A stretch of 64,000 nt of DNA from an uncultured SAR86 cluster bacterium (GTDB lineage Bacteria; Pseudomonadota; Gammaproteobacteria; Magnimaribacterales; D2472). This document shows positions 1-64,000 of the stretch, piece by piece (position 1 is the first letter of the stretch; the number at the start of each line of letters is the position of its first letter). The stretch covers positions 1 through 64,000 of the forward strand of contig CACLBJ010000004.1 in NCBI GenBank assembly GCA_902605165.1. The letters run 5' to 3'. The translations under genes were made by a program, and so were the position numbers. The notes below the pieces were generated by a model. The model was not told the DNA's origin. It worked only from the letters and a program-made list of their open reading frames with translations, and searched no databases.

Positions 1-491
1 ATATTTATTATTTTATCAGCAACTTCTTGACTAGATTTATCACTCGTTTGAATTGCATGATCTGATACTTCTTTATATAGGTGCTCTCGTTCAGCATTGA
101 GTTTTGTAAGTATTGATTCGGGATCTCCATCTTTTAACAGGGGCCTATCTTTATCTTTACTTGTTCTTTCAACCTGAGTTTTTATAGGAGTTTCTAGGTA
201 GATAACAATACCTCTTGCACTCAGAAGATTTCTATTGTGATCAGATAGAATAATTCCACCACCAGTAGCAACAACGTGAGAGTTTAGTTGAACTATTTTT
301 TCCAGCTCAGCCGTCTCTCTTTTTCTAAACCCATCTTCTCCTTCAAGATCAAAAATCCAATCAATACTGGCACCTGTTGTCTTTTCTATCTCCTCATCGG
401 AGTCTAGGAAATCTAAAAAAAGTGAGCGAGCAACTATTTTACCAACAGTAGATTTACCTGATCCCATGGGCCCAACAATATAAATATTCAT
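1..491 (-). CDS. aroK: Shikimate kinase, 3' end cut by window edge
   Basis: Translated by hand from the minus strand; the frame stays open from the ATG at 491 to the left edge, so the C-terminus lies outside the window. It phosphorylates shikimate with ATP in the cytoplasmic chorismate pathway. The start is followed by a Walker A loop GPMGSGKST (residues 7-15), then the DSDEEIE motif, a FRKRE stretch and VVATGGG, in the order expected for AroK. It is divergent from mrcA, separated by 58 bp. In many gammaproteobacteria pilM-Q/hofM-Q genes lie between these two; none are here. Identity is firm from the motifs. Confidence 0.93.
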   Translation of the reverse strand, partial: MNIYIVGPMGSGKSTVGKIVARSLFLDFLDSDEEIEKTTGASIDWIFDLEGEDGFRKRETAELEKIVQLNSHVVATGGGIILSDHNRNLLSARGIVIYLETPIKTQVERTSKDKDRPLLKDGDPESILTKLNAEREHLYKEVSDHAIQTSDKSSQEVADKIIN

Positions 492-549
492 AAAAGATTT
501 TTCACTAAGCTGCGAATTTTAGCACCTAAACATATAAAATATTAATATT

Positions 550-2991
550 ATGGTTAGTAGGCTTTTAGAATTATTCCTGAAAGTTGCAATTTTTGTTGCT
601 ACTTTTATTGGCATAATAATTCTCTCAACTTACCTTTATTTATTACCTGAACTCCCAAGGGTAGACAATGTTGATCAATCAAAACTTCAAATACCTCTAA
701 AAATATATACATCCGATGAGAAATTAATTGGAGAGTTCGGAGAAAAGAAAAGAAGACCATTAAGCTTTGAAGAAATACCTGAAGATTTGAAGAATGCATT
801 CCTAGCTGCAGAAGATGACGGCTTTTTTGAGCATAGAGGTGTTTCGTATCCAAGCTTGATAAGAGCTTTTTCTCAATATATAAGAGTAGGCCTTGATGCA
901 ACTGGTGGTGGAACAATTACAATGCAAGTTGTAAGAAACTATCTTTTAACTCGAGAAAAAAAAGTAAGGAGAAAGATTAAAGAAATCTTTTTAGCATTTC
1001 ACCTTGAAAGTGCATTTTCAAAGGAAGAGATATTTGAGATATATGTAAATACAATCTTTTTAGGCAATAGATCTTATGGGATTGAGGCAGCTGCTAATAC
1101 TTATTTTGGAAAATCAGTTAGAGAGTTGACGGTAGCTGAATCAGCTTTAATCGCCTCTCTTGCTCAACTTCCATCAAGAGTAAACCCGATTAGGAATCCA
1201 GATAGAACTAAAGCTAGAAGAAATTGGGTTTTATACAGAATGAAAATTTTAGACTTTATCTCTGAGCAAGACTATCAGACTGCAATAAATAGTGAAATAA
1301 ACCTTCCTATATCCATCAATAACTATGATCTTGAAGCTAGCCATCTTGCAGAACTCGCAAGATTTGAAGTAATTAACAGATATGGCATTAGAGCATATGA
1401 GGAAGGCTGGTCTGTTTATACAACTGTTGACTCTGAGCTTCAAGAAAGTGCAAATGAAGCAATAACAAAAAGGCTATTTGAGTATGATAAAAGGCATGGT
1501 TGGCGAGAAAAGAATAATTATATTGATAGATTAGGTGATGAATTCTTTAAATCTTTAGAAAGCGAAAATTTTAATTTTTTATTATCTCAAGATTATGTAA
1601 TCCAATCTGATCCAATTAATTACCAAAATATATCAGAGGATTTACTTCGTGATATTTTTGAAGAGAATCCATCTATTCAATCCCATCAAAGAGCTATCGT
1701 TATAGAAGTCTGGGATTCAGGATTTACAGCTATTGACGAGCAATTTAATTTTGAAACCATTCAATGGGATGAAAGTTATTCTTGGGCTAGAGAATTTATA
1801 GATGAGAATAGGAGGGGATCAGCTCCAAAAGGATTCTCGGATTTATTGGATGTTGGAGATCTGGTTTATCTCTTTGTAGAAAATGATCAAGTCAAGTTAG
1901 ATCAAGTACCTCAAGCACAGTCATCTTTAATTTCCTTCAATCCAAAGACTGGTGAGGTGCTTTCATATGTGGGCGGTTCAGTGTTTAATAATTCCCAATT
2001 TGATAGAGTAAGACAGTCTTATCCTCAATCAGGATCAGTTTTTAAGCCTTTCATTTATGCATCAGCTTTCAGCGGAGGTTATAACCCATCATCTTTAATT
2101 AATGATGCTCCAATTATTTTTGAAGATGATAATCTTGAAACTTTTTGGAGACCTGAGAATTATTCAGGCAAATTTTATGGTTTAACAACTCTTAGGGAAG
2201 CGCTTGTTCAATCAATAAATATTGTTTCAATAAAACTTTTAAGAGAAATCGGTGTAAAGAAATCATCTGAAACTATTGATAATTTTGGTTTTGGCTCAGA
2301 GAGACTGCCTCAAGATCTTAGCTTAGCTTTAGGATCAGGTAATTTTTCTCCCGCAGAGGTTGCTAGAGGCTTTAGTGTATTTGCAAACGATGGAATGATT
2401 TCCGATATTCATTATGTAAGTCAGATCAAGGATAAGAATGGAGATATCATTTTCGATCACTCAGAAATAGATGTTGTAAATATTTCCAGCATTTCCGCTT
2501 TTCCATGGCTAAACACAGTTCAGCTAGATGCATCAAAGCCATATTTTCTTCTACCACCTCTCAATAAATCAGATCCTGTTATTGATCCAAGAGTTGCATT
2601 TATGGTGAAAGATATTCTAAAAGAAGCTTCCCAAAGGGGATCAAATGGAAGGCTTACAAGATATTTAGATAGAAAAGATTTTGCTGGTAAGACAGGAACT
2701 ACAAACGATGCTGTAAGTACATGGTTTAGTGGTTTCAACTCAAATGTTGTAACAACTGTTTGGGTTGGGAATGATGATTTCGAATCGCTTGGTGATAATG
2801 AGTTTGGTTCTACAACAGCATTACCAATCTGGGTAGATTATATGAACTCTGCTTTCAAAAAGATTGATGTGGATGAATTTACTCTTCCAGATGGCATTTC
2901 TTATGTAAGAATAAATAAAAAGACTGGAGACCTTAGCAAGTCTGCAGAAGACGAAAGTTATTTCGAGCTTTTTTTAAGCGAAGATTTGTAA
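550..2991 (+). CDS. mrcA: Penicillin-binding protein 1A, bifunctional peptidoglycan synthase
   Basis: Class A PBP anchored in the inner membrane by one N-terminal segment (about residues 8-28). The GT51 glycosyltransferase domain follows, with catalytic Glu88 in AAEDDGFFEHRG and the later GGGTITMQ and FLGNRSYGIEAAA motifs. The C-terminal transpeptidase domain has SVFK with nucleophile Ser496, an SIN triad and KTGT at 714-717. The insert between the domains fits the OB-like region of PBP1A. Length 813 is close to the family norm. It polymerises and cross-links peptidoglycan. An A/T-rich stretch TATAAAAT at 533-540 could be its -10. It converges on slmA with only two bases between the stop codons. 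Confidence 0.96.
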   Translation: MVSRLLELFLKVAIFVATFIGIIILSTYLYLLPELPRVDNVDQSKLQIPLKIYTSDEKLIGEFGEKKRRPLSFEEIPEDLKNAFLAAEDDGFFEHRGVSYPSLIRAFSQYIRVGLDATGGGTITMQVVRNYLLTREKKVRRKIKEIFLAFHLESAFSKEEIFEIYVNTIFLGNRSYGIEAAANTYFGKSVRELTVAESALIASLAQLPSRVNPIRNPDRTKARRNWVLYRMKILDFISEQDYQTAINSEINLPISINNYDLEASHLAELARFEVINRYGIRAYEEGWSVYTTVDSELQESANEAITKRLFEYDKRHGWREKNNYIDRLGDEFFKSLESENFNFLLSQDYVIQSDPINYQNISEDLLRDIFEENPSIQSHQRAIVIEVWDSGFTAIDEQFNFETIQWDESYSWAREFIDENRRGSAPKGFSDLLDVGDLVYLFVENDQVKLDQVPQAQSSLISFNPKTGEVLSYVGGSVFNNSQFDRVRQSYPQSGSVFKPFIYASAFSGGYNPSSLINDAPIIFEDDNLETFWRPENYSGKFYGLTTLREALVQSINIVSIKLLREIGVKKSSETIDNFGFGSERLPQDLSLALGSGNFSPAEVARGFSVFANDGMISDIHYVSQIKDKNGDIIFDHSEIDVVNISSISAFPWLNTVQLDASKPYFLLPPLNKSDPVIDPRVAFMVKDILKEASQRGSNGRLTRYLDRKDFAGKTGTTNDAVSTWFSGFNSNVVTTVWVGNDDFESLGDNEFGSTTALPIWVDYMNSAFKKIDVDEFTLPDGISYVRINKKTGDLSKSAEDESYFELFLSEDL

Positions 2992-2993
2992 GC

Positions 2994-3563
2994 TTATTTA
3001 AAAAGAGATATTTCTAATAGTGTCCAAATATTTTCAATATATGAGCTTGGCTTCTCTTTAAACTTAGATCTTATATATCTTGAGATTGTACCTTCAAGTG
3101 AAGTAATTAATAAATGAGATGATATTCCTGGTTGCGATACTAGCGAATCTGAGTCTTTTTGTAATATTTGTTTAAAGTTTAGTTCCAGTCTTTCATAGAA
3201 CTGGTTAGTAGCGTCAACTACATTTTGTTCGTTTGCACTTAAAGCCTCTCTTGATAGAAGTCTTGCAAAACCCTTATTCTTTTCAATAAACAATATACAA
3301 AACATAAATAGGTTTTTTGCATTTTGTTCGGCGTTATCTTTACTTTTCTTAATTTCAGCAGACTTTGAAATTATTGTTTCATCACAAAATGAAAACAATT
3401 CTAAATAAATAGATCTTTTGCTTGGGAAATGTCTATATAAAGCAGCTTCTGTAATTGAAGATTTTTCTGCCAAGAGAGCAGTTGTAACTTTAGAAAGATT
3501 TCTTTCTTCAAGAAGACTTGCTAGTGATTGAAGAATGATTTGTTTCCTATTTTCTTTTGGCAT
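2994..3563 (-). CDS. slmA: Nucleoid occlusion factor SlmA (TetR family)
   Basis: A 189-residue TetR-type protein. The N-terminal helix-turn-helix (about residues 5-55) contains ILQSLASLLEE and EAALYRHFPSK, which match SlmA rather than a generic TetR regulator. The C-terminus (FVRSEFK-like SRYIRSKFKEKPSS) also fits. SlmA binds chromosomal sites and blocks FtsZ polymerisation over the nucleoid. The gene lies 5 bp downstream of algC on the same strand, so the two are probably cotranscribed; algC and slmA are also neighbours in Pseudomonas-type genomes. Confidence 0.85.
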   Translation of the reverse strand: MPKENRKQIILQSLASLLEERNLSKVTTALLAEKSSITEAALYRHFPSKRSIYLELFSFCDETIISKSAEIKKSKDNAEQNAKNLFMFCILFIEKNKGFARLLSREALSANEQNVVDATNQFYERLELNFKQILQKDSDSLVSQPGISSHLLITSLEGTISRYIRSKFKEKPSSYIENIWTLLEISLFK

Positions 3564-3568
3564 TTATA

Positions 3569-4966
3569 TTATTCTAAATTAATATCTTCATTTGGTAAGA
3601 ATTTTTTTAACTCTTCTAAAAAGTTATTTTGAATCTTTTCTAGCGATTCTTGACTATCTGCTTCAAATCTTAAGACGAGTTTAGGAGTCGTATTTGAAGC
3701 TCTTAAAAGAGCCCAACCATTTTCAAACGAAGCCCGAAGACCATCAGTGAAATCTTTTTCTCCATCAATTGATGCATTTTTAATAAAGTCATCAATTATT
3801 TTAAACTTACTCTCTTCAGGAACATCTATATTTAATTCTGGAGTTGAATAAGAAACAGGAAGGCTATCCAATAAATCATCTAGTGATGATCCTGTTTCAT
3901 TCATGATGTCTAAAAGTCTTATTGCAGAATAATGACCATCATCAAAACCATGCCAAATATCATTAAAGAAAATATGACCACTCATTTCACCTCCCAGTTC
4001 GGCATTATGTTTTTTTATATTATTTTTAATATGGAAATGTCCAGTAGGACTCATAAATGGAATTCCATCATTTTCCTTAATTATTTGAGGAAGAAAGTCT
4101 GAGCACTTAACATCAAAAATAATAGTTTTGCCTCCTCCATTTGAAAGTATTTTTTTTGAGAATAACATCATCATTTGATCGGGATAGATTAATCTTCCTG
4201 ATGAAGTTACTGCTCCAAGCCTATCTCCATCACCATCAAAAGCAACTCCAACATCTGCAGAGACCTCTTTTACCTTTTCAATAAGATCAACTAAATTCTT
4301 TTCTTTTCCTGGATCCGGATGATGATTTGGGAAACTTCCATCGACATCACAGAATATATCGATCACCTCGCAGCCGACTGCTCTTAATAAGTCGGGAGCA
4401 ATAATTCCAGCTGCACCATTTCCACAATCCACCACTACTTTAAGTTTTTTAAAATTAAAGCTACTTTTAACCTCAGTTATATATTCATCTCTTATATCTA
4501 AAAATCGATTTTTACCATTTGAGTTTTCCAAGGATATATCTGTTTTAGAAAGCTCAAATATTTCAGTACCAGATACTGGTTTATCATCTATAACAAGCTT
4601 AATTCCATTATAGTTTTTTGGATTGTGGCTCCCTGTAATCATAATTCCAGACTTAGAAGCTTGTTTTTTTGCTGCATAGTAGAGAAGAGGGCTTGTAGCA
4701 AGTCCTATATTTATAGTATTAATTCCATGCTTATTTAAAGATTCTTGGAGAGACTGCAAAAGAGATGGGCCAGATAATCTTCCGTCTCGAGCAATTACAA
4801 CTTCATCAACTGATTCTTTATGACATTTGTGAGCTATGGATTTAGCAATTTTCGCAATCGAATCTTCATTCAGCTCATCTGGGAAAATACCTCTTATGTC
4901 ATATTCCCTAAATATTGATTTTATAAGTTCTGGCATTTGCTTTTGATTTGATAGCTTGTTTGTCAT
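3569..4966 (-). CDS. algC: Phosphomannomutase/phosphoglucomutase AlgC
   Basis: Alpha-D-phosphohexomutase of 465 residues that interconverts hexose 1- and 6-phosphates for LPS and polysaccharide precursors. The phosphoserine loop TGSHNPKNYNG (Ser113), the metal-binding loop DGDGDR (244-249), the sugar-specificity loop GGEMSGH and the C-terminal phosphate loop RASNTTP appear in order. The ATG at 4966 is preceded by GAAGG at a suitable distance. Its promoter must lie in the 36 bp shared with divergent ilvE. ManB/CpsG is a possible alternative name, but the linkage to slmA favours AlgC. Confidence 0.9.
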   Translation of the reverse strand: MTNKLSNQKQMPELIKSIFREYDIRGIFPDELNEDSIAKIAKSIAHKCHKESVDEVVIARDGRLSGPSLLQSLQESLNKHGINTINIGLATSPLLYYAAKKQASKSGIMITGSHNPKNYNGIKLVIDDKPVSGTEIFELSKTDISLENSNGKNRFLDIRDEYITEVKSSFNFKKLKVVVDCGNGAAGIIAPDLLRAVGCEVIDIFCDVDGSFPNHHPDPGKEKNLVDLIEKVKEVSADVGVAFDGDGDRLGAVTSSGRLIYPDQMMMLFSKKILSNGGGKTIIFDVKCSDFLPQIIKENDGIPFMSPTGHFHIKNNIKKHNAELGGEMSGHIFFNDIWHGFDDGHYSAIRLLDIMNETGSSLDDLLDSLPVSYSTPELNIDVPEESKFKIIDDFIKNASIDGEKDFTDGLRASFENGWALLRASNTTPKLVLRFEADSQESLEKIQNNFLEELKKFLPNEDINLE

Positions 4967-4985
4967 AATACCTTCGATCTTATTA

Positions 4986-4993
4986 ATTATAAA
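4986..4993. promoter_or_regulatory. Overlapping divergent -10 elements between algC and ilvE
   Basis: In the 36-bp spacer the minus strand reads TATAAT (4986-4991, towards algC) and the plus strand TATAAA (4988-4993, towards ilvE), sharing the self-complementary TATA. No convincing -35 is visible on either side. With usual spacing the ilvE transcript would start about 3 nt before its GTG, and the algC leader would be about 13 nt. This is inference from sequence only. Confidence 0.35.
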
Positions 4994-5002
4994 TACAACA
5001 TA

Positions 5003-5926
5003 GTGTTTGATTTAACTTACAAAAATAAAAAGATTTGGAAAAATGGAGACCTAGTCTCATGGGATGAATGTAATGTTCATTCTTTGACGCATACCCTCCA
5101 TTATGGTGTTGGTGTTTTCGAGGGAGTGCGAGCATACAATACAGATAATGGACCAGCAATTTTCAGGGTAAAAGAGCATACAGAAAGACTTTTTGAGGCC
5201 GCAAAGATAGTAAATATAGATATTCCATATTCTACTGCAGAAATTATTGAAGCTCAAAAGACTGTGTTGATTAAAAATAATTTTGATGAGGCTTATATCA
5301 GACCAATTATTTACTTGGGAAATGAATCACTTGGGTTAAGAGCAGAAGATTTATCAGTAAATGTAATTATCGCTGCATGGGAATGGCCCTCTTATATGGA
5401 CCCTGAATCAAAACAGAAAGGAATTTCTGTTGTTAAGTCTCCATATAAACAATATAAGAACCCGAATTGGTCAAATTATAAGATAACTGGAACATATGTA
5501 AATTCAATTGTTGCTTTGCAAGACGCGGTTGCTAAAGGTGCTGATGAGGCATTAATTCTTGATAATGATGGTTATATTTCAGAGGGCAGTGGGGAAAATA
5601 TTTTCTTTTTAAAAGATGGCCTAATTATGACGCCAACAACAAAGAATTGTTTAAATGGAATAACTAGACAATCGGTTATAGAGATTGCAAAAGGTCTTGG
5701 TCATAAAGTTGAAGAGGGAGACTGGTCATACGAGCACATTATTGAATGTGATGAGGCATTTTTCACTGGTACAGCAGTAGAAGTTACCCCAATTACAAAG
5801 ATCGATGGAAAGATCATCTCTAATGGAACTGTTGGATCAATTACAAAAGAAATACAAACAAATTATGAGAATGCAGTCCTTGGAACTGACGATAACTCAA
5901 GAAACTGGCTGACATACATCGAATAA
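5003..5926 (+). CDS. ilvE: Branched-chain amino acid aminotransferase
   Basis: Fold-type IV PLP enzyme that transfers the amino group between glutamate and the keto acids of Leu, Ile and Val. The PLP lysine is K160 in NYKITGTYVNS. EALILDNDGYISEGSGENIF, the NGITR loop and the late EAFFTGTAVEVTPI motif are typical. Length 307 equals the E. coli enzyme. The start is a GTG with no Shine-Dalgarno and almost no room for a leader, so initiation may be leaderless. The next gene begins 4 bp after the stop. Confidence 0.95.
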   Translation: MFDLTYKNKKIWKNGDLVSWDECNVHSLTHTLHYGVGVFEGVRAYNTDNGPAIFRVKEHTERLFEAAKIVNIDIPYSTAEIIEAQKTVLIKNNFDEAYIRPIIYLGNESLGLRAEDLSVNVIIAAWEWPSYMDPESKQKGISVVKSPYKQYKNPNWSNYKITGTYVNSIVALQDAVAKGADEALILDNDGYISEGSGENIFFLKDGLIMTPTTKNCLNGITRQSVIEIAKGLGHKVEEGDWSYEHIIECDEAFFTGTAVEVTPITKIDGKIISNGTVGSITKEIQTNYENAVLGTDDNSRNWLTYIE

Positions 5927-5930
5927 TATT

Positions 5931-7178
5931 TTGCATAAATTAAAGATTGCACTACTAAGTTATAGGAGCGCACCTTTCTCGGGCGGCCAAGGTATTTTTG
6001 TGAAAGAACTTTCAAATGCTCTTTTAAAAAGGGGACATAAGATAGACATAATTTCAGGGCCTCCGATGCCAATTCTCGATCCAGGAATCAAATTAATAAA
6101 ATTGGAAGGTTTAAATTTATTTGAAACATTTAATTTTAGAGATAGAGCCTTTAAGCTTTGGAACAAAAAAAATAAAGACTCCCTTGATTATTATGATTTT
6201 TTTAAAACGCTAATAGGTGGTTTCCCAGAGATGTACTCTTTCGGAGAAAGGGTGAAGAAATATCTCTCACAAAAAAAAGATTATGACATCGTTATAGATA
6301 ATCAGTCTTTAAGTTCAGGGATGTTGGAAATTCAAAAAAATTATCCTTTTGTTGAAATAATTCATCATCCTATAACGAAAGATTTTAAATATGATCTTAT
6401 TTATTCAAATGGCTATATTCAAAGATTTTTTAAAAAAAGATGGTATTCATTTCTTAAAATGAACAAAAAAGTAGCACCTAAACTTAAAAAGATTATTACA
6501 GTCTCTTTAAACTCAAAGAAAGATATTGCACGCGATTTTAAGATTGATCCAAAGAGAATCAATGTTATTCCTAATGGACTAGATCTTAAAGTTTTTAAGA
6601 AAAATGATGGATTGGAGAGAGAAAAATTTAAAATTGTAACTGTGGCAAGTGCTGACATTCCTTTAAAAGGTTTAGACACCACCCTTAAAGCTATTTCATT
6701 AATTTTAGATAAGTATCCAAAGACAAAACTTTCAGTTGTTGGAAATCCCAGAGAGAACGGCCACACGGAGAGGGTTATTAGACAACTCAATCTCACCAAT
6801 CATATTTCCTTTAAAACAAATCTTTCAAAAGAAGAAGTTGCATATGAATATCAATCTAGCTCTCTTGCAATTATTAGCTCTTTGTATGAAGGTTTTGGTT
6901 TTCCTGCTGCTGAGGCTATGGCATGTGGAACACCAATTATTTCATCGAATTCCTCTGCACTTCCAGAAATTGTTCAAGACTTTGGACAGTTATATGAGCC
7001 TGGTAATTCAGTTGCCCTGAGAGATTGCATTGAAAATTTTTATCTAAACAGATCTTTTTATAATGATCTAGCTAAAAAGGGATCTCTATATGCAAATGAA
7101 ACTTTTAATTGGCAGAAAATTGCATTAGATTACGAAGAACAATTTTTAGAGACAATAGAAAAATTTAATTCATGCTAA
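5931..7178 (+). CDS. GT4-family glycosyltransferase
   Basis: GT-B fold glycosyltransferase of 415 residues. The N-terminal domain has a glycine-rich acceptor-side loop FSGGQGIFVKELSNAL. The C-terminal domain has the family 4 signature EGFGFPAAEAMACG with the two glutamates at about 320 and 327. It would transfer a sugar from a nucleotide donor; donor and acceptor cannot be read. The start is the TTG at 5931, the only sensible codon after the ilvE stop. The 3' end overlaps the following methyltransferase by 7 bp, so the two are translationally coupled. It is first in an accessory run with a methyltransferase and a toroid protein. Confidence 0.85.
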   Translation: MHKLKIALLSYRSAPFSGGQGIFVKELSNALLKRGHKIDIISGPPMPILDPGIKLIKLEGLNLFETFNFRDRAFKLWNKKNKDSLDYYDFFKTLIGGFPEMYSFGERVKKYLSQKKDYDIVIDNQSLSSGMLEIQKNYPFVEIIHHPITKDFKYDLIYSNGYIQRFFKKRWYSFLKMNKKVAPKLKKIITVSLNSKKDIARDFKIDPKRINVIPNGLDLKVFKKNDGLEREKFKIVTVASADIPLKGLDTTLKAISLILDKYPKTKLSVVGNPRENGHTERVIRQLNLTNHISFKTNLSKEEVAYEYQSSSLAIISSLYEGFGFPAAEAMACGTPIISSNSSALPEIVQDFGQLYEPGNSVALRDCIENFYLNRSFYNDLAKKGSLYANETFNWQKIALDYEEQFLETIEKFNSC

Positions 7179-7876
7179 CATTTAATTTTAATAACATTAG
7201 TCCAAAAAAAGATTCCTTTATGCTTGATGCTGGATGCGGTCCAGGTAGACATGTTTTTGGTTTCATGGACCAGTTTCCTAATATCACTTGTGTTGGAGTT
7301 GATTTAGACTCTGATTCGCTTCAAGAAGGGAAAACAAACTTAACTTTATTTAGTTCGATTTCCAATAAAGAATCAACATTCCTTCAGGGCTCTGTATATA
7401 ACTTACCCTTTAGTGATAATGCTTTCGAGACAATAATTTGCTCTGAGGTTTTAGAGCATGTTGCTGATGTCGATGCAACTCTAAAGGAGTTAACAAGACT
7501 TCTTAAGCCTGGTGGCAATTTGCTTATAAGCGTTCCATCTTATTTTCCCGAAAAGATTTGTTGGCTACTCTCAAAAGATTATCAAAATATGCCAGGTGGC
7601 CATGTAAGAATATTTAGAAAAAGTGTGCTTCAAGAGAAGGTTGAAGAAAAGGGTTATAACTTAGAGAGAACTGAAAAGTATCATGCTTTGCATAGTCCAT
7701 ATTGGTGGCTTAGATGTCTATTTTGGTCATCACAAGACAGTAATTTTCTTGTGAAAATTTATAAAAAGATATTAGAGATACAAATTTTGAAAAATCCCAT
7801 GATGTTAAGAGTCTTGGATAATATTCTTAATCCATTTCTAGGGAAAAGTACTTCTTTTTATTTTAAGAAGTTATGA
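7172..7876 (+). CDS. Class I SAM-dependent methyltransferase (Methyltransf_11 type)
   Basis: The 234-residue product starts directly with the Rossmann SAM-binding motif DAGCGPGRH (residues 19-27), followed by an acidic strand end GVDLDS and the motif ICSEVLEHV with LLKPGGNLLISVPS, all typical of small-molecule methyltransferases. The substrate is unknown. The ATG at 7172 lies inside the 3' end of the glycosyltransferase and the stop overlaps the next start as ATGA, which places all three in one operon. Confidence 0.85.
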   Translation: MLTFNFNNISPKKDSFMLDAGCGPGRHVFGFMDQFPNITCVGVDLDSDSLQEGKTNLTLFSSISNKESTFLQGSVYNLPFSDNAFETIICSEVLEHVADVDATLKELTRLLKPGGNLLISVPSYFPEKICWLLSKDYQNMPGGHVRIFRKSVLQEKVEEKGYNLERTEKYHALHSPYWWLRCLFWSSQDSNFLVKIYKKILEIQILKNPMMLRVLDNILNPFLGKSTSFYFKKL

Positions 7877-8841
7877 AAATGATCAAACATCAATTAGTTC
7901 CTGCTAAGGATTGGATAATTGAGAATCAAAATAAGAGTGGATCAATAAACTGGGACCACAGAGGCAAATGTGATCCTTGGGATCACTGTGAGTGCTTAAT
8001 AGCTCTTGCAATATATGAAGAGTGGGATGCATTTAATAAGGGCATTGAATGGTTCTTCAAAAATTTAAATGCTGAAGGAGAAATCGCACCTGAATTTATC
8101 AATGAAAAAGTTACTAAGGACCATTTCGAAAGCCATCATGCGTCATATGTTTTTCTTCCTCTGTACCAAAAATTTTTAATTGATAATAATATTGATTACT
8201 TACTTAAGTACAAAAAAGAAATTCAGGCTATATATAATTCAACCTTAGCCTTTGCAGATTCAGATGGATTCTTATTTTGGGCAAAAGATAAAGATGGATT
8301 TTCTGATAATTCTCTAATAACCGCTTCATGTTCAGTTCATATCTCATTAAAAACATATGAAAACATTGCTGATATTTTAGATTTAGATTCTAACCATGAA
8401 AAAATACTGTTGAATCAAGAAAAAATTAATTCAAAGAAATTTGATCGTGATGGTATTAGCAGGAAAAGGTTTTCTATGGATAACTATTATCCTTTTTTAT
8501 GTGGTATCGGAGACGATGGACTTATTAGTAAGGCTATGAGTAATTTTTACAAAGAAGAATTAGGAATTAAATGTGTTATTGAGGAACCATGGGTAACTTT
8601 TGCGGAATCATCAGAATTTATAATTAGCTTGGTAAGAATGAACAGAAAAGAAGATGCTAAAAAGATTTTAAAAGAAATAATGAGATTCCAAGACAACAGG
8701 GGAATATTCCCAACTGGCTATCAATATAAATTGGATATTTTATGGCCTGATGAGTTTTCAACTTGGACCAATGCTGCAGTTATCATTGCTGCAGATTGTG
8801 TATTTGGGATCTCACAAAAAAGAAATGTATTCTTAGCCTAG
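7873..8841 (+). CDS. Alpha/alpha-toroid protein, prenyltransferase/terpene-cyclase-like
   Basis: A 322-residue soluble protein of unknown function. Near the N-terminus it has GSINWDHRGKCDPWDHCE (Asp34-Pro-Trp-x-His-x-Glu40), and near the C-terminus WPDEFSTWTNAAVIIAAD (from Trp291), with repeated helical pairs between. From memory, proteins with this DPWxHxE and late TWTxAAV pattern are annotated 'prenyltransferase' in actinobacteria and share the alpha/alpha-barrel of squalene cyclases and protein prenyltransferases; neither activity is shown. The gene overlaps the upstream methyltransferase by 4 bp and the convergent methyltransferase by 9 bp. Confidence 0.6.
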   Translation: MKMIKHQLVPAKDWIIENQNKSGSINWDHRGKCDPWDHCECLIALAIYEEWDAFNKGIEWFFKNLNAEGEIAPEFINEKVTKDHFESHHASYVFLPLYQKFLIDNNIDYLLKYKKEIQAIYNSTLAFADSDGFLFWAKDKDGFSDNSLITASCSVHISLKTYENIADILDLDSNHEKILLNQEKINSKKFDRDGISRKRFSMDNYYPFLCGIGDDGLISKAMSNFYKEELGIKCVIEEPWVTFAESSEFIISLVRMNRKEDAKKILKEIMRFQDNRGIFPTGYQYKLDILWPDEFSTWTNAAVIIAADCVFGISQKRNVFLA

Positions 8842-9447
8842 CTTTCTAAGAGCAACTAAACTGTGTACTCTATCTATTAGCTCAAAGTCTTCAACTAATG
8901 CTTTTTCATAAATTTCTTTAGGGGCTTGGCCTCCCTCTAATTCTGAGTCATAAATATCATGAATTGCTAAGATACCACCAGTCGCTATTTTATCTCTCCA
9001 TGAAAAATAATCATTTCTTGCTGACTCAAAGGTGTGACTTCCATCAATAAAAACAAGGCCTAAATCATCTTCAATTCTTTTAGATGCTTCCACAGAATTA
9101 TCAATAACTGGAATAACAGTATCAATGAGATCAAATTTTTTTATATTTCTCATAAAAAGAGGATATGTATCAACTCTTTTATTTTCATAATCATAGATCT
9201 CTTCATCAAAATACTCTTCACCAAATTGCTGCTCTTCCGATCCTCTATGATGATCAATGGAAAATAACTTTGTATCATTTTCTTTACAAGCTAAACCTAT
9301 ATAGCAAGCAGATTTGCCGCAATAGGAGCCAATCTCGACAGCAAATCTCTCTCTGCATTCTCTAGAAGAGAGTTCATAAAGGTATTTTCCCTCGTCCGGG
9401 TGAAGAAAACCTTTTATATTATTAAACATATCTAATTTAGCGCTCAT
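8833..9447 (-). CDS. Class I SAM-dependent methyltransferase (Methyltransf_24/CmcI-like)
   Basis: About 204 residues with a SAM-binding loop FAVEIGSYCGKSACYIG, an acidic SIDHHRGS, and LVFIDGSHTFESARNDYFSW with LAIHDIYDSE, the metal-dependent O-methyltransferase-like pattern of Methyltransf_24. The frame is open upstream to a possible start at 9534, but that would overlap the lpxL-like gene by 98 bp. The ATG at 9447 (MSAKLDMF) reduces this to 11 bp and has an AAGAAAG-type ribosome site. The 3' end overlaps the toroid gene on the opposite strand by 9 bp. It may act in the same pathway as 5931-8841. Confidence 0.75.
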   Translation of the reverse strand: MSAKLDMFNNIKGFLHPDEGKYLYELSSRECRERFAVEIGSYCGKSACYIGLACKENDTKLFSIDHHRGSEEQQFGEEYFDEEIYDYENKRVDTYPLFMRNIKKFDLIDTVIPVIDNSVEASKRIEDDLGLVFIDGSHTFESARNDYFSWRDKIATGGILAIHDIYDSELEGGQAPKEIYEKALVEDFELIDRVHSLVALRKLG

Positions 9448-10294
9448 AAAAACTTTCTTTTCCCATAGTTGATTTGAATCTTCTGTGTTGCCATAAATAT
9501 TCTGATGGCTTCTCTCTAATTCTAGCCTCGACATGTGAAGAGATATCTTGAATCATCGATTTTGAATCTGAGATTTTTATCTCTTCAACAGAAAGAATTA
9601 GTTTGTCTGATTCATAGTATGAATTTAAAAATAAAACCTTGCATTTAGTTGCATCTACAATTTTGATAGGAGCATTTGTAGTAGCTGTTTTAATACCAAA
9701 AAAATCTATATTCGAACTATTCTTCAAGCCATAATCTTGATCAATGGCATAAAGAACAGTTTTATTTTTCTTGAGCCATTTAATGAATGTAATTGGTGAA
9801 TTTTTATCAGCGAGAGCATTAAGCCCTTTCAATCTTCCCATGCTTTGTACTTTCTGCATGAAGGCTGAGTTATGCACTCTTTCTACCCCGTAAAGCTCAC
9901 AATGCATTCCGAGTATTCTTGAGTCCAGTTCTAAGTGATGAGAGTGTTTAAAAATTAGAAGGTTGCCCTTAGTTGCAGTAAGCTTATTTAAACCAAATAT
10001 TTCATATTTAATTAAAGAATTTATCTTTGAATCATTCCAAAACCACGCTTTACCTGTATCAAATATTCCATGAACCATCGACTTGAGATTTTTATTAAAA
10101 AGATTTCTTTTTTCTTGCTCATTCAAGTTAGGAAACGCAGCATCAATATTTTTTCTACTGAAAATATTTCTTTTAAGATTAGGGTTTTTTAAAAGGGTGA
10201 ATAAAATATTTGCTAAAACATTTTGAAAGTTTATTGGGAAAGCAACAATTAGCTTCCAAAAAAATATGACTATCTTTTGATTGATAAATTTCAT
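9437..10294 (-). CDS. lpxL: LpxL/HtrB-family lipid A late acyltransferase
   Basis: A 285-residue inner-membrane acyltransferase with an N-terminal hydrophobic segment (about 8-35). The catalytic HX4D motif is HHLELD (His119 to Asp124), followed by a YAIDQDYG box, and the C-terminus has the characteristic PSEYLWQHRRFK. The family adds secondary acyl chains to Kdo-lipid A. The divergent neighbour is waaA (Kdo transferase), which makes its usual substrate. Which acyl position is served (LpxL or LpxM type) cannot be read, so the symbol is a family-level call. Confidence 0.8.
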   Translation of the reverse strand: MKFINQKIVIFFWKLIVAFPINFQNVLANILFTLLKNPNLKRNIFSRKNIDAAFPNLNEQEKRNLFNKNLKSMVHGIFDTGKAWFWNDSKINSLIKYEIFGLNKLTATKGNLLIFKHSHHLELDSRILGMHCELYGVERVHNSAFMQKVQSMGRLKGLNALADKNSPITFIKWLKKNKTVLYAIDQDYGLKNSSNIDFFGIKTATTNAPIKIVDATKCKVLFLNSYYESDKLILSVEEIKISDSKSMIQDISSHVEARIREKPSEYLWQHRRFKSTMGKESFYER

Positions 10295-10314
10295 TTAAAT
10301 CCTGTTACGCAGTT

Positions 10315-10322
10315 ATTATACT
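10315..10322. promoter_or_regulatory. Overlapping divergent -10 elements between lpxL and waaA
   Basis: The 45-bp spacer holds TATAAT on the minus strand (10315-10320) and TATACT on the plus strand (10317-10322) sharing one TATA. A TTTAAA at 10294-10299 lies 17 bp upstream of the plus-strand -10. Predicted leaders are short, roughly 11 nt for waaA and 14 nt for lpxL. This would link lipid A acylation and Kdo transfer. Sequence inference only. Confidence 0.4.
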
Positions 10323-10339
10323 AACCAGAGTAATAAACT

Positions 10340-11584
10340 ATGCTTATCTTTATCTATAATCTCATTTTTCTTGTTTTAACCCCAATATTTATTACCAGGA
10401 TCTTTTTCAAAGCAATTGGAGATTCAAGTTATATAAGGAATCTAAATAATAGGTTTGGTTTCTTATCAACTTCTATGGAGCCTGGTCTTGAATCAATATG
10501 GTTTCACTCAGTAAGTTTAGGAGAAGTAATTTCTTCGAGTGATCTAGTTAGAAAGCTTTCAAAGGATCATAAAGTCATTCTTACTACAACAACTGGAACA
10601 GGATTTAAAAAAGCAAATCAACTTTTTTTTGATAATAAGCGAGTTGATATTGCATATGCACCATGGGATTTTTATTTTTTTACTTTGCTCTTTCTAAATA
10701 AAGTGCAACCTAAGGCAGCTATCTTCTTTGAGACAGAAATTTGGCCAAACTCTATTCATTTATGCAAGGCAATGGAGATACCATCTATTGTTTGCAATGG
10801 AAGATTATCTAAAAAGAGTTTTAAAAAATATATGAAGCTTAATATCTTTTTTAAAAAAGTCTTCTCTAATCTTGATCTTGTTATGGCTCAAGGAGATAAA
10901 GATAAGAATTACTACCACCAGCTTGGCTGCAAAAATATTCACGTCACTGGCTCAGTTAAGTTTGATCAAGGATTTGATTTAAGCAAGTTAGAATCACTTA
11001 GTTTTAAGAAGTTTTTAGAGCATCCATATTTTCTCGCTGCTTCCACCCATGAAGGAGAGGATAAAATTATTTTGGACTCTTTTAACTTGATAAAAAAAGA
11101 TTTTCCATCAGTTAGATTAGTTGTTGTTCCTCGCCATCCTGAGCGGGCAAATAAAATTAAAGCCCTTTTCCTTAAAATGGGATCAAAGTCAATATATGAA
11201 AATGAAGAGGAGATTTCAGCGGATATTTTAATAGTTAAATCGCTTGGAATTCTTCCTGCTTTATATGCAGACGCTCAGCTAGCCTTTGTTGGAGGAAGCT
11301 TAGTAAATAGAGGAGGCCATAATATAATTGAGCCTGCAATAGCACAGTGCCCATTTATATTGGGAGAAAACTATTTTAATTTTAAAAGTATTGTTGAATC
11401 TTTTATCAGTGCTAAGGCAACACACATTGTAAAAACACCATTGGACATATTTGAACTTTTTTGCAAAACCTATAAGAATCAAGATGACTTTAGAGAAGGT
11501 ATGATTCGAAATGCAAATACAGTTGTTGAAAAGAATATTGGAGCAACCATGCGCCAACTTTCATTGATCAGAGCTAGTTATTAA
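10340..11584 (+). CDS. waaA: 3-deoxy-D-manno-octulosonic acid (Kdo) transferase
   Basis: GT-B membrane-associated transferase of 414 residues that attaches Kdo to lipid IVA. It has an N-terminal anchor (about 1-20), the WFHSVSLGEV motif, ETEIWPN, and the donor-site signature GGSLVNRGGHNIIEPA. Length and order match WaaA/KdtA. The ATG at 10340 lies just downstream of the shared divergent promoter. miaA follows after one base, so the two are cotranscribed. kdsD at 55.9 kb supplies the Kdo pathway. Confidence 0.95.
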   Translation: MLIFIYNLIFLVLTPIFITRIFFKAIGDSSYIRNLNNRFGFLSTSMEPGLESIWFHSVSLGEVISSSDLVRKLSKDHKVILTTTTGTGFKKANQLFFDNKRVDIAYAPWDFYFFTLLFLNKVQPKAAIFFETEIWPNSIHLCKAMEIPSIVCNGRLSKKSFKKYMKLNIFFKKVFSNLDLVMAQGDKDKNYYHQLGCKNIHVTGSVKFDQGFDLSKLESLSFKKFLEHPYFLAASTHEGEDKIILDSFNLIKKDFPSVRLVVVPRHPERANKIKALFLKMGSKSIYENEEEISADILIVKSLGILPALYADAQLAFVGGSLVNRGGHNIIEPAIAQCPFILGENYFNFKSIVESFISAKATHIVKTPLDIFELFCKTYKNQDDFREGMIRNANTVVEKNIGATMRQLSLIRASY

Positions 11585-11585
11585 A

Positions 11586-12524
11586 TTGCAGAACAGCAAG
11601 ATTAAAAAGAAAATAATTACCCTGATTGGACCAACTGCATGCAATAAAACTTCAACCGCAGTCCATTTAATTAAAAAATTTCAAATTTCAATCATAGGTG
11701 TAGACTCAGTTCAAATTTATAAAAGATTTAATATTGGATCTGCTAAGCCTCCGCAAGAAATCCTTGGAAAATACGAACATCACTTAGTAGATAGCGCTGA
11801 CCCAGAAAATATTTTTTCAGTAAAGGATTTTTACGATCAGGCCCATAGACTTGTCATACAAGCGCACTCAAATAATAGGATTCCTATGCTTGTTGGCGGA
11901 ACAATGATGTACTTCAATGCCTTATTTAAAGGATTAAATGATATACCAGAAGGAAATGAAGCTATCAGGAACGAGCTTCAACAAGAGCTTGATACCAGGG
12001 GGGTGGATAAGCTATTTAATGATTTAAAAAAAATAGACCCAGAATCAGCTAAAACTATCAAAGAAAATGATAAACAGAGAATAATTAGAGCTTTAGAGGT
12101 TTTCAAAATATCAGGTAAGAGGATTTCTGATTTCAAGAAAGAAACTACAGAGAATATCTTTGAAGAATTTGATTTTATAAATATAGGTATTTTTCCAAGT
12201 GATAGAGAGATTCTTCAAGCAAGGATACGAGAAAGAATAGTAGAAATGATCAACATGGGTCTAATTAAAGAAGCTCAAGAAATAATTAAATTAAAAAATA
12301 TCCCAAAAAATCATCCAGCTTTAAATTCAATTAATTACAAAGAGGCAATTCAAGTAATTAATGGAGAATTAGATGCCAGTGAGCTTGAAGAGAAATGCGT
12401 CATCTCCACAAGACAATTGGTAAAAAGACAGATTACTTGGATGAGAAGTTTTAATTTCTCAAAAACTTTTGATATTAATTCAGCTGTTGAAATTGAAAAA
12501 TACTTAGAAGAGCAAATTTTTTAA
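11586..12524 (+). CDS. miaA: tRNA dimethylallyltransferase MiaA
   Basis: It adds a dimethylallyl group to A37 of tRNAs reading UNN codons. The 312 residues carry GVDSVQIYKRFNIGSAKP, the GGTMMYFNALF motif, NDKQRIIRALEV and the C-terminal TRQLVKRQITWMR. The P-loop is GPTACNKT (15-22), with Asn20 replacing the near-invariant glycine of GPTASGKT. The start is TTG at 11586, one base after the waaA stop. In relatives hfq and hflX usually follow miaA; here hflK follows after 63 bp. Confidence 0.93.
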   Translation: MQNSKIKKKIITLIGPTACNKTSTAVHLIKKFQISIIGVDSVQIYKRFNIGSAKPPQEILGKYEHHLVDSADPENIFSVKDFYDQAHRLVIQAHSNNRIPMLVGGTMMYFNALFKGLNDIPEGNEAIRNELQQELDTRGVDKLFNDLKKIDPESAKTIKENDKQRIIRALEVFKISGKRISDFKKETTENIFEEFDFINIGIFPSDREILQARIRERIVEMINMGLIKEAQEIIKLKNIPKNHPALNSINYKEAIQVINGELDASELEEKCVISTRQLVKRQITWMRSFNFSKTFDINSAVEIEKYLEEQIF

Positions 12525-12574
12525 AATAATTTGTTTAATTATCTTCTTTCATCCATATATTAATGTTAAACATA

Positions 12575-12580
12575 TATAAT
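12575..12580 (+). promoter_or_regulatory. Putative -10 box upstream of hflK
   Basis: A perfect TATAAT eight bases before the hflK ATG region, in the 63-bp miaA-hflK spacer. No good -35 is visible 17 bp upstream (TCCATA). If used, the transcript would begin at or within a few bases of the ATG at 12588. Otherwise hflK would depend on readthrough from waaA-miaA. Confidence 0.3.
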
Positions 12581-12587
12581 AAGCATT

Positions 12588-13628
12588 ATGAATTGGGATA
12601 ATCAGGATAACAAAGACCCTTGGGGCAACCGCTCCAATGGAAATGATCAAGATTTTGATGATCTTCTAAAGAGATTTTCTTCCATCTTAGGCGGTAAGTC
12701 TGGAGGAGGAAAAGGCTCTTCATCAGGTGGCGGATTTAATTTTTCACCAAGTAGATTTCTTGGGTACGGATTTTTTATATTTGCAGTTGTGTATCTATCT
12801 GCATCCATCTATACAGTTCAGCCTGGGGAAAGGGTAGTTATATTAAGACTTGGTGAGTACCATAAAGAGACAACAGAAGGTCTTAACTTTATGTTATTTG
12901 GAATAGATCAAAGATTTAAAGAAGATGTAGCCCTTACAAGAAGATATTCCCAAACAGCAAATATGCTTACTCAAGACGAGAATTTAGTTGATGTTACAGT
13001 TTCAGTTCAATACAGAATAAGTAATATCAAAGACTTCGTACTCAATGTTAGAGATCCAGAAGCAAGTCTCAGAAAGGCTACGGAGAGTGCATTGAGATTT
13101 GTTGTTGGTGACAATTCACTAGAACAAACTCTTACAGTTGGAAGAGAAAAGATCGCTCAGGATGTCGGTGATAGGCTTCAAGAATATTTAGATATTTATG
13201 AAGCTGGATTAATTGTGCAGCAAGTTAACATTGAAAAAACTGATCCGCCTGTTGCTGTGAAAGCTGCTTTCGATGATGTGGTTGCTGCCAGAGAAGATAA
13301 AATTAGGCTTCAAAATGAGGCTGAAAGATATGCTCTTACAATTGTTCCTGAAGCAAGAGGTCAGGCTGAGGCAACTATCAAAGCTGCGGAAGCATATAAA
13401 GAACAAGTAACTCTTACAGCTGAAGGTGAAGCTGTAAGGTTCAATGAAGTTTATGAAGAGTATAAAAAGAATCCTGAAGTAGTCAGAAAAAGAATTCATC
13501 TCGATGCTATGAAAAAAGTTTATTCAGATTCAACAAAAATAATGATTGACGTAAATGATGGAAGCAACATTACACTTCTTCCTTTAGGTGATATTTTGCA
13601 ACAAACACAGGATGAGGATGAGGATTAA
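12588..13628 (+). CDS. hflK: FtsH protease modulator HflK
   Basis: SPFH/prohibitin-family membrane protein of 346 residues. The N-terminus is Gly/Asn/Ser-rich (about 1-52) and cytoplasmic, one membrane segment follows (about 57-75), then the SPFH domain beginning YTVQPGERVVILRLGEY and a long helical region. With HflC it forms the cage around FtsH and modulates membrane-protein turnover. hflC starts 2 bp after the stop. The neighbours miaA and purA match the conserved operon. Confidence 0.95.
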   Translation: MNWDNQDNKDPWGNRSNGNDQDFDDLLKRFSSILGGKSGGGKGSSSGGGFNFSPSRFLGYGFFIFAVVYLSASIYTVQPGERVVILRLGEYHKETTEGLNFMLFGIDQRFKEDVALTRRYSQTANMLTQDENLVDVTVSVQYRISNIKDFVLNVRDPEASLRKATESALRFVVGDNSLEQTLTVGREKIAQDVGDRLQEYLDIYEAGLIVQQVNIEKTDPPVAVKAAFDDVVAAREDKIRLQNEAERYALTIVPEARGQAEATIKAAEAYKEQVTLTAEGEAVRFNEVYEEYKKNPEVVRKRIHLDAMKKVYSDSTKIMIDVNDGSNITLLPLGDILQQTQDEDED

Positions 13629-13630
13629 GT

Positions 13631-16100
<2,470 letters not shown>

Positions 16101-16123
<23 letters not shown>

Positions 16124-16526
16124 TAATTAGAGCTATCAATGCATTGGTATTGTTTGTTGTTGTTGTGATGTATCTTTTCTCAAGCTGATCTTTGTTATCT
16201 GCACAAATTACGCCATTTATGATTGAAATATCAGGGTAATCCAGAGCTAGCTGTCCCAATGATCTAAAAGTTTCATTGCTAACTAAATCATAATGAGATG
16301 TCTCTCCTCTAATGACAATTCCTACAGCAAGAATTCCTTTGGTTTTGGAAGTAATTTTTGATTTGGCTAAGGCTGGAATTTCCAGTGATCCAGGAGCTTT
16401 AAAAGATCTAATCATGCAATCCTCAGATTCCAATCTTTCCAAAGCCGCATCTGTCATCTCACTAATATAATCTTTATACCAGCTGGTATAGATAATTAAG
16501 ATTTCATTATTTTTAGTCATTTTCAA
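16101..16526 (-). CDS. ribH: 6,7-dimethyl-8-ribityllumazine synthase
   Basis: It condenses 5-amino-6-ribitylaminouracil with dihydroxybutanone phosphate, the penultimate riboflavin step. The 141 residues show APGSLEIPALA and GIVIRGETSHYDLVSNE with the catalytic His at about 78, and INGVICADNKDQ. It overlaps ribB by 14 bp if the first ATG (16526) is used, or 8 bp from the ATG at 16520; either start is plausible. Confidence 0.95.
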
Positions 16527-17583
16527 AACCTACTATTTCAATGTTAAATCCAGAAATATTGTTATATTGGGTTGGGGTACCTAAAACTTTGATTTTTGTT
16601 AGCCCTAGGTCTCTTAAAATCTGAGACCCAGCTCCAATAACTCGCCTGCTTTTTTTAGTTAGCTCTTTACCTTCAAGCAAAGAGAGCCAATAACTACTAG
16701 CATCTCTATGATTTATTAAAACAAACACACCAGCCTCTGATTTTGATATCTTTTCTAGGGAATTCCTAACAGACCATTTCTTTCCAAGATCATTAATAGC
16801 TAATGTATCTTGTAAAACGCTTTGTGTTTGAACTCTGACTAATGGAGCATCTACATTTTGTATATCACCTTTCGATAAGGAAAAATGGAAATTTTTTTCT
16901 AGCATATCTTCCCAAATCCTTAACTCAAATTCTCCAAAGTCTGTTTTAACAGATCTTTTTTCAACCTCCTTTACTGTTGCTTCAGTTGTCAGCCTAAAAT
17001 CAATTAAATCAGCAATAGTGCCAATCTTTAAATTATGTTTTTTAGCGAATTCAAAAAGATCATCCCTTCTTGCCATTGAGCCATCATCATTCATGATTTC
17101 ACATATAACGCCTGATGGAGAATATCCTGCAAGCTGTGCAAGATCGCAAGAAGCTTCGGTATGGCCAGCCCTTGCTAGAACACCACCATCCATTGCTTGC
17201 AGCGGAAAAACATGGCCAGGTTGAGCGATGTCTTTTTTAGTTGCATCTGTTTTAACAGCTGCAAGAATAGTTGTTGCTCTATCTTGGGCAGAAATTCCTG
17301 TAGTAATGCCTTCTTTTGCTTCTATGGAGACAGTGAAAGCAGTTTTATTGTTAGATTCATTAGAATCAGTCATTTGTTTTAGACCCAGAACAGAGCACTT
17401 TTCCTTGGTAAGAGTTAGACAAATTAAGCCCCTTCCATGCTTTGCCATAAAGTTTACAATATCTGAATCAACTTTATCTGCTGCACAAACTAGGTCACCC
17501 TCATTCTCTCTATCTTCATCATCGACGATAATGACCATTTTCCCTTCTTTTAGGTCATCAATGATTTCTTTTGTTGTATTCAT
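16513..17583 (-). CDS. ribB: 3,4-dihydroxy-2-butanone 4-phosphate synthase fused to a degenerate GTP cyclohydrolase II-like domain
   Basis: The N-terminal RibB domain (about 1-205) is intact: VDDEDRENEGDLV, FMAKHGRGLICL, TGISAQDRATTI and RAGHTEASCDLA. The C-terminal domain (about 210-356) keeps the RibA backbone (PLVRVQTQS, RRVIGAGSQILRDLG) but has no cysteine at all, so the zinc triad of GTP cyclohydrolase II is gone, and the GTP-binding signature is eroded. This matches the RibBX type described in proteobacteria. A separate ribA should exist elsewhere. It overlaps ribD by 4 bp. Confidence 0.93.
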   Translation of the reverse strand: MNTTKEIIDDLKEGKMVIIVDDEDRENEGDLVCAADKVDSDIVNFMAKHGRGLICLTLTKEKCSVLGLKQMTDSNESNNKTAFTVSIEAKEGITTGISAQDRATTILAAVKTDATKKDIAQPGHVFPLQAMDGGVLARAGHTEASCDLAQLAGYSPSGVICEIMNDDGSMARRDDLFEFAKKHNLKIGTIADLIDFRLTTEATVKEVEKRSVKTDFGEFELRIWEDMLEKNFHFSLSKGDIQNVDAPLVRVQTQSVLQDTLAINDLGKKWSVRNSLEKISKSEAGVFVLINHRDASSYWLSLLEGKELTKKSRRVIGAGSQILRDLGLTKIKVLGTPTQYNNISGFNIEIVGFEND

Positions 17584-18584
17584 GATCTTTTTAAATAAGT
17601 TTCTTTACTGTCGCCATTAATTTTAAGAGAGGATTTTAAATCAAAACCCAAGCTTTCTATAGTTTTATTTTCAAACCAAGAAACTCCTTCATCTCCTAAT
17701 GTAATATTAGACTTATATATAATTATTTCATCAACTAAACACTTATCCAGAAAGGCATTTACCAAATTTGGACCTGCTTCAACTAAAATCGAATTTATTT
17801 CTGTATTTGATAACTCTGCAATTACTTTATTTAAATCAGATGAGCGATTAATTATTACATCCCCACTTTTGAAGAAATTTGAATCTTTATTAATTTCTTG
17901 AGAGGTTAAAAGTATCTTTTGAGGCTGATTAACTTCGAAATCAACTCTGGCATTCATCCTAGGATTATCATTTCTGAGTGTATTGCCGCCAGTAAGGATT
18001 GCATCAAACTCTGCTCTTACAATTTGCACATCTTCTCTTGATTCTTCAGAGGTGATCCAAGTAAATGTATTATCTTTTCTGTGAGACATTCCATCTGCGG
18101 AGGAAGCAATCTTAACTGCTATGAAGGGTCTGTTATAAGTATTTTTGAAAAAGAAATGTTTATTAAGCTTAATTAATTCCTCTTCAAAAAAACCAGATAA
18201 GACCTCAATACCATTATCCTCCAATTGCTTAATACCAGATCCCGAAACCTTTGGGTTTGGATCTTTGATGCCGATGACAACCTTCCTAATACCAGACTTA
18301 ATTATTGCATCTGTACAAGGTCCAGTTTTCCCATGATGACAGCAAGGTTCAAGCGTGCAGTACAAAGTGAGCTGTCTTAATTCTGCTTCGGAAATATTAT
18401 TATTATTATGCAGATCCTCAAGCGCATTTATTTCTGCATGATTGGAGCCATATTTCATATGATGCCCCTCTGCAATTACTTCATTATCTTTAACTATAAC
18501 GCAACCAACCATAGGATTAGGTTTAGTTAAATATTTTCCTTTATGGGCAAGATCAATAGCCCTTTTTAAAAAAATTTCATGCAT
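17580..18584 (-). CDS. ribD: Bifunctional pyrimidine deaminase/reductase RibD
   Basis: The 334 residues comprise an N-terminal cytidine-deaminase-like domain with zinc ligands in HAE (His49) and PCCHHGKTGPC (Cys81, Cys90), and a C-terminal reductase domain with AVKIASSADGM, ILTGGNTLRNDNP and VEAGPNLVNAFL. It performs steps 2 and 3 of riboflavin synthesis. It shares one base with the nrdR stop and overlaps ribB. The riboflavin synthase gene ribE/ribC, often found after ribD, is absent from this operon. Confidence 0.96.
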   Translation of the reverse strand: MHEIFLKRAIDLAHKGKYLTKPNPMVGCVIVKDNEVIAEGHHMKYGSNHAEINALEDLHNNNNISEAELRQLTLYCTLEPCCHHGKTGPCTDAIIKSGIRKVVIGIKDPNPKVSGSGIKQLEDNGIEVLSGFFEEELIKLNKHFFFKNTYNRPFIAVKIASSADGMSHRKDNTFTWITSEESREDVQIVRAEFDAILTGGNTLRNDNPRMNARVDFEVNQPQKILLTSQEINKDSNFFKSGDVIINRSSDLNKVIAELSNTEINSILVEAGPNLVNAFLDKCLVDEIIIYKSNITLGDEGVSWFENKTIESLGFDLKSSLKINGDSKETYLKRS

Positions 18585-19060
18585 TATTTCTTTTTAGACT
18601 TTTTCTTATCTTCTTTACTTAGTGACTTTATTTCATCTGAAAAATCATTGATATCTTGGAAATCTCTATAAACAGAAGCAAATCTGACATATGCAACTTG
18701 ATCAACATCTTTGAGGGCATTCATCATAATTTCTCCTATTTTTTCAGAGTGAATCTCTCTTTCTCCAAGCACTCTTATGTCACTTAAGATCTTTGAAAAG
18801 AGGGCATCTGTTTTTTCAGAAGAAAGAGGTCTTTTCTCTAAAGCCCTTAGCATCCCTTTTTTCAGTTTTGATCCATTAAACTCTTGTCGCTTACCATCAT
18901 TCTTAATAATTTTTGGAAGCGCAAGGTCAGCAATCTCAAATGTAGTAAATCTTGCATTACATACATCGCATTTTCTTCTTCTTCTTATTTGAGAACCATC
19001 TGCAAATATTCTTGAATCAATAACTTTTGTATCTTCTGCTTGGCAAAAAGGGCAATACAT
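18584..19060 (-). CDS. nrdR: Transcriptional repressor NrdR
   Basis: Zinc-ribbon and ATP-cone regulator of ribonucleotide reductase genes, 158 residues. Zinc ligands are Cys3, Cys6, Cys31 and Cys34 in [13 protein letters not shown] and RRRRKCDVC. The ATP cone begins at about residue 48 (LPKIIKNDGKRQEF). The gene starts within the glyA stop (TAATG) and runs into ribD with a one-base overlap, forming the standard glyA-nrdR-ribD linkage. The C-terminus is a lysine-rich tail. Confidence 0.97.
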   Translation of the reverse strand: MYCPFCQAEDTKVIDSRIFADGSQIRRRRKCDVCNARFTTFEIADLALPKIIKNDGKRQEFNGSKLKKGMLRALEKRPLSSEKTDALFSKILSDIRVLGEREIHSEKIGEIMMNALKDVDQVAYVRFASVYRDFQDINDFSDEIKSLSKEDKKKSKKK

Positions 19061-20355
19061 TACTTATAAACCGGGAACTCTTTGCATAAAGACAAAGCTT
19101 TATTTTTAATTTCCTCAATTTTTTGCTCATTATCTAAATCAAGGACTATATCGCAGATCCAGTTTGAAATTTGAATAATTTCATCCTCCTTAAAGCCTCT
19201 TGTTGTAACTGCAGGTGTTCCAAGCCTTATTCCTGATGTGACAAATGGAGACTGTGGATCATTAGGAACAGTATTCTTGTTAACTGTGATATTAGCTAAA
19301 CCAAGCTTATATTCAGAATCTTTTCCTGTTATCCCTTTATTTCTCAGGTCGACAAGTATCATATGATTTTCAGTACCACCTTTTACTATATCGACTCCTC
19401 TTCCAATAATAGTCTTCGCCATAGTTTTAGCATTACTAATAACTTGAGACATATAAGTTTTAAATTCAGGTTCAAGAGCTTCTTTAAAACAAACTGCTTT
19501 TGCTGCAACAACATGCATCAAAGGACCTCCTTGTGAGCCAGGGAAAACTGCAGAGTTTAATTTTTTTTGTATTTCCTCATTTTCTTTTGCAAGAATAATC
19601 CCAGATCTTGGTCCTCTTAACGTTTTATGTGTTGTGGATGTCACGACATCTGCAAATGGAACTGGAGAAGGATACATTCCTGCTGCAACAAGTCCAGATA
19701 TATGTGCCATATCTACTAAGAAATAAGCATTAACCTCATCTGCTATTTCTCTAAACTTACTCCAATCAACTAAACCCGAGAAAGCAGAAAAACCAGCGAT
19801 TATAAGTTTTGGATTATGCTTTTTTGCTAAATCGCGAACTTGATCATAATCAATGTCATGTGTTTCAGAATTTAGTCCGTATTGAAAAGACTTATAGTTT
19901 CTTCCTGAAAAATTTACTTTTGATCCATGAGTGAGATGTCCTCCATGATCGAGACTCATTCCAAGGATTGTGTCATTTGGTTCAAGTAATGCTAAATATG
20001 CGGCAGCATTTGCAGATGAACCAGAATGAGGCTGCACATTTGCATAATCTGCACTAAAAAGTTCTTTAGCTCTATCTATTGCTAATTTTTCAGCAATATC
20101 AACAAACTCACAACCTCCATAATATCTTTTGTCAGGATACCCCTCAGCATACTTATTTGTTAATACTGAACCTTGAGCTTGTAAGACTCTTTCGCTTGCA
20201 TAATTTTCTGAGGCTATGAGTTCAATATGCTCTTCTTGTCTGACCATTTCCTTTTGGAAGGATTCCCAAAGCTCAGCATCATAAAGTTCTATATCTTTTT
20301 TGTTAGAAAAGATTGCATCAGTTTTAATATTAGATTTCTTATCAAGCAAAGACAT
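19060..20355 (-). CDS. glyA: Serine hydroxymethyltransferase
   Basis: PLP enzyme converting serine and tetrahydrofolate to glycine and methylene-THF. Lys244 in [12 protein letters not shown] is the PLP lysine; [31 protein letters not shown] and FPGSQGGPL are typical. The 431 residues include about 15 extra at the N-terminus compared with E. coli. The ATG at 20355 has a strong AAGGAGA site 10 bases upstream, the best Shine-Dalgarno I saw in the window. A foldable leader precedes it (20379-20444). Confidence 0.97.
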
Positions 20356-20365
20356 TATTTAAATT

Positions 20366-20372
20366 TCTCCTT
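20366..20372 (-). promoter_or_regulatory. Strong ribosome binding site of glyA
   Basis: The minus strand reads AAGGAGA, near-perfect complementarity to the 16S tail, about 10 bases before the glyA ATG. Most genes in this window lack such a site. It lies only a few bases downstream of the foldable leader element, so RNA folding there could affect its access. Confidence 0.7.
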
Positions 20373-20378
20373 AATTAC

Positions 20379-20444
20379 GGGTAACTGATGCAATGCTTTA
20401 TGACATATGTTCATTCATAATCAAAGCATCAAGCTTTGTTACCG
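20379..20444 (-). promoter_or_regulatory. Structured leader of glyA, candidate cis-regulatory RNA
   Basis: Read on the minus strand, a long-range stem GGTAAC/GTTACC (20438-20443 with 20380-20385) encloses a hairpin built from GATGCT, a 4-nt TTGA bulge and TTATGA, pairing with TCATAA, AGCAT and GCATC. A competing local hairpin CAAAGC-TTGAT-GCTTTG uses the same bases. Mutually exclusive folds just upstream of a strong ribosome site are a riboswitch-like layout. I do not recognise the glycine, THF or SAM riboswitch consensus. It could instead be an operator region. Confidence 0.4.
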
Positions 20445-20472
20445 CATGTAATTATTATATATTTTAAATGAA

Positions 20473-21126
20473 CTAAGGTTTTTTGTGGATAAAAGTTTTT
20501 TTTCTTTTTGGGAATGTTTGTTTGCATATTTTACACTCTAATCCAAAGCATTCTCTAGCCTGACAATATTCTCTTCCCCAAAAAATGAACTGCAAATGTA
20601 AATCATTCCATTCTTCAGGCGGGAAAACTTTCTTTAAATCTTTTTCTGTTTGCACTACATTCTTTCCTGAAGTAAGTCCCCATCTTTGAGCTAATCTGTG
20701 AACATGAGTATCTACAGGAAAAGCAGGTTCTCCAAAAGCCTGACTCATCAAAACAGAAGCAGTTTTGTGCCCAACTCCAGGTAATTTTTCTAACTCATGA
20801 AAGCTTTTGGGAACTATGCTGTTATGTTCTTTAACTAATATTTTTGATAACTGTTTTATGGCCTTTGATTTTTTGGGACCTAGGCCACATGGCTTGATAA
20901 TAGAATATATTTTCTTTTCAGATAGTTTTGACATTTCAAGAGGACTTTTTGCTAATTTAAATAACTTAGGCGTTACCTGATTCACTCTTTCATCAGTGCA
21001 TTGGGCTGAAAGTAAAACTGCTATCAAAAAAGAAAAGTTATCAAAATGATTAAGAGGAATAGGTGGGTTAGGATATTTTTTACCTAAAATCTTTTTAACT
21101 ATCAATGCTCTCTCTTTTCTTGTCAT
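20473..21126 (-). CDS. nth: Endonuclease III
   Basis: HhH-GPD DNA glycosylase/AP lyase for oxidised pyrimidines, 217 residues. The helix-hairpin-helix LPGVGHKTASVLM carries the catalytic lysine and FPVDTHVHRLAQRWG the catalytic aspartate. The C-terminal cysteines are Cys188, Cys193, Cys198 and Cys201, spaced x4-x4-x2, unlike the usual x6-x2-x5 of the iron-sulfur loop. It is divergent from the next gene with 26 bp between. Confidence 0.93.
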   Translation of the reverse strand: MTRKERALIVKKILGKKYPNPPIPLNHFDNFSFLIAVLLSAQCTDERVNQVTPKLFKLAKSPLEMSKLSEKKIYSIIKPCGLGPKKSKAIKQLSKILVKEHNSIVPKSFHELEKLPGVGHKTASVLMSQAFGEPAFPVDTHVHRLAQRWGLTSGKNVVQTEKDLKKVFPPEEWNDLHLQFIFWGREYCQARECFGLECKICKQTFPKRKKTFIHKKP

Positions 21127-21152
21127 ATAATAAATATTTAAATTAATTCTTA

Positions 21153-21458
21153 ATGATCAAGTATAAGAAATATCTATTGAAGCTTAAAGATGCATTTTTA
21201 GAAGAAAATGTACAAAACACAAAAATGTTAGATTTATATCTAAAATATCTTGAGGGCGAGGCTTCGGAACAAGATTTAGAAGATGCTAACAAACAGCTTG
21301 CAGAAATACTTAAAAGCCTGGGCATGGGTGTGCTTGTAGTTCTACCTTTTAGCCCAGTTAGCATTCCTTATCTTGTTAAGAAAGCTAAAGAAAATAATAT
21401 CGATATAATTCCTAAGTGGTATAAAGCTTTAAGAGAGCAGGATGATAGATTAGAATAA
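21153..21458 (+). CDS. Small protein of unknown function, possibly LETM1-like
   Basis: A 101-residue charged helical protein with one hydrophobic stretch, MGVLVVLPFSPVSIPYLV (about 58-75). The pattern of a hydrophobic segment, LPFSPVSIP, then IIPKWYK resembles the conserved core of LETM1-type domains, but this is from memory and weak. The coding signal is supported by its own ATG, lack of competing frames and placement 23 bp ahead of the thiolase. No promoter is obvious in the 26-bp divergent spacer. Confidence 0.55.
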   Translation: MIKYKKYLLKLKDAFLEENVQNTKMLDLYLKYLEGEASEQDLEDANKQLAEILKSLGMGVLVVLPFSPVSIPYLVKKAKENNIDIIPKWYKALREQDDRLE

Positions 21459-21481
21459 CAAAGTAAATTTTGGAGTAAATT

Positions 21482-22675
21482 ATGAAAACAGCTGTAATAG
21501 TGGATAGTGTCAGAACAGGACTAGCTAAGTCATTTAGAGGTGGATTTAACATGACTAGGCCTGATGAAATGTTGGCACATATTATAAATGCAACATTGGA
21601 GAGGAATCCCAACTTACCTCCAGAAGCTGTTGAAGATATCATAATGGGGTGTGGAAATCCTGAGGGTGCTCAGGGACATAATGTTGGAAGAAATGCTGCG
21701 GTTCTCTCTAATCTACCTATTACTGCTGGAGGCACAACTATAAACAGATATTGTTCTTCTGGAATGCAGTCAATATCCATGGCGGCATCTCAAATTATGG
21801 CTGGTTGCTATGACACAGTTATTGCTGGAGGGGCAGAAACAATTTCTATGATGCAAGGAAAACAAAATATGGATAATTTTGTTAATGAAAGACTTGCTGA
21901 GAAGTCTCCAGGAATATATTACCCAATGGGAATGACAGCTGAAGTGGTTGCAAAAAGATATAACGTATCTAGAGAGGCTCAAGATGAGTATGCGCTTGAA
22001 AGTCAAATGAGGACAGCAGCAGCCCAGCAATCTGGAGCATATGATGATGAAATTATTCCAATGGAAACAAAGATGCTTCTTATGAATAAAGAAACTGGGG
22101 ACTCAAAAGAAATTGATTATTGTGTAGAAAAAGATGAGTGTAATAGACCAGAGACAACGCTTGATGGATTGGCTTCTTTAAAGCCAGTCTTTGATCCAGA
22201 AAATGGATCAGTTACAGCTGGAAATTCTTCACAATTATCAGATGGTGCTTCTGTTACCTTGGTAATGTCAGAAGAAAAAGCACTTGAACTTGGTCTTAAG
22301 CCGTTAGCTTATTTTAGAGGTTTTACAACTATGGGATGTGAGCCAGATGAAATGGGTATAGGTCCCGTTTTCTCCGTTCCAAAACTTTTAAATAACTATA
22401 ATCTTTCAATAAACGATATAGATATTTGGGAGCTTAATGAAGCCTTTGCAGTTCAAGTAGTCTATTGCAGAGATAAGCTAGGTATTCCAATGGAAAAACT
22501 TAACCTTGATGGAGGGTCAATATCTATAGGCCATCCATTTGGTATGACTGGCTCAAGACAAGTAGGGCATATAGTTAGACAGCTTCACTCTCATGATAAG
22601 CAATTTGGTGTTGTAACTATGTGTATTGGTGGCGGTATGGGAGCAAGTGGATTGTTTGAAAGATATCCTTCTTGA
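21482..22675 (+). CDS. Acetyl-CoA acyltransferase (thiolase)
   Basis: Thiolase of 397 residues. The nucleophile is Cys91 in NRYCSSGMQ; His351 in GHPFGMTGSR and Cys381 in CIGGGMGASG complete the active site. It either cleaves 3-ketoacyl-CoA in beta-oxidation or condenses acetyl-CoA; no fadB is next to it, so FadA, FadI and AtoB cannot be separated. A GGAG precedes the ATG at a good distance. The stop overlaps the thiL start. Confidence 0.9.
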   Translation: MKTAVIVDSVRTGLAKSFRGGFNMTRPDEMLAHIINATLERNPNLPPEAVEDIIMGCGNPEGAQGHNVGRNAAVLSNLPITAGGTTINRYCSSGMQSISMAASQIMAGCYDTVIAGGAETISMMQGKQNMDNFVNERLAEKSPGIYYPMGMTAEVVAKRYNVSREAQDEYALESQMRTAAAQQSGAYDDEIIPMETKMLLMNKETGDSKEIDYCVEKDECNRPETTLDGLASLKPVFDPENGSVTAGNSSQLSDGASVTLVMSEEKALELGLKPLAYFRGFTTMGCEPDEMGIGPVFSVPKLLNNYNLSINDIDIWELNEAFAVQVVYCRDKLGIPMEKLNLDGGSISIGHPFGMTGSRQVGHIVRQLHSHDKQFGVVTMCIGGGMGASGLFERYPS

Positions 22676-23565
22676 TATCCGAATCTGACATTCTTAAATG
22701 CTTTCAACATCTGGTTGATAAGTCTTATCATGAAGATTCTATTCTATTAGGTTCAGGAGATGATGCTGCTGTAATAGATACCCAAGGCAGACAGTTAGTC
22801 CATTCCGTTGATATTTCAAAAATAGGGGTTCACTTCCATGAAAGCATGAGACCCGAGGATATTGCTTACAGGTCTATAACTACAGCGTTGAGTGATTTGG
22901 CAGGAATGGGCTCTTTTCCTTCTTTTATTTCTATTGCACTGACCTCCGATATTGAGGAAATTTCATGGTATGAGAAATTCTCTAACGGCATCAAGGAAAC
23001 TTTAGATGAATTTAGTATTGACCTTGTTGGTGGAGATGTAACAAAGGGAGAATTAAATATTTCAGTAAATGTTTTTGGATACCCGTTTAAAAAACCAATA
23101 CCTAGAAGTGGCGCAAAACTTGGAGACTCTATTTATGTAACAGGCCAATTAGGAAAAGCAAAACAAGGACTAAATGATTGGCTTAACAAAAAAGATTCAA
23201 TATATTGCAATGAATATCTTAGACCAAAACCACAATTCCAAAAGGCTAAGGAGATTTCAGGTTTTGCAACTTCATGTATTGATATATCAGATGGACTAAT
23301 TAAAGATTTAGGTGATATCTGCAAACAGTCAAATGTAGGTGCAGAATTATGTTATGAAAATATTCCCATTCTTTATGACCAAAAAGACTTAACTCATGGA
23401 GATGATTATCAGCTCTGTTTTACAGCACCGAGTCATCTTGATGATCAGTTAAGAAGCCAAGGATTCTTCTTTATTGGAAAAATAATACAGAATTTAGATC
23501 TCATAGTTAAAAAGGATGGCTCTGAAGTAACATTTGAAAAAAATGGATGGGATCCATTTGAGTAA
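22672..23565 (+). CDS. thiL: Thiamine-monophosphate kinase
   Basis: PurM/AIR-synthase-type ATP-dependent kinase producing thiamine diphosphate, 297 residues. It shows LGSGDDAAVID, HSVDISKIGVHF, the YRSITTALSDLAGMGS helix, VGGDVTKGE and CIDISDGLIKDL. The start is TTG at 22672, overlapping the thiolase stop as TTGA. In relatives thiL sits between nusB and pgpA; here pgpA follows only after an inserted GlpD-like gene. Confidence 0.92.
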   Translation: MISESDILKCFQHLVDKSYHEDSILLGSGDDAAVIDTQGRQLVHSVDISKIGVHFHESMRPEDIAYRSITTALSDLAGMGSFPSFISIALTSDIEEISWYEKFSNGIKETLDEFSIDLVGGDVTKGELNISVNVFGYPFKKPIPRSGAKLGDSIYVTGQLGKAKQGLNDWLNKKDSIYCNEYLRPKPQFQKAKEISGFATSCIDISDGLIKDLGDICKQSNVGAELCYENIPILYDQKDLTHGDDYQLCFTAPSHLDDQLRSQGFFFIGKIIQNLDLIVKKDGSEVTFEKNGWDPFE

Positions 23566-24613
23566 AAGAATTGGTATTGTCGGCGGCGGTATAACAGGAC
23601 TAATCTCTGCATATTTTTTATCTCTAGAGGGGCACAAAGTTGATTTATACGAAAAGAAAACACTTTTGAGTGAGACCAGCTCTAAGACAACAAAACTAAT
23701 ACATGGAGGCATAAGATACTTAGAAAATTTGCAATTTCATGAAGTAAAGAATGGAATAAATGATAGAAAATGGTGGCTTGAGAATTTTCCAGATGAAACA
23801 AAGCTTCAAGAAATCATAGTTCTTTCCAAAAGAAGATTTTCCTCTGAAATTCTTAAGTTTTTTGTTGGCATAAAAATCTATGAGACATTCGCTGGCCGTT
23901 CAAATATTAAAACTGGCAGGCTTTACAAGCAAGAAGATCTCTTATCTTTTGGTATAAAAAATGATATTGCAGCAGGCATATCCTTTTTTGATGGATTGAT
24001 GCAAGAAAGTGTGGGCGAAGAAATTATAAAAAGATGTAAAAGTAATGGCGTAAATTTCTATGAGAACCATGAAATAAAAAGTATTAGGTCGGAAGGGTTC
24101 ATTGAAGAAAAACAATATGAAAAAATAATTATTGCAACCGGGCCTTGGATATCTTCATTTCTCAAACAAAATAAGATCGATACGAATAAAACCATTGATT
24201 ACATAAAAGGAAGTCACCTGGTAATTAAAAGGAGAATTAAGAATGGTCTTATGTTCAGGGATCAAAAAAAACAAAGATATATATTTGCTCTTCCATACAA
24301 AGATAATCTTCTTCTTGGAACAACTGAACAGAGAGTGAGCACACCTGAAGATAAGCAAGCATTAGATTCAGAGGTTAATTACCTTTTAGAAAGTATTAAT
24401 ATTTATATTGATAGACCCATTAGTAAAGATGAAATAATCGATAGTTATGCAGGAGTTAGGCCGCTCATTAAATCAAAAGTTAAAGATTTTCACTTATCAT
24501 CAAGGGATTTTCATATACAAAAAGATAAGAATCTATTGAGTCTTTTTGGAGGGAAATGGACTACAGCACCTTCAATAGCAAGAAATATTGTTAGAATTGT
24601 TAATAATGAATGA
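23558..24613 (+). CDS. GlpD-like FAD-dependent oxidoreductase, short form
   Basis: DAO-superfamily flavoprotein. The dinucleotide loop RIGIVGGGITGLISAYFL lies at the N-terminus, then SSKTTKLIHGGIRYLE, IIATGPW and SYAGVRPL, the pattern of FAD glycerol-3-phosphate dehydrogenase. At about 351 residues it lacks the C-terminal domain of roughly 120 residues in E. coli GlpD. The start is uncertain: TTG 23558 puts the FAD loop immediately after the start and gives an 8-bp overlap with thiL; ATG 23543 and an upstream codon at 23534 are alternatives. The substrate is unproven. Confidence 0.8.
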   Translation: MSKRIGIVGGGITGLISAYFLSLEGHKVDLYEKKTLLSETSSKTTKLIHGGIRYLENLQFHEVKNGINDRKWWLENFPDETKLQEIIVLSKRRFSSEILKFFVGIKIYETFAGRSNIKTGRLYKQEDLLSFGIKNDIAAGISFFDGLMQESVGEEIIKRCKSNGVNFYENHEIKSIRSEGFIEEKQYEKIIIATGPWISSFLKQNKIDTNKTIDYIKGSHLVIKRRIKNGLMFRDQKKQRYIFALPYKDNLLLGTTEQRVSTPEDKQALDSEVNYLLESINIYIDRPISKDEIIDSYAGVRPLIKSKVKDFHLSSRDFHIQKDKNLLSLFGGKWTTAPSIARNIVRIVNNE

Positions 24614-25091
24614 TAAAAAAACATTAAAAAATCCATTTTATTTCATCGCCTCATTGGGTGGAATTGGACTAATAAGATTTGCGCCTGGAACATTTGGCTC
24701 TATTTTTGCATGGTTCTTATTTATTTTTTTATCTCACTATCTAAATATGATCATCTTGACCTCTTTGGCATTTTTATTAGCGATTTGGGTTTGTGAATAC
24801 ATTTCAAAAGATTTTGAAGAAAAAGATGATAAATCAATTGTGATTGATGAGCTTGTAGGAATGTGGATTGCATTGATGCCCGCTATCTATTTTGCTGACA
24901 CTCAGTTCGAAAGAACGATAATTGCAATTCTGGCTTTACTTTTATTTAGAGTCTTTGATATTTTGAAACCATTTCCAATAAGTTATTTTGATCAAACATT
25001 TAAGAATGGTTTTGGAATAGTAATAGATGATGTTTTAGCAGGAATAATTACTTTACTAATCTTAATTCCTCTATCTCTTTTATTATTTTAG
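24606..25091 (+). CDS. pgpA: Phosphatidylglycerophosphatase A
   Basis: Inner-membrane phosphatase that makes phosphatidylglycerol from its 3-phosphate. The conserved RFAPGTFGS, IDELVGMWIAL, FRVFDILKPFPI and VIDDVLAGI motifs are all present, with about four membrane segments. I prefer the ATG at 24606 (MNDKKTLKN), which overlaps the upstream gene by 8 bp; an in-frame codon at 24588 would add six residues. The last 44 bp overlap the end of convergent dxs. pgsA at 55.4 kb makes its substrate. Confidence 0.93.
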   Translation: MNDKKTLKNPFYFIASLGGIGLIRFAPGTFGSIFAWFLFIFLSHYLNMIILTSLAFLLAIWVCEYISKDFEEKDDKSIVIDELVGMWIALMPAIYFADTQFERTIIAILALLLFRVFDILKPFPISYFDQTFKNGFGIVIDDVLAGIITLLILIPLSLLLF

Positions 25092-26925
25092 AAGCTTTTA
25101 AGCCAGATTCTTCAATCATTTCCTCTCTGGATTGATGTTCAATAAACACATCAGGTATTCCAAAAAGCTTAGATTTAATGTCTATATTATTATCTGAACA
25201 AAATTCTTGAACAGCACTTCCAGCACCACCAGCAATCGATCCATCTTCAATTGAAACAAATGCTTGTGCCTTAGACAAATATTTCTTGAGAATATCTTCA
25301 TCAAGAGGTTTAACAAAACGCATATCAATTAGAGTAAGACTTAAAGTATTTGCAACTTCTTTTGCTTGATCAAGCAAAGCTCCAAAATTGATGATAATTA
25401 AATCTTTTGATCTTTCTTTAATCAATCTTCCTTTGCCGATTTCAACTGGCGTAAGATCATTTTCAACATCAACATTAGGGCCAGATCCTCTTGGATATCT
25501 TATTGAGGCAGGGCCATTATGAAAAAAACCAGTTGTTAAAAGTTTTCTGGTTTCATTTTCATCAGATGGGGTCATCACGATCATATTAGGTATGCACCTT
25601 AGGTAAACTAGGTCGTAGTTTCCCGAGTGAGTAGGCCCATCCTCACCAACTAATCCAGCTCTATCAATTGCAAAAGTTACATCTAAGTTTTGAAGTGCTA
25701 CATCATGAATGAGTTGATCATAGGCTCTTTGAAGAAAGGTAGAATAAATTGCTACGACTGGCTTTTTTCTCTCACATGCCAATCCAGCAGACAAAGTAAC
25801 AGCATGCTGTTCTGCTATTGCAACATCAAAGTATCTTTCAGGAAACTCTTTACTAAATCCGACTAATCCTGATCCCTCCCTCATAGCTGGAGTTATTGCA
25901 ACAAGATCATCGTTTTCTTTAGCCATGTCTAGTATCCAGTCACTGAATATATCTTGATATTTTGGTTTTGTTTTTCCTATACTTTTTGAGGTATTGCTTT
26001 TAGATATTGCATGATATTTAATTCTGTCCTCTTCAGCTAAATCATATCCAGCACCTTTTTTTGTAATTATGTGAAGGAACTGTGGTCCCTCAAAATTCTT
26101 TAAATTCCCAATTACATTCAAAAGTTGATCAATATTATGACCATCAATTGGCCCAATATAATTTAGTCCAAGCTCCTCAAAAATAGCACCTGGCGCTACC
26201 ATTGTTTTCATATGAGTCTCAACAGTGCGAGCTAAATGATGGGCAGCAGGGATATTTTTTAAAAACTTTTTACCATTACTTTTAATTCCTTTATAAAGTT
26301 TGGATGCCCATATTCTAGAGAAGTAATTATTCAGCCCTCCAACATTCTCAGAGATTGACATGTCATTATCATTTAAAATTATCAGCATATCTGGCTTTGC
26401 GCCTCCAGCATGTTGCATTGCCTCGAAAGCCATTCCAGCAGTCATTGCACCGTCGCCAATAACAGCAACTGTTTTTTTCTCTCCTTCATTTAATTTGTTG
26501 GCAATAGCCATACCGATTGCTGAACTTATAGACGTGCTTGAATGCCCAGCCCCAAAGGCATCAAAATTGCTTTCATTTCTGGATGGAAAGGGAGCTAAGC
26601 CATCTTTTGATCTTATTGAATTAATTTGATTTTTCCTACCTGTTAATATCTTATGAGGATAAGCTTGGTGACCAACGTCCCAAATAATATTATCTGATGG
26701 AGCATCATAAAGATAATGTAAAACAACCGTTAACTCAACAACGCCAAGACCTGCTCCAAGATGCCCACCACTTTTTCCAACTGAGTAGAGCAAAAACTCT
26801 CTTAATTCATCAGCTAAAGTTTTTAGATCATGAGGCGAAAGCTCTTTAAGATCTTCTGGATAATTAATTTTATCAAGTAGCTCAGTAGAAGGAACTTCCT
26901 TAGGTATTTCATTAAATATTTTCAT
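25048..26925 (-). CDS. dxs: 1-deoxy-D-xylulose-5-phosphate synthase
   Basis: Thiamine-diphosphate enzyme of 625 residues that joins pyruvate and glyceraldehyde 3-phosphate, the entry to the MEP pathway. The TPP motif is VIGDGAMTAGMAFEAM ending in LNDNDMSIS; AIAEQHAVTLSAGLA and DRAGLVGEDGPTHSG are typical. It starts inside the ispA stop (TAATG). The C-terminus (IPDVFIEHQSREEM and onward) is full length and overlaps pgpA by 44 bp on the opposite strand. Confidence 0.97.
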   Translation of the reverse strand: MKIFNEIPKEVPSTELLDKINYPEDLKELSPHDLKTLADELREFLLYSVGKSGGHLGAGLGVVELTVVLHYLYDAPSDNIIWDVGHQAYPHKILTGRKNQINSIRSKDGLAPFPSRNESNFDAFGAGHSSTSISSAIGMAIANKLNEGEKKTVAVIGDGAMTAGMAFEAMQHAGGAKPDMLIILNDNDMSISENVGGLNNYFSRIWASKLYKGIKSNGKKFLKNIPAAHHLARTVETHMKTMVAPGAIFEELGLNYIGPIDGHNIDQLLNVIGNLKNFEGPQFLHIITKKGAGYDLAEEDRIKYHAISKSNTSKSIGKTKPKYQDIFSDWILDMAKENDDLVAITPAMREGSGLVGFSKEFPERYFDVAIAEQHAVTLSAGLACERKKPVVAIYSTFLQRAYDQLIHDVALQNLDVTFAIDRAGLVGEDGPTHSGNYDLVYLRCIPNMIVMTPSDENETRKLLTTGFFHNGPASIRYPRGSGPNVDVENDLTPVEIGKGRLIKERSKDLIIINFGALLDQAKEVANTLSLTLIDMRFVKPLDEDILKKYLSKAQAFVSIEDGSIAGGAGSAVQEFCSDNNIDIKSKLFGIPDVFIEHQSREEMIEESGLKASKIIKEIEELRLVK

Positions 26926-27800
26926 TACATTTTCCGCTGATAAATATAATCTATTATTTTAAAAATATCTTTATCATTTTCTTTATCAAAGATTTTTTTA
27001 GCAATCTCAACTGATTCAGTATGATTTTCACTGATTAACTTCGAACATTCTTCCTCATTGAGGATACTAAGAATATTAATCTTTTTATTTTTTAAATCCG
27101 AACCTATTGGCTTACCAATTTCACTTTGATTACCAAATTCATCTAAGTAATCATCAACTATTTGGAATCCAATTCCAATAGATCTTCCGAGTTTATAAAT
27201 AAGATCCTTATCTTTAGAGAATCTTTCCCACCCAAGGAAGCCTAAAACTAATGATATCTCTATTAATTTTCCTGTTTTTAGATAATGCATTTTCTTAATA
27301 AATTCTTCATCTGCATGAATTGGATCAGCAGTTATATCAAGTTCTTGACCGAGCACCATGCCCTTATAGCCACATGCATCGGTTAAAAGAGAAATAGCAG
27401 AAACTTTTAAATCGCTATTTAGATCACAATCATTTGTTATTACTTCAAAAGCTAATGTCTGTAATGCATCTCCGGACAATATCGCTATCGCTTCTCCATA
27501 CTTTATGTGGTTAGAATCTTTACCCCTTCTTATATTGTCGTTATCCATAGATGGCAAATCGTCATGAATTAATGAATAACTGTGAAGTAATTCAATACTA
27601 GTAGCTAAATTAATAGCAGATGATTTAGTCAGGGCAGCATTTTTTTTACTTGCTGCAATAAGGAGGGCGGATCTAATCATTTTGCTTTCAGCTGTTGAGG
27701 TATATAACATTGAATTCGAAACTTTTGATTCAGTCTTTACAAGGCTGGCTATTCTTTCTAAGACTAGTAACCTAGCCTCTGTAAGGATTTCAGGAAACAT
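26925..27800 (-). CDS. ispA: Farnesyl/geranyl diphosphate synthase
   Basis: Trans-prenyltransferase of 291 residues. The first aspartate-rich motif is DDLPSMDND (from Asp80) and the second is DDYLD in GIGFQIVDDYLDEFG. It condenses IPP with DMAPP and GPP to make FPP for quinones and undecaprenyl phosphate. It lies between xseB and dxs as in most gammaproteobacteria, with 8 bp to xseB and a one-base overlap with dxs. The chain length made cannot be read with certainty. Confidence 0.94.
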   Translation of the reverse strand: MFPEILTEARLLVLERIASLVKTESKVSNSMLYTSTAESKMIRSALLIAASKKNAALTKSSAINLATSIELLHSYSLIHDDLPSMDNDNIRRGKDSNHIKYGEAIAILSGDALQTLAFEVITNDCDLNSDLKVSAISLLTDACGYKGMVLGQELDITADPIHADEEFIKKMHYLKTGKLIEISLVLGFLGWERFSKDKDLIYKLGRSIGIGFQIVDDYLDEFGNQSEIGKPIGSDLKNKKINILSILNEEECSKLISENHTESVEIAKKIFDKENDKDIFKIIDYIYQRKM

Positions 27801-27808
27801 AATTTAAA

Positions 27809-28024
27809 TTAATCTTCTAAAAGTTCAGAATCACCACTATCTAAGAGCTTCTCAACTTTTAATTCTGCTTCAGATAATTGCTTTTGACACTCTTTGACAA
27901 GCATGACTCCTTCTTCAAATGATTTTATTGAATCATCGAGGTCAATGTTACCTTCCTCGAGCTTAGCAACAATTTTTTCAAGCTTCTTCAGCGAGGACTC
28001 GAAGTTATTCTTTGAATTACTCAT
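27809..28024 (-). CDS. xseB: Exodeoxyribonuclease VII small subunit
   Basis: A 71-residue helical protein with FESSLKKLEKIVAKLEEGNIDLDD, then a second helix SIKSFEEGVMLVKECQKQL, the diagnostic XseB hairpin. It partners XseA, which is not in this window. It is 22 bp downstream of the RND permease and 8 bp upstream of ispA; it could belong to either transcription unit. Confidence 0.94.
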   Translation of the reverse strand: MSNSKNNFESSLKKLEKIVAKLEEGNIDLDDSIKSFEEGVMLVKECQKQLSEAELKVEKLLDSGDSELLED

Positions 28025-28046
28025 ACCATATTGTAACTAAAAATTA

Positions 28047-31000
28047 TTACTGTGGGTTAATTTGAAGCTGCTCTCTTTTTTCCAAGAATTTTTTGATCTT
28101 TGGAGGTATTGATAATGCTGCAGGAGTGAAGATTAACGTAAGTAAAGTACTAAAACTCAGGCCAAAAACAATTGATTGAGCAAGATTCGACCACCAGTCA
28201 ACAACTCTACTTCCGACCGAAATATCTCTTCCAATAATATCTATACTTAAGCCAAGAGCTAGTGGAAGAAGTCCGAGTATTGTCGTAGTTGTTGTTAGAA
28301 GGATGGGTCTTAATCTTTGCATACATGCTATTTTAATAATCTTGGTAATTTCTTCATGAGGCATATCACTTTTAAGTCTGTTAAAAGTATCAATTAATAC
28401 AATATTATTATTAACAACAATACCAGCAAGAGTAACTATTGAAATCCCAGTCATCGTCGAGCTAAATGGCTTATTAGTAATTAAAAGCCCTAGTAGCACT
28501 CCAACAAAAGACATTACAACAGCAGACAAGATTAAGAGAGATTGATAGAAGCTATTAAATTGAGTAAGAAGCATTAATAGCATTACGAAGATTGCAGTGC
28601 CTCCAGCAACCCCCAAAAATTCATTAACTTCCTCAGTTTCTTCAGCTTGACCCTGGAAGCCGTATTTTATGTCGCCACCAAAATCTTGACTTGAAAGCCA
28701 ACTATCAAGTTCTTCTACCTTTTCATTTACTAAAACTCCTGGAACGTTAGAGGCATAAATTTCATGATAAAAATATCCATTCCTTCGAGAAACATTCTCT
28801 TTATATTGTTGTGGCTTCAAAGAGATAAAGCTACTTACGGGAACCAATCCATTTTGTGTTTGTACCTTAAGATTATTAATTCCAGTTATAGTTCTATCTT
28901 GAGGTTGAAATCTTGCTCTTATTTCAATTGCATCTTTTGAATCATCTGGAGTAAATTCTCCAACCTTAAATCCTGAAGTAAGCATCTGAACAAGAGCACC
29001 TACGTTAAAAACACTTACTCCAAGCTGAGCAGCTTTTTGATTATCTACTTCAACACTCCACTCAACAGCTGGATAAGCTCTCGATGAAAAAATATTGGTT
29101 ATGCCATTTATTTCAGTGCGCATATGATTTTCAATTTCTTTCGCAGCATAAGTAACACTTTCTTCAGTATCTCCATAAATACCAAGCATTATTGGAGCAC
29201 CGAATTGTGGACCGCCCATATCTGGCTCAGCTTCCACAACTACACCGGGTATATCTTGCGTTACTTTGGTAATTAGACTAATTGCTTCAAGTCCGCTAAT
29301 TTCTCTATCTGATGGAGGAACAACCTCAACGAAACCACTTCCAATTTTATCGCTTCCAGAGTCAAACCAATCAGCACCAGCTTTTAAATAAATACTTTTT
29401 AATTCGTCAATCTCTAATAATCTTTCTTCGATAGATTCAATGATGTCTTTTTTTTCTAAGGAAGAAAAATTACCTCTTCCGCGTATAGATATTTTTGCTT
29501 CAAGTGGATCTATAGTTGCAAAGTATTCTGTTCCTTTACCATAAAAGTTATATGTTGTAACAATTAGCGCTATAACTGAAATACAGGCAACCATAGTCTC
29601 TATTGGATTTTTAATAAAGAACTTTATTCTCTTTGAATAGAACTCTGAAATTGTATCAAAAATAACTTGACCAGTTTTGTCCACTGAATCTTTTGAGCTT
29701 AAAACTGATTTATGCTGACCAAAATATGTCCCAATTACCGGAGTAACAATCATTGCATAGAAAAAAGAAGCGCAGAGTACGAAGAAAACCGTCATTGGAA
29801 GATATTTCATGAACTGTCCTGTGTATCCAGGCCAGAATATTAATGGGATAAAGGCTGCTAAAGTTGTTCCAGTTGAGGCTAGAATTGGATAAAACATTCT
29901 TTTTGCACCCAGTCTGTAGGCTTCAAATCTTGTTAAGCCCTCACTAATTTTTCTATCAGCATATTCTGTAACTACTATTGAGCCATCAATAAGCATTCCC
30001 ATTGAGAGCAATAATCCAAACATCACCAAAAAATTTAACTCATAACCCATACTGACTAGAACTATGAAAGTGAATAAAAAGCAAAACGGTATAGATAAAC
30101 CAACCAGTAATCCAACTCTTAATCCCATTGAAGCTACAACTACTATCATAATTAGAATAATTGCACCTAAAATATTTCCCTCAAGCTCTGAAACCATTTG
30201 CTCAGTGATAACAGTCTCATCATCTGTAATTAAAATATCAAGGTTTGGTGGAAGACTTTTTTTAAGATCTTCTAGGACGCCAGAAATAGAACTTTTTGTA
30301 TCAAGGGCATTTGCTCCATCTCTAAGGAATATATCTAATGCAACAGTGTCTTTACCATTGATTCGGGCATATTCGTTGAAATCCTTAAATGTTCTTTTTA
30401 CAGTAGCAATATCTCCAAAGGTTACAACTGCATCCTTTGTAACTTTAACGGGAATGCTGTAAACATCCCTAGGTGTTTCCAAAACGCTTGGCACCTCAAC
30501 ATTAAAACTTCCAAGACCTGTGTCCTGCCTTCCTCCTGGGATCACAATATTGTTATTGCTTATAGAGTTATAGAGATCATCAAGAGTAACCCCATAGGCT
30601 TCCATCTTCGATTTATCAATAACTCCTTCTAAAACTTCATCTGGTGCTGCAACAAGATTTGCTTCATAGATTCCATCAATTGATTCAAGCATATCCTTCA
30701 TTTCTTCAGCAAAGTAGATCTTTTGCCTAAGAGAGCCATCACCTTGGAGACTTATTGTCATCGCTGGAAAACTTCTTTCTGAATATTCTTGTATTTGAGG
30801 ATCCTCAGCACCTAAAGGAAGCTCTGATTTAACTTCTTCTATCGATTGTTGAATATCAATTATGGCTTCATTCATATTATGTTGAATTTCAAATTCAACT
30901 ATCATTCTCGTGATGCCTAGAGTGCTATAAGAGCTGATATTTTTTACACCTTCAACACTTCTTAAATTATTTTCAAGAGGTCTAGCTATCAATCGTGAGC

Positions 31001-31178
31001 CATCCTCTGGAGATGCACCCTCAAGAAAAACTGAAACACTTATAAAAGGAAGTTGTATATTAGGGCTTGATGAAACTTGTATTTCTTGTCTCGCATATGA
31101 TCCTGCTAGAAGGACAAGTACTGCAATTACAATAGTAGTCTTTGCTTTTGAAAGGGCAAAATCTATAATGCTGGTCAT
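28047..31178 (-). CDS. RND-family efflux permease (AcrB/HAE1-like)
   Basis: A 1043-residue inner-membrane transporter with the twofold RND layout: a first membrane segment near residue 12-30, a large periplasmic part, a central membrane bundle (about 335-490), then a second half ending in NNNIVLIDTF and the last membrane segments. It would export small molecules using proton flow with the adaptor encoded one base upstream. In TM4 the usual Asp-Asp pair reads IDGS (Asp398-Gly399), so one proton-relay aspartate is replaced. No TolC-like gene is nearby. The substrate is unknown. Confidence 0.9.
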   Translation of the reverse strand: MTSIIDFALSKAKTTIVIAVLVLLAGSYARQEIQVSSSPNIQLPFISVSVFLEGASPEDGSRLIARPLENNLRSVEGVKNISSYSTLGITRMIVEFEIQHNMNEAIIDIQQSIEEVKSELPLGAEDPQIQEYSERSFPAMTISLQGDGSLRQKIYFAEEMKDMLESIDGIYEANLVAAPDEVLEGVIDKSKMEAYGVTLDDLYNSISNNNIVIPGGRQDTGLGSFNVEVPSVLETPRDVYSIPVKVTKDAVVTFGDIATVKRTFKDFNEYARINGKDTVALDIFLRDGANALDTKSSISGVLEDLKKSLPPNLDILITDDETVITEQMVSELEGNILGAIILIMIVVVASMGLRVGLLVGLSIPFCFLFTFIVLVSMGYELNFLVMFGLLLSMGMLIDGSIVVTEYADRKISEGLTRFEAYRLGAKRMFYPILASTGTTLAAFIPLIFWPGYTGQFMKYLPMTVFFVLCASFFYAMIVTPVIGTYFGQHKSVLSSKDSVDKTGQVIFDTISEFYSKRIKFFIKNPIETMVACISVIALIVTTYNFYGKGTEYFATIDPLEAKISIRGRGNFSSLEKKDIIESIEERLLEIDELKSIYLKAGADWFDSGSDKIGSGFVEVVPPSDREISGLEAISLITKVTQDIPGVVVEAEPDMGGPQFGAPIMLGIYGDTEESVTYAAKEIENHMRTEINGITNIFSSRAYPAVEWSVEVDNQKAAQLGVSVFNVGALVQMLTSGFKVGEFTPDDSKDAIEIRARFQPQDRTITGINNLKVQTQNGLVPVSSFISLKPQQYKENVSRRNGYFYHEIYASNVPGVLVNEKVEELDSWLSSQDFGGDIKYGFQGQAEETEEVNEFLGVAGGTAIFVMLLMLLTQFNSFYQSLLILSAVVMSFVGVLLGLLITNKPFSSTMTGISIVTLAGIVVNNNIVLIDTFNRLKSDMPHEEITKIIKIACMQRLRPILLTTTTTILGLLPLALGLSIDIIGRDISVGSRVVDWWSNLAQSIVFGLSFSTLLTLIFTPAALSIPPKIKKFLEKREQLQINPQ

Positions 31179-31179
31179 A

Positions 31180-32055
31180 TTAATTTGATTTGTTATCTAA
31201 AATCATTTGGCCATCTTCGACAAATCCATGTCCTTTCACAACTAAATTAACAGTTTGGGGAATACCGGAAATCCACAATCCCTCCTCAAGATCTTCAACA
31301 ATAAATATTGGGACAAACCTAATAATATTTTCTGAATCAAGAACTTTCACTCCAATATTTCCTGAATCATCGAGATCAAGAATTGATGGTGAAATCTTGT
31401 GAGACAAAATTTCATCAGTTTGTATTGTTATTGTTGAGGTAACTCCATCTTTGATGACCCCAATCGGATTGTTAATTTCACTCTCCACTCTGAATGTTTT
31501 TGTTTGAGGGGAAGCACTTTTAGATACAAAGGAAAGTTTGCCCTCAATTTTTTCTCCAGTGATTAATTCAATTAAGACTTTTTGTCCAACTTTTACATCT
31601 GCGATTCTTATTTCTGGGATTTCAGCAATAAATTTAATTGGATCTAAATCAATAATTGTTGCACAAACTTGACCTCTATCAAGAAAGTTCCCAGGCTTAA
31701 CAATAGATTCAATATATCCACTAAATGGAGACTTAACCTCAGTCCTGTTCAGCTCAACAATACCAAGCTTGCAAAGAAGAGAATCTTTTTTAATAAAATC
31801 TCCTTCTTTTGCTCCAATCTCCACAACTTCTCCAGTCGTTTTAGCTTTTACAGCCACCCTTCTTTCTGAGTTACTTGTGGCTTTTAGTTTTATTGATGGA
31901 CTAAACATAGTAGGGGTGCTCGTTCTTATTTCTATTGAAGCAGCATTACTATCTTCAACAGGAACAGGATCTTTTTCTTCAACAAATATTCCTGAAAGCA
32001 TCCAGAAGATAATTGGAATAACTATGTAGAGGGAGATTCTTACGTTTTGATTCAT
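31180..32055 (-). CDS. RND efflux periplasmic adaptor (membrane fusion protein)
   Basis: HlyD/MFP-family adaptor of 291 residues. It has an N-terminal hydrophobic segment (about 7-22), a biotinyl-lipoyl-like half motif RVAVKAKTTGEVVEIGAKEG paired with VKSPFSGYIESIVKPGNFLD, then a beta-barrel domain. The alpha-helical hairpin normally inserted between the lipoyl halves is almost absent, so the protein is shorter than AcrA (about 400). It precedes the permease by one base. Confidence 0.88.
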   Translation of the reverse strand: MNQNVRISLYIVIPIIFWMLSGIFVEEKDPVPVEDSNAASIEIRTSTPTMFSPSIKLKATSNSERRVAVKAKTTGEVVEIGAKEGDFIKKDSLLCKLGIVELNRTEVKSPFSGYIESIVKPGNFLDRGQVCATIIDLDPIKFIAEIPEIRIADVKVGQKVLIELITGEKIEGKLSFVSKSASPQTKTFRVESEINNPIGVIKDGVTSTITIQTDEILSHKISPSILDLDDSGNIGVKVLDSENIIRFVPIFIVEDLEEGLWISGIPQTVNLVVKGHGFVEDGQMILDNKSN

Positions 32056-32085
32056 AAATTTATAGCAATGTTGTGTAAAGTATAC

Positions 32086-32099
32086 TTGACGTAAATCAA
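32086..32099. promoter_or_regulatory. FNR/CRP-type dyad upstream of the RND adaptor gene
   Basis: On the minus strand TTGAT-TTAC-GTCAA matches the FNR/Anr consensus TTGAT-N4-ATCAA at 9 of 10 fixed positions. It lies about 30 bp ahead of the adaptor ATG, in the 61-bp spacer. Near matches of this quality will also occur by chance in AT-rich DNA. Confidence 0.25.
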
Positions 32100-32116
32100 A
32101 TTACACTTTTCGTGAG

Positions 32117-32539
32117 TTAGATTTGGTGTTTTTTTCTTAATTTTTCAAGTGTCTTGAGGTCAAATCTATCAAAATTTTCATCTAAGTTATCATTTGGTTC
32201 ATGAAAATCTGATAGCTTTGCTTCCTCACAACATTTAATGAAATCAGATAATGTTGGTAAAAAATCATTCTTAGCAACAACTTTTAGAATTGCATCCTTG
32301 ATATGATGATTTTCAAATCTTTTAAGACTCATAGCCCAAAGCTTTTTACCTTCTTTAAGTCTTTCATCATCTCCAAAGACTTTATAGAACTGATAATGAT
32401 ACGACATCTCAAGTTTTAGGAATAAATCATCAATAAGATTTATGAAATCTTGAGCAAGCTTTTTTTTACTCGATTTCTTCTGCCCAAGACTGGTCACTTT
32501 TTCTTTCTTTGAATGTTTTGGTGAATTTCCCTGGCTCAT
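32117..32539 (-). CDS. Lambda P-like replicative helicase loader candidate
   Basis: About 140 residues. A lysine/serine-rich N-terminus is followed by a helical domain with LWAMSLKRFENHHIKDAI and then FLPTLSDFIKCCEEAK. The second segment matches the lambda P region FLPSPGQFVAWCREEA, and the spacing of the preceding helices also fits, so I place it in the Phage_lambda_P family. Lambda P delivers DnaB helicase to origins. The start is uncertain: ATG 32539 is preferred; TTG 32560 and GTG 32497 are possible. It overlaps the upstream DnaT-like gene by 74 bp. No other phage gene is nearby. Confidence 0.6.
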   Translation of the reverse strand: MSQGNSPKHSKKEKVTSLGQKKSSKKKLAQDFINLIDDLFLKLEMSYHYQFYKVFGDDERLKEGKKLWAMSLKRFENHHIKDAILKVVAKNDFLPTLSDFIKCCEEAKLSDFHEPNDNLDENFDRFDLKTLEKLRKKHQI

Positions 32540-33230
32540 TTTTAGTATTATAACTCCCAATCTCTTTTCTTTTTACAAAATCAACAAATTTAACGTTCCA
32601 TGTTTTTAGCGCAGCGCCATTATCTTTCCAAAAAAGAATAAATTCACCAAGATAACTAAGTGCAGTATCTTTTTTGATTTCTGATAATTCAAGGATATCA
32701 AGAGCTGAACTGCTTGGCATCCAATCGTCAGCCATGGTGTAAGGCATGCCTTTATTTTTTGAATTAAATTGCACCCATTCTTTTCTTATATAGTTTATAA
32801 AAACAGAGTTCCAGTTATCTTTATGAACTTTCTTTTCTTTCCAATAAATCCTAAATTCTTTTAGCTTCAAAGAAGCAAAATCTATGTCAATTCCTCCAAG
32901 CTCAAGCACTTCAATAGCCTCACTTGAAGGTTCCCAGTTGGAATTCATTATGTTTGATTTATTTGATCCCAATCTATGGGGTAACTTAAGATTAACCTTC
33001 TTATATTTATTAAAATTTATTTTAATCAGTCCAAGACCAGCAATCTTTTCAATGCTGCTAATTATTTTTTTTTCTTCCATAAAAGAGAATTTCTCTAAGA
33101 TAATTTCTGAAATATCTTCTAATGAATTTGAAGTAATTTTATTATCTTCAATGAATTTAAGAATAATTGCAGCTTCTACACCAATAGTATCTGCAACATC
33201 TTTTGAAAAAGAAAGATCATTTGACTTCAC
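32466..33230 (-). CDS. DnaT-like primosomal protein with duplicated DnaT domain
   Basis: 254 residues. The N-terminal part (about 8-75) looks like a winged helix (TIGVEAAIILKFI). Two similar repeats follow about 71 residues apart: WEPSSEAIEVLEL to W140 (from Trp99) and WMPSSSALDILEL to W211 (from Trp170), each with an EF-x3-W-K centre. The pattern matches the C-terminal ssDNA/PriB-binding domain of E. coli DnaT (W-x-P ... EL-x2-F-x2-YW ... QW). The GTG start at 33230 directly abuts the aroG stop, and the 3' end overlaps the lambda P-like gene. Confidence 0.6.
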   Translation of the reverse strand: MKSNDLSFSKDVADTIGVEAAIILKFIEDNKITSNSLEDISEIILEKFSFMEEKKIISSIEKIAGLGLIKINFNKYKKVNLKLPHRLGSNKSNIMNSNWEPSSEAIEVLELGGIDIDFASLKLKEFRIYWKEKKVHKDNWNSVFINYIRKEWVQFNSKNKGMPYTMADDWMPSSSALDILELSEIKKDTALSYLGEFILFWKDNGAALKTWNVKFVDFVKRKEIGSYNTKNEPGKFTKTFKERKSDQSWAEEIE

Positions 33231-34295
33231 CTAGCTTTTTGATCTCCTAGCTTGAACAGCTGAGGATAGCTCTGAAAGACATTGTTTTGTATCTTCAAAG
33301 TTAATGCATGCATCTGTAATACTTTTTCCATACTCTAAATCATCACCAATCTTCTGATTACCTTCTGTTAAGTGACTTTCTATCATTACTCCTCTTATTT
33401 CATTCATACCATCAGATATTTGCTTTGACACAACGCTAATATTCTCAAGCTGCCTTTTAAAGACTTTTTGACTATTGCCATGGCTTACATCAATCATGAT
33501 TGAATCATTTGTTTCCGCTTCATTAAGTGCATCAATAGTTTCTCTTATATCGTCAGGGTAAAGGTTTGGTTTAGTTCCACCTCTGAGAATAATATGTGTA
33601 TCAGAGTTTCCAGATGTTTTATAAATGGAAACCATTCCCTCCTTAGTATTTGAAAAAAATACATGAGAATGATTTGAAGCTTTAATACCATAAATAGCTG
33701 GATTTAGATCACCCGTTGTTCCATTTTTGAAGCCAATTGGACATGAAAGTCCTGATGCCAGTTCTCGATGAATCTGACTTTCAGCAGTTCTGGCTCCAAT
33801 AGCGCCCCATGAAACTAAATCAGCTACAAACTGCGGAGAAATTGGATCAAGAAACTCAGTACCAACAGGAAGGCCAAGCTCAGAAATTTTATGAAGTATA
33901 GATCTTGCTAGGAAAAGCCCTTTATTAGCATCAAAAGTATTGTCCATATCAGGATCATTTATAAGACCTTTCCAGCCAATGCTTGTTCTTGGTTTCTCAA
34001 AGTAGACTCTCATAATCAAAAGAATATCTTCTTCATACTTTTGCTTCTCATCAATTAAAAGTTTTGCATATTCTTCAGCAGAATTTGGATCATGAATTGA
34101 ACAGGGACCAACTACTGCTATCAATCTGTCATCTTTACCATGTAGTATCTGACTTACCTCATTTCTAGTTCCATATACCAGTTTAGATATCTCATCAGTA
34201 AGGGGATATTTTGAGATCACATCATCAGGAGTAACTAAATCTACCTTGTTAATGATTCGGGTATTGTCTGTTGAGTAATTCATTTTTTTGATCAC
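33231..34295 (-). CDS. aroG: 3-deoxy-7-phosphoheptulonate (DAHP) synthase, class I
   Basis: Condenses PEP and erythrose 4-phosphate, the first step of the aromatic pathway. The 354 residues include VGPCSIHD, MRVYFEKPRTSIGWKGL, GARTAESQIHRELASG, GFKNGTTG, IILRGGTKPN and IDVSHGNSQK, all diagnostic of the AroF/G/H type. Which amino acid inhibits it cannot be stated. The start may be ATG 34295 or ATG 34283. The DnaT-like gene follows with no spacer, so they should share a transcript. Confidence 0.94.
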   Translation of the reverse strand: MIKKMNYSTDNTRIINKVDLVTPDDVISKYPLTDEISKLVYGTRNEVSQILHGKDDRLIAVVGPCSIHDPNSAEEYAKLLIDEKQKYEEDILLIMRVYFEKPRTSIGWKGLINDPDMDNTFDANKGLFLARSILHKISELGLPVGTEFLDPISPQFVADLVSWGAIGARTAESQIHRELASGLSCPIGFKNGTTGDLNPAIYGIKASNHSHVFFSNTKEGMVSIYKTSGNSDTHIILRGGTKPNLYPDDIRETIDALNEAETNDSIMIDVSHGNSQKVFKRQLENISVVSKQISDGMNEIRGVMIESHLTEGNQKIGDDLEYGKSITDACINFEDTKQCLSELSSAVQARRSKS

Positions 34296-34323
34296 TATTT
34301 AAATTAAGTTTACAAATATAACT

Positions 34324-34337
34324 ATGATGCAAATCAA
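34324..34337. promoter_or_regulatory. FNR/CRP-type dyad in the aroG/scpA divergent spacer
   Basis: ATGAT-GCAA-ATCAA, 9 of 10 matches to TTGAT-N4-ATCAA, about 30 bp upstream of the aroG start. It is similar in quality and position to the site at 32086. Chance occurrence is likely enough that this is only a candidate. Confidence 0.2.
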
Positions 34338-34372
34338 TTGAAAGCTTAATATTAAATATTTAGATTTTTTTT

Positions 34373-34385
34373 ATTGCAGTGCAAT
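34373..34385. promoter_or_regulatory. Inverted repeat ATTGCA-G-TGCAAT
   Basis: Perfect 6-bp arms around one base, midway in the divergent aroG/scpA spacer. The size and symmetry fit a dimeric repressor operator. No protein can be assigned. Confidence 0.3.
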
Positions 34386-34416
34386 CAAATCATAAAAACT
34401 GTTATTTTGTCTAAAC

Positions 34417-34428
34417 ACAATATATTGT
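34417..34428. promoter_or_regulatory. Perfect 12-bp palindrome ACAATATATTGT
   Basis: A fully self-complementary 12-mer in the spacer upstream of scpA, where a -35/-10 region for scpA would be expected. It may be an operator or simply part of an AT-rich promoter. Confidence 0.3.
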
Positions 34429-34448
34429 ATTTAAGACTTTCCACAATT

Positions 34449-34462
34449 ACACTATGTAGTGT
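34449..34462. promoter_or_regulatory. Inverted repeat ACACTA-TG-TAGTGT abutting the scpA start
   Basis: Perfect 6-bp arms with a 2-base centre ending two bases before the ATG at 34465. Its 3' end contains the alternative GTG start (34459). Its position suggests either an operator over the transcription start or a small hairpin at the initiation site; a 2-nt loop makes a DNA site more likely. Confidence 0.35.
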
Positions 34463-34464
34463 TT

Positions 34465-35268
34465 ATGAGCACTTTCCAACCAAAACAGAGAGAATTAGGC
34501 ATTGTTAACGGCGTTCCACTTCCAGAAATGCCAGAGGATCTTTTTATTCCTCCACAAGCTTTGGAGATTTGCCTAGAAACTTTTACTGGCCCAATGGACT
34601 TATTGTTATACCTTATAAAGAAACAAAACATAAACATTCTTGATCTTGAAGTATCTAAGATTACAGATCAATACATAGATTACATAAACCTTATGGAGTC
34701 TTTAGACTTTGAGCTAGCCGCAGAATATTTGGTTATGGCGGCTACATTAGCTGAAATTAAATCTAGAATGCTTCTGCCAAAAGTTAAAGAAGAAGATGAC
34801 GAAGCTGACCCAAGGCTCGATTTAATAAGAAGACTTCAAGAGTACCAAGTTTTCAAAACTGTTTCAGAAGAGCTTGCAAATATTGATAGAGTAAATAGAG
34901 ACTTTTACTTAGCAAGTGTAGGTATGCCTAAAGTTGAAAAAAAGACAAATGTAATTGACTTTAATTTAGCAAGGCTCAAATCAAGCATGGTTGAAGTTTT
35001 ATCAAGACCAAAACTAGATAAAAGCCACCAAATAGCTTTTGAGGAGCTTTCAACGCAGGATAGAATTCAGTTTATATTATCAATTCTTTCAAAAAAGAAT
35101 TTAATTGGTTTTTATAAGACCCTCCAGAAATCAGAAGGCAAAATAGGTGTAGTGGTTTCATTCTTAGCTTCACTTGAGCTCGCCAAAGATGGATGTGTAG
35201 ACTTAATCCAAAATAACAATGAAGAAATTTATATCAAATCAAAAGTACTTAACGCAGTAAATGAATAA
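34465..35268 (+). CDS. scpA: Segregation and condensation protein A (kleisin)
   Basis: Kleisin subunit of the SMC-ScpAB condensin, about 267 residues. Typical segments are FTGPMDLLLYLIKKQNINILDLEVSKITDQYIDYI (cut here into known ScpA blocks at about 30-65), then EYLVMAATLAEIKSRMLLP and a C-terminal winged helix. I prefer ATG 34465; a GTG at 34459 would add two residues. It overlaps scpB by 8 bp. No smc gene is in the window. Confidence 0.93.
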   Translation: MSTFQPKQRELGIVNGVPLPEMPEDLFIPPQALEICLETFTGPMDLLLYLIKKQNINILDLEVSKITDQYIDYINLMESLDFELAAEYLVMAATLAEIKSRMLLPKVKEEDDEADPRLDLIRRLQEYQVFKTVSEELANIDRVNRDFYLASVGMPKVEKKTNVIDFNLARLKSSMVEVLSRPKLDKSHQIAFEELSTQDRIQFILSILSKKNLIGFYKTLQKSEGKIGVVVSFLASLELAKDGCVDLIQNNNEEIYIKSKVLNAVNE

Positions 35269-35833
35269 GAATATTGAAAATTTTATCGAATCTTTATTGT
35301 TTGCTTCAGGAAGACCATTGCGATTATCTGAAATTAGGTCAATGCTTGAAAATGAAGGTATAAAAGTTGATTTAGCTGAAATAAAAGTCGGATTAAATAA
35401 TCTTGAAGAAAGATATGCAGAATCTTCCATAGAGTTATCTGAAGTCGCCTCAGGCTTTAGGTTACAGATTAAAAAAGATTTTACTCATCTTTTATCTTCA
35501 TTGTGGACAGAGAACAACAGATTATCTAAATCTTTGATGGAAACTATATCAATAATAGCCTACAAGCAGCCTGTAACTCGGGGTGAAATTGAAGAAATAA
35601 GAGGAGTCCAGGTTAGTACAAATATTATAAGAAATTTGCTTGAAAGAGATTGGGTAAAAATTTCAGGATATAAAGAAACACCTGGAAGACCAGCATTGCT
35701 GGTAACTACAAAAACTTTTTTGAATGATCTTAATATTAAGAAAATCTCAGACTTGCCAACATTGCCTGAAAAAGAAGAAATATCTCCAGAAGAAATCACT
35801 GATAATGCAGAGATTAATCTAGAGGCTGGTTAA
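35261..35833 (+). CDS. scpB: Segregation and condensation protein B
   Basis: Tandem winged-helix protein of 190 residues that binds the ScpA kleisin. It has IESLLFASGRPL at the N-terminus, then LMETISIIAYKQPVTRGEIE, IRGVQVSTNIIRNLLER and GRPALLVTTKTFLNDL, all standard ScpB blocks. The acidic tail (EEISPEEITDNAEINLE) follows. It overlaps scpA by 8 bp and precedes rluB by 6 bp, the common scpA-scpB-rluB order. Confidence 0.95.
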   Translation: MNKNIENFIESLLFASGRPLRLSEIRSMLENEGIKVDLAEIKVGLNNLEERYAESSIELSEVASGFRLQIKKDFTHLLSSLWTENNRLSKSLMETISIIAYKQPVTRGEIEEIRGVQVSTNIIRNLLERDWVKISGYKETPGRPALLVTTKTFLNDLNIKKISDLPTLPEKEEISPEEITDNAEINLEAG

Positions 35834-35839
35834 TCACTT

Positions 35840-36568
35840 ATGAAAAAAACCCGGTTGCAAAAAATACTTGCAAGAGCAGGCTATGGTTCAAGAAGAGGAT
35901 GTGAAGAGATTATTAGCTCAGGAAAAGTTACTGTGAACGGCGAGATAGCAAAACTTGGTTGCTTGGTGAACTCTGATGATGAAATTAGGATAGACAGTAA
36001 AAAAGTTGAATTTATAGATGTTCAAACTCGACTGTTTGTTCTGAATAAACCAACGGGAGTTATTTGTTCTAAAAAGACTGAGGGTAATTTGAAATCGATA
36101 TACGATTTACTTCCCAATATTGATAATGAAAAAAACTTAATTACAGTGGGTAGATTAGACGCAAACTCATCGGGCTTAATTTTCTTCACCAATGATGGAA
36201 AGCTTTCTGAATTTATTTCTCATCCAAGTAATTTATTTGATAGAGAGTATCTTGTCAGGGCGCGAGGTCGCTTTGATGAAGAGATCAAAGAAAATATGTT
36301 AAGAGGAATAAAGATAGACAATCAGCTACTACGATTAAGCGATATTATTGTTGGGGATAAAACAAACTCAAATAGATGGTATACAGTTTGTCTGCTAACA
36401 GGCCGTAACAGAGAAATACGAAAAATATTTGAATCTCAAGGGCTGCAAGTGAGCAGACTTAAGAGAGTTAGATTTGGACCAATCTTTCTTCCAAAAGGAT
36501 TAAAAGAAGGGGGCTGGGCAGAGTTAAAATCCAAAGATTTAGAAAAAATGTATTCCTATGGAAAGTGA
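35840..36568 (+). CDS. rluB: 23S rRNA pseudouridine synthase RluB
   Basis: An S4 RNA-binding domain (LQKILARAGYGSRRGCEEII) is followed by the RsuA/RluB catalytic domain with the aspartate in VGRLDANSSGLIFFTNDG and LTGRNREIRKIFESQG. E. coli RluB modifies U2605 of 23S rRNA; linkage to scpAB supports that assignment over RluE/RluF. The length of 242 is compact, without the long basic tail of E. coli RluB. It overlaps the next gene by 11 bp. Confidence 0.9.
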   Translation: MKKTRLQKILARAGYGSRRGCEEIISSGKVTVNGEIAKLGCLVNSDDEIRIDSKKVEFIDVQTRLFVLNKPTGVICSKKTEGNLKSIYDLLPNIDNEKNLITVGRLDANSSGLIFFTNDGKLSEFISHPSNLFDREYLVRARGRFDEEIKENMLRGIKIDNQLLRLSDIIVGDKTNSNRWYTVCLLTGRNREIRKIFESQGLQVSRLKRVRFGPIFLPKGLKEGGWAELKSKDLEKMYSYGK

Positions 36569-37169
36569 TCAGGCTTACAAAACTCTTCTTATATTAACTA
36601 AGAAATACAAATTTGATGAGCTTCATAGGCACATAAGAAATATTGGCCCGCTTAAAATAAAGCTTTCGAAACTCAAATTTGATCATCATTTATGCAAGAT
36701 AATCGTTGGACAACAAATCTCTACAAAGGCCGCAGATGCAATATGGGCAAGAGTTGCAAAAATTTTAGAGGGTAAGCTACCCAAGAACCCAACACAAAAT
36801 CTTCAAAAAAGATTGAAGGGTGCAGGTCTCTCAGCTAGGAAAGCAGACTACATGATTGGCATTATCTACAATGAAGAAATTACAAGCTCTAACAGAAGAA
36901 AATTAAAGACTAAATCAGCCGAGGATTTTTCAAATCTTCTCCTATCTATTAAGGGAATTGGTAAATGGACCGTGGATATGTCAAGGATATTTTATTTAGG
37001 AGATTCAGATGTAATGCCATTAACGGATCTAGGTATTATATATGCACATAAAATTGCATTTCCTAAAGAAAAAATTGAGGAAAAATTTTATAAACAATTC
37101 AGTCCATATAATTCCTATCTAAGCTTATTTATGTGGCGTCTTTTGGAAGATGAAAATCTGAGTATTTAA
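36558..37169 (+). CDS. DNA-3-methyladenine glycosylase (AlkA-like HhH-GPD)
   Basis: A 203-residue HhH-GPD glycosylase. KIIVGQQISTKAADAIWAR precedes the hairpin LLSIKGIGKWTVDMSRI, with an aspartate in DVMPLTDLG at the catalytic position. There are no iron-sulfur cysteines. It would remove alkylated bases, by family. The N-terminal domain of E. coli AlkA is missing, so it is closer to short MAG-type enzymes. Its last 41 bp overlap the end of the convergent yciK gene. Confidence 0.85.
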   Translation: MESDQAYKTLLILTKKYKFDELHRHIRNIGPLKIKLSKLKFDHHLCKIIVGQQISTKAADAIWARVAKILEGKLPKNPTQNLQKRLKGAGLSARKADYMIGIIYNEEITSSNRRKLKTKSAEDFSNLLLSIKGIGKWTVDMSRIFYLGDSDVMPLTDLGIIYAHKIAFPKEKIEEKFYKQFSPYNSYLSLFMWRLLEDENLSI

Positions 37170-37875
37170 AATGAACATTTTCAGATAGAGCACTTTTATC
37201 TGAAAAAAACCATTCAAAACAGTGAATTAAATCTTTAGGAGTTTTAATAGAATCCTGATCTTCAGAGGGCCTTGCTGCAAAACGCATTTTTGTTTTTGTT
37301 GCTCCAGGATCAAAACTAAAAACTTTTATATTTTTATTCACCTCAGTCTCTTCGCTTAGGATCTCAGCTAAACCCCTTTGTGCAAATTTTGATACGGAAT
37401 ATGCACCCCAGAATGCCTTTCCAATATTTGAAACACTTGAAGAAACAAAAATAATCCTTGCTTCATTAGAAGAAGATACTAACTGTAATAAATGCTTTGT
37501 GATTAAAAATGAAGAGGTCAGATTAACCTGTAAAACATCATCCCAAGTTTTAGATTGATAATCTTCAATCCTTGTAAGATTCCCTAAAATAGCTGCATTA
37601 TGAATTAAACCCTCAATATTCTCATAATATTTCTTTATCTCATCTGAGATATGGATTGCACCTTTCTCATCTAACTCTCTTAGATCAGATTTTATAATTA
37701 AGTTTTTCCCATCATGTGTTGAAATCTCATCATAGAGTTCATCAAGCTTATCTTCATCTTTTCCAAGCATAATTATATTGGCACCTTTCGATGAAAATGA
37801 TTTCACGAGCTCAAGACCAATACCACTTGTTGCTCCGGTAATCATAATATTCTTTCCCTTAACAAATTCAGACAT
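37129..37875 (-). CDS. yciK: Short-chain dehydrogenase, YciK family
   Basis: Classical SDR of 248 residues: cofactor loop ITGATSGIGLEL, IHNAA, catalytic Ser in IIFVSSSVSNIG and YSVSK (Tyr, Lys). Its place after ubiG and the MupP-type phosphatase is the conserved ubiG-mupP-yciK order of Pseudomonas-like genomes. The substrate is unknown. It overlaps the phosphatase gene by 8 bp and the convergent glycosylase by 41 bp. Confidence 0.85.
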   Translation of the reverse strand: MSEFVKGKNIMITGATSGIGLELVKSFSSKGANIIMLGKDEDKLDELYDEISTHDGKNLIIKSDLRELDEKGAIHISDEIKKYYENIEGLIHNAAILGNLTRIEDYQSKTWDDVLQVNLTSSFLITKHLLQLVSSSNEARIIFVSSSVSNIGKAFWGAYSVSKFAQRGLAEILSEETEVNKNIKVFSFDPGATKTKMRFAARPSEDQDSIKTPKDLIHCFEWFFSDKSALSENVHFKYSDFHLPKDAT

Positions 37876-38527
37876 TTCTTTTTATAAAATCTAAGATTTG
37901 TGCTGGTGATTCAAAGCTCACTGCACCATCAACAACCAATCCTTTCTTAAATCCATAGCCAAAAGTGCATACACCCGAAATTGTACCTGCAGCCAATGAA
38001 GCATTTAAATCATTATCATGATCTCCAATATAAATACATTTTGAATTTGGGACTCCAAGAATATTACATGCATGATTAATTCCTTCCGGATTAGGCTTTG
38101 ATTTAAAACCATCATCGCAACAAATAACTACTTTAGACTGTCTGAGTAAGCTTGATTTTTTAAGAATAATTTCAGTATATTTTCTTGGCTTATTAGTCAC
38201 TATTCCATATGGAATTTTTTTATCTAATAAAAAGTTTAGTAAGTCAGACACTCCAAGAAATAAGTTCCCATACATTAAAATATTCTTCTCATATTCGTTT
38301 AAGAAGTTTCTTTTGTAATCATCAAAATTTTTATCATCTTTATCTATATTAAAGACAAGTTTAAGAAGTTTTGAGCTTCCATCAGACACATTTTCTCTAA
38401 CAATACTCTCATCAATTTTTTTTGATGAACTTTTAATATTTACGTTTTCCAGAGATGCTAAAAAGTCAGGGAAAGAATCAAGCAAAGTGCCATCTAGATC
38501 AAATAATACTGCTTCTATTTTACTCAT
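37868..38527 (-). CDS. mupP: HAD phosphatase, probable N-acetylmuramate 6-phosphate phosphatase MupP
   Basis: HAD hydrolase of about 219 residues: nucleophile motif VLFDLDGTLLDSFPDF, motif II in YGIVTNKPRKY, and CIYIGDHDNDLNASLAAG. Proteins like this are often named Gph, but PDF after the first motif, VTNKPRKY, and placement between ubiG and yciK match MupP of Pseudomonas, which works in the AnmK-MupP-AmgK-MurU peptidoglycan recycling route. ATG 38527 is preferred; 38536 would add three residues. Phosphoglycolate phosphatase remains an alternative. Confidence 0.75.
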   Translation of the reverse strand: MSKIEAVLFDLDGTLLDSFPDFLASLENVNIKSSSKKIDESIVRENVSDGSSKLLKLVFNIDKDDKNFDDYKRNFLNEYEKNILMYGNLFLGVSDLLNFLLDKKIPYGIVTNKPRKYTEIILKKSSLLRQSKVVICCDDGFKSKPNPEGINHACNILGVPNSKCIYIGDHDNDLNASLAAGTISGVCTFGYGFKKGLVVDGAVSFESPAQILDFIKRNV

Positions 38528-39218
38528 TGACTCCATACATCATGTAATTAACTCCCAAATCATTGTTTAGGCTTACATGATGCGTAACAGGATTATAGAA
38601 CATGCCTTTGGCTTCTATAAGTCTTACTGAAGCATTTTCCATATATTCACCAAGCTCAGATGGTTTTATAAATTTCTCAAATTCATGAGTTCCTTTTGGG
38701 AGAATATTAAAAATATACTCAGCTCCCACAATTGCTGTTATCCATGATCTAGGATTTCTGTTTATCGTGGAAAGAAATAAAAGACCATCCTCTTTGAGCA
38801 TTTTTGAACATGCTTCAACCAAAGAGGCTGGACTTGGAACATGTTCTAAAACTTCTAAACAAGTAACCACGTCATAGTGACCCTCTTTTTTAATGCAAAA
38901 ATCTTCAGCTTGAGCTGTTGCATAATTAATTTGCTTATCCTCTCTTTTTGCATGAATCTTAGCAACCTCAATGCCAGGACCAGCAGCATCGATTCCGTCG
39001 ACCTCTGCACCCATGTCATAAAGTGCTTCGGCCAACAAACCACCACCACATCCAACATCTAAAACCTTTTTCCCTTTTAAATCTATTTTGGAGGAAATAT
39101 ATTGAGATCGTACTGGATTTATATTGTGAAGAGGCTTGAATTCTCCAGAAGAATCCCACCATTTATCAGCAAGTTCAGCAAACTTGTTTACTTCATTTTG
39201 ATCTATATTTTTATCCAT
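38520..39218 (-). CDS. ubiG: Ubiquinone biosynthesis O-methyltransferase UbiG
   Basis: SAM methyltransferase acting at two O-methylation steps of ubiquinone. Conserved segments are EVNKFAELADKWWDSSGEFKP, NPVRSQYI, VLDVGCGGGLLAEAL, CLEVLEHV and THEFEKFIKPSEL. The ATG at 39218 gives a normal N-terminus; the frame is open 18 codons further (39272), but that part is hydrophobic and unlike the family. It overlaps mupP by 8 bp. Confidence 0.95.
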   Translation of the reverse strand: MDKNIDQNEVNKFAELADKWWDSSGEFKPLHNINPVRSQYISSKIDLKGKKVLDVGCGGGLLAEALYDMGAEVDGIDAAGPGIEVAKIHAKREDKQINYATAQAEDFCIKKEGHYDVVTCLEVLEHVPSPASLVEACSKMLKEDGLLFLSTINRNPRSWITAIVGAEYIFNILPKGTHEFEKFIKPSELGEYMENASVRLIEAKGMFYNPVTHHVSLNNDLGVNYMMYGVNE

Positions 39219-39261
39219 TTCTAAAAAACTAAAAACTAATTTTATTAAGACTAATATTGAG

Positions 39262-39269
39262 TTTATAAT
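39262..39269. promoter_or_regulatory. Overlapping divergent -10 elements between ubiG and pntAA
   Basis: Minus strand TATAAA (39262-39267) and plus strand TATAAT (39264-39269) share one TATA, the same offset as at 4986 and 10315. On the plus strand a second option is TTGAGT (39257-39262), 17 bp, TATTTT (39280-39285). Candidates only. Confidence 0.35.
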
Positions 39270-39322
39270 CAAAACACATTATTTTTGTTAATAATATCAA
39301 AAAGATAAAAAAAGAGTTCAAA

Positions 39323-40441
39323 TTGATCATTTCAGCCATAAAATCAAAAGATGCATCAGACAAAAGATCTGTTTTACATCCTGAAACTATTAAAAATCTA
39401 ATTTCAAAAGGAATAGAAATTATTTTTGAGAGTGGTATTGGTGGTGGAATACATGCAGATGATAAGAATTTTATAGATTTAGGAGCAAAATCAGTAAGTA
39501 GGGAAACCTGCTTTTCCGATGCTGAAATAATTTTAACTCCAGGCCCAATTGATGATCATGAAGTAAGACTAATTGCTGGTGGTAAGACTTTAATGGGAAT
39601 GGTGAACCCATTTGATAATCAAGAACTGTTGAAAAGTTTGTGCGATTCAAATGTAAATTTAGTATCAATGGAGTTTGTACCAAGAATTACGCGTGCTCAG
39701 AAAATGGATGTTCTCAGTTCCCAAGCAAACTTAGCTGGTTATGTTGCTGTAATAGAGTCATCATCTTTATTATCAAGCGCAATGCCAATGATGATGACAG
39801 CTGCAGGAACTCTTAAACCTGCAAGAGTCTTTGTTATTGGAGTTGGTGTAGCTGGACTCCAAGCAATAGCTACAGCAAAAAGACTTGGAGCAAGAGTAGA
39901 GGCATTTGATACAAGAGATGTTGTAGAGGAACAGGTTCAGTCATTGGGAGCAAAGTTTGTAAAAATAGATTTAGGTGTGACAGGTGAGACTAGTCAAGGG
40001 TATGCAAAGGAATTGACTGATGAGCAGTTGGCCAAACAAAAAGAACTACAATCAAAAGTTTGTGAAAGATCAGATATTGTTATAACCACTGCTCAACTTT
40101 TTGGAAGGCCTGCTCCACGAATAATTGATAATACCACCATAAAAAAAATGAAAAGAGGAAGTGTAATTTTAGATATGGCTGTTGAGTCTGGTGGAAACGT
40201 TGAAGGTTCGAAGGTTGATGAGATTGTCGAGGTTGATGGAGTAAAGATTGTTGGAATATCTAACCTTGCATCAAAAGTTGCTGGACATGCATCCTATGCT
40301 TTATCAAATAACTTTAATAACTGGCTTTTAGAATTTTATGATCAGGAAAGCAAAAAAATTAGATTTGATTTTGAAGATGAAATCATTTCTAACAGTGTTT
40401 TAGTTTTTGATGGTGAAGTGAAAAATGAGAGGTTTAAGTAA
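39323..40441 (+). CDS. pntAA: NAD(P) transhydrogenase alpha subunit part 1
   Basis: The soluble NAD(H)-binding domain I (372 residues) of proton-translocating transhydrogenase: ESGIGGGIHADD near the N-terminus, VFVIGVGVAGLQAIATAKRL and VEAFDTRDVVEEQVQSLGA, then RSDIVITTAQLFGRPAP. The start is TTG at 39323. In E. coli this part is fused with PntAB; here it is separate, as in Rhodospirillum and Pseudomonas. It overlaps pntAB by one base. Confidence 0.95.
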   Translation: MIISAIKSKDASDKRSVLHPETIKNLISKGIEIIFESGIGGGIHADDKNFIDLGAKSVSRETCFSDAEIILTPGPIDDHEVRLIAGGKTLMGMVNPFDNQELLKSLCDSNVNLVSMEFVPRITRAQKMDVLSSQANLAGYVAVIESSSLLSSAMPMMMTAAGTLKPARVFVIGVGVAGLQAIATAKRLGARVEAFDTRDVVEEQVQSLGAKFVKIDLGVTGETSQGYAKELTDEQLAKQKELQSKVCERSDIVITTAQLFGRPAPRIIDNTTIKKMKRGSVILDMAVESGGNVEGSKVDEIVEVDGVKIVGISNLASKVAGHASYALSNNFNNWLLEFYDQESKKIRFDFEDEIISNSVLVFDGEVKNERFK

Positions 40442-40713
40442 TGGAAATATATATTTTGCTAGGATTTGTTCTTATTCTTTCCATTTATCTTGGTCTTGAA
40501 TTAATTTCAAAAGTTCCAAGCACTCTTCATACACCATTAATGTCTGGTGCTAATGCTATCTCAGGAATTGCGCTTGTTGGAGCATTGACCCTGACACAAG
40601 ATACTTTTCTTCAAACAGTAATTGCATTTTTAGCTATTACTTTTGCATCGATTAATGTTTTTGGTGGCTACTTGGTCACTAATAGGATGCTGAGTATGTT
40701 CAAAAAGAAATAA
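40441..40713 (+). CDS. pntAB: NAD(P) transhydrogenase alpha subunit part 2
   Basis: A 90-residue membrane protein with three hydrophobic segments; STLHTPLMSGANAISGIALVG (split block at about 27-47) and FGGYLVTNRMLSMFKKK are diagnostic. It forms part of the proton channel. It is separated from pntB by one base. Confidence 0.95.
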   Translation: MEIYILLGFVLILSIYLGLELISKVPSTLHTPLMSGANAISGIALVGALTLTQDTFLQTVIAFLAITFASINVFGGYLVTNRMLSMFKKK

Positions 40714-40714
40714 T

Positions 40715-42097
40715 ATGGAAAATTTTGATATAACACTTGCTCAAAACATCGCTTACATACTTGCTGCGATATTGTTCATAACAGGTATCAAGATGCTTGG
40801 AAAAGAGGCAACAGCTCAAAGAGGTAACGTTATTTCGGCTATTGGTATGTTTGTAGCGATTATCGTTACAGCTATTAATATTGTTAATCCCTTTGTTGTC
40901 CTGGGTGGAATTATGCTAGGAGCCTTTATTGGCTCAGTAATTGCAATCAGAGTTAAAATGACCTCTATTCCAGAGATGGTTGCTCTTTTCAACGGCTTTG
41001 GGGGATTAGCAACCTTCTTCATTGCTTGGTCCGAAATGAGCAATTCAAATGATAATCTTTTTCAATATCTTTTAGTAATACTAACAATTTATATTGGAGG
41101 AGTAACTTTCTCAGGTAGCTTGATTGCTTTTGGGAAGCTTTCAGAGAGGCTTAAAATTGGTAAAGGCCATTTGCTTACAAATTTATTTATTTCAATCTTC
41201 TATATATCTTTAATTTCAATATTAGCAATGCTTGTCTTGCCAATGATTGGAAGCTTGCCGTTAAATTTTGAAACAATTTTTTATATATACCTTGCACTAG
41301 TGATGCTAGGAGGAGTAGGTTTTGTTCTTCCAATTGGAGGAGGAGACATGCCAGTTGTAATATCATTGCTTAATTCTCTTTCTGGAATTGCTGCTGCATT
41401 CGCTGGCTTGATTCTTGTCAATAATGTTTTAATAGTTGCTGGCTCGCTAGTTGGTGCAAGTGGCTTAATCTTGACCATTATCATGGCAAAAGCTATGAAT
41501 AGAACCATAGGAAATATTTTATTTGTTGGATATGCTGCCTCTGGCACCTCTTCAAGCTCTGAGCAAGGCGAGGTTAAACCAATCAATGCCGAGGATGCTT
41601 TCTTGATTCTTGAAAATGCCTCATCAGTTTTAATAGTTCCCGGATATGGTATGGCAGTTGCTCAAGCACAACACGTTGTCAGAGAGCTGGGCGAACTTCT
41701 TGATGAAAATGGTACTGATGTAAAGTATGGCATTCATCCAGTTGCTGGAAGGATGCCAGGTCATATGAACGTACTGCTTGCTGAAGCTAATGTTTCATAT
41801 GATCTCCTCGCCGAACCAGATGATGTAAATCCAATGATGGATACAGTGGATGTTGCAATCGTTATTGGAGCCAATGATGTAGTTAATCCATCTGCAACTG
41901 AAGAGCCAGGAAGTCCAATTTATGGGATGCCAATCCTCGAAGTTGCAAATGCAAGAACAGTATTTGTTCTTAAGCGATCAATGTCTTCAGGATTTGCAGG
42001 TGTCCAGAATCCATTATTTTTTAAAGAAAATACAAGAATGCTTTTTGGTGACGCAAAAGAATCAATAAGCGGACTTGTATCTGAATTTAAAGATTAA
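40715..42097 (+). CDS. pntB: NAD(P) transhydrogenase beta subunit
   Basis: 460 residues: about nine membrane segments, then the NADP(H) domain III with IVPGYGMAVAQAQHVVREL, GIHPVAGRMPGHMNVLLAEA, IGANDVVNPSA and PGSPIYGMPIL. With PntAA and PntAB it couples proton flow to hydride transfer from NADH to NADP+, the likely NADPH source for biosynthesis here. A small nucleotidyltransferase begins 3 bp after its stop. Confidence 0.97.
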   Translation: MENFDITLAQNIAYILAAILFITGIKMLGKEATAQRGNVISAIGMFVAIIVTAINIVNPFVVLGGIMLGAFIGSVIAIRVKMTSIPEMVALFNGFGGLATFFIAWSEMSNSNDNLFQYLLVILTIYIGGVTFSGSLIAFGKLSERLKIGKGHLLTNLFISIFYISLISILAMLVLPMIGSLPLNFETIFYIYLALVMLGGVGFVLPIGGGDMPVVISLLNSLSGIAAAFAGLILVNNVLIVAGSLVGASGLILTIIMAKAMNRTIGNILFVGYAASGTSSSSEQGEVKPINAEDAFLILENASSVLIVPGYGMAVAQAQHVVRELGELLDENGTDVKYGIHPVAGRMPGHMNVLLAEANVSYDLLAEPDDVNPMMDTVDVAIVIGANDVVNPSATEEPGSPIYGMPILEVANARTVFVLKRSMSSGFAGVQNPLFFKENTRMLFGDAKESISGLVSEFKD

Positions 42098-42100
42098 AAA

Positions 42101-42544
42101 ATGAAAGTTGTCGTAGTAAGTGGTGGCTTTGATCCGATCCACTCAGGTCACATCATGTACCTACTGGAGGCAAAAAAATTTGGTGATAGATTAATTGTTG
42201 CTCTCAATAGCGACGAATGGCTTATCAAAAAAAAAGGTAAAGAATTTATGACTTTTGAAGAAAGAAAAATTATTCTTGAAAATGTTATCTGTGTTGACCA
42301 AGTAATTGATTTTGAAGACGATGATTTAGGCAGCTGTATCAATGCTCTTAAATCAATAAAAAATATGTTCCCTAATGATGAAATTATTTTTGCTAATGGA
42401 GGTGACAGAAACAAGGAGAATATACCTGAAATGACTGAAGAAGGTATTCAATTCTTATTTGGAATTGGTGGAAATTTTAAAAGAAACTCTTCATCATCAA
42501 TTCTTGATGAATGGGTGGATTTTGCTCAAAAAAATAAAGGCTGA
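42101..42544 (+). CDS. Cytidylyltransferase-like nucleotidyltransferase
   Basis: 147 residues of the HIGH/TagD-RfaE2 superfamily: VSGGFDPIHSGH (HSGH at 14-17), then LNSDEWLIKKKGKEFMTFEER, the nucleotide-transfer layout. It could activate a sugar phosphate or a polyol phosphate with CTP or ATP; the C-terminal FKRNSSSSILDEW is shared by unassigned family members. It directly follows pntB, so it is probably cotranscribed, but no functional link to transhydrogenase is evident. Confidence 0.7.
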   Translation: MKVVVVSGGFDPIHSGHIMYLLEAKKFGDRLIVALNSDEWLIKKKGKEFMTFEERKIILENVICVDQVIDFEDDDLGSCINALKSIKNMFPNDEIIFANGGDRNKENIPEMTEEGIQFLFGIGGNFKRNSSSSILDEWVDFAQKNKG

Positions 42545-42578
42545 ATCATTCATAAAATCAATAAAATAAAGCCTTATT
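42533..42578 (+). other. Nested inverted repeat between the nucleotidyltransferase and gyrA
   Basis: AATAAAGGCT and AGCCTTATT can form a 9-bp stem with one bulged A, enclosing a small TGAAT-C-ATTCA hairpin. It covers the stop codon at 42542. No uridine run follows, so it is not a textbook terminator. The spacer continues to 42638 without further recognisable structure. Confidence 0.25.
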
Positions 42579-42638
42579 CATGATAAAATATTAGCTTAAT
42601 TTATAAGATAAAAACACATCATTTTTACAAAAAAATAA

Positions 42639-45173
42639 ATGGATTTTGCTAAAGAAATTCTTCCTATAAATATTGAGGACGAATTAAAACAATCATATCT
42701 CAGCTATGCAATGAGCGTCATTCATGGAAGGGCACTTCCTGATGTTAGAGATGGTTTAAAACCCGTTCATAGAAGGATTCTTTATGCGATGCATGATTTA
42801 AAGAATAACTACAACAAGCCCTATAAAAAATCAGCCAGAGTTGTTGGCGATGTTATTGGTAAATATCATCCTCATGGAGATACTGCAGCATATGATGCAA
42901 TTGTTAGGATGGCTCAAGATTTCTCAATGAGATATACCCTAATACAGGGTCAGGGTAACTTTGGCTCTATAGATGGTGACCCTCCAGCAGCTATGAGGTA
43001 TACAGAAGTAAGAATGCAAAAAATCTCTGATGAGATTCTGGCAGATTTAGAAAAAGAAACGGTTTCATACTCAGAAAATTATGATGGCTCTGAACAAATG
43101 CCTGATGTAATGCCAACTAAAATACCAAATCTTTTAATTAATGGATCCTCAGGAATAGCAGTGGGGATGGCTACAAATGTTCCTCCGCATAATCTTACTG
43201 AAGTTATAAATGGTTCCCTAAAGCTACTTGAGAACCCAAAACTATCTATTGATCAGATCATTGACTCAATTAGCGGTCCTGATTTCCCAACTGGGGGTAT
43301 TATTGACGGGAAAATGGGTATCTACGAGGCATATAAAACTGGAAGAGGAATAATTTATGTCAGATCTAAATCAAAAGTAGAGGAAAGCAAAACTGGAAAG
43401 AAATCTCTTGTTATCTATGAAATACCTTTTATGGTAAATAAAGCTAGGACACTTGAAAAAATTGCAGAACTTGTCAAAGAGAAAAAGATTGATGGAATTA
43501 GTGAAATTAGAGATGAAAGCGATAAAGATGGGCTAAGAATAGTTATCGATGTAAAGAAGGGAGAGTCCGTTGAGGTTTTAGAAAATAATCTTTTTGCACA
43601 AACTCAGCTTGAACAATCATTTGGAATAAATTTTACCGTCTTAGTTGATGGTCAACCAAGAGTACTGAACCTAAAAGAAATTCTTCAAGAATTCCTAAAA
43701 CATAGAAAAGACGTTGTTTTAAAAAGAACAAAATTCGAGCTCAGGAAGGCTAAAGAAAGAGGTCATATTGTAGAAGGTTTGATGGTTGCCATTGCTAACA
43801 TTGATGAAATCATAAAGATTATTAAAAAATCAAAGGATCCAAAGATAGCAGCTCAAGAATTAGTCAAAAAGAAATGGAAAGCTGGTCCTGTAGAAGCAAT
43901 TCTCAAGAAAGTCGGAAAAGATGCATGCAAACCAAAGGGTCTAGCAAATAATGTTGGGCTAACAGGAAAATCTTATAAACTTTCTAACGATCAAGCAAAA
44001 GCCATTCTTGAATTAAGGCTTGGGAGACTAACAGGGCTTGAACAAGATAATCTATCAAGTGAATTTAGTTCCTTAATTAAAAAGATTACTTCGCTTCAAG
44101 AAATCGTTGACGATAAAGGCGTTCTTCAAAAAGTAATAGAAGATGAGCTTAATGAAATAAAAGAAACTTATGGTGATGACAGAAGAACAGATATAAATGA
44201 CACCAGACAAGATATTTCAAATGAAGATTTAATACCAGAGGAAACAAGAGTACTAACAATATCAAGGACAGGATACGCAAAAACTCAACCACTTGAAGAA
44301 TATAGAGAACAAAGAAGAGGGGGTCAGGGCAAAGCCGCTGCCTCCGTTAAAGAAGAAGATGTTATTCAAAATCTTTATGTATTAAGCAGTCATGCACAAA
44401 TGCTTTGTTTTACAACAAAGGGCAAGGTTTACTGGTTAAAGGTTTATGAAGTTCCTGTTGCAAGCAGAACATCAAAAGGAAGACCTCTTGTGAACATGCT
44501 TAATCTAGATGATGACGAAAAGGTTAGTGATATTTTACCTGTTGATGAGTTTTCAGAGGATAGATATGTTTTCATGGCAACTAAAAAGGGAACAACTAAA
44601 AAAACACAACTAAGTTTTTTTGCAAAGAAATATAAATCAGGCATTAAAGCAATTAATTTAGACTCTGATGATGAGCTTATTGGTTCAGCAATTACAAATG
44701 GAGATGATGAAATACTTTTGGCTTCCTCAGCTGGAAAGTTAATAAGATTTTCAGAGAAGAAAGTAAGGCCAATGGGCAGAACAGCTAGAGGCGTTAGGGG
44801 AATGCGTATCAAAAAAGATCAACAGATTATCTCTTTAATGGTTGCAAATAATGAAAAAGAAATTCTATGTGTTTCTGAGAATGGGTTTGGTAAAAAGACA
44901 TCAGTTGATGATTTCCCAACACATAATCGGGGAGGTCAGGGTGTAATTTCTATCAAAACCAGCGAAAGAAATGGACTAATGGTTGCATCAACTCTCGTTG
45001 ATAATAATGACGGAATAATGCTTATAAGTGATAAAGGCACGATGATTAGAACCTCTGCAGAACAAATACCAACTATTAGCAGAAATACTCAAGGCGTAAA
45101 AATAATTTCTCCAAAGGAGGGTGAGAAAATCCTTGAATGTGTAAGGATAGATCCTGAAGAAGAGGAAGAATGA
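42639..45173 (+). CDS. gyrA: DNA gyrase subunit A
   Basis: 844-residue topoisomerase subunit. The breakage-reunion domain has [18 protein letters not shown], the quinolone region [16 protein letters not shown], and the active-site tyrosine in [10 protein letters not shown]. The GyrA box QRRGGQG lies at about residue 558 and leads into the beta-pinwheel. At the position of E. coli Ser83 there is Thr; Asp87 is kept. A 94-bp AT-rich spacer precedes it. Its stop overlaps serC as ATGA, the first link in a 15-gene run. Confidence 0.98.
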
Positions 45174-46258
45174 GGAAGTGGAATTTTTGTGCTGGTCCTG
45201 CAGCAATTCCTGAAGAAGTATTAAGAGATGCAAAAAATGAACTCTTGGAGTGGAACCTCTCTGGTTCTTCAGTAATGGAAGTGAGTCATAGGTCTAATTT
45301 ATTTGCTGAAGTCGCAGCTTCGTCAATGAGAGACATAAAAGCTCTTTTAAATATTGGAGACGACCATGAAGTTCTTTTTCTGCAAGGCGGAGCAACTCTT
45401 CAATTTACATCTGTTCCACTAAACTTCACCAAAAAGAGTTCTATTGTTAGCTATCTAAATACTGGGTTATGGTCAAAAAAGGCTATTAAGGCTGCATCAA
45501 AATATGCATCAGTTAATGTTGTCGCGTCATCAGAGGAATCAAACTTTACATTTGTGCCTAATATTCAAGAATGGAAAGTAGATCCAGATAGTATTTATTT
45601 TCATTATGTTATGAATGAAACAATACAGGGGCTTGTAATACGAGATCCAATCTCATCTGAGATACCTGTTATTTGTGATATGTCCTCATGCATACTAAGT
45701 GAAGAAGTTAATTTTAATAATCTTGACCTTGTATATGCAGGTGCTCAAAAGAATATTGGCCCTGCTGGATTAACTTTAGTGATCATAAAAAAAGATTTTT
45801 TAGAGAAAGCTAATGAAGATATTCCTGATATTCTTAGCTATAAAAAAAATAGTCAGGCAGGCTCCATGTTGAACACTCCACCTACTTTTGCATGGTATCT
45901 TGCAGGCAAAGTATTTAAATGGCTTTTAAAAAAAGGTGGAGTAAAAGGCATTCAAAAAGAAAATGAAAAAAAAGCAAAGTTCCTATATGACTTTATAGAT
46001 TCTTCTTCTTTTTACTCAAATCCAGTTGAGAAAGAACATAGATCAATGATGAATGTTCCTTTCCTTCTTAATGATAAAAATGCTGACTCTTCATTTCTAG
46101 AAAAGTCAGAAATGAATGGCCTCTTAAATTTAAAGGGTCACAGATCAGTTGGAGGTATGCGCGCAAGTATATATAATGCTACTCCGTTTGAAGCTGTGGA
46201 GGATTTAGTTTCTTTCATGAGTGATTTTGAGAGAAGCTATAATGGGAATGGGAAATAA
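45170..46258 (+). CDS. serC: Phosphoserine aminotransferase
   Basis: PLP enzyme of serine and pyridoxal phosphate synthesis, 362 residues. It starts with [17 protein letters not shown], has SVMEVSHRS and the PLP lysine K194 in [13 protein letters not shown], and ends with [15 protein letters not shown]. Its gyrA-serC-pheA position is conserved in gammaproteobacteria. It overlaps gyrA by 4 bp. Confidence 0.97.
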
Positions 46259-47330
46259 AGTAAAAGAGCTAAGAGATAAAATAGATGAAATCGATCTCAA
46301 AATACTTGATTTAATTCAATCAAGAGCTATTCATGCTTCCAAAATAGGCGAAATTAAAAAAGAATCTCCTGATTTCGATGGAATTTTTTATAAACCAGAA
46401 AGGGAGAAAGAAATAATTGATAGGCTAACTCAAAGAAATGAGGGGCCGCTAAAAATTAATAATTTAAGAAATATCTTTAAAGAAATTATTTCTGCATGTC
46501 TTTCGATTGAAGGCGAACTATCAATATCATATCTAGGTCCTGAGGGGAGTTTTTCAGATTCTGCTAAAAAAGATCATTTTGGAAGCTCTATTACCTCACA
46601 GTCAGAAAGCACAATTGAGGGAATATTCAAGAGCGTTGAGGTGGGAGCTACAAATTTTGGCATAGTTCCTTTTGAGAACTCCTCTCAAGGAGTAATAAAC
46701 ACAACCCTTAATTGCTTATCAGACTTCAATGTTCAAATTTGCGGAGAGACTATCGTTAATATTGAACATCATCTTGCGGGTAAAAAAGATATTGAATTTT
46801 CTCAAATCAAGAAAGTAGTTTCTCATCCACAAGCCCTTGGACAGTGCTCAAAATGGGTTGATAAAAATTTTGGAGATATTAGCCAAGTTCCAATGAATAG
46901 CACAGCAGAAGCAGCAAAGTTTGTAAGTAATAATGATAACTGTGTTGCGATTGTCAGTGATTTAGCCATAGAAAAATATCAATTACATTGTCTTGCAAGA
47001 TCAATTCAGGATTTTCAAGACAATCAAACTAGATTTCTTGTAATAGGGAATTTTGAACCAGAAACTGCTAAAAAAAATAAGTCTAGTTTTTTGATTAGGA
47101 CTGAAAATAAACCCGGAGCTCTTTTAGAAATACTCAAGCCATTTAATGAACACAATATAAATCTTTTTAGAATTGAAACCAGGCCCTCAAGATCAGATAG
47201 AGGCTCTCATGATTTCTTTATTGATAGTGAAGGACATATCGATGAAAAAGAAATGCAACTAGTTATAAAAAAAGTAAAAGATGTGAGCAGCTTTGTGAAA
47301 GTTCTTGGATCATACCCTATGCATTCATGA
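46242..47330 (+). CDS. pheA: Chorismate mutase/prephenate dehydratase (P-protein)
   Basis: Three domains: AroQ chorismate mutase (about 1-90, LRDKIDEIDLKILDLIQSRA), prephenate dehydratase (SYLGPEGSFSD, FGIVPFENSSQGVI, NQTRFLVIG), and an ACT regulatory domain (KPGALLEILKPF, FRIETRPSR) that binds phenylalanine. ATG 46242 has GAGAG upstream and overlaps serC by 17 bp; ATG 46248 and a codon at 46221 are alternatives. hisC, often between pheA and tyrA, is missing. Confidence 0.95.
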   Translation: MGMGNKVKELRDKIDEIDLKILDLIQSRAIHASKIGEIKKESPDFDGIFYKPEREKEIIDRLTQRNEGPLKINNLRNIFKEIISACLSIEGELSISYLGPEGSFSDSAKKDHFGSSITSQSESTIEGIFKSVEVGATNFGIVPFENSSQGVINTTLNCLSDFNVQICGETIVNIEHHLAGKKDIEFSQIKKVVSHPQALGQCSKWVDKNFGDISQVPMNSTAEAAKFVSNNDNCVAIVSDLAIEKYQLHCLARSIQDFQDNQTRFLVIGNFEPETAKKNKSSFLIRTENKPGALLEILKPFNEHNINLFRIETRPSRSDRGSHDFFIDSEGHIDEKEMQLVIKKVKDVSSFVKVLGSYPMHS

Positions 47331-48154
47331 AGAGTATTTTAATTTTAGGTTTAGGTTTAATTGGTGGTTCTCTTGCAAAAGCCATAAAAGAGAGTGAGCT
47401 TGAATATCGTATCCATGCTTATGATCCAGATCAATTAAGCCTTGAAAATGCATTAAATGATAAATCAATTGATAAAGCTGTTGATCAAATAGAGACAATT
47501 CTCCAAATAGAAGATCTGTCATTGATCATGCTTTGTTCACCTATTGATAAAACAATTGAAAACTTAAAATTTTTGAAAGCTATAGATGAAAAAACCCTTT
47601 TTGTATCTCTAGCAAGCTCCTTATCCTCAATAAATGACTTTGTCGAATCAGAGGGCATAAAAAATATTATATTTACGCACCCAATTTCGGGCTCACATAA
47701 TTCAGGTTATGAAAATGCGTCCCCAAATTTGTTTAATCAAAAAAATGTCATAAGAGTTAATGTAAACGATCTTCAAGAAAATCAGACTCATGAAATAGAA
47801 AAGATTTGGTCTTCTATTGGATCAAATATTATCAATATGTCACTTGATGATCATGAAAGATTTTTAATGTTTACCAGTCATTTACCGCATTTAATTGCAT
47901 ACACAACAATGCTTTCAATAGATGACGAGGTAGATATTTCTAAATATTCAGCTGGAGGCTTAAAAGAATTCTTGAGAATTGCAGAATCTAATCCTGATCT
48001 GTGGGCAGATATTTTTTCATCAAATTCAAAAAATTTAAAAGTTGGCTCAGAAATTTTCATCAATAATCTATATAGAATTATTGATTTGTTTAAAGACCCT
48101 GAAACTCTCAAAGAATTACTAGCTGAAATAAGAAACAAAAAACAAAAATTGTGA
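47327..48154 (+). CDS. tyrA: Prephenate dehydrogenase
   Basis: 275 residues. The NAD loop ILGLGLIGGSLAKAI, then IMLCSPIDKTIENL, FTHPISGSHNSGYENA (substrate-binding His) and HLPHLIAYTTM define the TyrA fold. It produces 4-hydroxyphenylpyruvate for tyrosine. In Pseudomonas TyrA is fused to AroA; here they are separate, adjacent genes with a 4-bp overlap. Confidence 0.94.
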   Translation: MKSILILGLGLIGGSLAKAIKESELEYRIHAYDPDQLSLENALNDKSIDKAVDQIETILQIEDLSLIMLCSPIDKTIENLKFLKAIDEKTLFVSLASSLSSINDFVESEGIKNIIFTHPISGSHNSGYENASPNLFNQKNVIRVNVNDLQENQTHEIEKIWSSIGSNIINMSLDDHERFLMFTSHLPHLIAYTTMLSIDDEVDISKYSAGGLKEFLRIAESNPDLWADIFSSNSKNLKVGSEIFINNLYRIIDLFKDPETLKELLAEIRNKKQKL

Positions 48155-49464
48155 AAGCATCCTCAAAAAAATCGAATAATTTACAAGGTACAGTTACCTG
48201 TCCGGGAGATAAGTCTATTTCACAGAGATCTGTGATAATTGGCTCTTTACTTGATGAAGATATTCAAATAAGCGGGTTTCTATTTGCTGAAGATCCTTTG
48301 TCTACCATTGTCGCTTTAAGAAATTTAGGTCATGAAATTGAAATCGACAATGACATAGTTTCGGTTAAGAATTCTAGGAAGAATATTTCTGATCAAAAAG
48401 TTTCTTGCAATTTAGGTAACTCTGGAACAGGATTTAGATTAATTTCAGGTTTGATTGCTGGACAAGAAATAGATGCCGAACTCACAGGCGATGATTCTTT
48501 AAGTAAGCGTCCAATGAACAGGATAATAAAACCTTTAAATGAAATGGGTGCCAAGATCGAATCTAACAAAGGCTGTGCCCCATTAACTTTTAATAAGAGC
48601 CAGCTGGTAAAAGAATTCCTATATGAAATGCCAATTGCCAGCGCTCAACTTAAATCATGTCTTCTGTTAGCGGCTATTTCATCAAATATGAAGTTAACTT
48701 TACATGAGAATAAAGTTTCTAGAGACCATACCGAAAGGATGCTTAAATATTTTGGAGCAAATATAACTACAAAAAAATATGAAGGCATGCAAGATATCAT
48801 TCTTGATACTAATAATAAACTCGAAGCAAAAGATTATTCAGTGGTTGGAGATTTTTCCTCAGCATCATTTTTAATAGTGGCTGCACTAATAACTAAAGAT
48901 AGTTCAATTACAATTAAGAATGTTGGAATTAATGAGACAAGATTCACATTATTAGAAATCCTCATAAAAATGGGCTCAAATATTAATATTAAAAACCATT
49001 CAATTTGTTGTGGTGAAAAGGTGGCAGATATTGAAGTTTCTTCTTCTACTTTAACTGGGATAAGTATTGATGAGGAGTCTATTCCTAAAATTATTGATGA
49101 AATTCCGATTTTATCTATTGCGGCAAGCTTTGCTGAGGGTGAAACATCTATAACTGGTGCTGGTGAGTTGAGATTTAAAGAATCTGATAGGCTTATGGCT
49201 ATTGAAGAGGGATTAAATAAGTTAGGCGTAAGTTATAAATCATCAGATGACAGTATTGTAATTATGGGAAATAGAGATCTAAATATCTCAAAAGAAGTCA
49301 ATATTGAATCTTTTGGTGATCACAGAATCGCTATGAGTTTTTTAATTGCTGGATTAAGATTTGATTCAGAAGTGCATGTAAATGATTGCAAAAATATTGA
49401 TACATCCTTTCCAAGCTTTTTTGAAACCTTCTCGTCTTTAGGGGCAGATATAAAAACAATATGA
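48151..49464 (+). CDS. aroA: 3-phosphoshikimate 1-carboxyvinyltransferase (EPSP synthase), class II-like
   Basis: 437 residues joining shikimate 3-phosphate and PEP. Blocks are PGDKSISQRS, NLGNSGTGFRL, KRPMNRII, PIASAQLKSC, RDHTERML, ELRFKESDRL and DHRIAMSF, closer to class II (CP4-type) than to the E. coli enzyme. The residue that is alanine in CP4 (GNAATG) is glycine here, so it lacks the CP4 tolerance change. The start is GTG, overlapping tyrA. Confidence 0.95.
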   Translation: MKASSKKSNNLQGTVTCPGDKSISQRSVIIGSLLDEDIQISGFLFAEDPLSTIVALRNLGHEIEIDNDIVSVKNSRKNISDQKVSCNLGNSGTGFRLISGLIAGQEIDAELTGDDSLSKRPMNRIIKPLNEMGAKIESNKGCAPLTFNKSQLVKEFLYEMPIASAQLKSCLLLAAISSNMKLTLHENKVSRDHTERMLKYFGANITTKKYEGMQDIILDTNNKLEAKDYSVVGDFSSASFLIVAALITKDSSITIKNVGINETRFTLLEILIKMGSNINIKNHSICCGEKVADIEVSSSTLTGISIDEESIPKIIDEIPILSIAASFAEGETSITGAGELRFKESDRLMAIEEGLNKLGVSYKSSDDSIVIMGNRDLNISKEVNIESFGDHRIAMSFLIAGLRFDSEVHVNDCKNIDTSFPSFFETFSSLGADIKTI

Positions 49465-50114
49465 ATAAGGTAATAACTATTGACGGACCTTCAGCATCAG
49501 GAAAAGGTACTTTAGCAATCTTATTGGCAGAAAGATTGAATTGGAAAATACTAGATAGTGGGGCTTTATATAGGGCTTTTGCATATTTCTCAATAAGCGA
49601 AAATGATCAGAAATTAATTGAACAAAATTTAAGGAAGATCAGCTTTAATATCGCTGATAACAGCATTCAAGTCCTATTTGAAAATGAAGATATCTCAGGG
49701 CATCTAAGAACTGAAGAGACAGCCATTCAGGCATCGAAAATAAGCTCTTTGCCATCAACAAGGGAAATACTTCTTCCTATTCAAAGATTCTTTTCAGAAA
49801 CAAGTAATCTTATTGCAGATGGAAGAGATATGGGGAGTGTAGTTTTTCCTAATGCAAATTTTAAATTTTTCCTTGATGCAGCTCCTGAAGTGAGAGCAAA
49901 AAGAAGGTATTTAGAGTTGCAGAAAAGGGGACAAGAAGTTAATATGCACGACCTAATAAATGATATTGTTGAAAGAGACAAAAAAGATAGAACAAGAGAA
50001 TTGTCTCCACTGATTAAAACAGAAGATTCTATATTATTAGATTCTACAAATTTAAATCAGGAATCTATATTAGCCGAGGCTCTTCAACATATTAAAGAAA
50101 GGAATATTTTATGA
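49461..50114 (+). CDS. cmk: Cytidylate kinase
   Basis: 217-residue P-loop nucleoside monophosphate kinase: IDGPSASGKGTLA at the N-terminus, LDSGALYRAFAYF, and DGRDMGSVVFPNANFKFFLDA with RAKRRYLELQKRG. It phosphorylates CMP and dCMP. Position between aroA and rpsA is the conserved gammaproteobacterial order. It overlaps both neighbours by 4 bp. Confidence 0.96.
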   Translation: MNKVITIDGPSASGKGTLAILLAERLNWKILDSGALYRAFAYFSISENDQKLIEQNLRKISFNIADNSIQVLFENEDISGHLRTEETAIQASKISSLPSTREILLPIQRFFSETSNLIADGRDMGSVVFPNANFKFFLDAAPEVRAKRRYLELQKRGQEVNMHDLINDIVERDKKDRTRELSPLIKTEDSILLDSTNLNQESILAEALQHIKERNIL

Positions 50115-51418
50115 GTGAATCTTTTGCAGACCTTTTAGACGAAAGCATTGCAAGTCTTGAAATGCAGCCTGGATCAATAGTCTCCGGCGTTGTTTTGGAT
50201 ATAGATAAAAACTGGGTCACAGTTCATGTTGGTCTCAAATCTGAGGGTGTGATTTCAATTGATGAATTTAGAACAAATGATGGCCAGTTAAATATTGAGG
50301 TTGGTGATCAAATCGAAGTTGCTTTAGAAGCCGTTGAAGATGGCTACGGTGAGACAAGAATCTCACGAGAGAAAGCAAGAAAAATATCTACTTGGAAAAA
50401 TCTTGAACACGCTCTAGAAACTGGTGAATTTGTAACTGGTAAAATATTAAATCGAGTCAAAGGTGGTTTCGCAGTTGAGGTGGATGTAGTTAAAGCATTC
50501 TTACCAGGATCACTAGTAGACACTAGACCACTAAAAGAAGCTCCTAACATTGAAAACACTATTCAAGACTTCAAGGTTATTAAGCTAGATTACAAAAGAA
50601 ATAACGTTGTTCTATCAAGAAAAGCTGTTCTAGAAGAAGCTAATTCTGCTGAGAAGTTAGAGCTGCTTAAAAATTTAGAAGAGGGGCAAATAGTTAAAGG
50701 AATAGTCAAAAATATCACTGACTACGGCGCATTTATTGATCTTGGTGGACTTGATGGATTACTGCACATAACAGATATTTCATGGTCAAGAGTTATCAAT
50801 CCAGCAGATTCACTTAATTTAGGTGAAGAGATCGAAGTTAAAGTGTTAAGTTTTGATAAAGAAAAGTTAAGAGTATCTCTTGGTTTAAAACAAATACTAA
50901 ATGATCCTTGGGAAGAGATTGACTCCAAATATAGTTCAGGCGGTATTTATGAGGCAGTGGTTAGCAATGTTACAGATTATGGTTGCTTTGCAGAGCTTGA
51001 ACAAGGAATCGAAGGCTTGATTCACTTATCAGAGCTAGACTGGACGTCAAAAAATATACATCCTTCAAAAGTTGTTTCTCAAGCTGAAAAAATTAAAGTA
51101 ATGATTTTAGAAATTGATAGAGAAAAAAGAAGAATATCTTTAGGGTTAAAGCAAACCAAACCAAACCCCTGGGTTGAATTTGATAATAAATATAATCTTG
51201 GTGACAATGTTGAAGGAGAAATCAAATCTATCACTGATTTTGGTATTTTTGTTGGCCTTGAAGGCAACATAGATGGTTTAATTCATCTTTCAGATATTTC
51301 TGAGGAAGATAATGCCAAGGAAGCTTTAGAAAAATTCTCGAAAGGCGATAAAATTACATGCGTTATTTTTGGAATTGATTCTGATAGAGAGAGAATTTCT
51401 CTTAAATTGAGTGAATAA
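50111..51418 (+). CDS. rpsA: 30S ribosomal protein S1, five S1 domains
   Basis: 435 residues instead of about 557 in E. coli. Five S1 repeats can be counted, starting near residues 20, 107, 190, 277 and 362 (for example GSIVSGVVLDI, GEFVTGKILNR, GQIVKGIVKNITDYGAFIDL and later GDNVEGEIKSITDFGIFVGL). The protein stops right after the fifth, so the sixth C-terminal domain is absent. S1 binds mRNA on the 30S subunit. It overlaps ihfB by 8 bp. Confidence 0.95.
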   Translation: MSESFADLLDESIASLEMQPGSIVSGVVLDIDKNWVTVHVGLKSEGVISIDEFRTNDGQLNIEVGDQIEVALEAVEDGYGETRISREKARKISTWKNLEHALETGEFVTGKILNRVKGGFAVEVDVVKAFLPGSLVDTRPLKEAPNIENTIQDFKVIKLDYKRNNVVLSRKAVLEEANSAEKLELLKNLEEGQIVKGIVKNITDYGAFIDLGGLDGLLHITDISWSRVINPADSLNLGEEIEVKVLSFDKEKLRVSLGLKQILNDPWEEIDSKYSSGGIYEAVVSNVTDYGCFAELEQGIEGLIHLSELDWTSKNIHPSKVVSQAEKIKVMILEIDREKRRISLGLKQTKPNPWVEFDNKYNLGDNVEGEIKSITDFGIFVGLEGNIDGLIHLSDISEEDNAKEALEKFSKGDKITCVIFGIDSDRERISLKLSE

Positions 51419-51704
51419 GAAATCAAATAAGCTTAATAGATCCGATATAGAAGCATATATTCAAAAACAACTTCCTCAAATTTCCAATAACCAAATAAAA
51501 CTTTCAATAGATCTTATTATTAATCAAATAGTTGAAGCTGTTGCCATGGACGAAAAAGTAGAGATAAGAGGATTTGGAACATTTTCTAAGAAGTATGTAA
51601 GACCTAGAAAATTTGTGAACCCTAAGACAAAAGAGGTCTCATATCTTGGAGAGACCGAAACTATACATTTTAAACCCTCAAAAAAGCTGACAAAGATATT
51701 ATGA
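51411..51704 (+). CDS. ihfB: Integration host factor beta subunit
   Basis: DNA-bending HU/IHF-family protein of 97 residues. The N-terminus LNRSDIEAYIQKQLP, the arm VEIRGFGTFSKKYVRPR with NPKT and HFKPSKKL fit IhfB. The rpsA-ihfB linkage supports IHF rather than HU. The start is GTG at 51411, within the end of rpsA. Confidence 0.92.
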   Translation: MNKKSNKLNRSDIEAYIQKQLPQISNNQIKLSIDLIINQIVEAVAMDEKVEIRGFGTFSKKYVRPRKFVNPKTKEVSYLGETETIHFKPSKKLTKIL

Positions 51705-52351
51705 AAAAGAAATTAATAGTCGCTCTTGATTTTGATAGTGCTGAGTTAGCATTAAATTTTTTAGAAAATTTAGATCCGCAAAAGTGCTTAGTAAAAGTTG
51801 GATTAGAGCTTTTTATCTCGGAAGGGTGGAAAGTATTAGACTTAATTTCAGAAAAGGGATTTGAAATCTTCCTTGATCTTAAGCTACATGATATTCCCAA
51901 TACAGTGGCAAATTCTATTAGAAAGATTTCCAATTTTAATGTTGCTCTTACTACAATTCATCTTAATGGCGGTAAAGATATGCTTGAAGCAGCCTCTTCA
52001 GAAAAAGGGGATGTAAAAATTCTTGGAGTTAGCATACTTACAAGCCTATCTGGAGACGATATTTTTGAAATAACTCATACAGAATTCGATACTTATTTTA
52101 ATAATTTAATATCTATTGCTTCTAGCACGAATATTGATGGAGTAGTTTGTTCCCCAAATGAACTCGATAAACTAAATAACTTTAATAAACTTAAGGTTGT
52201 TCCTGGCATAAGAAATGATATTTTAGATGATGATCAGAAAAGAGTGATGAGTCCTTTCGAAGCCTATAAAAAGGGTGCTGATTTTATTGTTGTTGGAAGA
52301 CCTATAACTAAATCAGAGAACCCAAGAAAAGCTTTGGAGCTTTTCTTATGA
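51701..52351 (+). CDS. pyrF: Orotidine 5'-phosphate decarboxylase
   Basis: 216-residue TIM barrel that makes UMP. LIVALDFDSAE, KVGLELFISEG, IFLDLKLHDIPNTVANS (catalytic Asp-Lys-Asp cluster), VVPGIRND and DFIVVGRPITK are present. In E. coli lapA-lapB separate ihfB and pyrF; those genes are missing here. Overlaps of 4 bp on both sides. Confidence 0.96.
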   Translation: MKKKLIVALDFDSAELALNFLENLDPQKCLVKVGLELFISEGWKVLDLISEKGFEIFLDLKLHDIPNTVANSIRKISNFNVALTTIHLNGGKDMLEAASSEKGDVKILGVSILTSLSGDDIFEITHTEFDTYFNNLISIASSTNIDGVVCSPNELDKLNNFNKLKVVPGIRNDILDDDQKRVMSPFEAYKKGADFIVVGRPITKSENPRKALELFL

Positions 52352-53664
52352 AATTTAACTCATTTATTGAAAGCTTAAGAGAAAAAGGTGACTCTCAATT
52401 TAGTGACAATCAATTATCAACTGATGTAATTTCCATAGATCAGATGTCTCATCCAATTAATAATGATACAAGGAAGATGTTTTATAAATATGCTGCAGTA
52501 AAGGAAGTAATTCAAAAATTTAACAATATTGTTATTGGAGAAATAGCTAACTTTACAGAAAAAAAATCAGTAACTCATTTTGAATATAAAAAAGGAAATA
52601 AAAAAAACTTTGTAGAAGACCAGAGGAATATCTTATCTATAGCAAAAAAAATCAGAAGAAATTTTAAAAGAGTTATTATTTTTAGTATCGGTGGATCGAA
52701 TCTTGGGCCATCGTTAATGAATGATATTTTTAATGAGAATGATTTAGAAATCATCTTCATAACAGGAAGCGATCCTGATGAATATTCTAGTATCCAAATA
52801 CAAGAAGATGATGCTCTAGTTATCGCTTCAAAGTCTTTTGGGACGTTAGAAACACTATCATCATACAAGGAGGTTTGCGGTAATAATTTTTATCATAATA
52901 CTTTTGCAATTACAGCAAACAAATCTGTAGCCTTAGATTTTGGTGTTTATGAAGAAAATATTATCTCTTTCGACTCCTCAACAGGAGGAAGATTTTCAAT
53001 TTGGAGCCCAATAAATCTAGTTTTATGTTTATTAGAGGGAGAGAGGGGATATAAAGATTTTTTGCAGGGCGGCAAGGAAATGGATAACGCATGCTTAAAA
53101 AGCCCAGAAGATAATCCAGCTTTCCAGCTTTCGGTTCAAGATATTATTTATAACAATTTATTAAACGTAGAAACAACCCTTGTAGCGAACTATGACTATA
53201 AACTTAGAAATTTTATAAGGTTTGCACAACAGGTTGAAATGGAATCAAATGGAAAAAGCATTAATTCAAGCAACAATAAAGTTGATTATCAAACTGGATC
53301 AATTATTTGGGGTGGTTATGGCCCTGAATCACAACACTCATTCTTCCAACATGTGTTTCAAGGAACAAAGCAATCAAATAAATATTTTATTTGCTCTCAG
53401 TCCAATAAGCTTAACTACAAACAGATGGTTGCACAAATTGAATCCTTAGTTCAAGGGAATGAGCAAGAAACAGACATTCATAAAAAAACAAATACTTCTG
53501 GAGCTACCAAAATTGAGCTTAAAGATTTATCTCCTTATTCAATAGGGCAGCTATTATCTCTATGGGAAAATAAAACTATCTTCAATAGTATTTTTTGGAA
53601 TACAAATGCATTTGACCAATGGGGTGTCGAATTAGGTAAAATTAATACCAAAAAGCAATTGTAA
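52348..53664 (+). CDS. pgi: Glucose-6-phosphate isomerase, short form
   Basis: 438 residues with IIFSIGGSNLGPSLM, SKSFGTLET, FAQQVEMESNGKS, GGYGPESQHSFFQHVFQGT (catalytic Glu and His) and NAFDQWGVELGK. E. coli Pgi has 549 residues; the shortening is mostly N-terminal, before the first SIS domain, and in the C-terminal arm. It interconverts glucose 6-phosphate and fructose 6-phosphate. The usual NPFDQWGVELGK reads NAFDQWGVELGK. Confidence 0.93.
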   Translation: MKFNSFIESLREKGDSQFSDNQLSTDVISIDQMSHPINNDTRKMFYKYAAVKEVIQKFNNIVIGEIANFTEKKSVTHFEYKKGNKKNFVEDQRNILSIAKKIRRNFKRVIIFSIGGSNLGPSLMNDIFNENDLEIIFITGSDPDEYSSIQIQEDDALVIASKSFGTLETLSSYKEVCGNNFYHNTFAITANKSVALDFGVYEENIISFDSSTGGRFSIWSPINLVLCLLEGERGYKDFLQGGKEMDNACLKSPEDNPAFQLSVQDIIYNNLLNVETTLVANYDYKLRNFIRFAQQVEMESNGKSINSSNNKVDYQTGSIIWGGYGPESQHSFFQHVFQGTKQSNKYFICSQSNKLNYKQMVAQIESLVQGNEQETDIHKKTNTSGATKIELKDLSPYSIGQLLSLWENKTIFNSIFWNTNAFDQWGVELGKINTKKQL

Positions 53665-53667
53665 GAT

Positions 53668-55440
53668 TTGAAAGATAAAATTAAACATATTCCTGAATCG
53701 CCAGGCGTCTATAAGTTTTTTTCTAATAAAGAACTAATCTACATTGGAAAAGCAAAAAATCTTAAAAAAAGAACCTCATCTTATTTTGGAAAGTCTCTAA
53801 AGGATAGAAAAACAAATCAAATACGAAGACTCACTGACCACATTGAAGTTTTTATAACTAATAATGAAGTTGAAGCGCTGTTGCTTGAGCAGAATCTCAT
53901 TAAAGAGAATAAACCAAAATTTAATATTCTTTTAAGAGATGATAAAACATATCCATATATATTTTTTTCTCTTGATCAAGAATTCCCAGGAGTTTATCTA
54001 AAAAGAACAAAGGGTTCTGTTAATAAAAACTATATTGGCCCCTTTATAAGCTCTCAAGCTGTTAAAAACTCAATAAAAGATATCCAGAAAATATTTAGGG
54101 TAAGAAATTGCTCTGATACAACTTTTAAATCAAGAACCAGGCCATGTATTGAGTTTCAGATGAAAAGATGCAGCGCGCCTTGTACTAAATATATAACAAA
54201 AGAAGAATATATGGAGGATATCGAAAAATCTAAGGATTATCTTACTTCTTCAAAAAGAAACATGGTTTCTAATTTAAAAAAAGCTATGAAGATAGCTTCT
54301 GATGAACTTAACTATGAAAAGGCAGCAGAAATAAGAAATAGGATAAATCAAGTTGAAATCATTAATGAAAAACAAGCCATTACTCCTAATGGGATTGACG
54401 CTGATATTTTCTCAGTTGAAAAGGTAAATAATTATGCTGGAATATGTATAGTAACTATAAGAGATGGAAAAATACGAGGAACAAAAACTCATTTAGTTAA
54501 GGATGCTTTTCTTGAAACCAAAAACAATCTTTATGAGTTAGCAGTTTTTAATTTCTACTCAAGTAAAGCTAATTTACCAAAGAAAATATTCTTTGCATCG
54601 CCATCATATGAGCTAATTCTTATAAAAAAATGTATTAGAGATAATATTTCTGAAAAAATAGTTTTTCCAAAAACAAGAAATTCTTTTATCAAGCCTATAG
54701 TCTCACTTGCAAAAAATAATGCTGCACAAATAATCCGAAATCATTTAAGTAAAAAAGAAAAATATGCTTTTGCATATCAGGAACTTTCTAAGAAGCTAGG
54801 AACTAAAAAAATTGAAAGAATAGATGCATTCGATATAAGTCATCAATATATGAAACAAGGGGTTGGATCATGTGTGGTATTTGCAGAGAGCGGACCTTCA
54901 AAAAAAGATTACAGACTATTCAATATTCCAAATGATATGGCTGGTAATGATATTGCATCAATGGAGCATGTAATTTCAAGGAGATTAAAATACTATGAGG
55001 ATCAAAAACCTGACTTGATTTTAATAGATGGGGGAAGAACCCAATTAAATTTTACAAACAAAATACTCAAGAATTTTGGCATGGAGAAAATTATAGTTTT
55101 AGGAATTGCCAAGGGCATGGGAAGAGTAAGGGCTACTGAAACTATATATACAAATAAAGGTATTTTAGAAATAGATCCTCATTCGGAGTCTTTTAAGCTT
55201 TTAAATGAGGCAAGAGATGAATCTCATAGATTTGCTATAACTGCATCAAGAAAAAAAATACGAAAATCAAATAAATATTCTGTATTGGATTCTGTTAAGG
55301 GTATTGGACCAATAACTAAAAAAGCTTTACTTAAGGAGTTTAAGAGTCTAAGAGGTATAAAAGATGCTTCAAAGGATGATCTAATGACTATCAAAAATAT
55401 AAATGAGACAATGGCATTAGAAATTAAACAAAAATTATGA
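53668..55440 (+). CDS. uvrC: Excinuclease ABC subunit C
   Basis: 590 residues: GIY-YIG nuclease domain (SPGVYKFFSNKELIYIGKA), cysteine-rich FQMKRCSAPC, UVR motif (DELNYEKAAEIRNRI), the RNase H-like 5' nuclease domain with DAFDISH and LILIDGGRTQLN, and a C-terminal HhH (LDSVKGIGPITKKALL). It makes both incisions in nucleotide excision repair. The start is TTG at 53668, three bases after pgi. Confidence 0.96.
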   Translation: MKDKIKHIPESPGVYKFFSNKELIYIGKAKNLKKRTSSYFGKSLKDRKTNQIRRLTDHIEVFITNNEVEALLLEQNLIKENKPKFNILLRDDKTYPYIFFSLDQEFPGVYLKRTKGSVNKNYIGPFISSQAVKNSIKDIQKIFRVRNCSDTTFKSRTRPCIEFQMKRCSAPCTKYITKEEYMEDIEKSKDYLTSSKRNMVSNLKKAMKIASDELNYEKAAEIRNRINQVEIINEKQAITPNGIDADIFSVEKVNNYAGICIVTIRDGKIRGTKTHLVKDAFLETKNNLYELAVFNFYSSKANLPKKIFFASPSYELILIKKCIRDNISEKIVFPKTRNSFIKPIVSLAKNNAAQIIRNHLSKKEKYAFAYQELSKKLGTKKIERIDAFDISHQYMKQGVGSCVVFAESGPSKKDYRLFNIPNDMAGNDIASMEHVISRRLKYYEDQKPDLILIDGGRTQLNFTNKILKNFGMEKIIVLGIAKGMGRVRATETIYTNKGILEIDPHSESFKLLNEARDESHRFAITASRKKIRKSNKYSVLDSVKGIGPITKKALLKEFKSLRGIKDASKDDLMTIKNINETMALEIKQKL

Positions 55441-55976
55441 TTACTAAAATACTTAACGTCATAACTCTTTCAAGAATCTTATGCGCAATATTAATTTATT
55501 TGATTTTATATTTAGAAAGTAACTACGCTGTAGCTTTATTTTTATTTTTTATTGCATCTTTTTCTGACTTTCTTGATGGCTATCTTGCAAGAAAAACGAA
55601 CTCCGAATCCGTATTGGGGGAAATTCTAGATCCTATAGCTGATAAATTATTAATTGTGTTTGTTCTAATTGGTTTAAGCATAAACCTTGATAGTTTTTTA
55701 ATTGGCTTTATTTCAGCTGCTATTATTTCAAGAGAAATTTGGGTAGCTGCTTTAAGAGATATCAACTCTAGAAATAACCAATCTGATAAAACAAGAGTGA
55801 CTTTTTTAGCAAAGATAAAAACTGCAATACAGATGTTGTCGATATTGATGTATCTTTTCGGTCTAACAATTAATAATATGATGGTTCTTTTCTTTGCGGA
55901 TATTATTCTTATAATCGCCCTTTTAGTTACAATTCAGACAGGTTTTCAATATACAATTTCAACTTTTAAGAAATGA
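55437..55976 (+). CDS. pgsA: CDP-diacylglycerol-glycerol-3-phosphate 3-phosphatidyltransferase
   Basis: Membrane enzyme of 179 residues making phosphatidylglycerophosphate, the substrate of PgpA. The CDP-alcohol phosphotransferase signature is DFLDGYLARKTN leading to GEILDPIADKLL, with about four membrane segments. uvrC-pgsA is the conserved pair. It overlaps uvrC and kdsD by 4 bp each. Confidence 0.94.
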   Translation: MITKILNVITLSRILCAILIYLILYLESNYAVALFLFFIASFSDFLDGYLARKTNSESVLGEILDPIADKLLIVFVLIGLSINLDSFLIGFISAAIISREIWVAALRDINSRNNQSDKTRVTFLAKIKTAIQMLSILMYLFGLTINNMMVLFFADIILIIALLVTIQTGFQYTISTFKK

Positions 55977-56941
55977 GCAAAGATAAAAAAATAATAGATA
56001 TAGCTAGGCAAGTTATTGACGATGAAGTAGAGGCTCTAATTGGTTTAAAAGACTACATTGATGAAAACTTTGAAGAAATCATAGATATTATTTACAAGTG
56101 TAAAGGCCGACTAATTTTTACAGGAATTGGAAAGTCAGGACATATTAGTAAAAAGATTTCTGCAACTTTATCAAGCACTGGAACTAGCTCTTTCTTTATG
56201 CATTCCACTGAAGCCTTTCATGGAGATCTAGGGATGATTCAGAACGATGATATAGTTGTTGCAATAAGCTATTCAGGTGAGACAGATGATCTTCTAAAAA
56301 CAATACCAATTATAAAAAATTTAGGCTGCTCTGTAATAGGCGTATCAGGAAATGATGAATCAACTCTTGCTAAGATTTCTGACTACCATCAGTTAATAAA
56401 AGTTGAAAAAGAAGCCTGCCCTCTTGATCTTGCTCCAACTTCAAGCGCTACTGCAACTCTTGTTTGGGGAGATGCATTGGCAATTTCGTTAATGAATAAA
56501 AAAGATTTTAAACCTGAAGATTTTGCAAAGTCTCATCCTGGAGGTACTTTGGGAAAAAGATTACTTCTTTCATCAAAAGATGTAATGGTTTCAGGAGATG
56601 AAATGCCAATCATTAATCGTGACGAGCTCACAAAAGATGTTATAAAGATTATTTCTGAGAAAGGCATGGGTGTGACATTTGTCAAGGATCACGATGATAA
56701 AATTATTGGTTTAATAACTGATGGAGATATAAGAAGAGCTATAGATAAATCAAATTACTTTTTCGATATGACTGCTCAAGACATTATGAGTAAAAGCTTT
56801 CTTTCCGTAAGTCCTGATGATTTAGCGTCCGATTGTTTGAATATAATGGCTAAAAAAAAGATAGGATGTTTAGCTGTAATGCAGGATGGTGAATTAGTTG
56901 GAATAGTAAATCAAAAAGATCTCGTGAAGCTAGGCATATAA
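55973..56941 (+). CDS. kdsD: Arabinose-5-phosphate isomerase KdsD
   Basis: 322 residues: SIS sugar-isomerase domain (FTGIGKSGHISKKISATLSS, FHGDLGMI, AISYSGETDDLL) and two C-terminal CBS domains (about 205-322). It converts ribulose 5-phosphate to arabinose 5-phosphate for Kdo. Its usual neighbours kdsC and lptC are absent; here it is inserted between pgsA and the tRNA genes. It could also serve a capsular pathway (KpsF type) given the polysaccharide cluster 1.3 kb downstream. Confidence 0.9.
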   Translation: MSKDKKIIDIARQVIDDEVEALIGLKDYIDENFEEIIDIIYKCKGRLIFTGIGKSGHISKKISATLSSTGTSSFFMHSTEAFHGDLGMIQNDDIVVAISYSGETDDLLKTIPIIKNLGCSVIGVSGNDESTLAKISDYHQLIKVEKEACPLDLAPTSSATATLVWGDALAISLMNKKDFKPEDFAKSHPGGTLGKRLLLSSKDVMVSGDEMPIINRDELTKDVIKIISEKGMGVTFVKDHDDKIIGLITDGDIRRAIDKSNYFFDMTAQDIMSKSFLSVSPDDLASDCLNIMAKKKIGCLAVMQDGELVGIVNQKDLVKLGI

Positions 56942-57348
56942 TGAAGATTTTAATAATGGGTTTATCAGGAAGCGGCAAAACATTTCTATCAAAACTTTTA
57001 CAAAAAGAATTATCATGTGCTTGGTACAACGCAGATAATCTAAGAGAGATGGCTAATGATTGGGATTTCACAGATGAAGGGCGAATGAGGCAGAGCTCTA
57101 GGATGAGAGCAATAGCCGATTTTGAGAAGCAAAATGGAAGAAAAGTAATTTGTGATTTTATATGCCCAAAAAAAAGTTCAAGAAAAATATTTGATGCTGA
57201 TTATTGTATTTGGATGGATACAGTTAAGGAGAGCAACTTTAAAGATACAGATAAGATCTTTGAAGAGCCAGAAAATTTTAATTTAAAGATTTCTAAGTGG
57301 AATCAATATAGTCCTTCAGAAATAGCAGAGTTAATTAGAAATGTTTGA
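56941..57348 (+). CDS. CysC-like small P-loop kinase
   Basis: 135 residues. The P-loop GLSGSGKT (7-14), ADNLREMANDWDFTDEGRMRQ and VICDFICPKK match the first two thirds of adenylylsulfate kinase, but the protein is about 60 residues shorter and lacks the C-terminal substrate region; no other sulfate-assimilation gene is near. It shares one base with kdsD and overlaps the next nucleotidyltransferase by 8 bp. A kinase acting on a small phosphorylated metabolite with its neighbour is an inference. Confidence 0.7.
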   Translation: MKILIMGLSGSGKTFLSKLLQKELSCAWYNADNLREMANDWDFTDEGRMRQSSRMRAIADFEKQNGRKVICDFICPKKSSRKIFDADYCIWMDTVKESNFKDTDKIFEEPENFNLKISKWNQYSPSEIAELIRNV

Positions 57349-57733
57349 TACAAAGAAACCAACAGTTCTTCTTTTAGGAAGATGGCAGCCTTGGCATGAT
57401 GGTCATTCTGCACTTTTTGAAAGAGCGCTATTAAAAACTGGGCAGGTAATAATTCAGGTCAGAGATGTGCAAGACTCTTCTGGAGGCAAGGGTCAGGATG
57501 ATAATCCATTTTCATTTAAAGAAATATCAGAAGATATTTCAGAAAAGCTCAAAATATTAGGATATAAATTAAATGAGGACTTTATTATTCAGCTTGTACC
57601 CAATATTACTAATATAACTTATGGGCGAGGTGTAGGATATACAATAGAAAAAGAATCATTCAACTCGGATACTGAGTCTATCAGTGCAACGAGGATAAGA
57701 AAGAATTTGAGAGCTAAAGGTAAAATTAAATAA
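57341..57733 (+). CDS. HIGH-superfamily nucleotidyltransferase (NadM-like)
   Basis: 130 residues with GRWQPWHDGHSAL (HDGH at 19-22) and a late ISATRIRKNLR, the two signatures of adenylyl/cytidylyltransferases such as NadM. NMN adenylyltransferase is possible, but the pairing with a CysC-like kinase suggests a different metabolite. It overlaps the kinase by 8 bp; the tRNA-Cys begins 3 bp after its stop, so the tRNA may be processed from the same transcript. Confidence 0.65.
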   Translation: MFDTKKPTVLLLGRWQPWHDGHSALFERALLKTGQVIIQVRDVQDSSGGKGQDDNPFSFKEISEDISEKLKILGYKLNEDFIIQLVPNITNITYGRGVGYTIEKESFNSDTESISATRIRKNLRAKGKIK

Positions 57734-57736
57734 AAT

Positions 57737-57810
57737 GGCTGGGTGGCAGAGTGGTCATGCAGCGGACTGCAAATCCGTTTACGCCGGTTCGATTCCGGCC
57801 TCAGCCTCCA
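57737..57810 (+). tRNA. tRNA-Cys (GCA)
   Basis: 74 nt including an encoded CCA. The acceptor stem GGCTGGG/CTCAGCC (one G-T pair) and the anticodon loop CTGCAAA (anticodon GCA) fold normally, the T arm is GCCGG-TTCGATT-CCGGC, and the discriminator is T as in cysteine tRNAs. It corresponds to cysT of the E. coli pgsA-glyW-cysT-leuZ cluster. Confidence 0.97.
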
Positions 57811-57895
57811 TAAGTTACAAAAAAAATTCTTAAAAATATAAAAAAATGAAAGTTGGCATTATGGGTTATCGCTTCATTAAAGCAGTTCATATAAA

Positions 57896-57924
57896 TTAAC
57901 TATTATAAATATAAAACGTATAAT
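57896..57924 (+). promoter_or_regulatory. Putative promoter of tRNA-Leu
   Basis: TTAACT (57896-57901), 17 bp, then a perfect TATAAT (57919-57924), about 36 bp upstream of the tRNA. The rest of the 149-bp spacer between the tRNAs is AT-rich with no other feature seen. Confidence 0.45.
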
Positions 57925-57959
57925 CAAAGCTTCAATGAAAAGAATAATTTTTGAAAAAT

Positions 57960-58046
57960 GCCCGAGTGGTGGAATTGGTAGACACAAGGGACTTAAAATC
58001 CCTCGATAGAAATATCGTGCCGGTTCAAGTCCGGCCTCGGGCACCA
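57960..58046 (+). tRNA. tRNA-Leu (UAA)
   Basis: 87 nt class II tRNA with encoded CCA. The acceptor is GCCCGAG/CTCGGGC, the anticodon loop CTTAAAA gives UAA, the variable arm is long (TCGATAGAAATATCGT), the T arm is GCCGG-TTCAAGT-CCGGC, and the discriminator is A. It matches leuZ by anticodon and position. The following 162 bp before wzz are AT-rich; I see only weak promoter-like hexamers there. Confidence 0.97.
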
Positions 58047-58208
58047 CTTAAAATCTTTGGAAAAATAATTACCTGATAAATATAAATATCACTTATTTCA
58101 TAGATTAAATATTTTCAATACAACCTCTGAAAATATTATGTATGTTAAAATTGAATATATTAAGATATATACCGATTATAACGAAGACTAATTTACCCAT
58201 TTAATATT

Positions 58209-59120
58209 ATGGAGCAAATAAATAAAACAAATGACATTGATGACGATATTAATATTTCACAGATAATTGAAGTATTTTTGGAAAAAAAATTATTGGTTGT
58301 TTCTATCACATTATTTTTTGCAATCTTTTCGGTTATTTACGCATTATCACTTCCTAATATTTATACCTCTAAAAGTCTTTTAGCGCCTACAGCTGTTGAG
58401 GATTCATTATCAACTAAACTTTCTTCATATTCTTCAATTGCTAATTTGGCGGGGGTAAGTTTGCTAAGAGAAAGTGCTACAAAAAGCGCTGAGGCGATCG
58501 CAAGAATGCAATCTTATGAATTTTTTTCTGAATTCATCGTTCCAAGCATAGGTCTTGAAAACATAATAGCTGTTAAGGAATGGGACTCGTTAAATAATAA
58601 AATTATTTATGACAAGAACTTATATGATGTTAATACTGGCAAATGGGTAGATGATACAAAAATTTCTCAGCAAAAAGCCTTTGAAGTATTTTTAAGCATC
58701 TTCTCATTATCGGTTGATAGAGAAACTTCTTTCATAAATATATCAATTCAGCACAAATCACCATTTATGGCAAAAAAATTACTTGAAACAATTATTGTTA
58801 ATATAAATGAAAACATGAGATCTCAAGATATTAGGCTTGCACAAGCTTCTATTAGCTATCTAAATGAGTCAAAAAACCTTACACAATTGCAGTCTATACA
58901 GGAAGGAATTTCAAACCTTCTAGAAAATCAGATGCAAACCCTAATGTTAGCTTCATCAAATGAATCATATATATTCAAAGTAATTGATTCACCTCTAGCA
59001 CCTGAGAGAAAATCTGGTCCAGTAAGAAGTATTATTTGCATAGTTATAACTATGATAGGTGGATTTTTATCATTAATTGCTGCATATTTTCAACACCTTC
59101 GTGAATCTAAAAATATATAA
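58209..59120 (+). CDS. Wzz-family polysaccharide chain-length determinant
   Basis: 303-residue inner-membrane protein with two membrane segments (about 29-49 and 276-296) around a periplasmic helical domain. NIYTSKSLLAP follows the first segment, and PLAPERKSGPVRS precedes the second, the proline-rich Wzz signature. There is no kinase domain. It sets the length of Wzy-polymerised chains. It opens the surface-polysaccharide cluster after tRNA-Leu; the acidic N-terminus (NDIDDDINIS) is usual. Confidence 0.88.
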   Translation: MEQINKTNDIDDDINISQIIEVFLEKKLLVVSITLFFAIFSVIYALSLPNIYTSKSLLAPTAVEDSLSTKLSSYSSIANLAGVSLLRESATKSAEAIARMQSYEFFSEFIVPSIGLENIIAVKEWDSLNNKIIYDKNLYDVNTGKWVDDTKISQQKAFEVFLSIFSLSVDRETSFINISIQHKSPFMAKKLLETIIVNINENMRSQDIRLAQASISYLNESKNLTQLQSIQEGISNLLENQMQTLMLASSNESYIFKVIDSPLAPERKSGPVRSIICIVITMIGGFLSLIAAYFQHLRESKNI

Positions 59121-59142
59121 TTCGTAATAAAATCATACAAAT

Positions 59143-60318
59143 ATGATCAAAAACAGAATAACTATAGTAGGCTCGGGATTCGTTGGCATGTCATTAGGCG
59201 TAATGCTCGCTCAAAAAAATGACGTTGTAATTCTTGATATTGACAAGGAGAGAGTTGATAAGATTAACAAAAAGATTAATACGATTTCAGACAAAGAAAT
59301 AGATTCATTTTTAGTTGAGAAAGATTTAAGCTTGTCGGCAACAACAGATAAAAAAAGCGCTTTTTCTAGCTCAGAATTTATAATAATAGCAACGCCAACA
59401 GATTATGATCCCCAAGAAAATTATTTTAATACAGAATCTGTTGATTCATGTGTGGCACATGCTATTGAGATCAATCAAAATGCTTTAATCGTAATTAAAT
59501 CAACTATTCCGGTTGGACATACAAAAAAACTCCAAAAAAAATATAAAACTGATCGAATTATTTTTTCACCTGAATTTTTGCGAGAAGGAAATGCTTTGAA
59601 AGATAACCTTTTTCCTTCCAGGATAATTGTTGGTGGCCATCATGAGTTATGCAGAAAATTTGTTGAAATTTTGAGAGATTGTTCTTTAAAAGAAGACATA
59701 GAGACTCTTTTTGTTGGTTCAGAAGAGGCTGAATCTATAAAGCTTTTTGCTAATGCTTATTTAGCAATGAGAGTATCCTTTTTTAATGAGCTAGATTCTT
59801 ATGCACTTGAAAATAATCTAAATTCTAGAAGTATCATAGATGGTGTTTGCTTAGATAGAAGGATAGGCAAAGGATATAATAATCCATCTTTTGGATATGG
59901 TGGCTATTGTTTGCCGAAAGATACTAAACAACTTTTAGCTAATTTTGATAAGGTTCCTCAAAATATAATAGAAGCAATTATATTATCTAACTCGACTCGT
60001 AAAGATTTTATTACTAAACAGATTCTTAAATATAAGCCAAGTGTAGTAGGGATTTATCGTTTAATAATGAAGGAAGGAAGTGACAATTTCAGATCATCTT
60101 CAATTAAAGGAATTATAAGTAGGGTTATCGATTATGATGTTGAAATTATTATTTATGAACCAGGAATTCAAGATAGATCATATCAAGGAATATCAGTAGT
60201 AAATGATATAGAAAAATTTAAAGTTAAAAGTGATATTATTGTTGCTAATAGAATGTCAAAAAGCTTGCTAGATGTAAAAATGAAATGTTTCACAAGGGAT
60301 TTATTTAATGAAAATTAA
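59143..60318 (+). CDS. ugd: UDP-glucose 6-dehydrogenase
   Basis: 391-residue UDP-sugar dehydrogenase: NAD loop ITIVGSGFVGMSLGVML, ATPTDYDPQ, IVIKSTIPVGHT, FSPEFLREG and the catalytic Cys in FGYGGYCLPKDTKQ. The compact size and YDP-type loop match Ugd of enterobacteria (388 residues). It makes UDP-glucuronate, the substrate of the epimerase encoded next. Confidence 0.92.
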   Translation: MIKNRITIVGSGFVGMSLGVMLAQKNDVVILDIDKERVDKINKKINTISDKEIDSFLVEKDLSLSATTDKKSAFSSSEFIIIATPTDYDPQENYFNTESVDSCVAHAIEINQNALIVIKSTIPVGHTKKLQKKYKTDRIIFSPEFLREGNALKDNLFPSRIIVGGHHELCRKFVEILRDCSLKEDIETLFVGSEEAESIKLFANAYLAMRVSFFNELDSYALENNLNSRSIIDGVCLDRRIGKGYNNPSFGYGGYCLPKDTKQLLANFDKVPQNIIEAIILSNSTRKDFITKQILKYKPSVVGIYRLIMKEGSDNFRSSSIKGIISRVIDYDVEIIIYEPGIQDRSYQGISVVNDIEKFKVKSDIIVANRMSKSLLDVKMKCFTRDLFNEN

Positions 60319-60390
60319 TAATATTATTTATATAAATTATTTCCATCAAGTTGCTTCTTGCATAATAGCTTTAAGTTTTTTTATAAAATA

Positions 60391-61401
60391 ATGAAAAATA
60401 TTATCGTAACTGGCTCTGCTGGATTTATTGGATCTTATGTGGTTTTAAGACTTCTTGAAAAAGGTATAAAAGTATATGGATTAGATAACCATAATCATTA
60501 TTACGATCCGCAATTAAAGGAAGCCAGGCTTAAGAGATTCATTGATCATAAAAATTATACTCATTACAGAACAGATCTTTCTGATATGACTATGTTAAAT
60601 AATATTTTTGATGCTGCGAAACCATGGGGCGTTGTTAACCTTGCTGCTCAAGCTGGTGTTAGATACTCTATAGAAAATCCTAAAGCTTATATAGATAGCA
60701 ATATTATTGGATTTGGTAATATCTTAGAGTGTTGCAAGATTCATAATGTAAAGCATTTAGTTTATGCAAGCAGTTCAAGTGTATATGGCTCAAATGAAAA
60801 AATGCCTTTTTCTGTTCATGACAATGTTGATCATCCCATAAGTATGTATGCTGCCACAAAAAAGGCGAATGAACTGATGGCACATTCATATAGCAGTTTG
60901 TTCAATATACCTACAACAGGACTGCGTTTTTTCACAGTTTATGGTCCATGGGGAAGGCCAGATATGGCACTGTTTAAATTTACAAATGCTATATTGGAAG
61001 GAAATCAGATAGATGTATATAATCATGGTAATCATCTAAGAGATTTCACTTATATTGATGATATTGTGGAAGGTTTAATTAGAGTATTAGAGAAGCCTGC
61101 AAAACCCAATCCAGCATGGGATGGAGTTAATCCAGATCCAGGTTCAAGCAAATCTCCATGGAAAGTCTATAATATTGGTAACAACAGCCCAGTTAAGCTC
61201 TCAGATTTCATTGAGACGATAGAGAAAACTTTGGAAATAAAAGCTAAACAAAACTTTCTTCCTCTTCAAGAGGGAGACGTACCAAATACATATGCTGATG
61301 TTGAGGATTTAGTTAAAGAATTTGACTATAAACCCTCAACACCAATTAATGATGGTATAGAAAAATTTATAATTTGGTACAGAAAATACTATGAAGTATA
61401 A
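60391..61401 (+). CDS. UDP-glucuronate 4-epimerase-type NAD-dependent epimerase
   Basis: Extended SDR with GSAGFIGSYVVLRLLEKG at the N-terminus, LAAQAGVRYS, ASSSSVYG, the YAATKKANELMAHSYS catalytic Tyr/Lys region and GLRFFTVYGPWGRPDMA, which is typical of UDP-GlcA 4-epimerases. ATG 60391 places the cofactor loop normally; an upstream TTG at 60358 would add 11 residues without family support. It is next to ugd, whose product it would use to make UDP-galacturonate. It ends immediately before the next gene. Confidence 0.88.
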   Translation: MKNIIVTGSAGFIGSYVVLRLLEKGIKVYGLDNHNHYYDPQLKEARLKRFIDHKNYTHYRTDLSDMTMLNNIFDAAKPWGVVNLAAQAGVRYSIENPKAYIDSNIIGFGNILECCKIHNVKHLVYASSSSVYGSNEKMPFSVHDNVDHPISMYAATKKANELMAHSYSSLFNIPTTGLRFFTVYGPWGRPDMALFKFTNAILEGNQIDVYNHGNHLRDFTYIDDIVEGLIRVLEKPAKPNPAWDGVNPDPGSSKSPWKVYNIGNNSPVKLSDFIETIEKTLEIKAKQNFLPLQEGDVPNTYADVEDLVKEFDYKPSTPINDGIEKFIIWYRKYYEV

Positions 61402-62673
61402 ATGAAAGAAAACATAAAAATAACGATTGTTGGTCTTGGATATGTTGGACTCCCCCTTGCTGTAGAGTTTTCAAAATATTTTTTTGTTAAAGGCTTTGAT
61501 GTTAATGGTAAAAGAATTGATGAATTGAAAAAAGGCATTGACTCTACGCACGAAGTGAATTTAGATGAATTAAAATCATCGAAAAACTTAACTTTTACGT
61601 CTAATGAAAGAGACATCAGTGATAGTAATGTATATATCGTTACTGTTCCAACTCCAATAGATGAATATAAATCTCCTGATTTATCTCCTCTTATTAGTGC
61701 CTCAAAGTTAATTGGAAAAAATATTAGTAAAGGTGATTATGTTGTATATGAATCAACTGTATTTCCTGGGTGCACGGAGGATGAGTGCGTTCCAATTTTA
61801 GAAAAATATTCAGGATTAAGATTTAATAAAGATTTTTTTGTTGGCTATAGTCCTGAAAGGATTAATCCTGGTGATAAAACTCATCACCTTAGAGATATCA
61901 TAAAAATTACCTCAGGATCATCTCCAGCAGCTGCAGACTTTGTTGATAATTTGTATGGTTCAATCATAAATGCTGGAACTCACAAGGCACAAAGTATAAA
62001 AGAAGCAGAAGCGGCTAAAGTAATTGAAAATACTCAAAGAGATTTAAATATTGCATTAATAAATGAATTATCAATGTTATTTGATGAATTAGATATTTCA
62101 ACTATTGGTGTTTTAAATGCTGCAGCTACAAAATGGAATTTTCTTCCATTCAAGCCTGGCTTGGTAGGAGGCCATTGTATTGGAGTTGATCCATACTATC
62201 TTACTCATAAAGCATTGTCAGTAGGATTTAACCCTGAGCTTGTTTTAGCTGGAAGAAGAACTAATGACGGGATGGCTAAGCATGTTGCAAGCCGACTCAT
62301 AAAAGAAATGATAAAAAAAAATATTAATCCAGCAAAATCTAAGATTTTAATTTTAGGCCTCACTTTTAAAGAAAATTGCCCAGACATAAGGAATACAAAA
62401 GTTGTGGATCTTATATCAGAATTAGAAGATTACTCTTGTTTCATTGATGTTAATGATCCACTTGCAGATTATGAGAGTGTAAGAGATGAACATAATATTA
62501 AATTAGTTAGCTTGAGCTCAAAAGAAAAATACGATGCAATTATTCTATCAGTGGCTCATGAACAGTATACAAAGTTAACTATTAATGATTTTAAAGGACT
62601 AATAAATGAAGGTGGTATCATATTTGATTTGAAGAATGTTGTTCCTGAAGAAGTAAACTGTATAAGATTATAA
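61402..62673 (+). CDS. tviB: UDP-N-acetylglucosamine 6-dehydrogenase (TviB/WbpA type)
   Basis: 423-residue UDP-sugar dehydrogenase of the longer HexNAc class: ITIVGLGYVGLPLAVEFSK, VPTPIDEYKSPDL, YESTVFPGCTEDE, YSPERINPGD, and catalytic Cys in GLVGGHCIGVDPYYLTHKA. These are the TviB/VipA/WbpO signatures, so UDP-GlcNAc or UDP-GalNAc is oxidised to the uronate. The gene starts at the base after the epimerase stop. Symbol by similarity. Confidence 0.88.
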   Translation: MKENIKITIVGLGYVGLPLAVEFSKYFFVKGFDVNGKRIDELKKGIDSTHEVNLDELKSSKNLTFTSNERDISDSNVYIVTVPTPIDEYKSPDLSPLISASKLIGKNISKGDYVVYESTVFPGCTEDECVPILEKYSGLRFNKDFFVGYSPERINPGDKTHHLRDIIKITSGSSPAAADFVDNLYGSIINAGTHKAQSIKEAEAAKVIENTQRDLNIALINELSMLFDELDISTIGVLNAAATKWNFLPFKPGLVGGHCIGVDPYYLTHKALSVGFNPELVLAGRRTNDGMAKHVASRLIKEMIKKNINPAKSKILILGLTFKENCPDIRNTKVVDLISELEDYSCFIDVNDPLADYESVRDEHNIKLVSLSSKEKYDAIILSVAHEQYTKLTINDFKGLINEGGIIFDLKNVVPEEVNCIRL

Positions 62674-62725
62674 TTTTTTAAAGTTTTGAGCAGCTAAAAC
62701 CATAATACAAAAAAATAAATCTATT

Positions 62726-63775
62726 ATGAAGATTGGTAAAAAACAAATAGGTCCTAATCATAAACCTTTCATAATTGCAGAGGTTGCTCAAAGTCATGAT
62801 GGTAGCTTGGGACAGGCTATGGCATTCATTGACATTGCTGCAGACTGTGGTGCAGATGCAATAAAGTTTCAGACACATATAGCTGAAGAAGAAAGCACTC
62901 CTGATGAGCCTTGGAGGATAAAATTTAGTCAACAAGATGATACCCGTTTTGAATATTGGGAACGCATGTCATTTCCTAAAGACTGGTGGCTGAAGCTAAA
63001 GGAGCACGCTGAAGAAAAAGGATTAATTTTTTTAAGCTCACCTTTCTCACCCATGGCAGTATCTTGGCTAGATGATATCGGTATAGAGGCATGGAAAATT
63101 GCATCAGGCGAAGTATTCAATGAGAATTTGTTATCTCATATAGAGGCTACCAAGAAGCCAGTAATTTTATCCTCTGGATTAAGTAGTTTTTCAAAATCTA
63201 AAGAGCTTATTGAGAGGTTCGAATCTAAAAATATACAGGTATCTCTTCTTCATTGCACAACGATATATCCAACACCGCCTGAAGAAGTAGGATTAAATGT
63301 TTTTAAAAAAATGAGAAATGAATTTCATGACGCTATTCCAATAGGTCTTTCAGACCATTCCGGCACAATAACTCCATCTGTTATAGCAGCATATATGGGC
63401 GCATCTATTATTGAAGTTCATCTGACAATGCATAAGAAAATGTTTGGACCTGATGTTTCATCTTCTTTAGATCCAAAAGATTTTTTAGAGTTAGTAAAAT
63501 GTGTTCATTTCGCATCAAAAATGGGCCAATCTTCCGTTAAAAAATCTAATCAATTAGATGATCTCAAAGAAATAAAAAAAACATTTGGTCGATCATTAGT
63601 CTTCAATAAAGGCTTATTAGCTGGACATACTATTAAATCAGGAGATATAGGCTATAAAAAGCCAGGGGGTGGATTGCCATATTCAGAAAAAGATTTTTTT
63701 GTAGGCAAAAAATTGCTGCAAGATGTACCATGTCATGAAAAATTAACATATCTTCATGTATCGGATACCAAATAA
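62726..63775 (+). CDS. neuB: N-acetylneuraminate synthase family protein
   Basis: 349 residues: NeuB TIM barrel (FIIAEVAQSHDGSLGQA, DAIKFQTH, WKIASGEVFN, PVILSSGLSS, GLSDHSGT, EVHLTM) plus a C-terminal antifreeze-like SAF domain (GHTIKSGDIGYKKPGGG). It condenses PEP with ManNAc or a related hexose to a nonulosonic acid. NeuB, LegI and PseI are hard to separate by eye; the adjacent UDP-GlcNAc 2-epimerase favours a sialic or legionaminic type. Confidence 0.88.
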   Translation: MKIGKKQIGPNHKPFIIAEVAQSHDGSLGQAMAFIDIAADCGADAIKFQTHIAEEESTPDEPWRIKFSQQDDTRFEYWERMSFPKDWWLKLKEHAEEKGLIFLSSPFSPMAVSWLDDIGIEAWKIASGEVFNENLLSHIEATKKPVILSSGLSSFSKSKELIERFESKNIQVSLLHCTTIYPTPPEEVGLNVFKKMRNEFHDAIPIGLSDHSGTITPSVIAAYMGASIIEVHLTMHKKMFGPDVSSSLDPKDFLELVKCVHFASKMGQSSVKKSNQLDDLKEIKKTFGRSLVFNKGLLAGHTIKSGDIGYKKPGGGLPYSEKDFFVGKKLLQDVPCHEKLTYLHVSDTK

Positions 63776-64000
63776 TGAAAAAGAAAGTATTAGTTTGTAT
63801 TACAGCTCGTCCAAGTTATTCAAGAATCAGAACAGCAATTCTAGCTCTTAATGATAATCCTGAAGTCGAAGTACTTGTATTGGCTTCTGGCTCAGCTTTA
63901 TTGGATCGATATGGAAGGGTGGTAGATTTAATTAGAAAAGATGGGATTGAAGTTGTTGAAGAACTTCATACTTTTGTTGAAGGAAATGACTTAATAGGCA
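63775..64000 (+). CDS. UDP-N-acetylglucosamine 2-epimerase (NeuC-like), 3' end cut by window edge
   Basis: Hand-translated from the ATG at 63775, which overlaps the neuB stop by one base (TAATG); 75 codons are open to the window edge. The N-terminus KKKVLVCITARPSYSRI and VLVLASGSALLDRYG follow the GT-B-like epimerase fold of NeuC/WecB. With NeuB this gives ManNAc and then a nonulosonic acid. Only the first domain is visible, so hydrolysing versus non-hydrolysing type is undecided. Confidence 0.75.
   Translation, partial: MKKKVLVCITARPSYSRIRTAILALNDNPEVEVLVLASGSALLDRYGRVVDLIRKDGIEVVEELHTFVEGNDLIG

What the first reader, a model, noticed from the sequence alone, without database searches (positions are those of the whole stretch)
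5931..9447. Accessory cluster of GT4, methyltransferase, toroid protein and second methyltransferase
Four genes with no housekeeping role sit between ilvE and lpxL. The toroid protein has DPWDHCE and a late WPDEFSTWTNAAV pattern that I recall from actinobacterial proteins annotated as prenyltransferases, also near glycosyltransferases and methyltransferases. If the same set recurs in distant phyla it is probably a transferred small pathway for a methylated glycoconjugate or lipid-linked compound of unknown structure.
Basis: partly seen in the sequence, partly recalled or inferred. Interest (0 to 1): 0.6.

Follow-up and report, generated by a model that had tools for sequence, protein, structure and literature searches.

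The report
Methylmannose-type polysaccharide genes in SAR86
The four genes are the counterpart of the mycobacterial operon that builds and recycles a methylated sugar polymer, and here they are a near-universal, fixed-order part of the tiny genomes of SAR86, one of the commonest bacterial groups in the surface ocean, where this pathway does not seem to have been described.

Summary
The toroid protein is a homologue of MmpH, the methylmannose-polysaccharide (MMP) endomannosidase of Mycolicibacterium (phmmer E 9e-27; AlphaFold model TM 0.91 to 7qsj, next match about 16 orders weaker; catalytic Asp and Glu kept). The GT4 matches ManT (9e-76), the minus-strand methyltransferase MeT1 (6e-40), and the other methyltransferase is by position and similarity the putative 3-O-methyltransferase pMeT3. 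This is the complete MMP cluster, in the same gene order and orientation as in Actinobacteria. It is core to the SAR86 order (38 of 39 good genomes) and patchy in Alpha- and Gammaproteobacteria, delta-type bacteria and one haloarchaeon. Likely function: a cytosolic 3-O-/1-O-methylated alpha-1,4-hexan replicated by self-recycling (MmpH cuts, ManT extends, MeT3 methylates, MeT1 caps). The sugar is uncertain: GDP-mannose pyrophosphorylase is missing from most SAR86 genomes, including near-complete ones, whereas UDP-glucose synthase is present. Within SAR86 the mmpH-meT1 pair has been exchanged between families separately from manT-meT3. Product and physiological role are untested.

The parts
5931..7178 (+). 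manT homologue: GT4 retaining glycosyltransferase, predicted alpha-(1->4)-hexosyltransferase (chain elongation)
   Evidence: phmmer vs 7qsg (M. hassiacum ManT; PDB title 'D-inositol 3-phosphate glycosyltransferase') E 9e-76, next PDB hit 6e-18; ManT catalytic residues H142, K240, E313, E321 = H145, K246, E320, E328, invariant wherever aligned in 112 homologues
7172..7876 (+). pmeT3 homologue: class I SAM methyltransferase, predicted 3-O-methyltransferase
   Evidence: Methyltransf_11; tblastn vs the Nonomuraea gene in the same position: 35% over 237 aa, E 3e-55; always between manT and mmpH
7873..8841 (+). mmpH homologue: (alpha/alpha)6-barrel endo-glycosidase (recycling enzyme)
   Evidence: 7qsj phmmer E 9e-27; AlphaFold pLDDT 92, Foldseek TM 0.91, E 3e-24; D47, D50, E262, E265 = D34, D37, E245, E248; no Pfam or NCBIfam family
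8833..9447 (-). meT1 homologue: predicted 1-O-methyltransferase capping the reducing end (ORF runs to 9534; start at 9447 more likely)
   Evidence: 6g7d/6g80/6h40 (MeT1) phmmer E 6e-40; Methyltransf_24; alignment A4 with invariant HHxGSEE, FIDGxH, HD motifs
3569..4966 (-). phosphoglucomutase/phosphomannomutase (PgmG-like), conserved neighbour, possible source of the hexose-1-phosphate
   Evidence: NCBIfam NF046027 440 bits, below its 600-bit cut-off; conserved position in all 20 family loci
9437..10294 (-). lpxL/htrB lipid A acyltransferase, conserved flank (lipid A-core locus)
   Evidence: PF03279, TIGR02207; adjacent in all 20 family loci

Best explanation
A complete MMP-type cluster. Shown: homologues of all four enzymes of the mycobacterial methylmannose-polysaccharide pathway, in the same order and relative orientation, with the catalytic residues of ManT and MmpH kept. 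Inferred: the cell makes a short cytosolic alpha-(1->4)-linked hexose polymer, 3-O-methylated along the chain and methyl-capped at the reducing end. MmpH cuts a finished chain into primers, ManT adds hexoses, MeT3 methylates O-3, and MeT1 re-caps fragments with a free reducing end, so that old polymer seeds new. Role, inferred from the proposed acyl-CoA sequestration by mycobacterial MMP: buffering long-chain acyl-CoA in a cell that lives largely on fatty-acid oxidation. The hexose may be mannose (as in mycobacteria) or glucose; I leave this open.
For: Sequence matches to the three solved MMP enzymes, each far ahead of the next PDB hit. Fold match TM 0.91 to MmpH. Catalytic residues Asp47/Glu262 kept in at least 116 of 117 MmpH sequences, and the ManT residues in all aligned ManT sequences. 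Nonomuraea carries the four genes in the same order and orientation. 67 of 80 named relatives in Alpha-, Gammaproteobacteria, Actinomycetota and others carry manT+ meT3+ mmpH+ meT1-, and 75 of 80 the first three. In 8 of 9 carriers tested without a local meT1 (or whose contig ends there), meT1 lies elsewhere in the genome. Core in SAR86. Purifying selection. Mechanism from PMC9883506. O-antigen ligase/polymerase family Wzy_C in only 3 of 39 good SAR86 genomes, so an exported O-antigen is unlikely.
Against: No product has been isolated from SAR86. GMP/ManC (TIGR01479) is missing from most SAR86 genomes and all tested genomes of the window genus; near-complete G060 and G480 have only GalU, MurU-like and GlmU-length enzymes in PF00483. 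The guanine-contact residue D293 of ManT is K300 here and varies outside Actinobacteria. The window's MmpH belongs to a divergent subtype with N101 and F102 of the substrate subsite both His. pMeT3 is only a putative 3-O-methyltransferase even in mycobacteria. The cluster in an archaeon (Natrinema, no MeT1) fits poorly with a role tied only to fatty acids.
Confidence: 0.8

Rival explanations
1. Same machine, different sugar: in SAR86 the polymer is an alpha-1,4-glucan methylated at O-3, built from UDP-glucose (PgmG-like mutase next door plus GalU), i.e. a methylglucose analogue of MMP.
For: GalU-like enzymes of about 290-300 aa are present in the good-quality SAR86 genomes compared (the four representatives profiled are GalU), ManC in a minority of the order and not in the window genus; ManT D293 not conserved; a phosphoglucomutase/phosphomannomutase is a fixed neighbour.
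Against: ManT is 37% identical to the Nonomuraea enzyme, beside which an ORF that reads as GDP-mannose 4,6-dehydratase lies; many other carriers do have ManC; the MurU-like enzyme or another nucleotidyltransferase family could make GDP-mannose; some SAR86 do have ManC.
Confidence: 0.3
2. The genes make or trim a methylated glycan of the LPS core, since in SAR86 they sit in a lipid A-core locus (lpxL, kdtA; hldE, hldD, waaF in another family).
For: Fixed neighbours lpxL and kdtA in the own family; kdtA in 12 of 31 long gammaproteobacterial loci, hldE/hldD/waaF in loci of a sister family.
Against: The same four genes stand without these LPS genes in Alphaproteobacteria, and in Actinobacteria, which have no LPS; Wzy_C is rare in SAR86; no flippase or ligase in the cluster.
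Confidence: 0.12
3. The toroid is a prenyltransferase or terpene-cyclase-like enzyme and the cluster makes a methylated lipid-linked glycan.
Against: No prenyltransferase or cyclase family in Pfam or NCBIfam; best structure is MmpH and the following hits are glycosidases and sugar epimerases; glycosidase catalytic residues kept.
Confidence: 0.02

Closest known systems
Mycobacterial MMP cluster (ManT, pMeT3, MmpH, MeT1; Mycolicibacterium hassiacum MHAS_04402-04405; PMC9883506)
   Same: All four protein families, gene order, MeT1 last; key catalytic residues of ManT and MmpH
   Different: Gammaproteobacterial order with LPS and a ~1 Mb genome; GDP-mannose supply not shown; divergent MmpH subtype; locus within lipid A-core genes
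Actinobacterial MMP-like clusters outside mycobacteria (Nonomuraea, Actinomadura, Nocardia, Streptomyces)
   Same: manT+ meT3+ mmpH+ then meT1-
   Different: meT1 up to several kb away in Streptomyces and Nocardia
Mycobacterial methylglucose lipopolysaccharide (MGLP)
   Same: Cytosolic polymethylated polysaccharide proposed to sequester acyl chains (PMC9883506)
   Different: Different genes (own knowledge: glucosylglycerate primer); 6-O-methylglucose
GH15/GH125 (alpha/alpha)6 glycosidases
   Same: Fold and inverting-type active site of the MmpH relatives (PMC9883506)
   Different: Only about 8-13% identity to MmpH, different subsites; GH125 members are exo-acting

Membership tests
MMP biosynthesis cluster | MmpH-type endomannosidase with catalytic Asp47/Asp50 and Glu262 | tested here: met
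   D34, D37, E245; TM 0.91
MMP biosynthesis cluster | ManT GT4 with H142, K240, E313, E321 | tested here: met
MMP biosynthesis cluster | MeT1 1-O-methyltransferase | tested here: met
   homology, E 6e-40 to 6g7d; the active-site paper is not held, so residues were not checked against it
MMP biosynthesis cluster | pMeT3 methyltransferase between manT and mmpH | tested here: met
MMP biosynthesis cluster | Four genes in conserved arrangement | tested here: met
   67 of 80 relatives with the window's order and orientation
MMP biosynthesis cluster | GDP-mannose donor available (and guanine contact D293 in ManT) | tested here: inconclusive
   no ManC in the window genus and few in the order; no other PF00483 candidate except MurU-like; D293 is K300; other nucleotidyltransferase families were not searched
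MMP biosynthesis cluster | Product: alpha-1,4-linked 3-O-methylmannose, 11-14 units, methyl aglycon | not testable with these tools
   needs chemistry
Prenyltransferase / terpene-cyclase toroids | Match to a prenyltransferase or cyclase profile or fold | tested here: not met
Exported O-antigen pathway | O-antigen ligase/polymerase (Wzy_C) in carrier genomes | tested here: not met
   0 in own genome, 3 of 39 good SAR86 genomes

The most novel reading that the evidence does not exclude
SAR86 uses the MMP machine with a different donor, making a self-replicating O-methylated alpha-1,4-glucan (not mannan) that buffers acyl-CoA for its fatty-acid-oxidising metabolism and on lysis feeds the methyl-sugar pool of marine dissolved organic matter; the mmpH-meT1 cassette is exchanged between lineages as a specificity module.
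Probability: 0.2. Interest if true: 0.8.

Novelty: new member of a known kind. Interest (0 to 1): 0.6.

Why it matters
MMP has been studied as an actinobacterial, mainly mycobacterial, product. A four-gene version kept in nearly every genome of SAR86, whose streamlined cells make up about 2-6% of the global ocean microbial community (PMC11582366), suggests an important role unrelated to mycolic-acid envelopes and makes the old question of what polymethylated polysaccharides do testable in very different cells: a Gram-negative fatty-acid oxidiser, an alphaproteobacterium and perhaps an archaeon without fatty-acid membrane lipids. It also offers one candidate biological source for methyl sugars reported in marine dissolved organic matter (reference titles seen; the link is inference).

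Tried and rejected
Prenyltransferase/cyclase reading: rejected by profiles and fold. O-antigen reading: Wzy_C nearly absent. 'Accessory island': rejected by order-wide conservation. Phage or plasmid origin: no phage match; the only 'plasmid' match is the 11.85 Mb Nonomuraea replicon. Donor question: the ManC search weakened the mannose reading; I could not settle it. The MeT1 structure paper was not held. A PHROG 'DNA methyltransferase' match of MeT1 (E 4e-14) is taken as generic SAM-fold similarity. One AU test (MeT3, window type + f2) did not finish.

Full report
Observation. The three plus-strand genes overlap by 4-7 bases; the fourth converges on them. Both quoted motifs are in the toroid protein.

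Identity of each gene. The toroid protein has no Pfam or NCBIfam match but one PDB match: 7qsj, methylmannose-polysaccharide hydrolase MmpH of M. hassiacum, E 9e-27. An AlphaFold model from 30 relatives has pLDDT 92 and pTM 0.92; Foldseek puts MmpH first with TM 0.91 and E 3e-24, the next hits (glycosidases, sugar epimerases) being at E 1.5e-8 or weaker. MmpH residues D47, W49, D50, T163, M215, Y219, E262, E265 and W315 map to D34, W36, D37, T150, M202, Y206, E245, E248 and W298; N101 and F102 are both His here. Asp47 and Glu262 are kept in at least 116 of 117 relatives (one Asp47 is Glu, one sequence is truncated before Glu262); position 50 is Asn in the Alphaproteobacteria. The GT4 matches ManT (7qsg) at E 9e-76 against 6e-18 for the next, with H142, K240, E313 and E321 all kept. 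The minus-strand methyltransferase matches MeT1 (6g7d) at 6e-40. The other methyltransferase matches the Nonomuraea gene at the same position at 3e-55, as pMeT3 should.

Same cluster in other phyla. Maranha et al. 2023 (PMC9883506) define the MMP cluster as ManT, pMeT3, MmpH and MeT1 and surveyed mycobacteria and related actinobacteria. In Nonomuraea the order is manT+ pmeT3+ mmpH+ ... meT1-, as in the window. 67 of 80 have all four genes in the window's order and orientation, 75 have manT-meT3-mmpH. In eight of nine carriers tested that lack meT1 in the fetched locus it lies elsewhere in the genome; Natrinema has none. The full-text library holds no paper linking this pathway to SAR86, and the two papers with 'methylmannose' and 'proteobacteria' do not, by title, concern such a cluster; subscription literature is not covered.

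Core, not accessory. Within the window's family 95 of 107 genomes, and all 19 good ones, have mmpH; within the order 38 of 39 good genomes and 17 of 18 genera; in class- and phylum-wide samples it is rare elsewhere. The block pgm-ilvE-manT-meT3-mmpH-meT1-lpxL-kdtA is invariant in 20 loci from the family. dN/dS among the closest genus mates is 0.03-0.05 for meT3 and 0.10-0.15 for mmpH.

History. In the MmpH, ManT and MeT3 trees the SAR86 sequences lie together on one side, apart from the other phyla, though f2 is long-branched in ManT and MeT3 and deep MeT3 branches are weak; MeT1 is less clear. The trees are unrooted, so direction of transfer is open. Inside SAR86 there is a clear conflict: mmpH and meT1 of the window genus and of two further genera of its family group with family f2 (support 100/100 and 100/98), and keeping the window's family together is rejected (AU p 4e-9 and 0.006); manT and meT3 keep it together, and joining window type with f2 is rejected for manT (p 0.0096; the meT3 test did not finish). 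The convergent mmpH-meT1 pair was therefore exchanged as a unit, apart from manT-meT3. Functionally this pairs the enzyme that makes free reducing ends with the one that caps them (inference).

Mechanism. By homology, mature polymer is cut by MmpH into primers, ManT adds hexoses, MeT3 methylates O-3 and MeT1 caps O-1, giving partially conservative replication (PMC9883506; shown in mycobacteria, inferred here, and pMeT3 is only putative there too). Cytosolic location is inferred: no export or ligation genes in the cluster, and Wzy_C in only 3 of 39 good SAR86 genomes. Role: mycobacterial MMP is proposed to sequester acyl-CoA, its loss slows growth at 15 C, and SAR86 depends on beta-oxidation (PMC11582366), so acyl-CoA buffering is my favoured but untested role.

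The open point: which sugar. Full-length ManC is in a minority of SAR86 genomes and not in the window genus. Near-complete G060 and G480 have only three PF00483 enzymes: GalU and MurU-like (profiled) and a GlmU-length one. The window's own genome (83% complete) shows RmlA and a MurU-like enzyme by profile plus a GlmU-length ORF. ManT's guanine contact D293 is Lys here and varies outside Actinobacteria. Many other gammaproteobacterial carriers do have ManC, while the Actinobacteria tested lack this model too, so its absence alone is weak. Mannose is the default by homology, glucose a serious alternative.

Context. In the window's family the cluster is locked into a lipid A-core locus; kdtA also lies near it in 12 of 31 long gammaproteobacterial loci, but no such link exists in the Alphaproteobacteria or Actinobacteria examined, so LPS is a lineage-specific setting rather than part of the pathway.

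Verdict. A known kind of pathway in an unexpected and ecologically important host, core there, with a testable uncertainty over its donor sugar.

Noticed in passing
L140 (Natrinema gari JCM 14663) 4850-7999: A haloarchaeon carries manT-meT3-mmpH beside an ORF that looks like an IPP isomerase, with no meT1 found in the genome; an MMP-type polymer in an organism without fatty-acid membrane lipids would challenge the fatty-acid role.
   Followed up: partly
window 7873-9447; L040, L041, L042, L067, L071: The mmpH-meT1 pair of the window's genus and two other genera of its family is of the type found in SAR86 family f2, unlike manT-meT3: exchange of half an operon within the order.
   Followed up: yes
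G000:C1:135130-135471 and equivalents (L159, L182, L183, L188, L193): SAR86 genomes keep a MurU-like nucleotidyltransferase beside an ORF resembling an AmgK-type kinase and a ribulose-phosphate epimerase; its scores fall below the MurU cut-off, so its true substrate is open.
   Followed up: partly
L022 (NZ_LT559118.1): The 11.85 Mb Nonomuraea gerenzanensis replicon is catalogued as a plasmid in PLSDB, though by size it looks like the chromosome; no genes are annotated in the stretch examined.
   Followed up: no
L037 (G039:C2:57500-70500): manT, ilvE and the phosphomutase are each broken into two or three frames in this genome, which looks like assembly error rather than decay because neighbours are broken too.
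   Followed up: no
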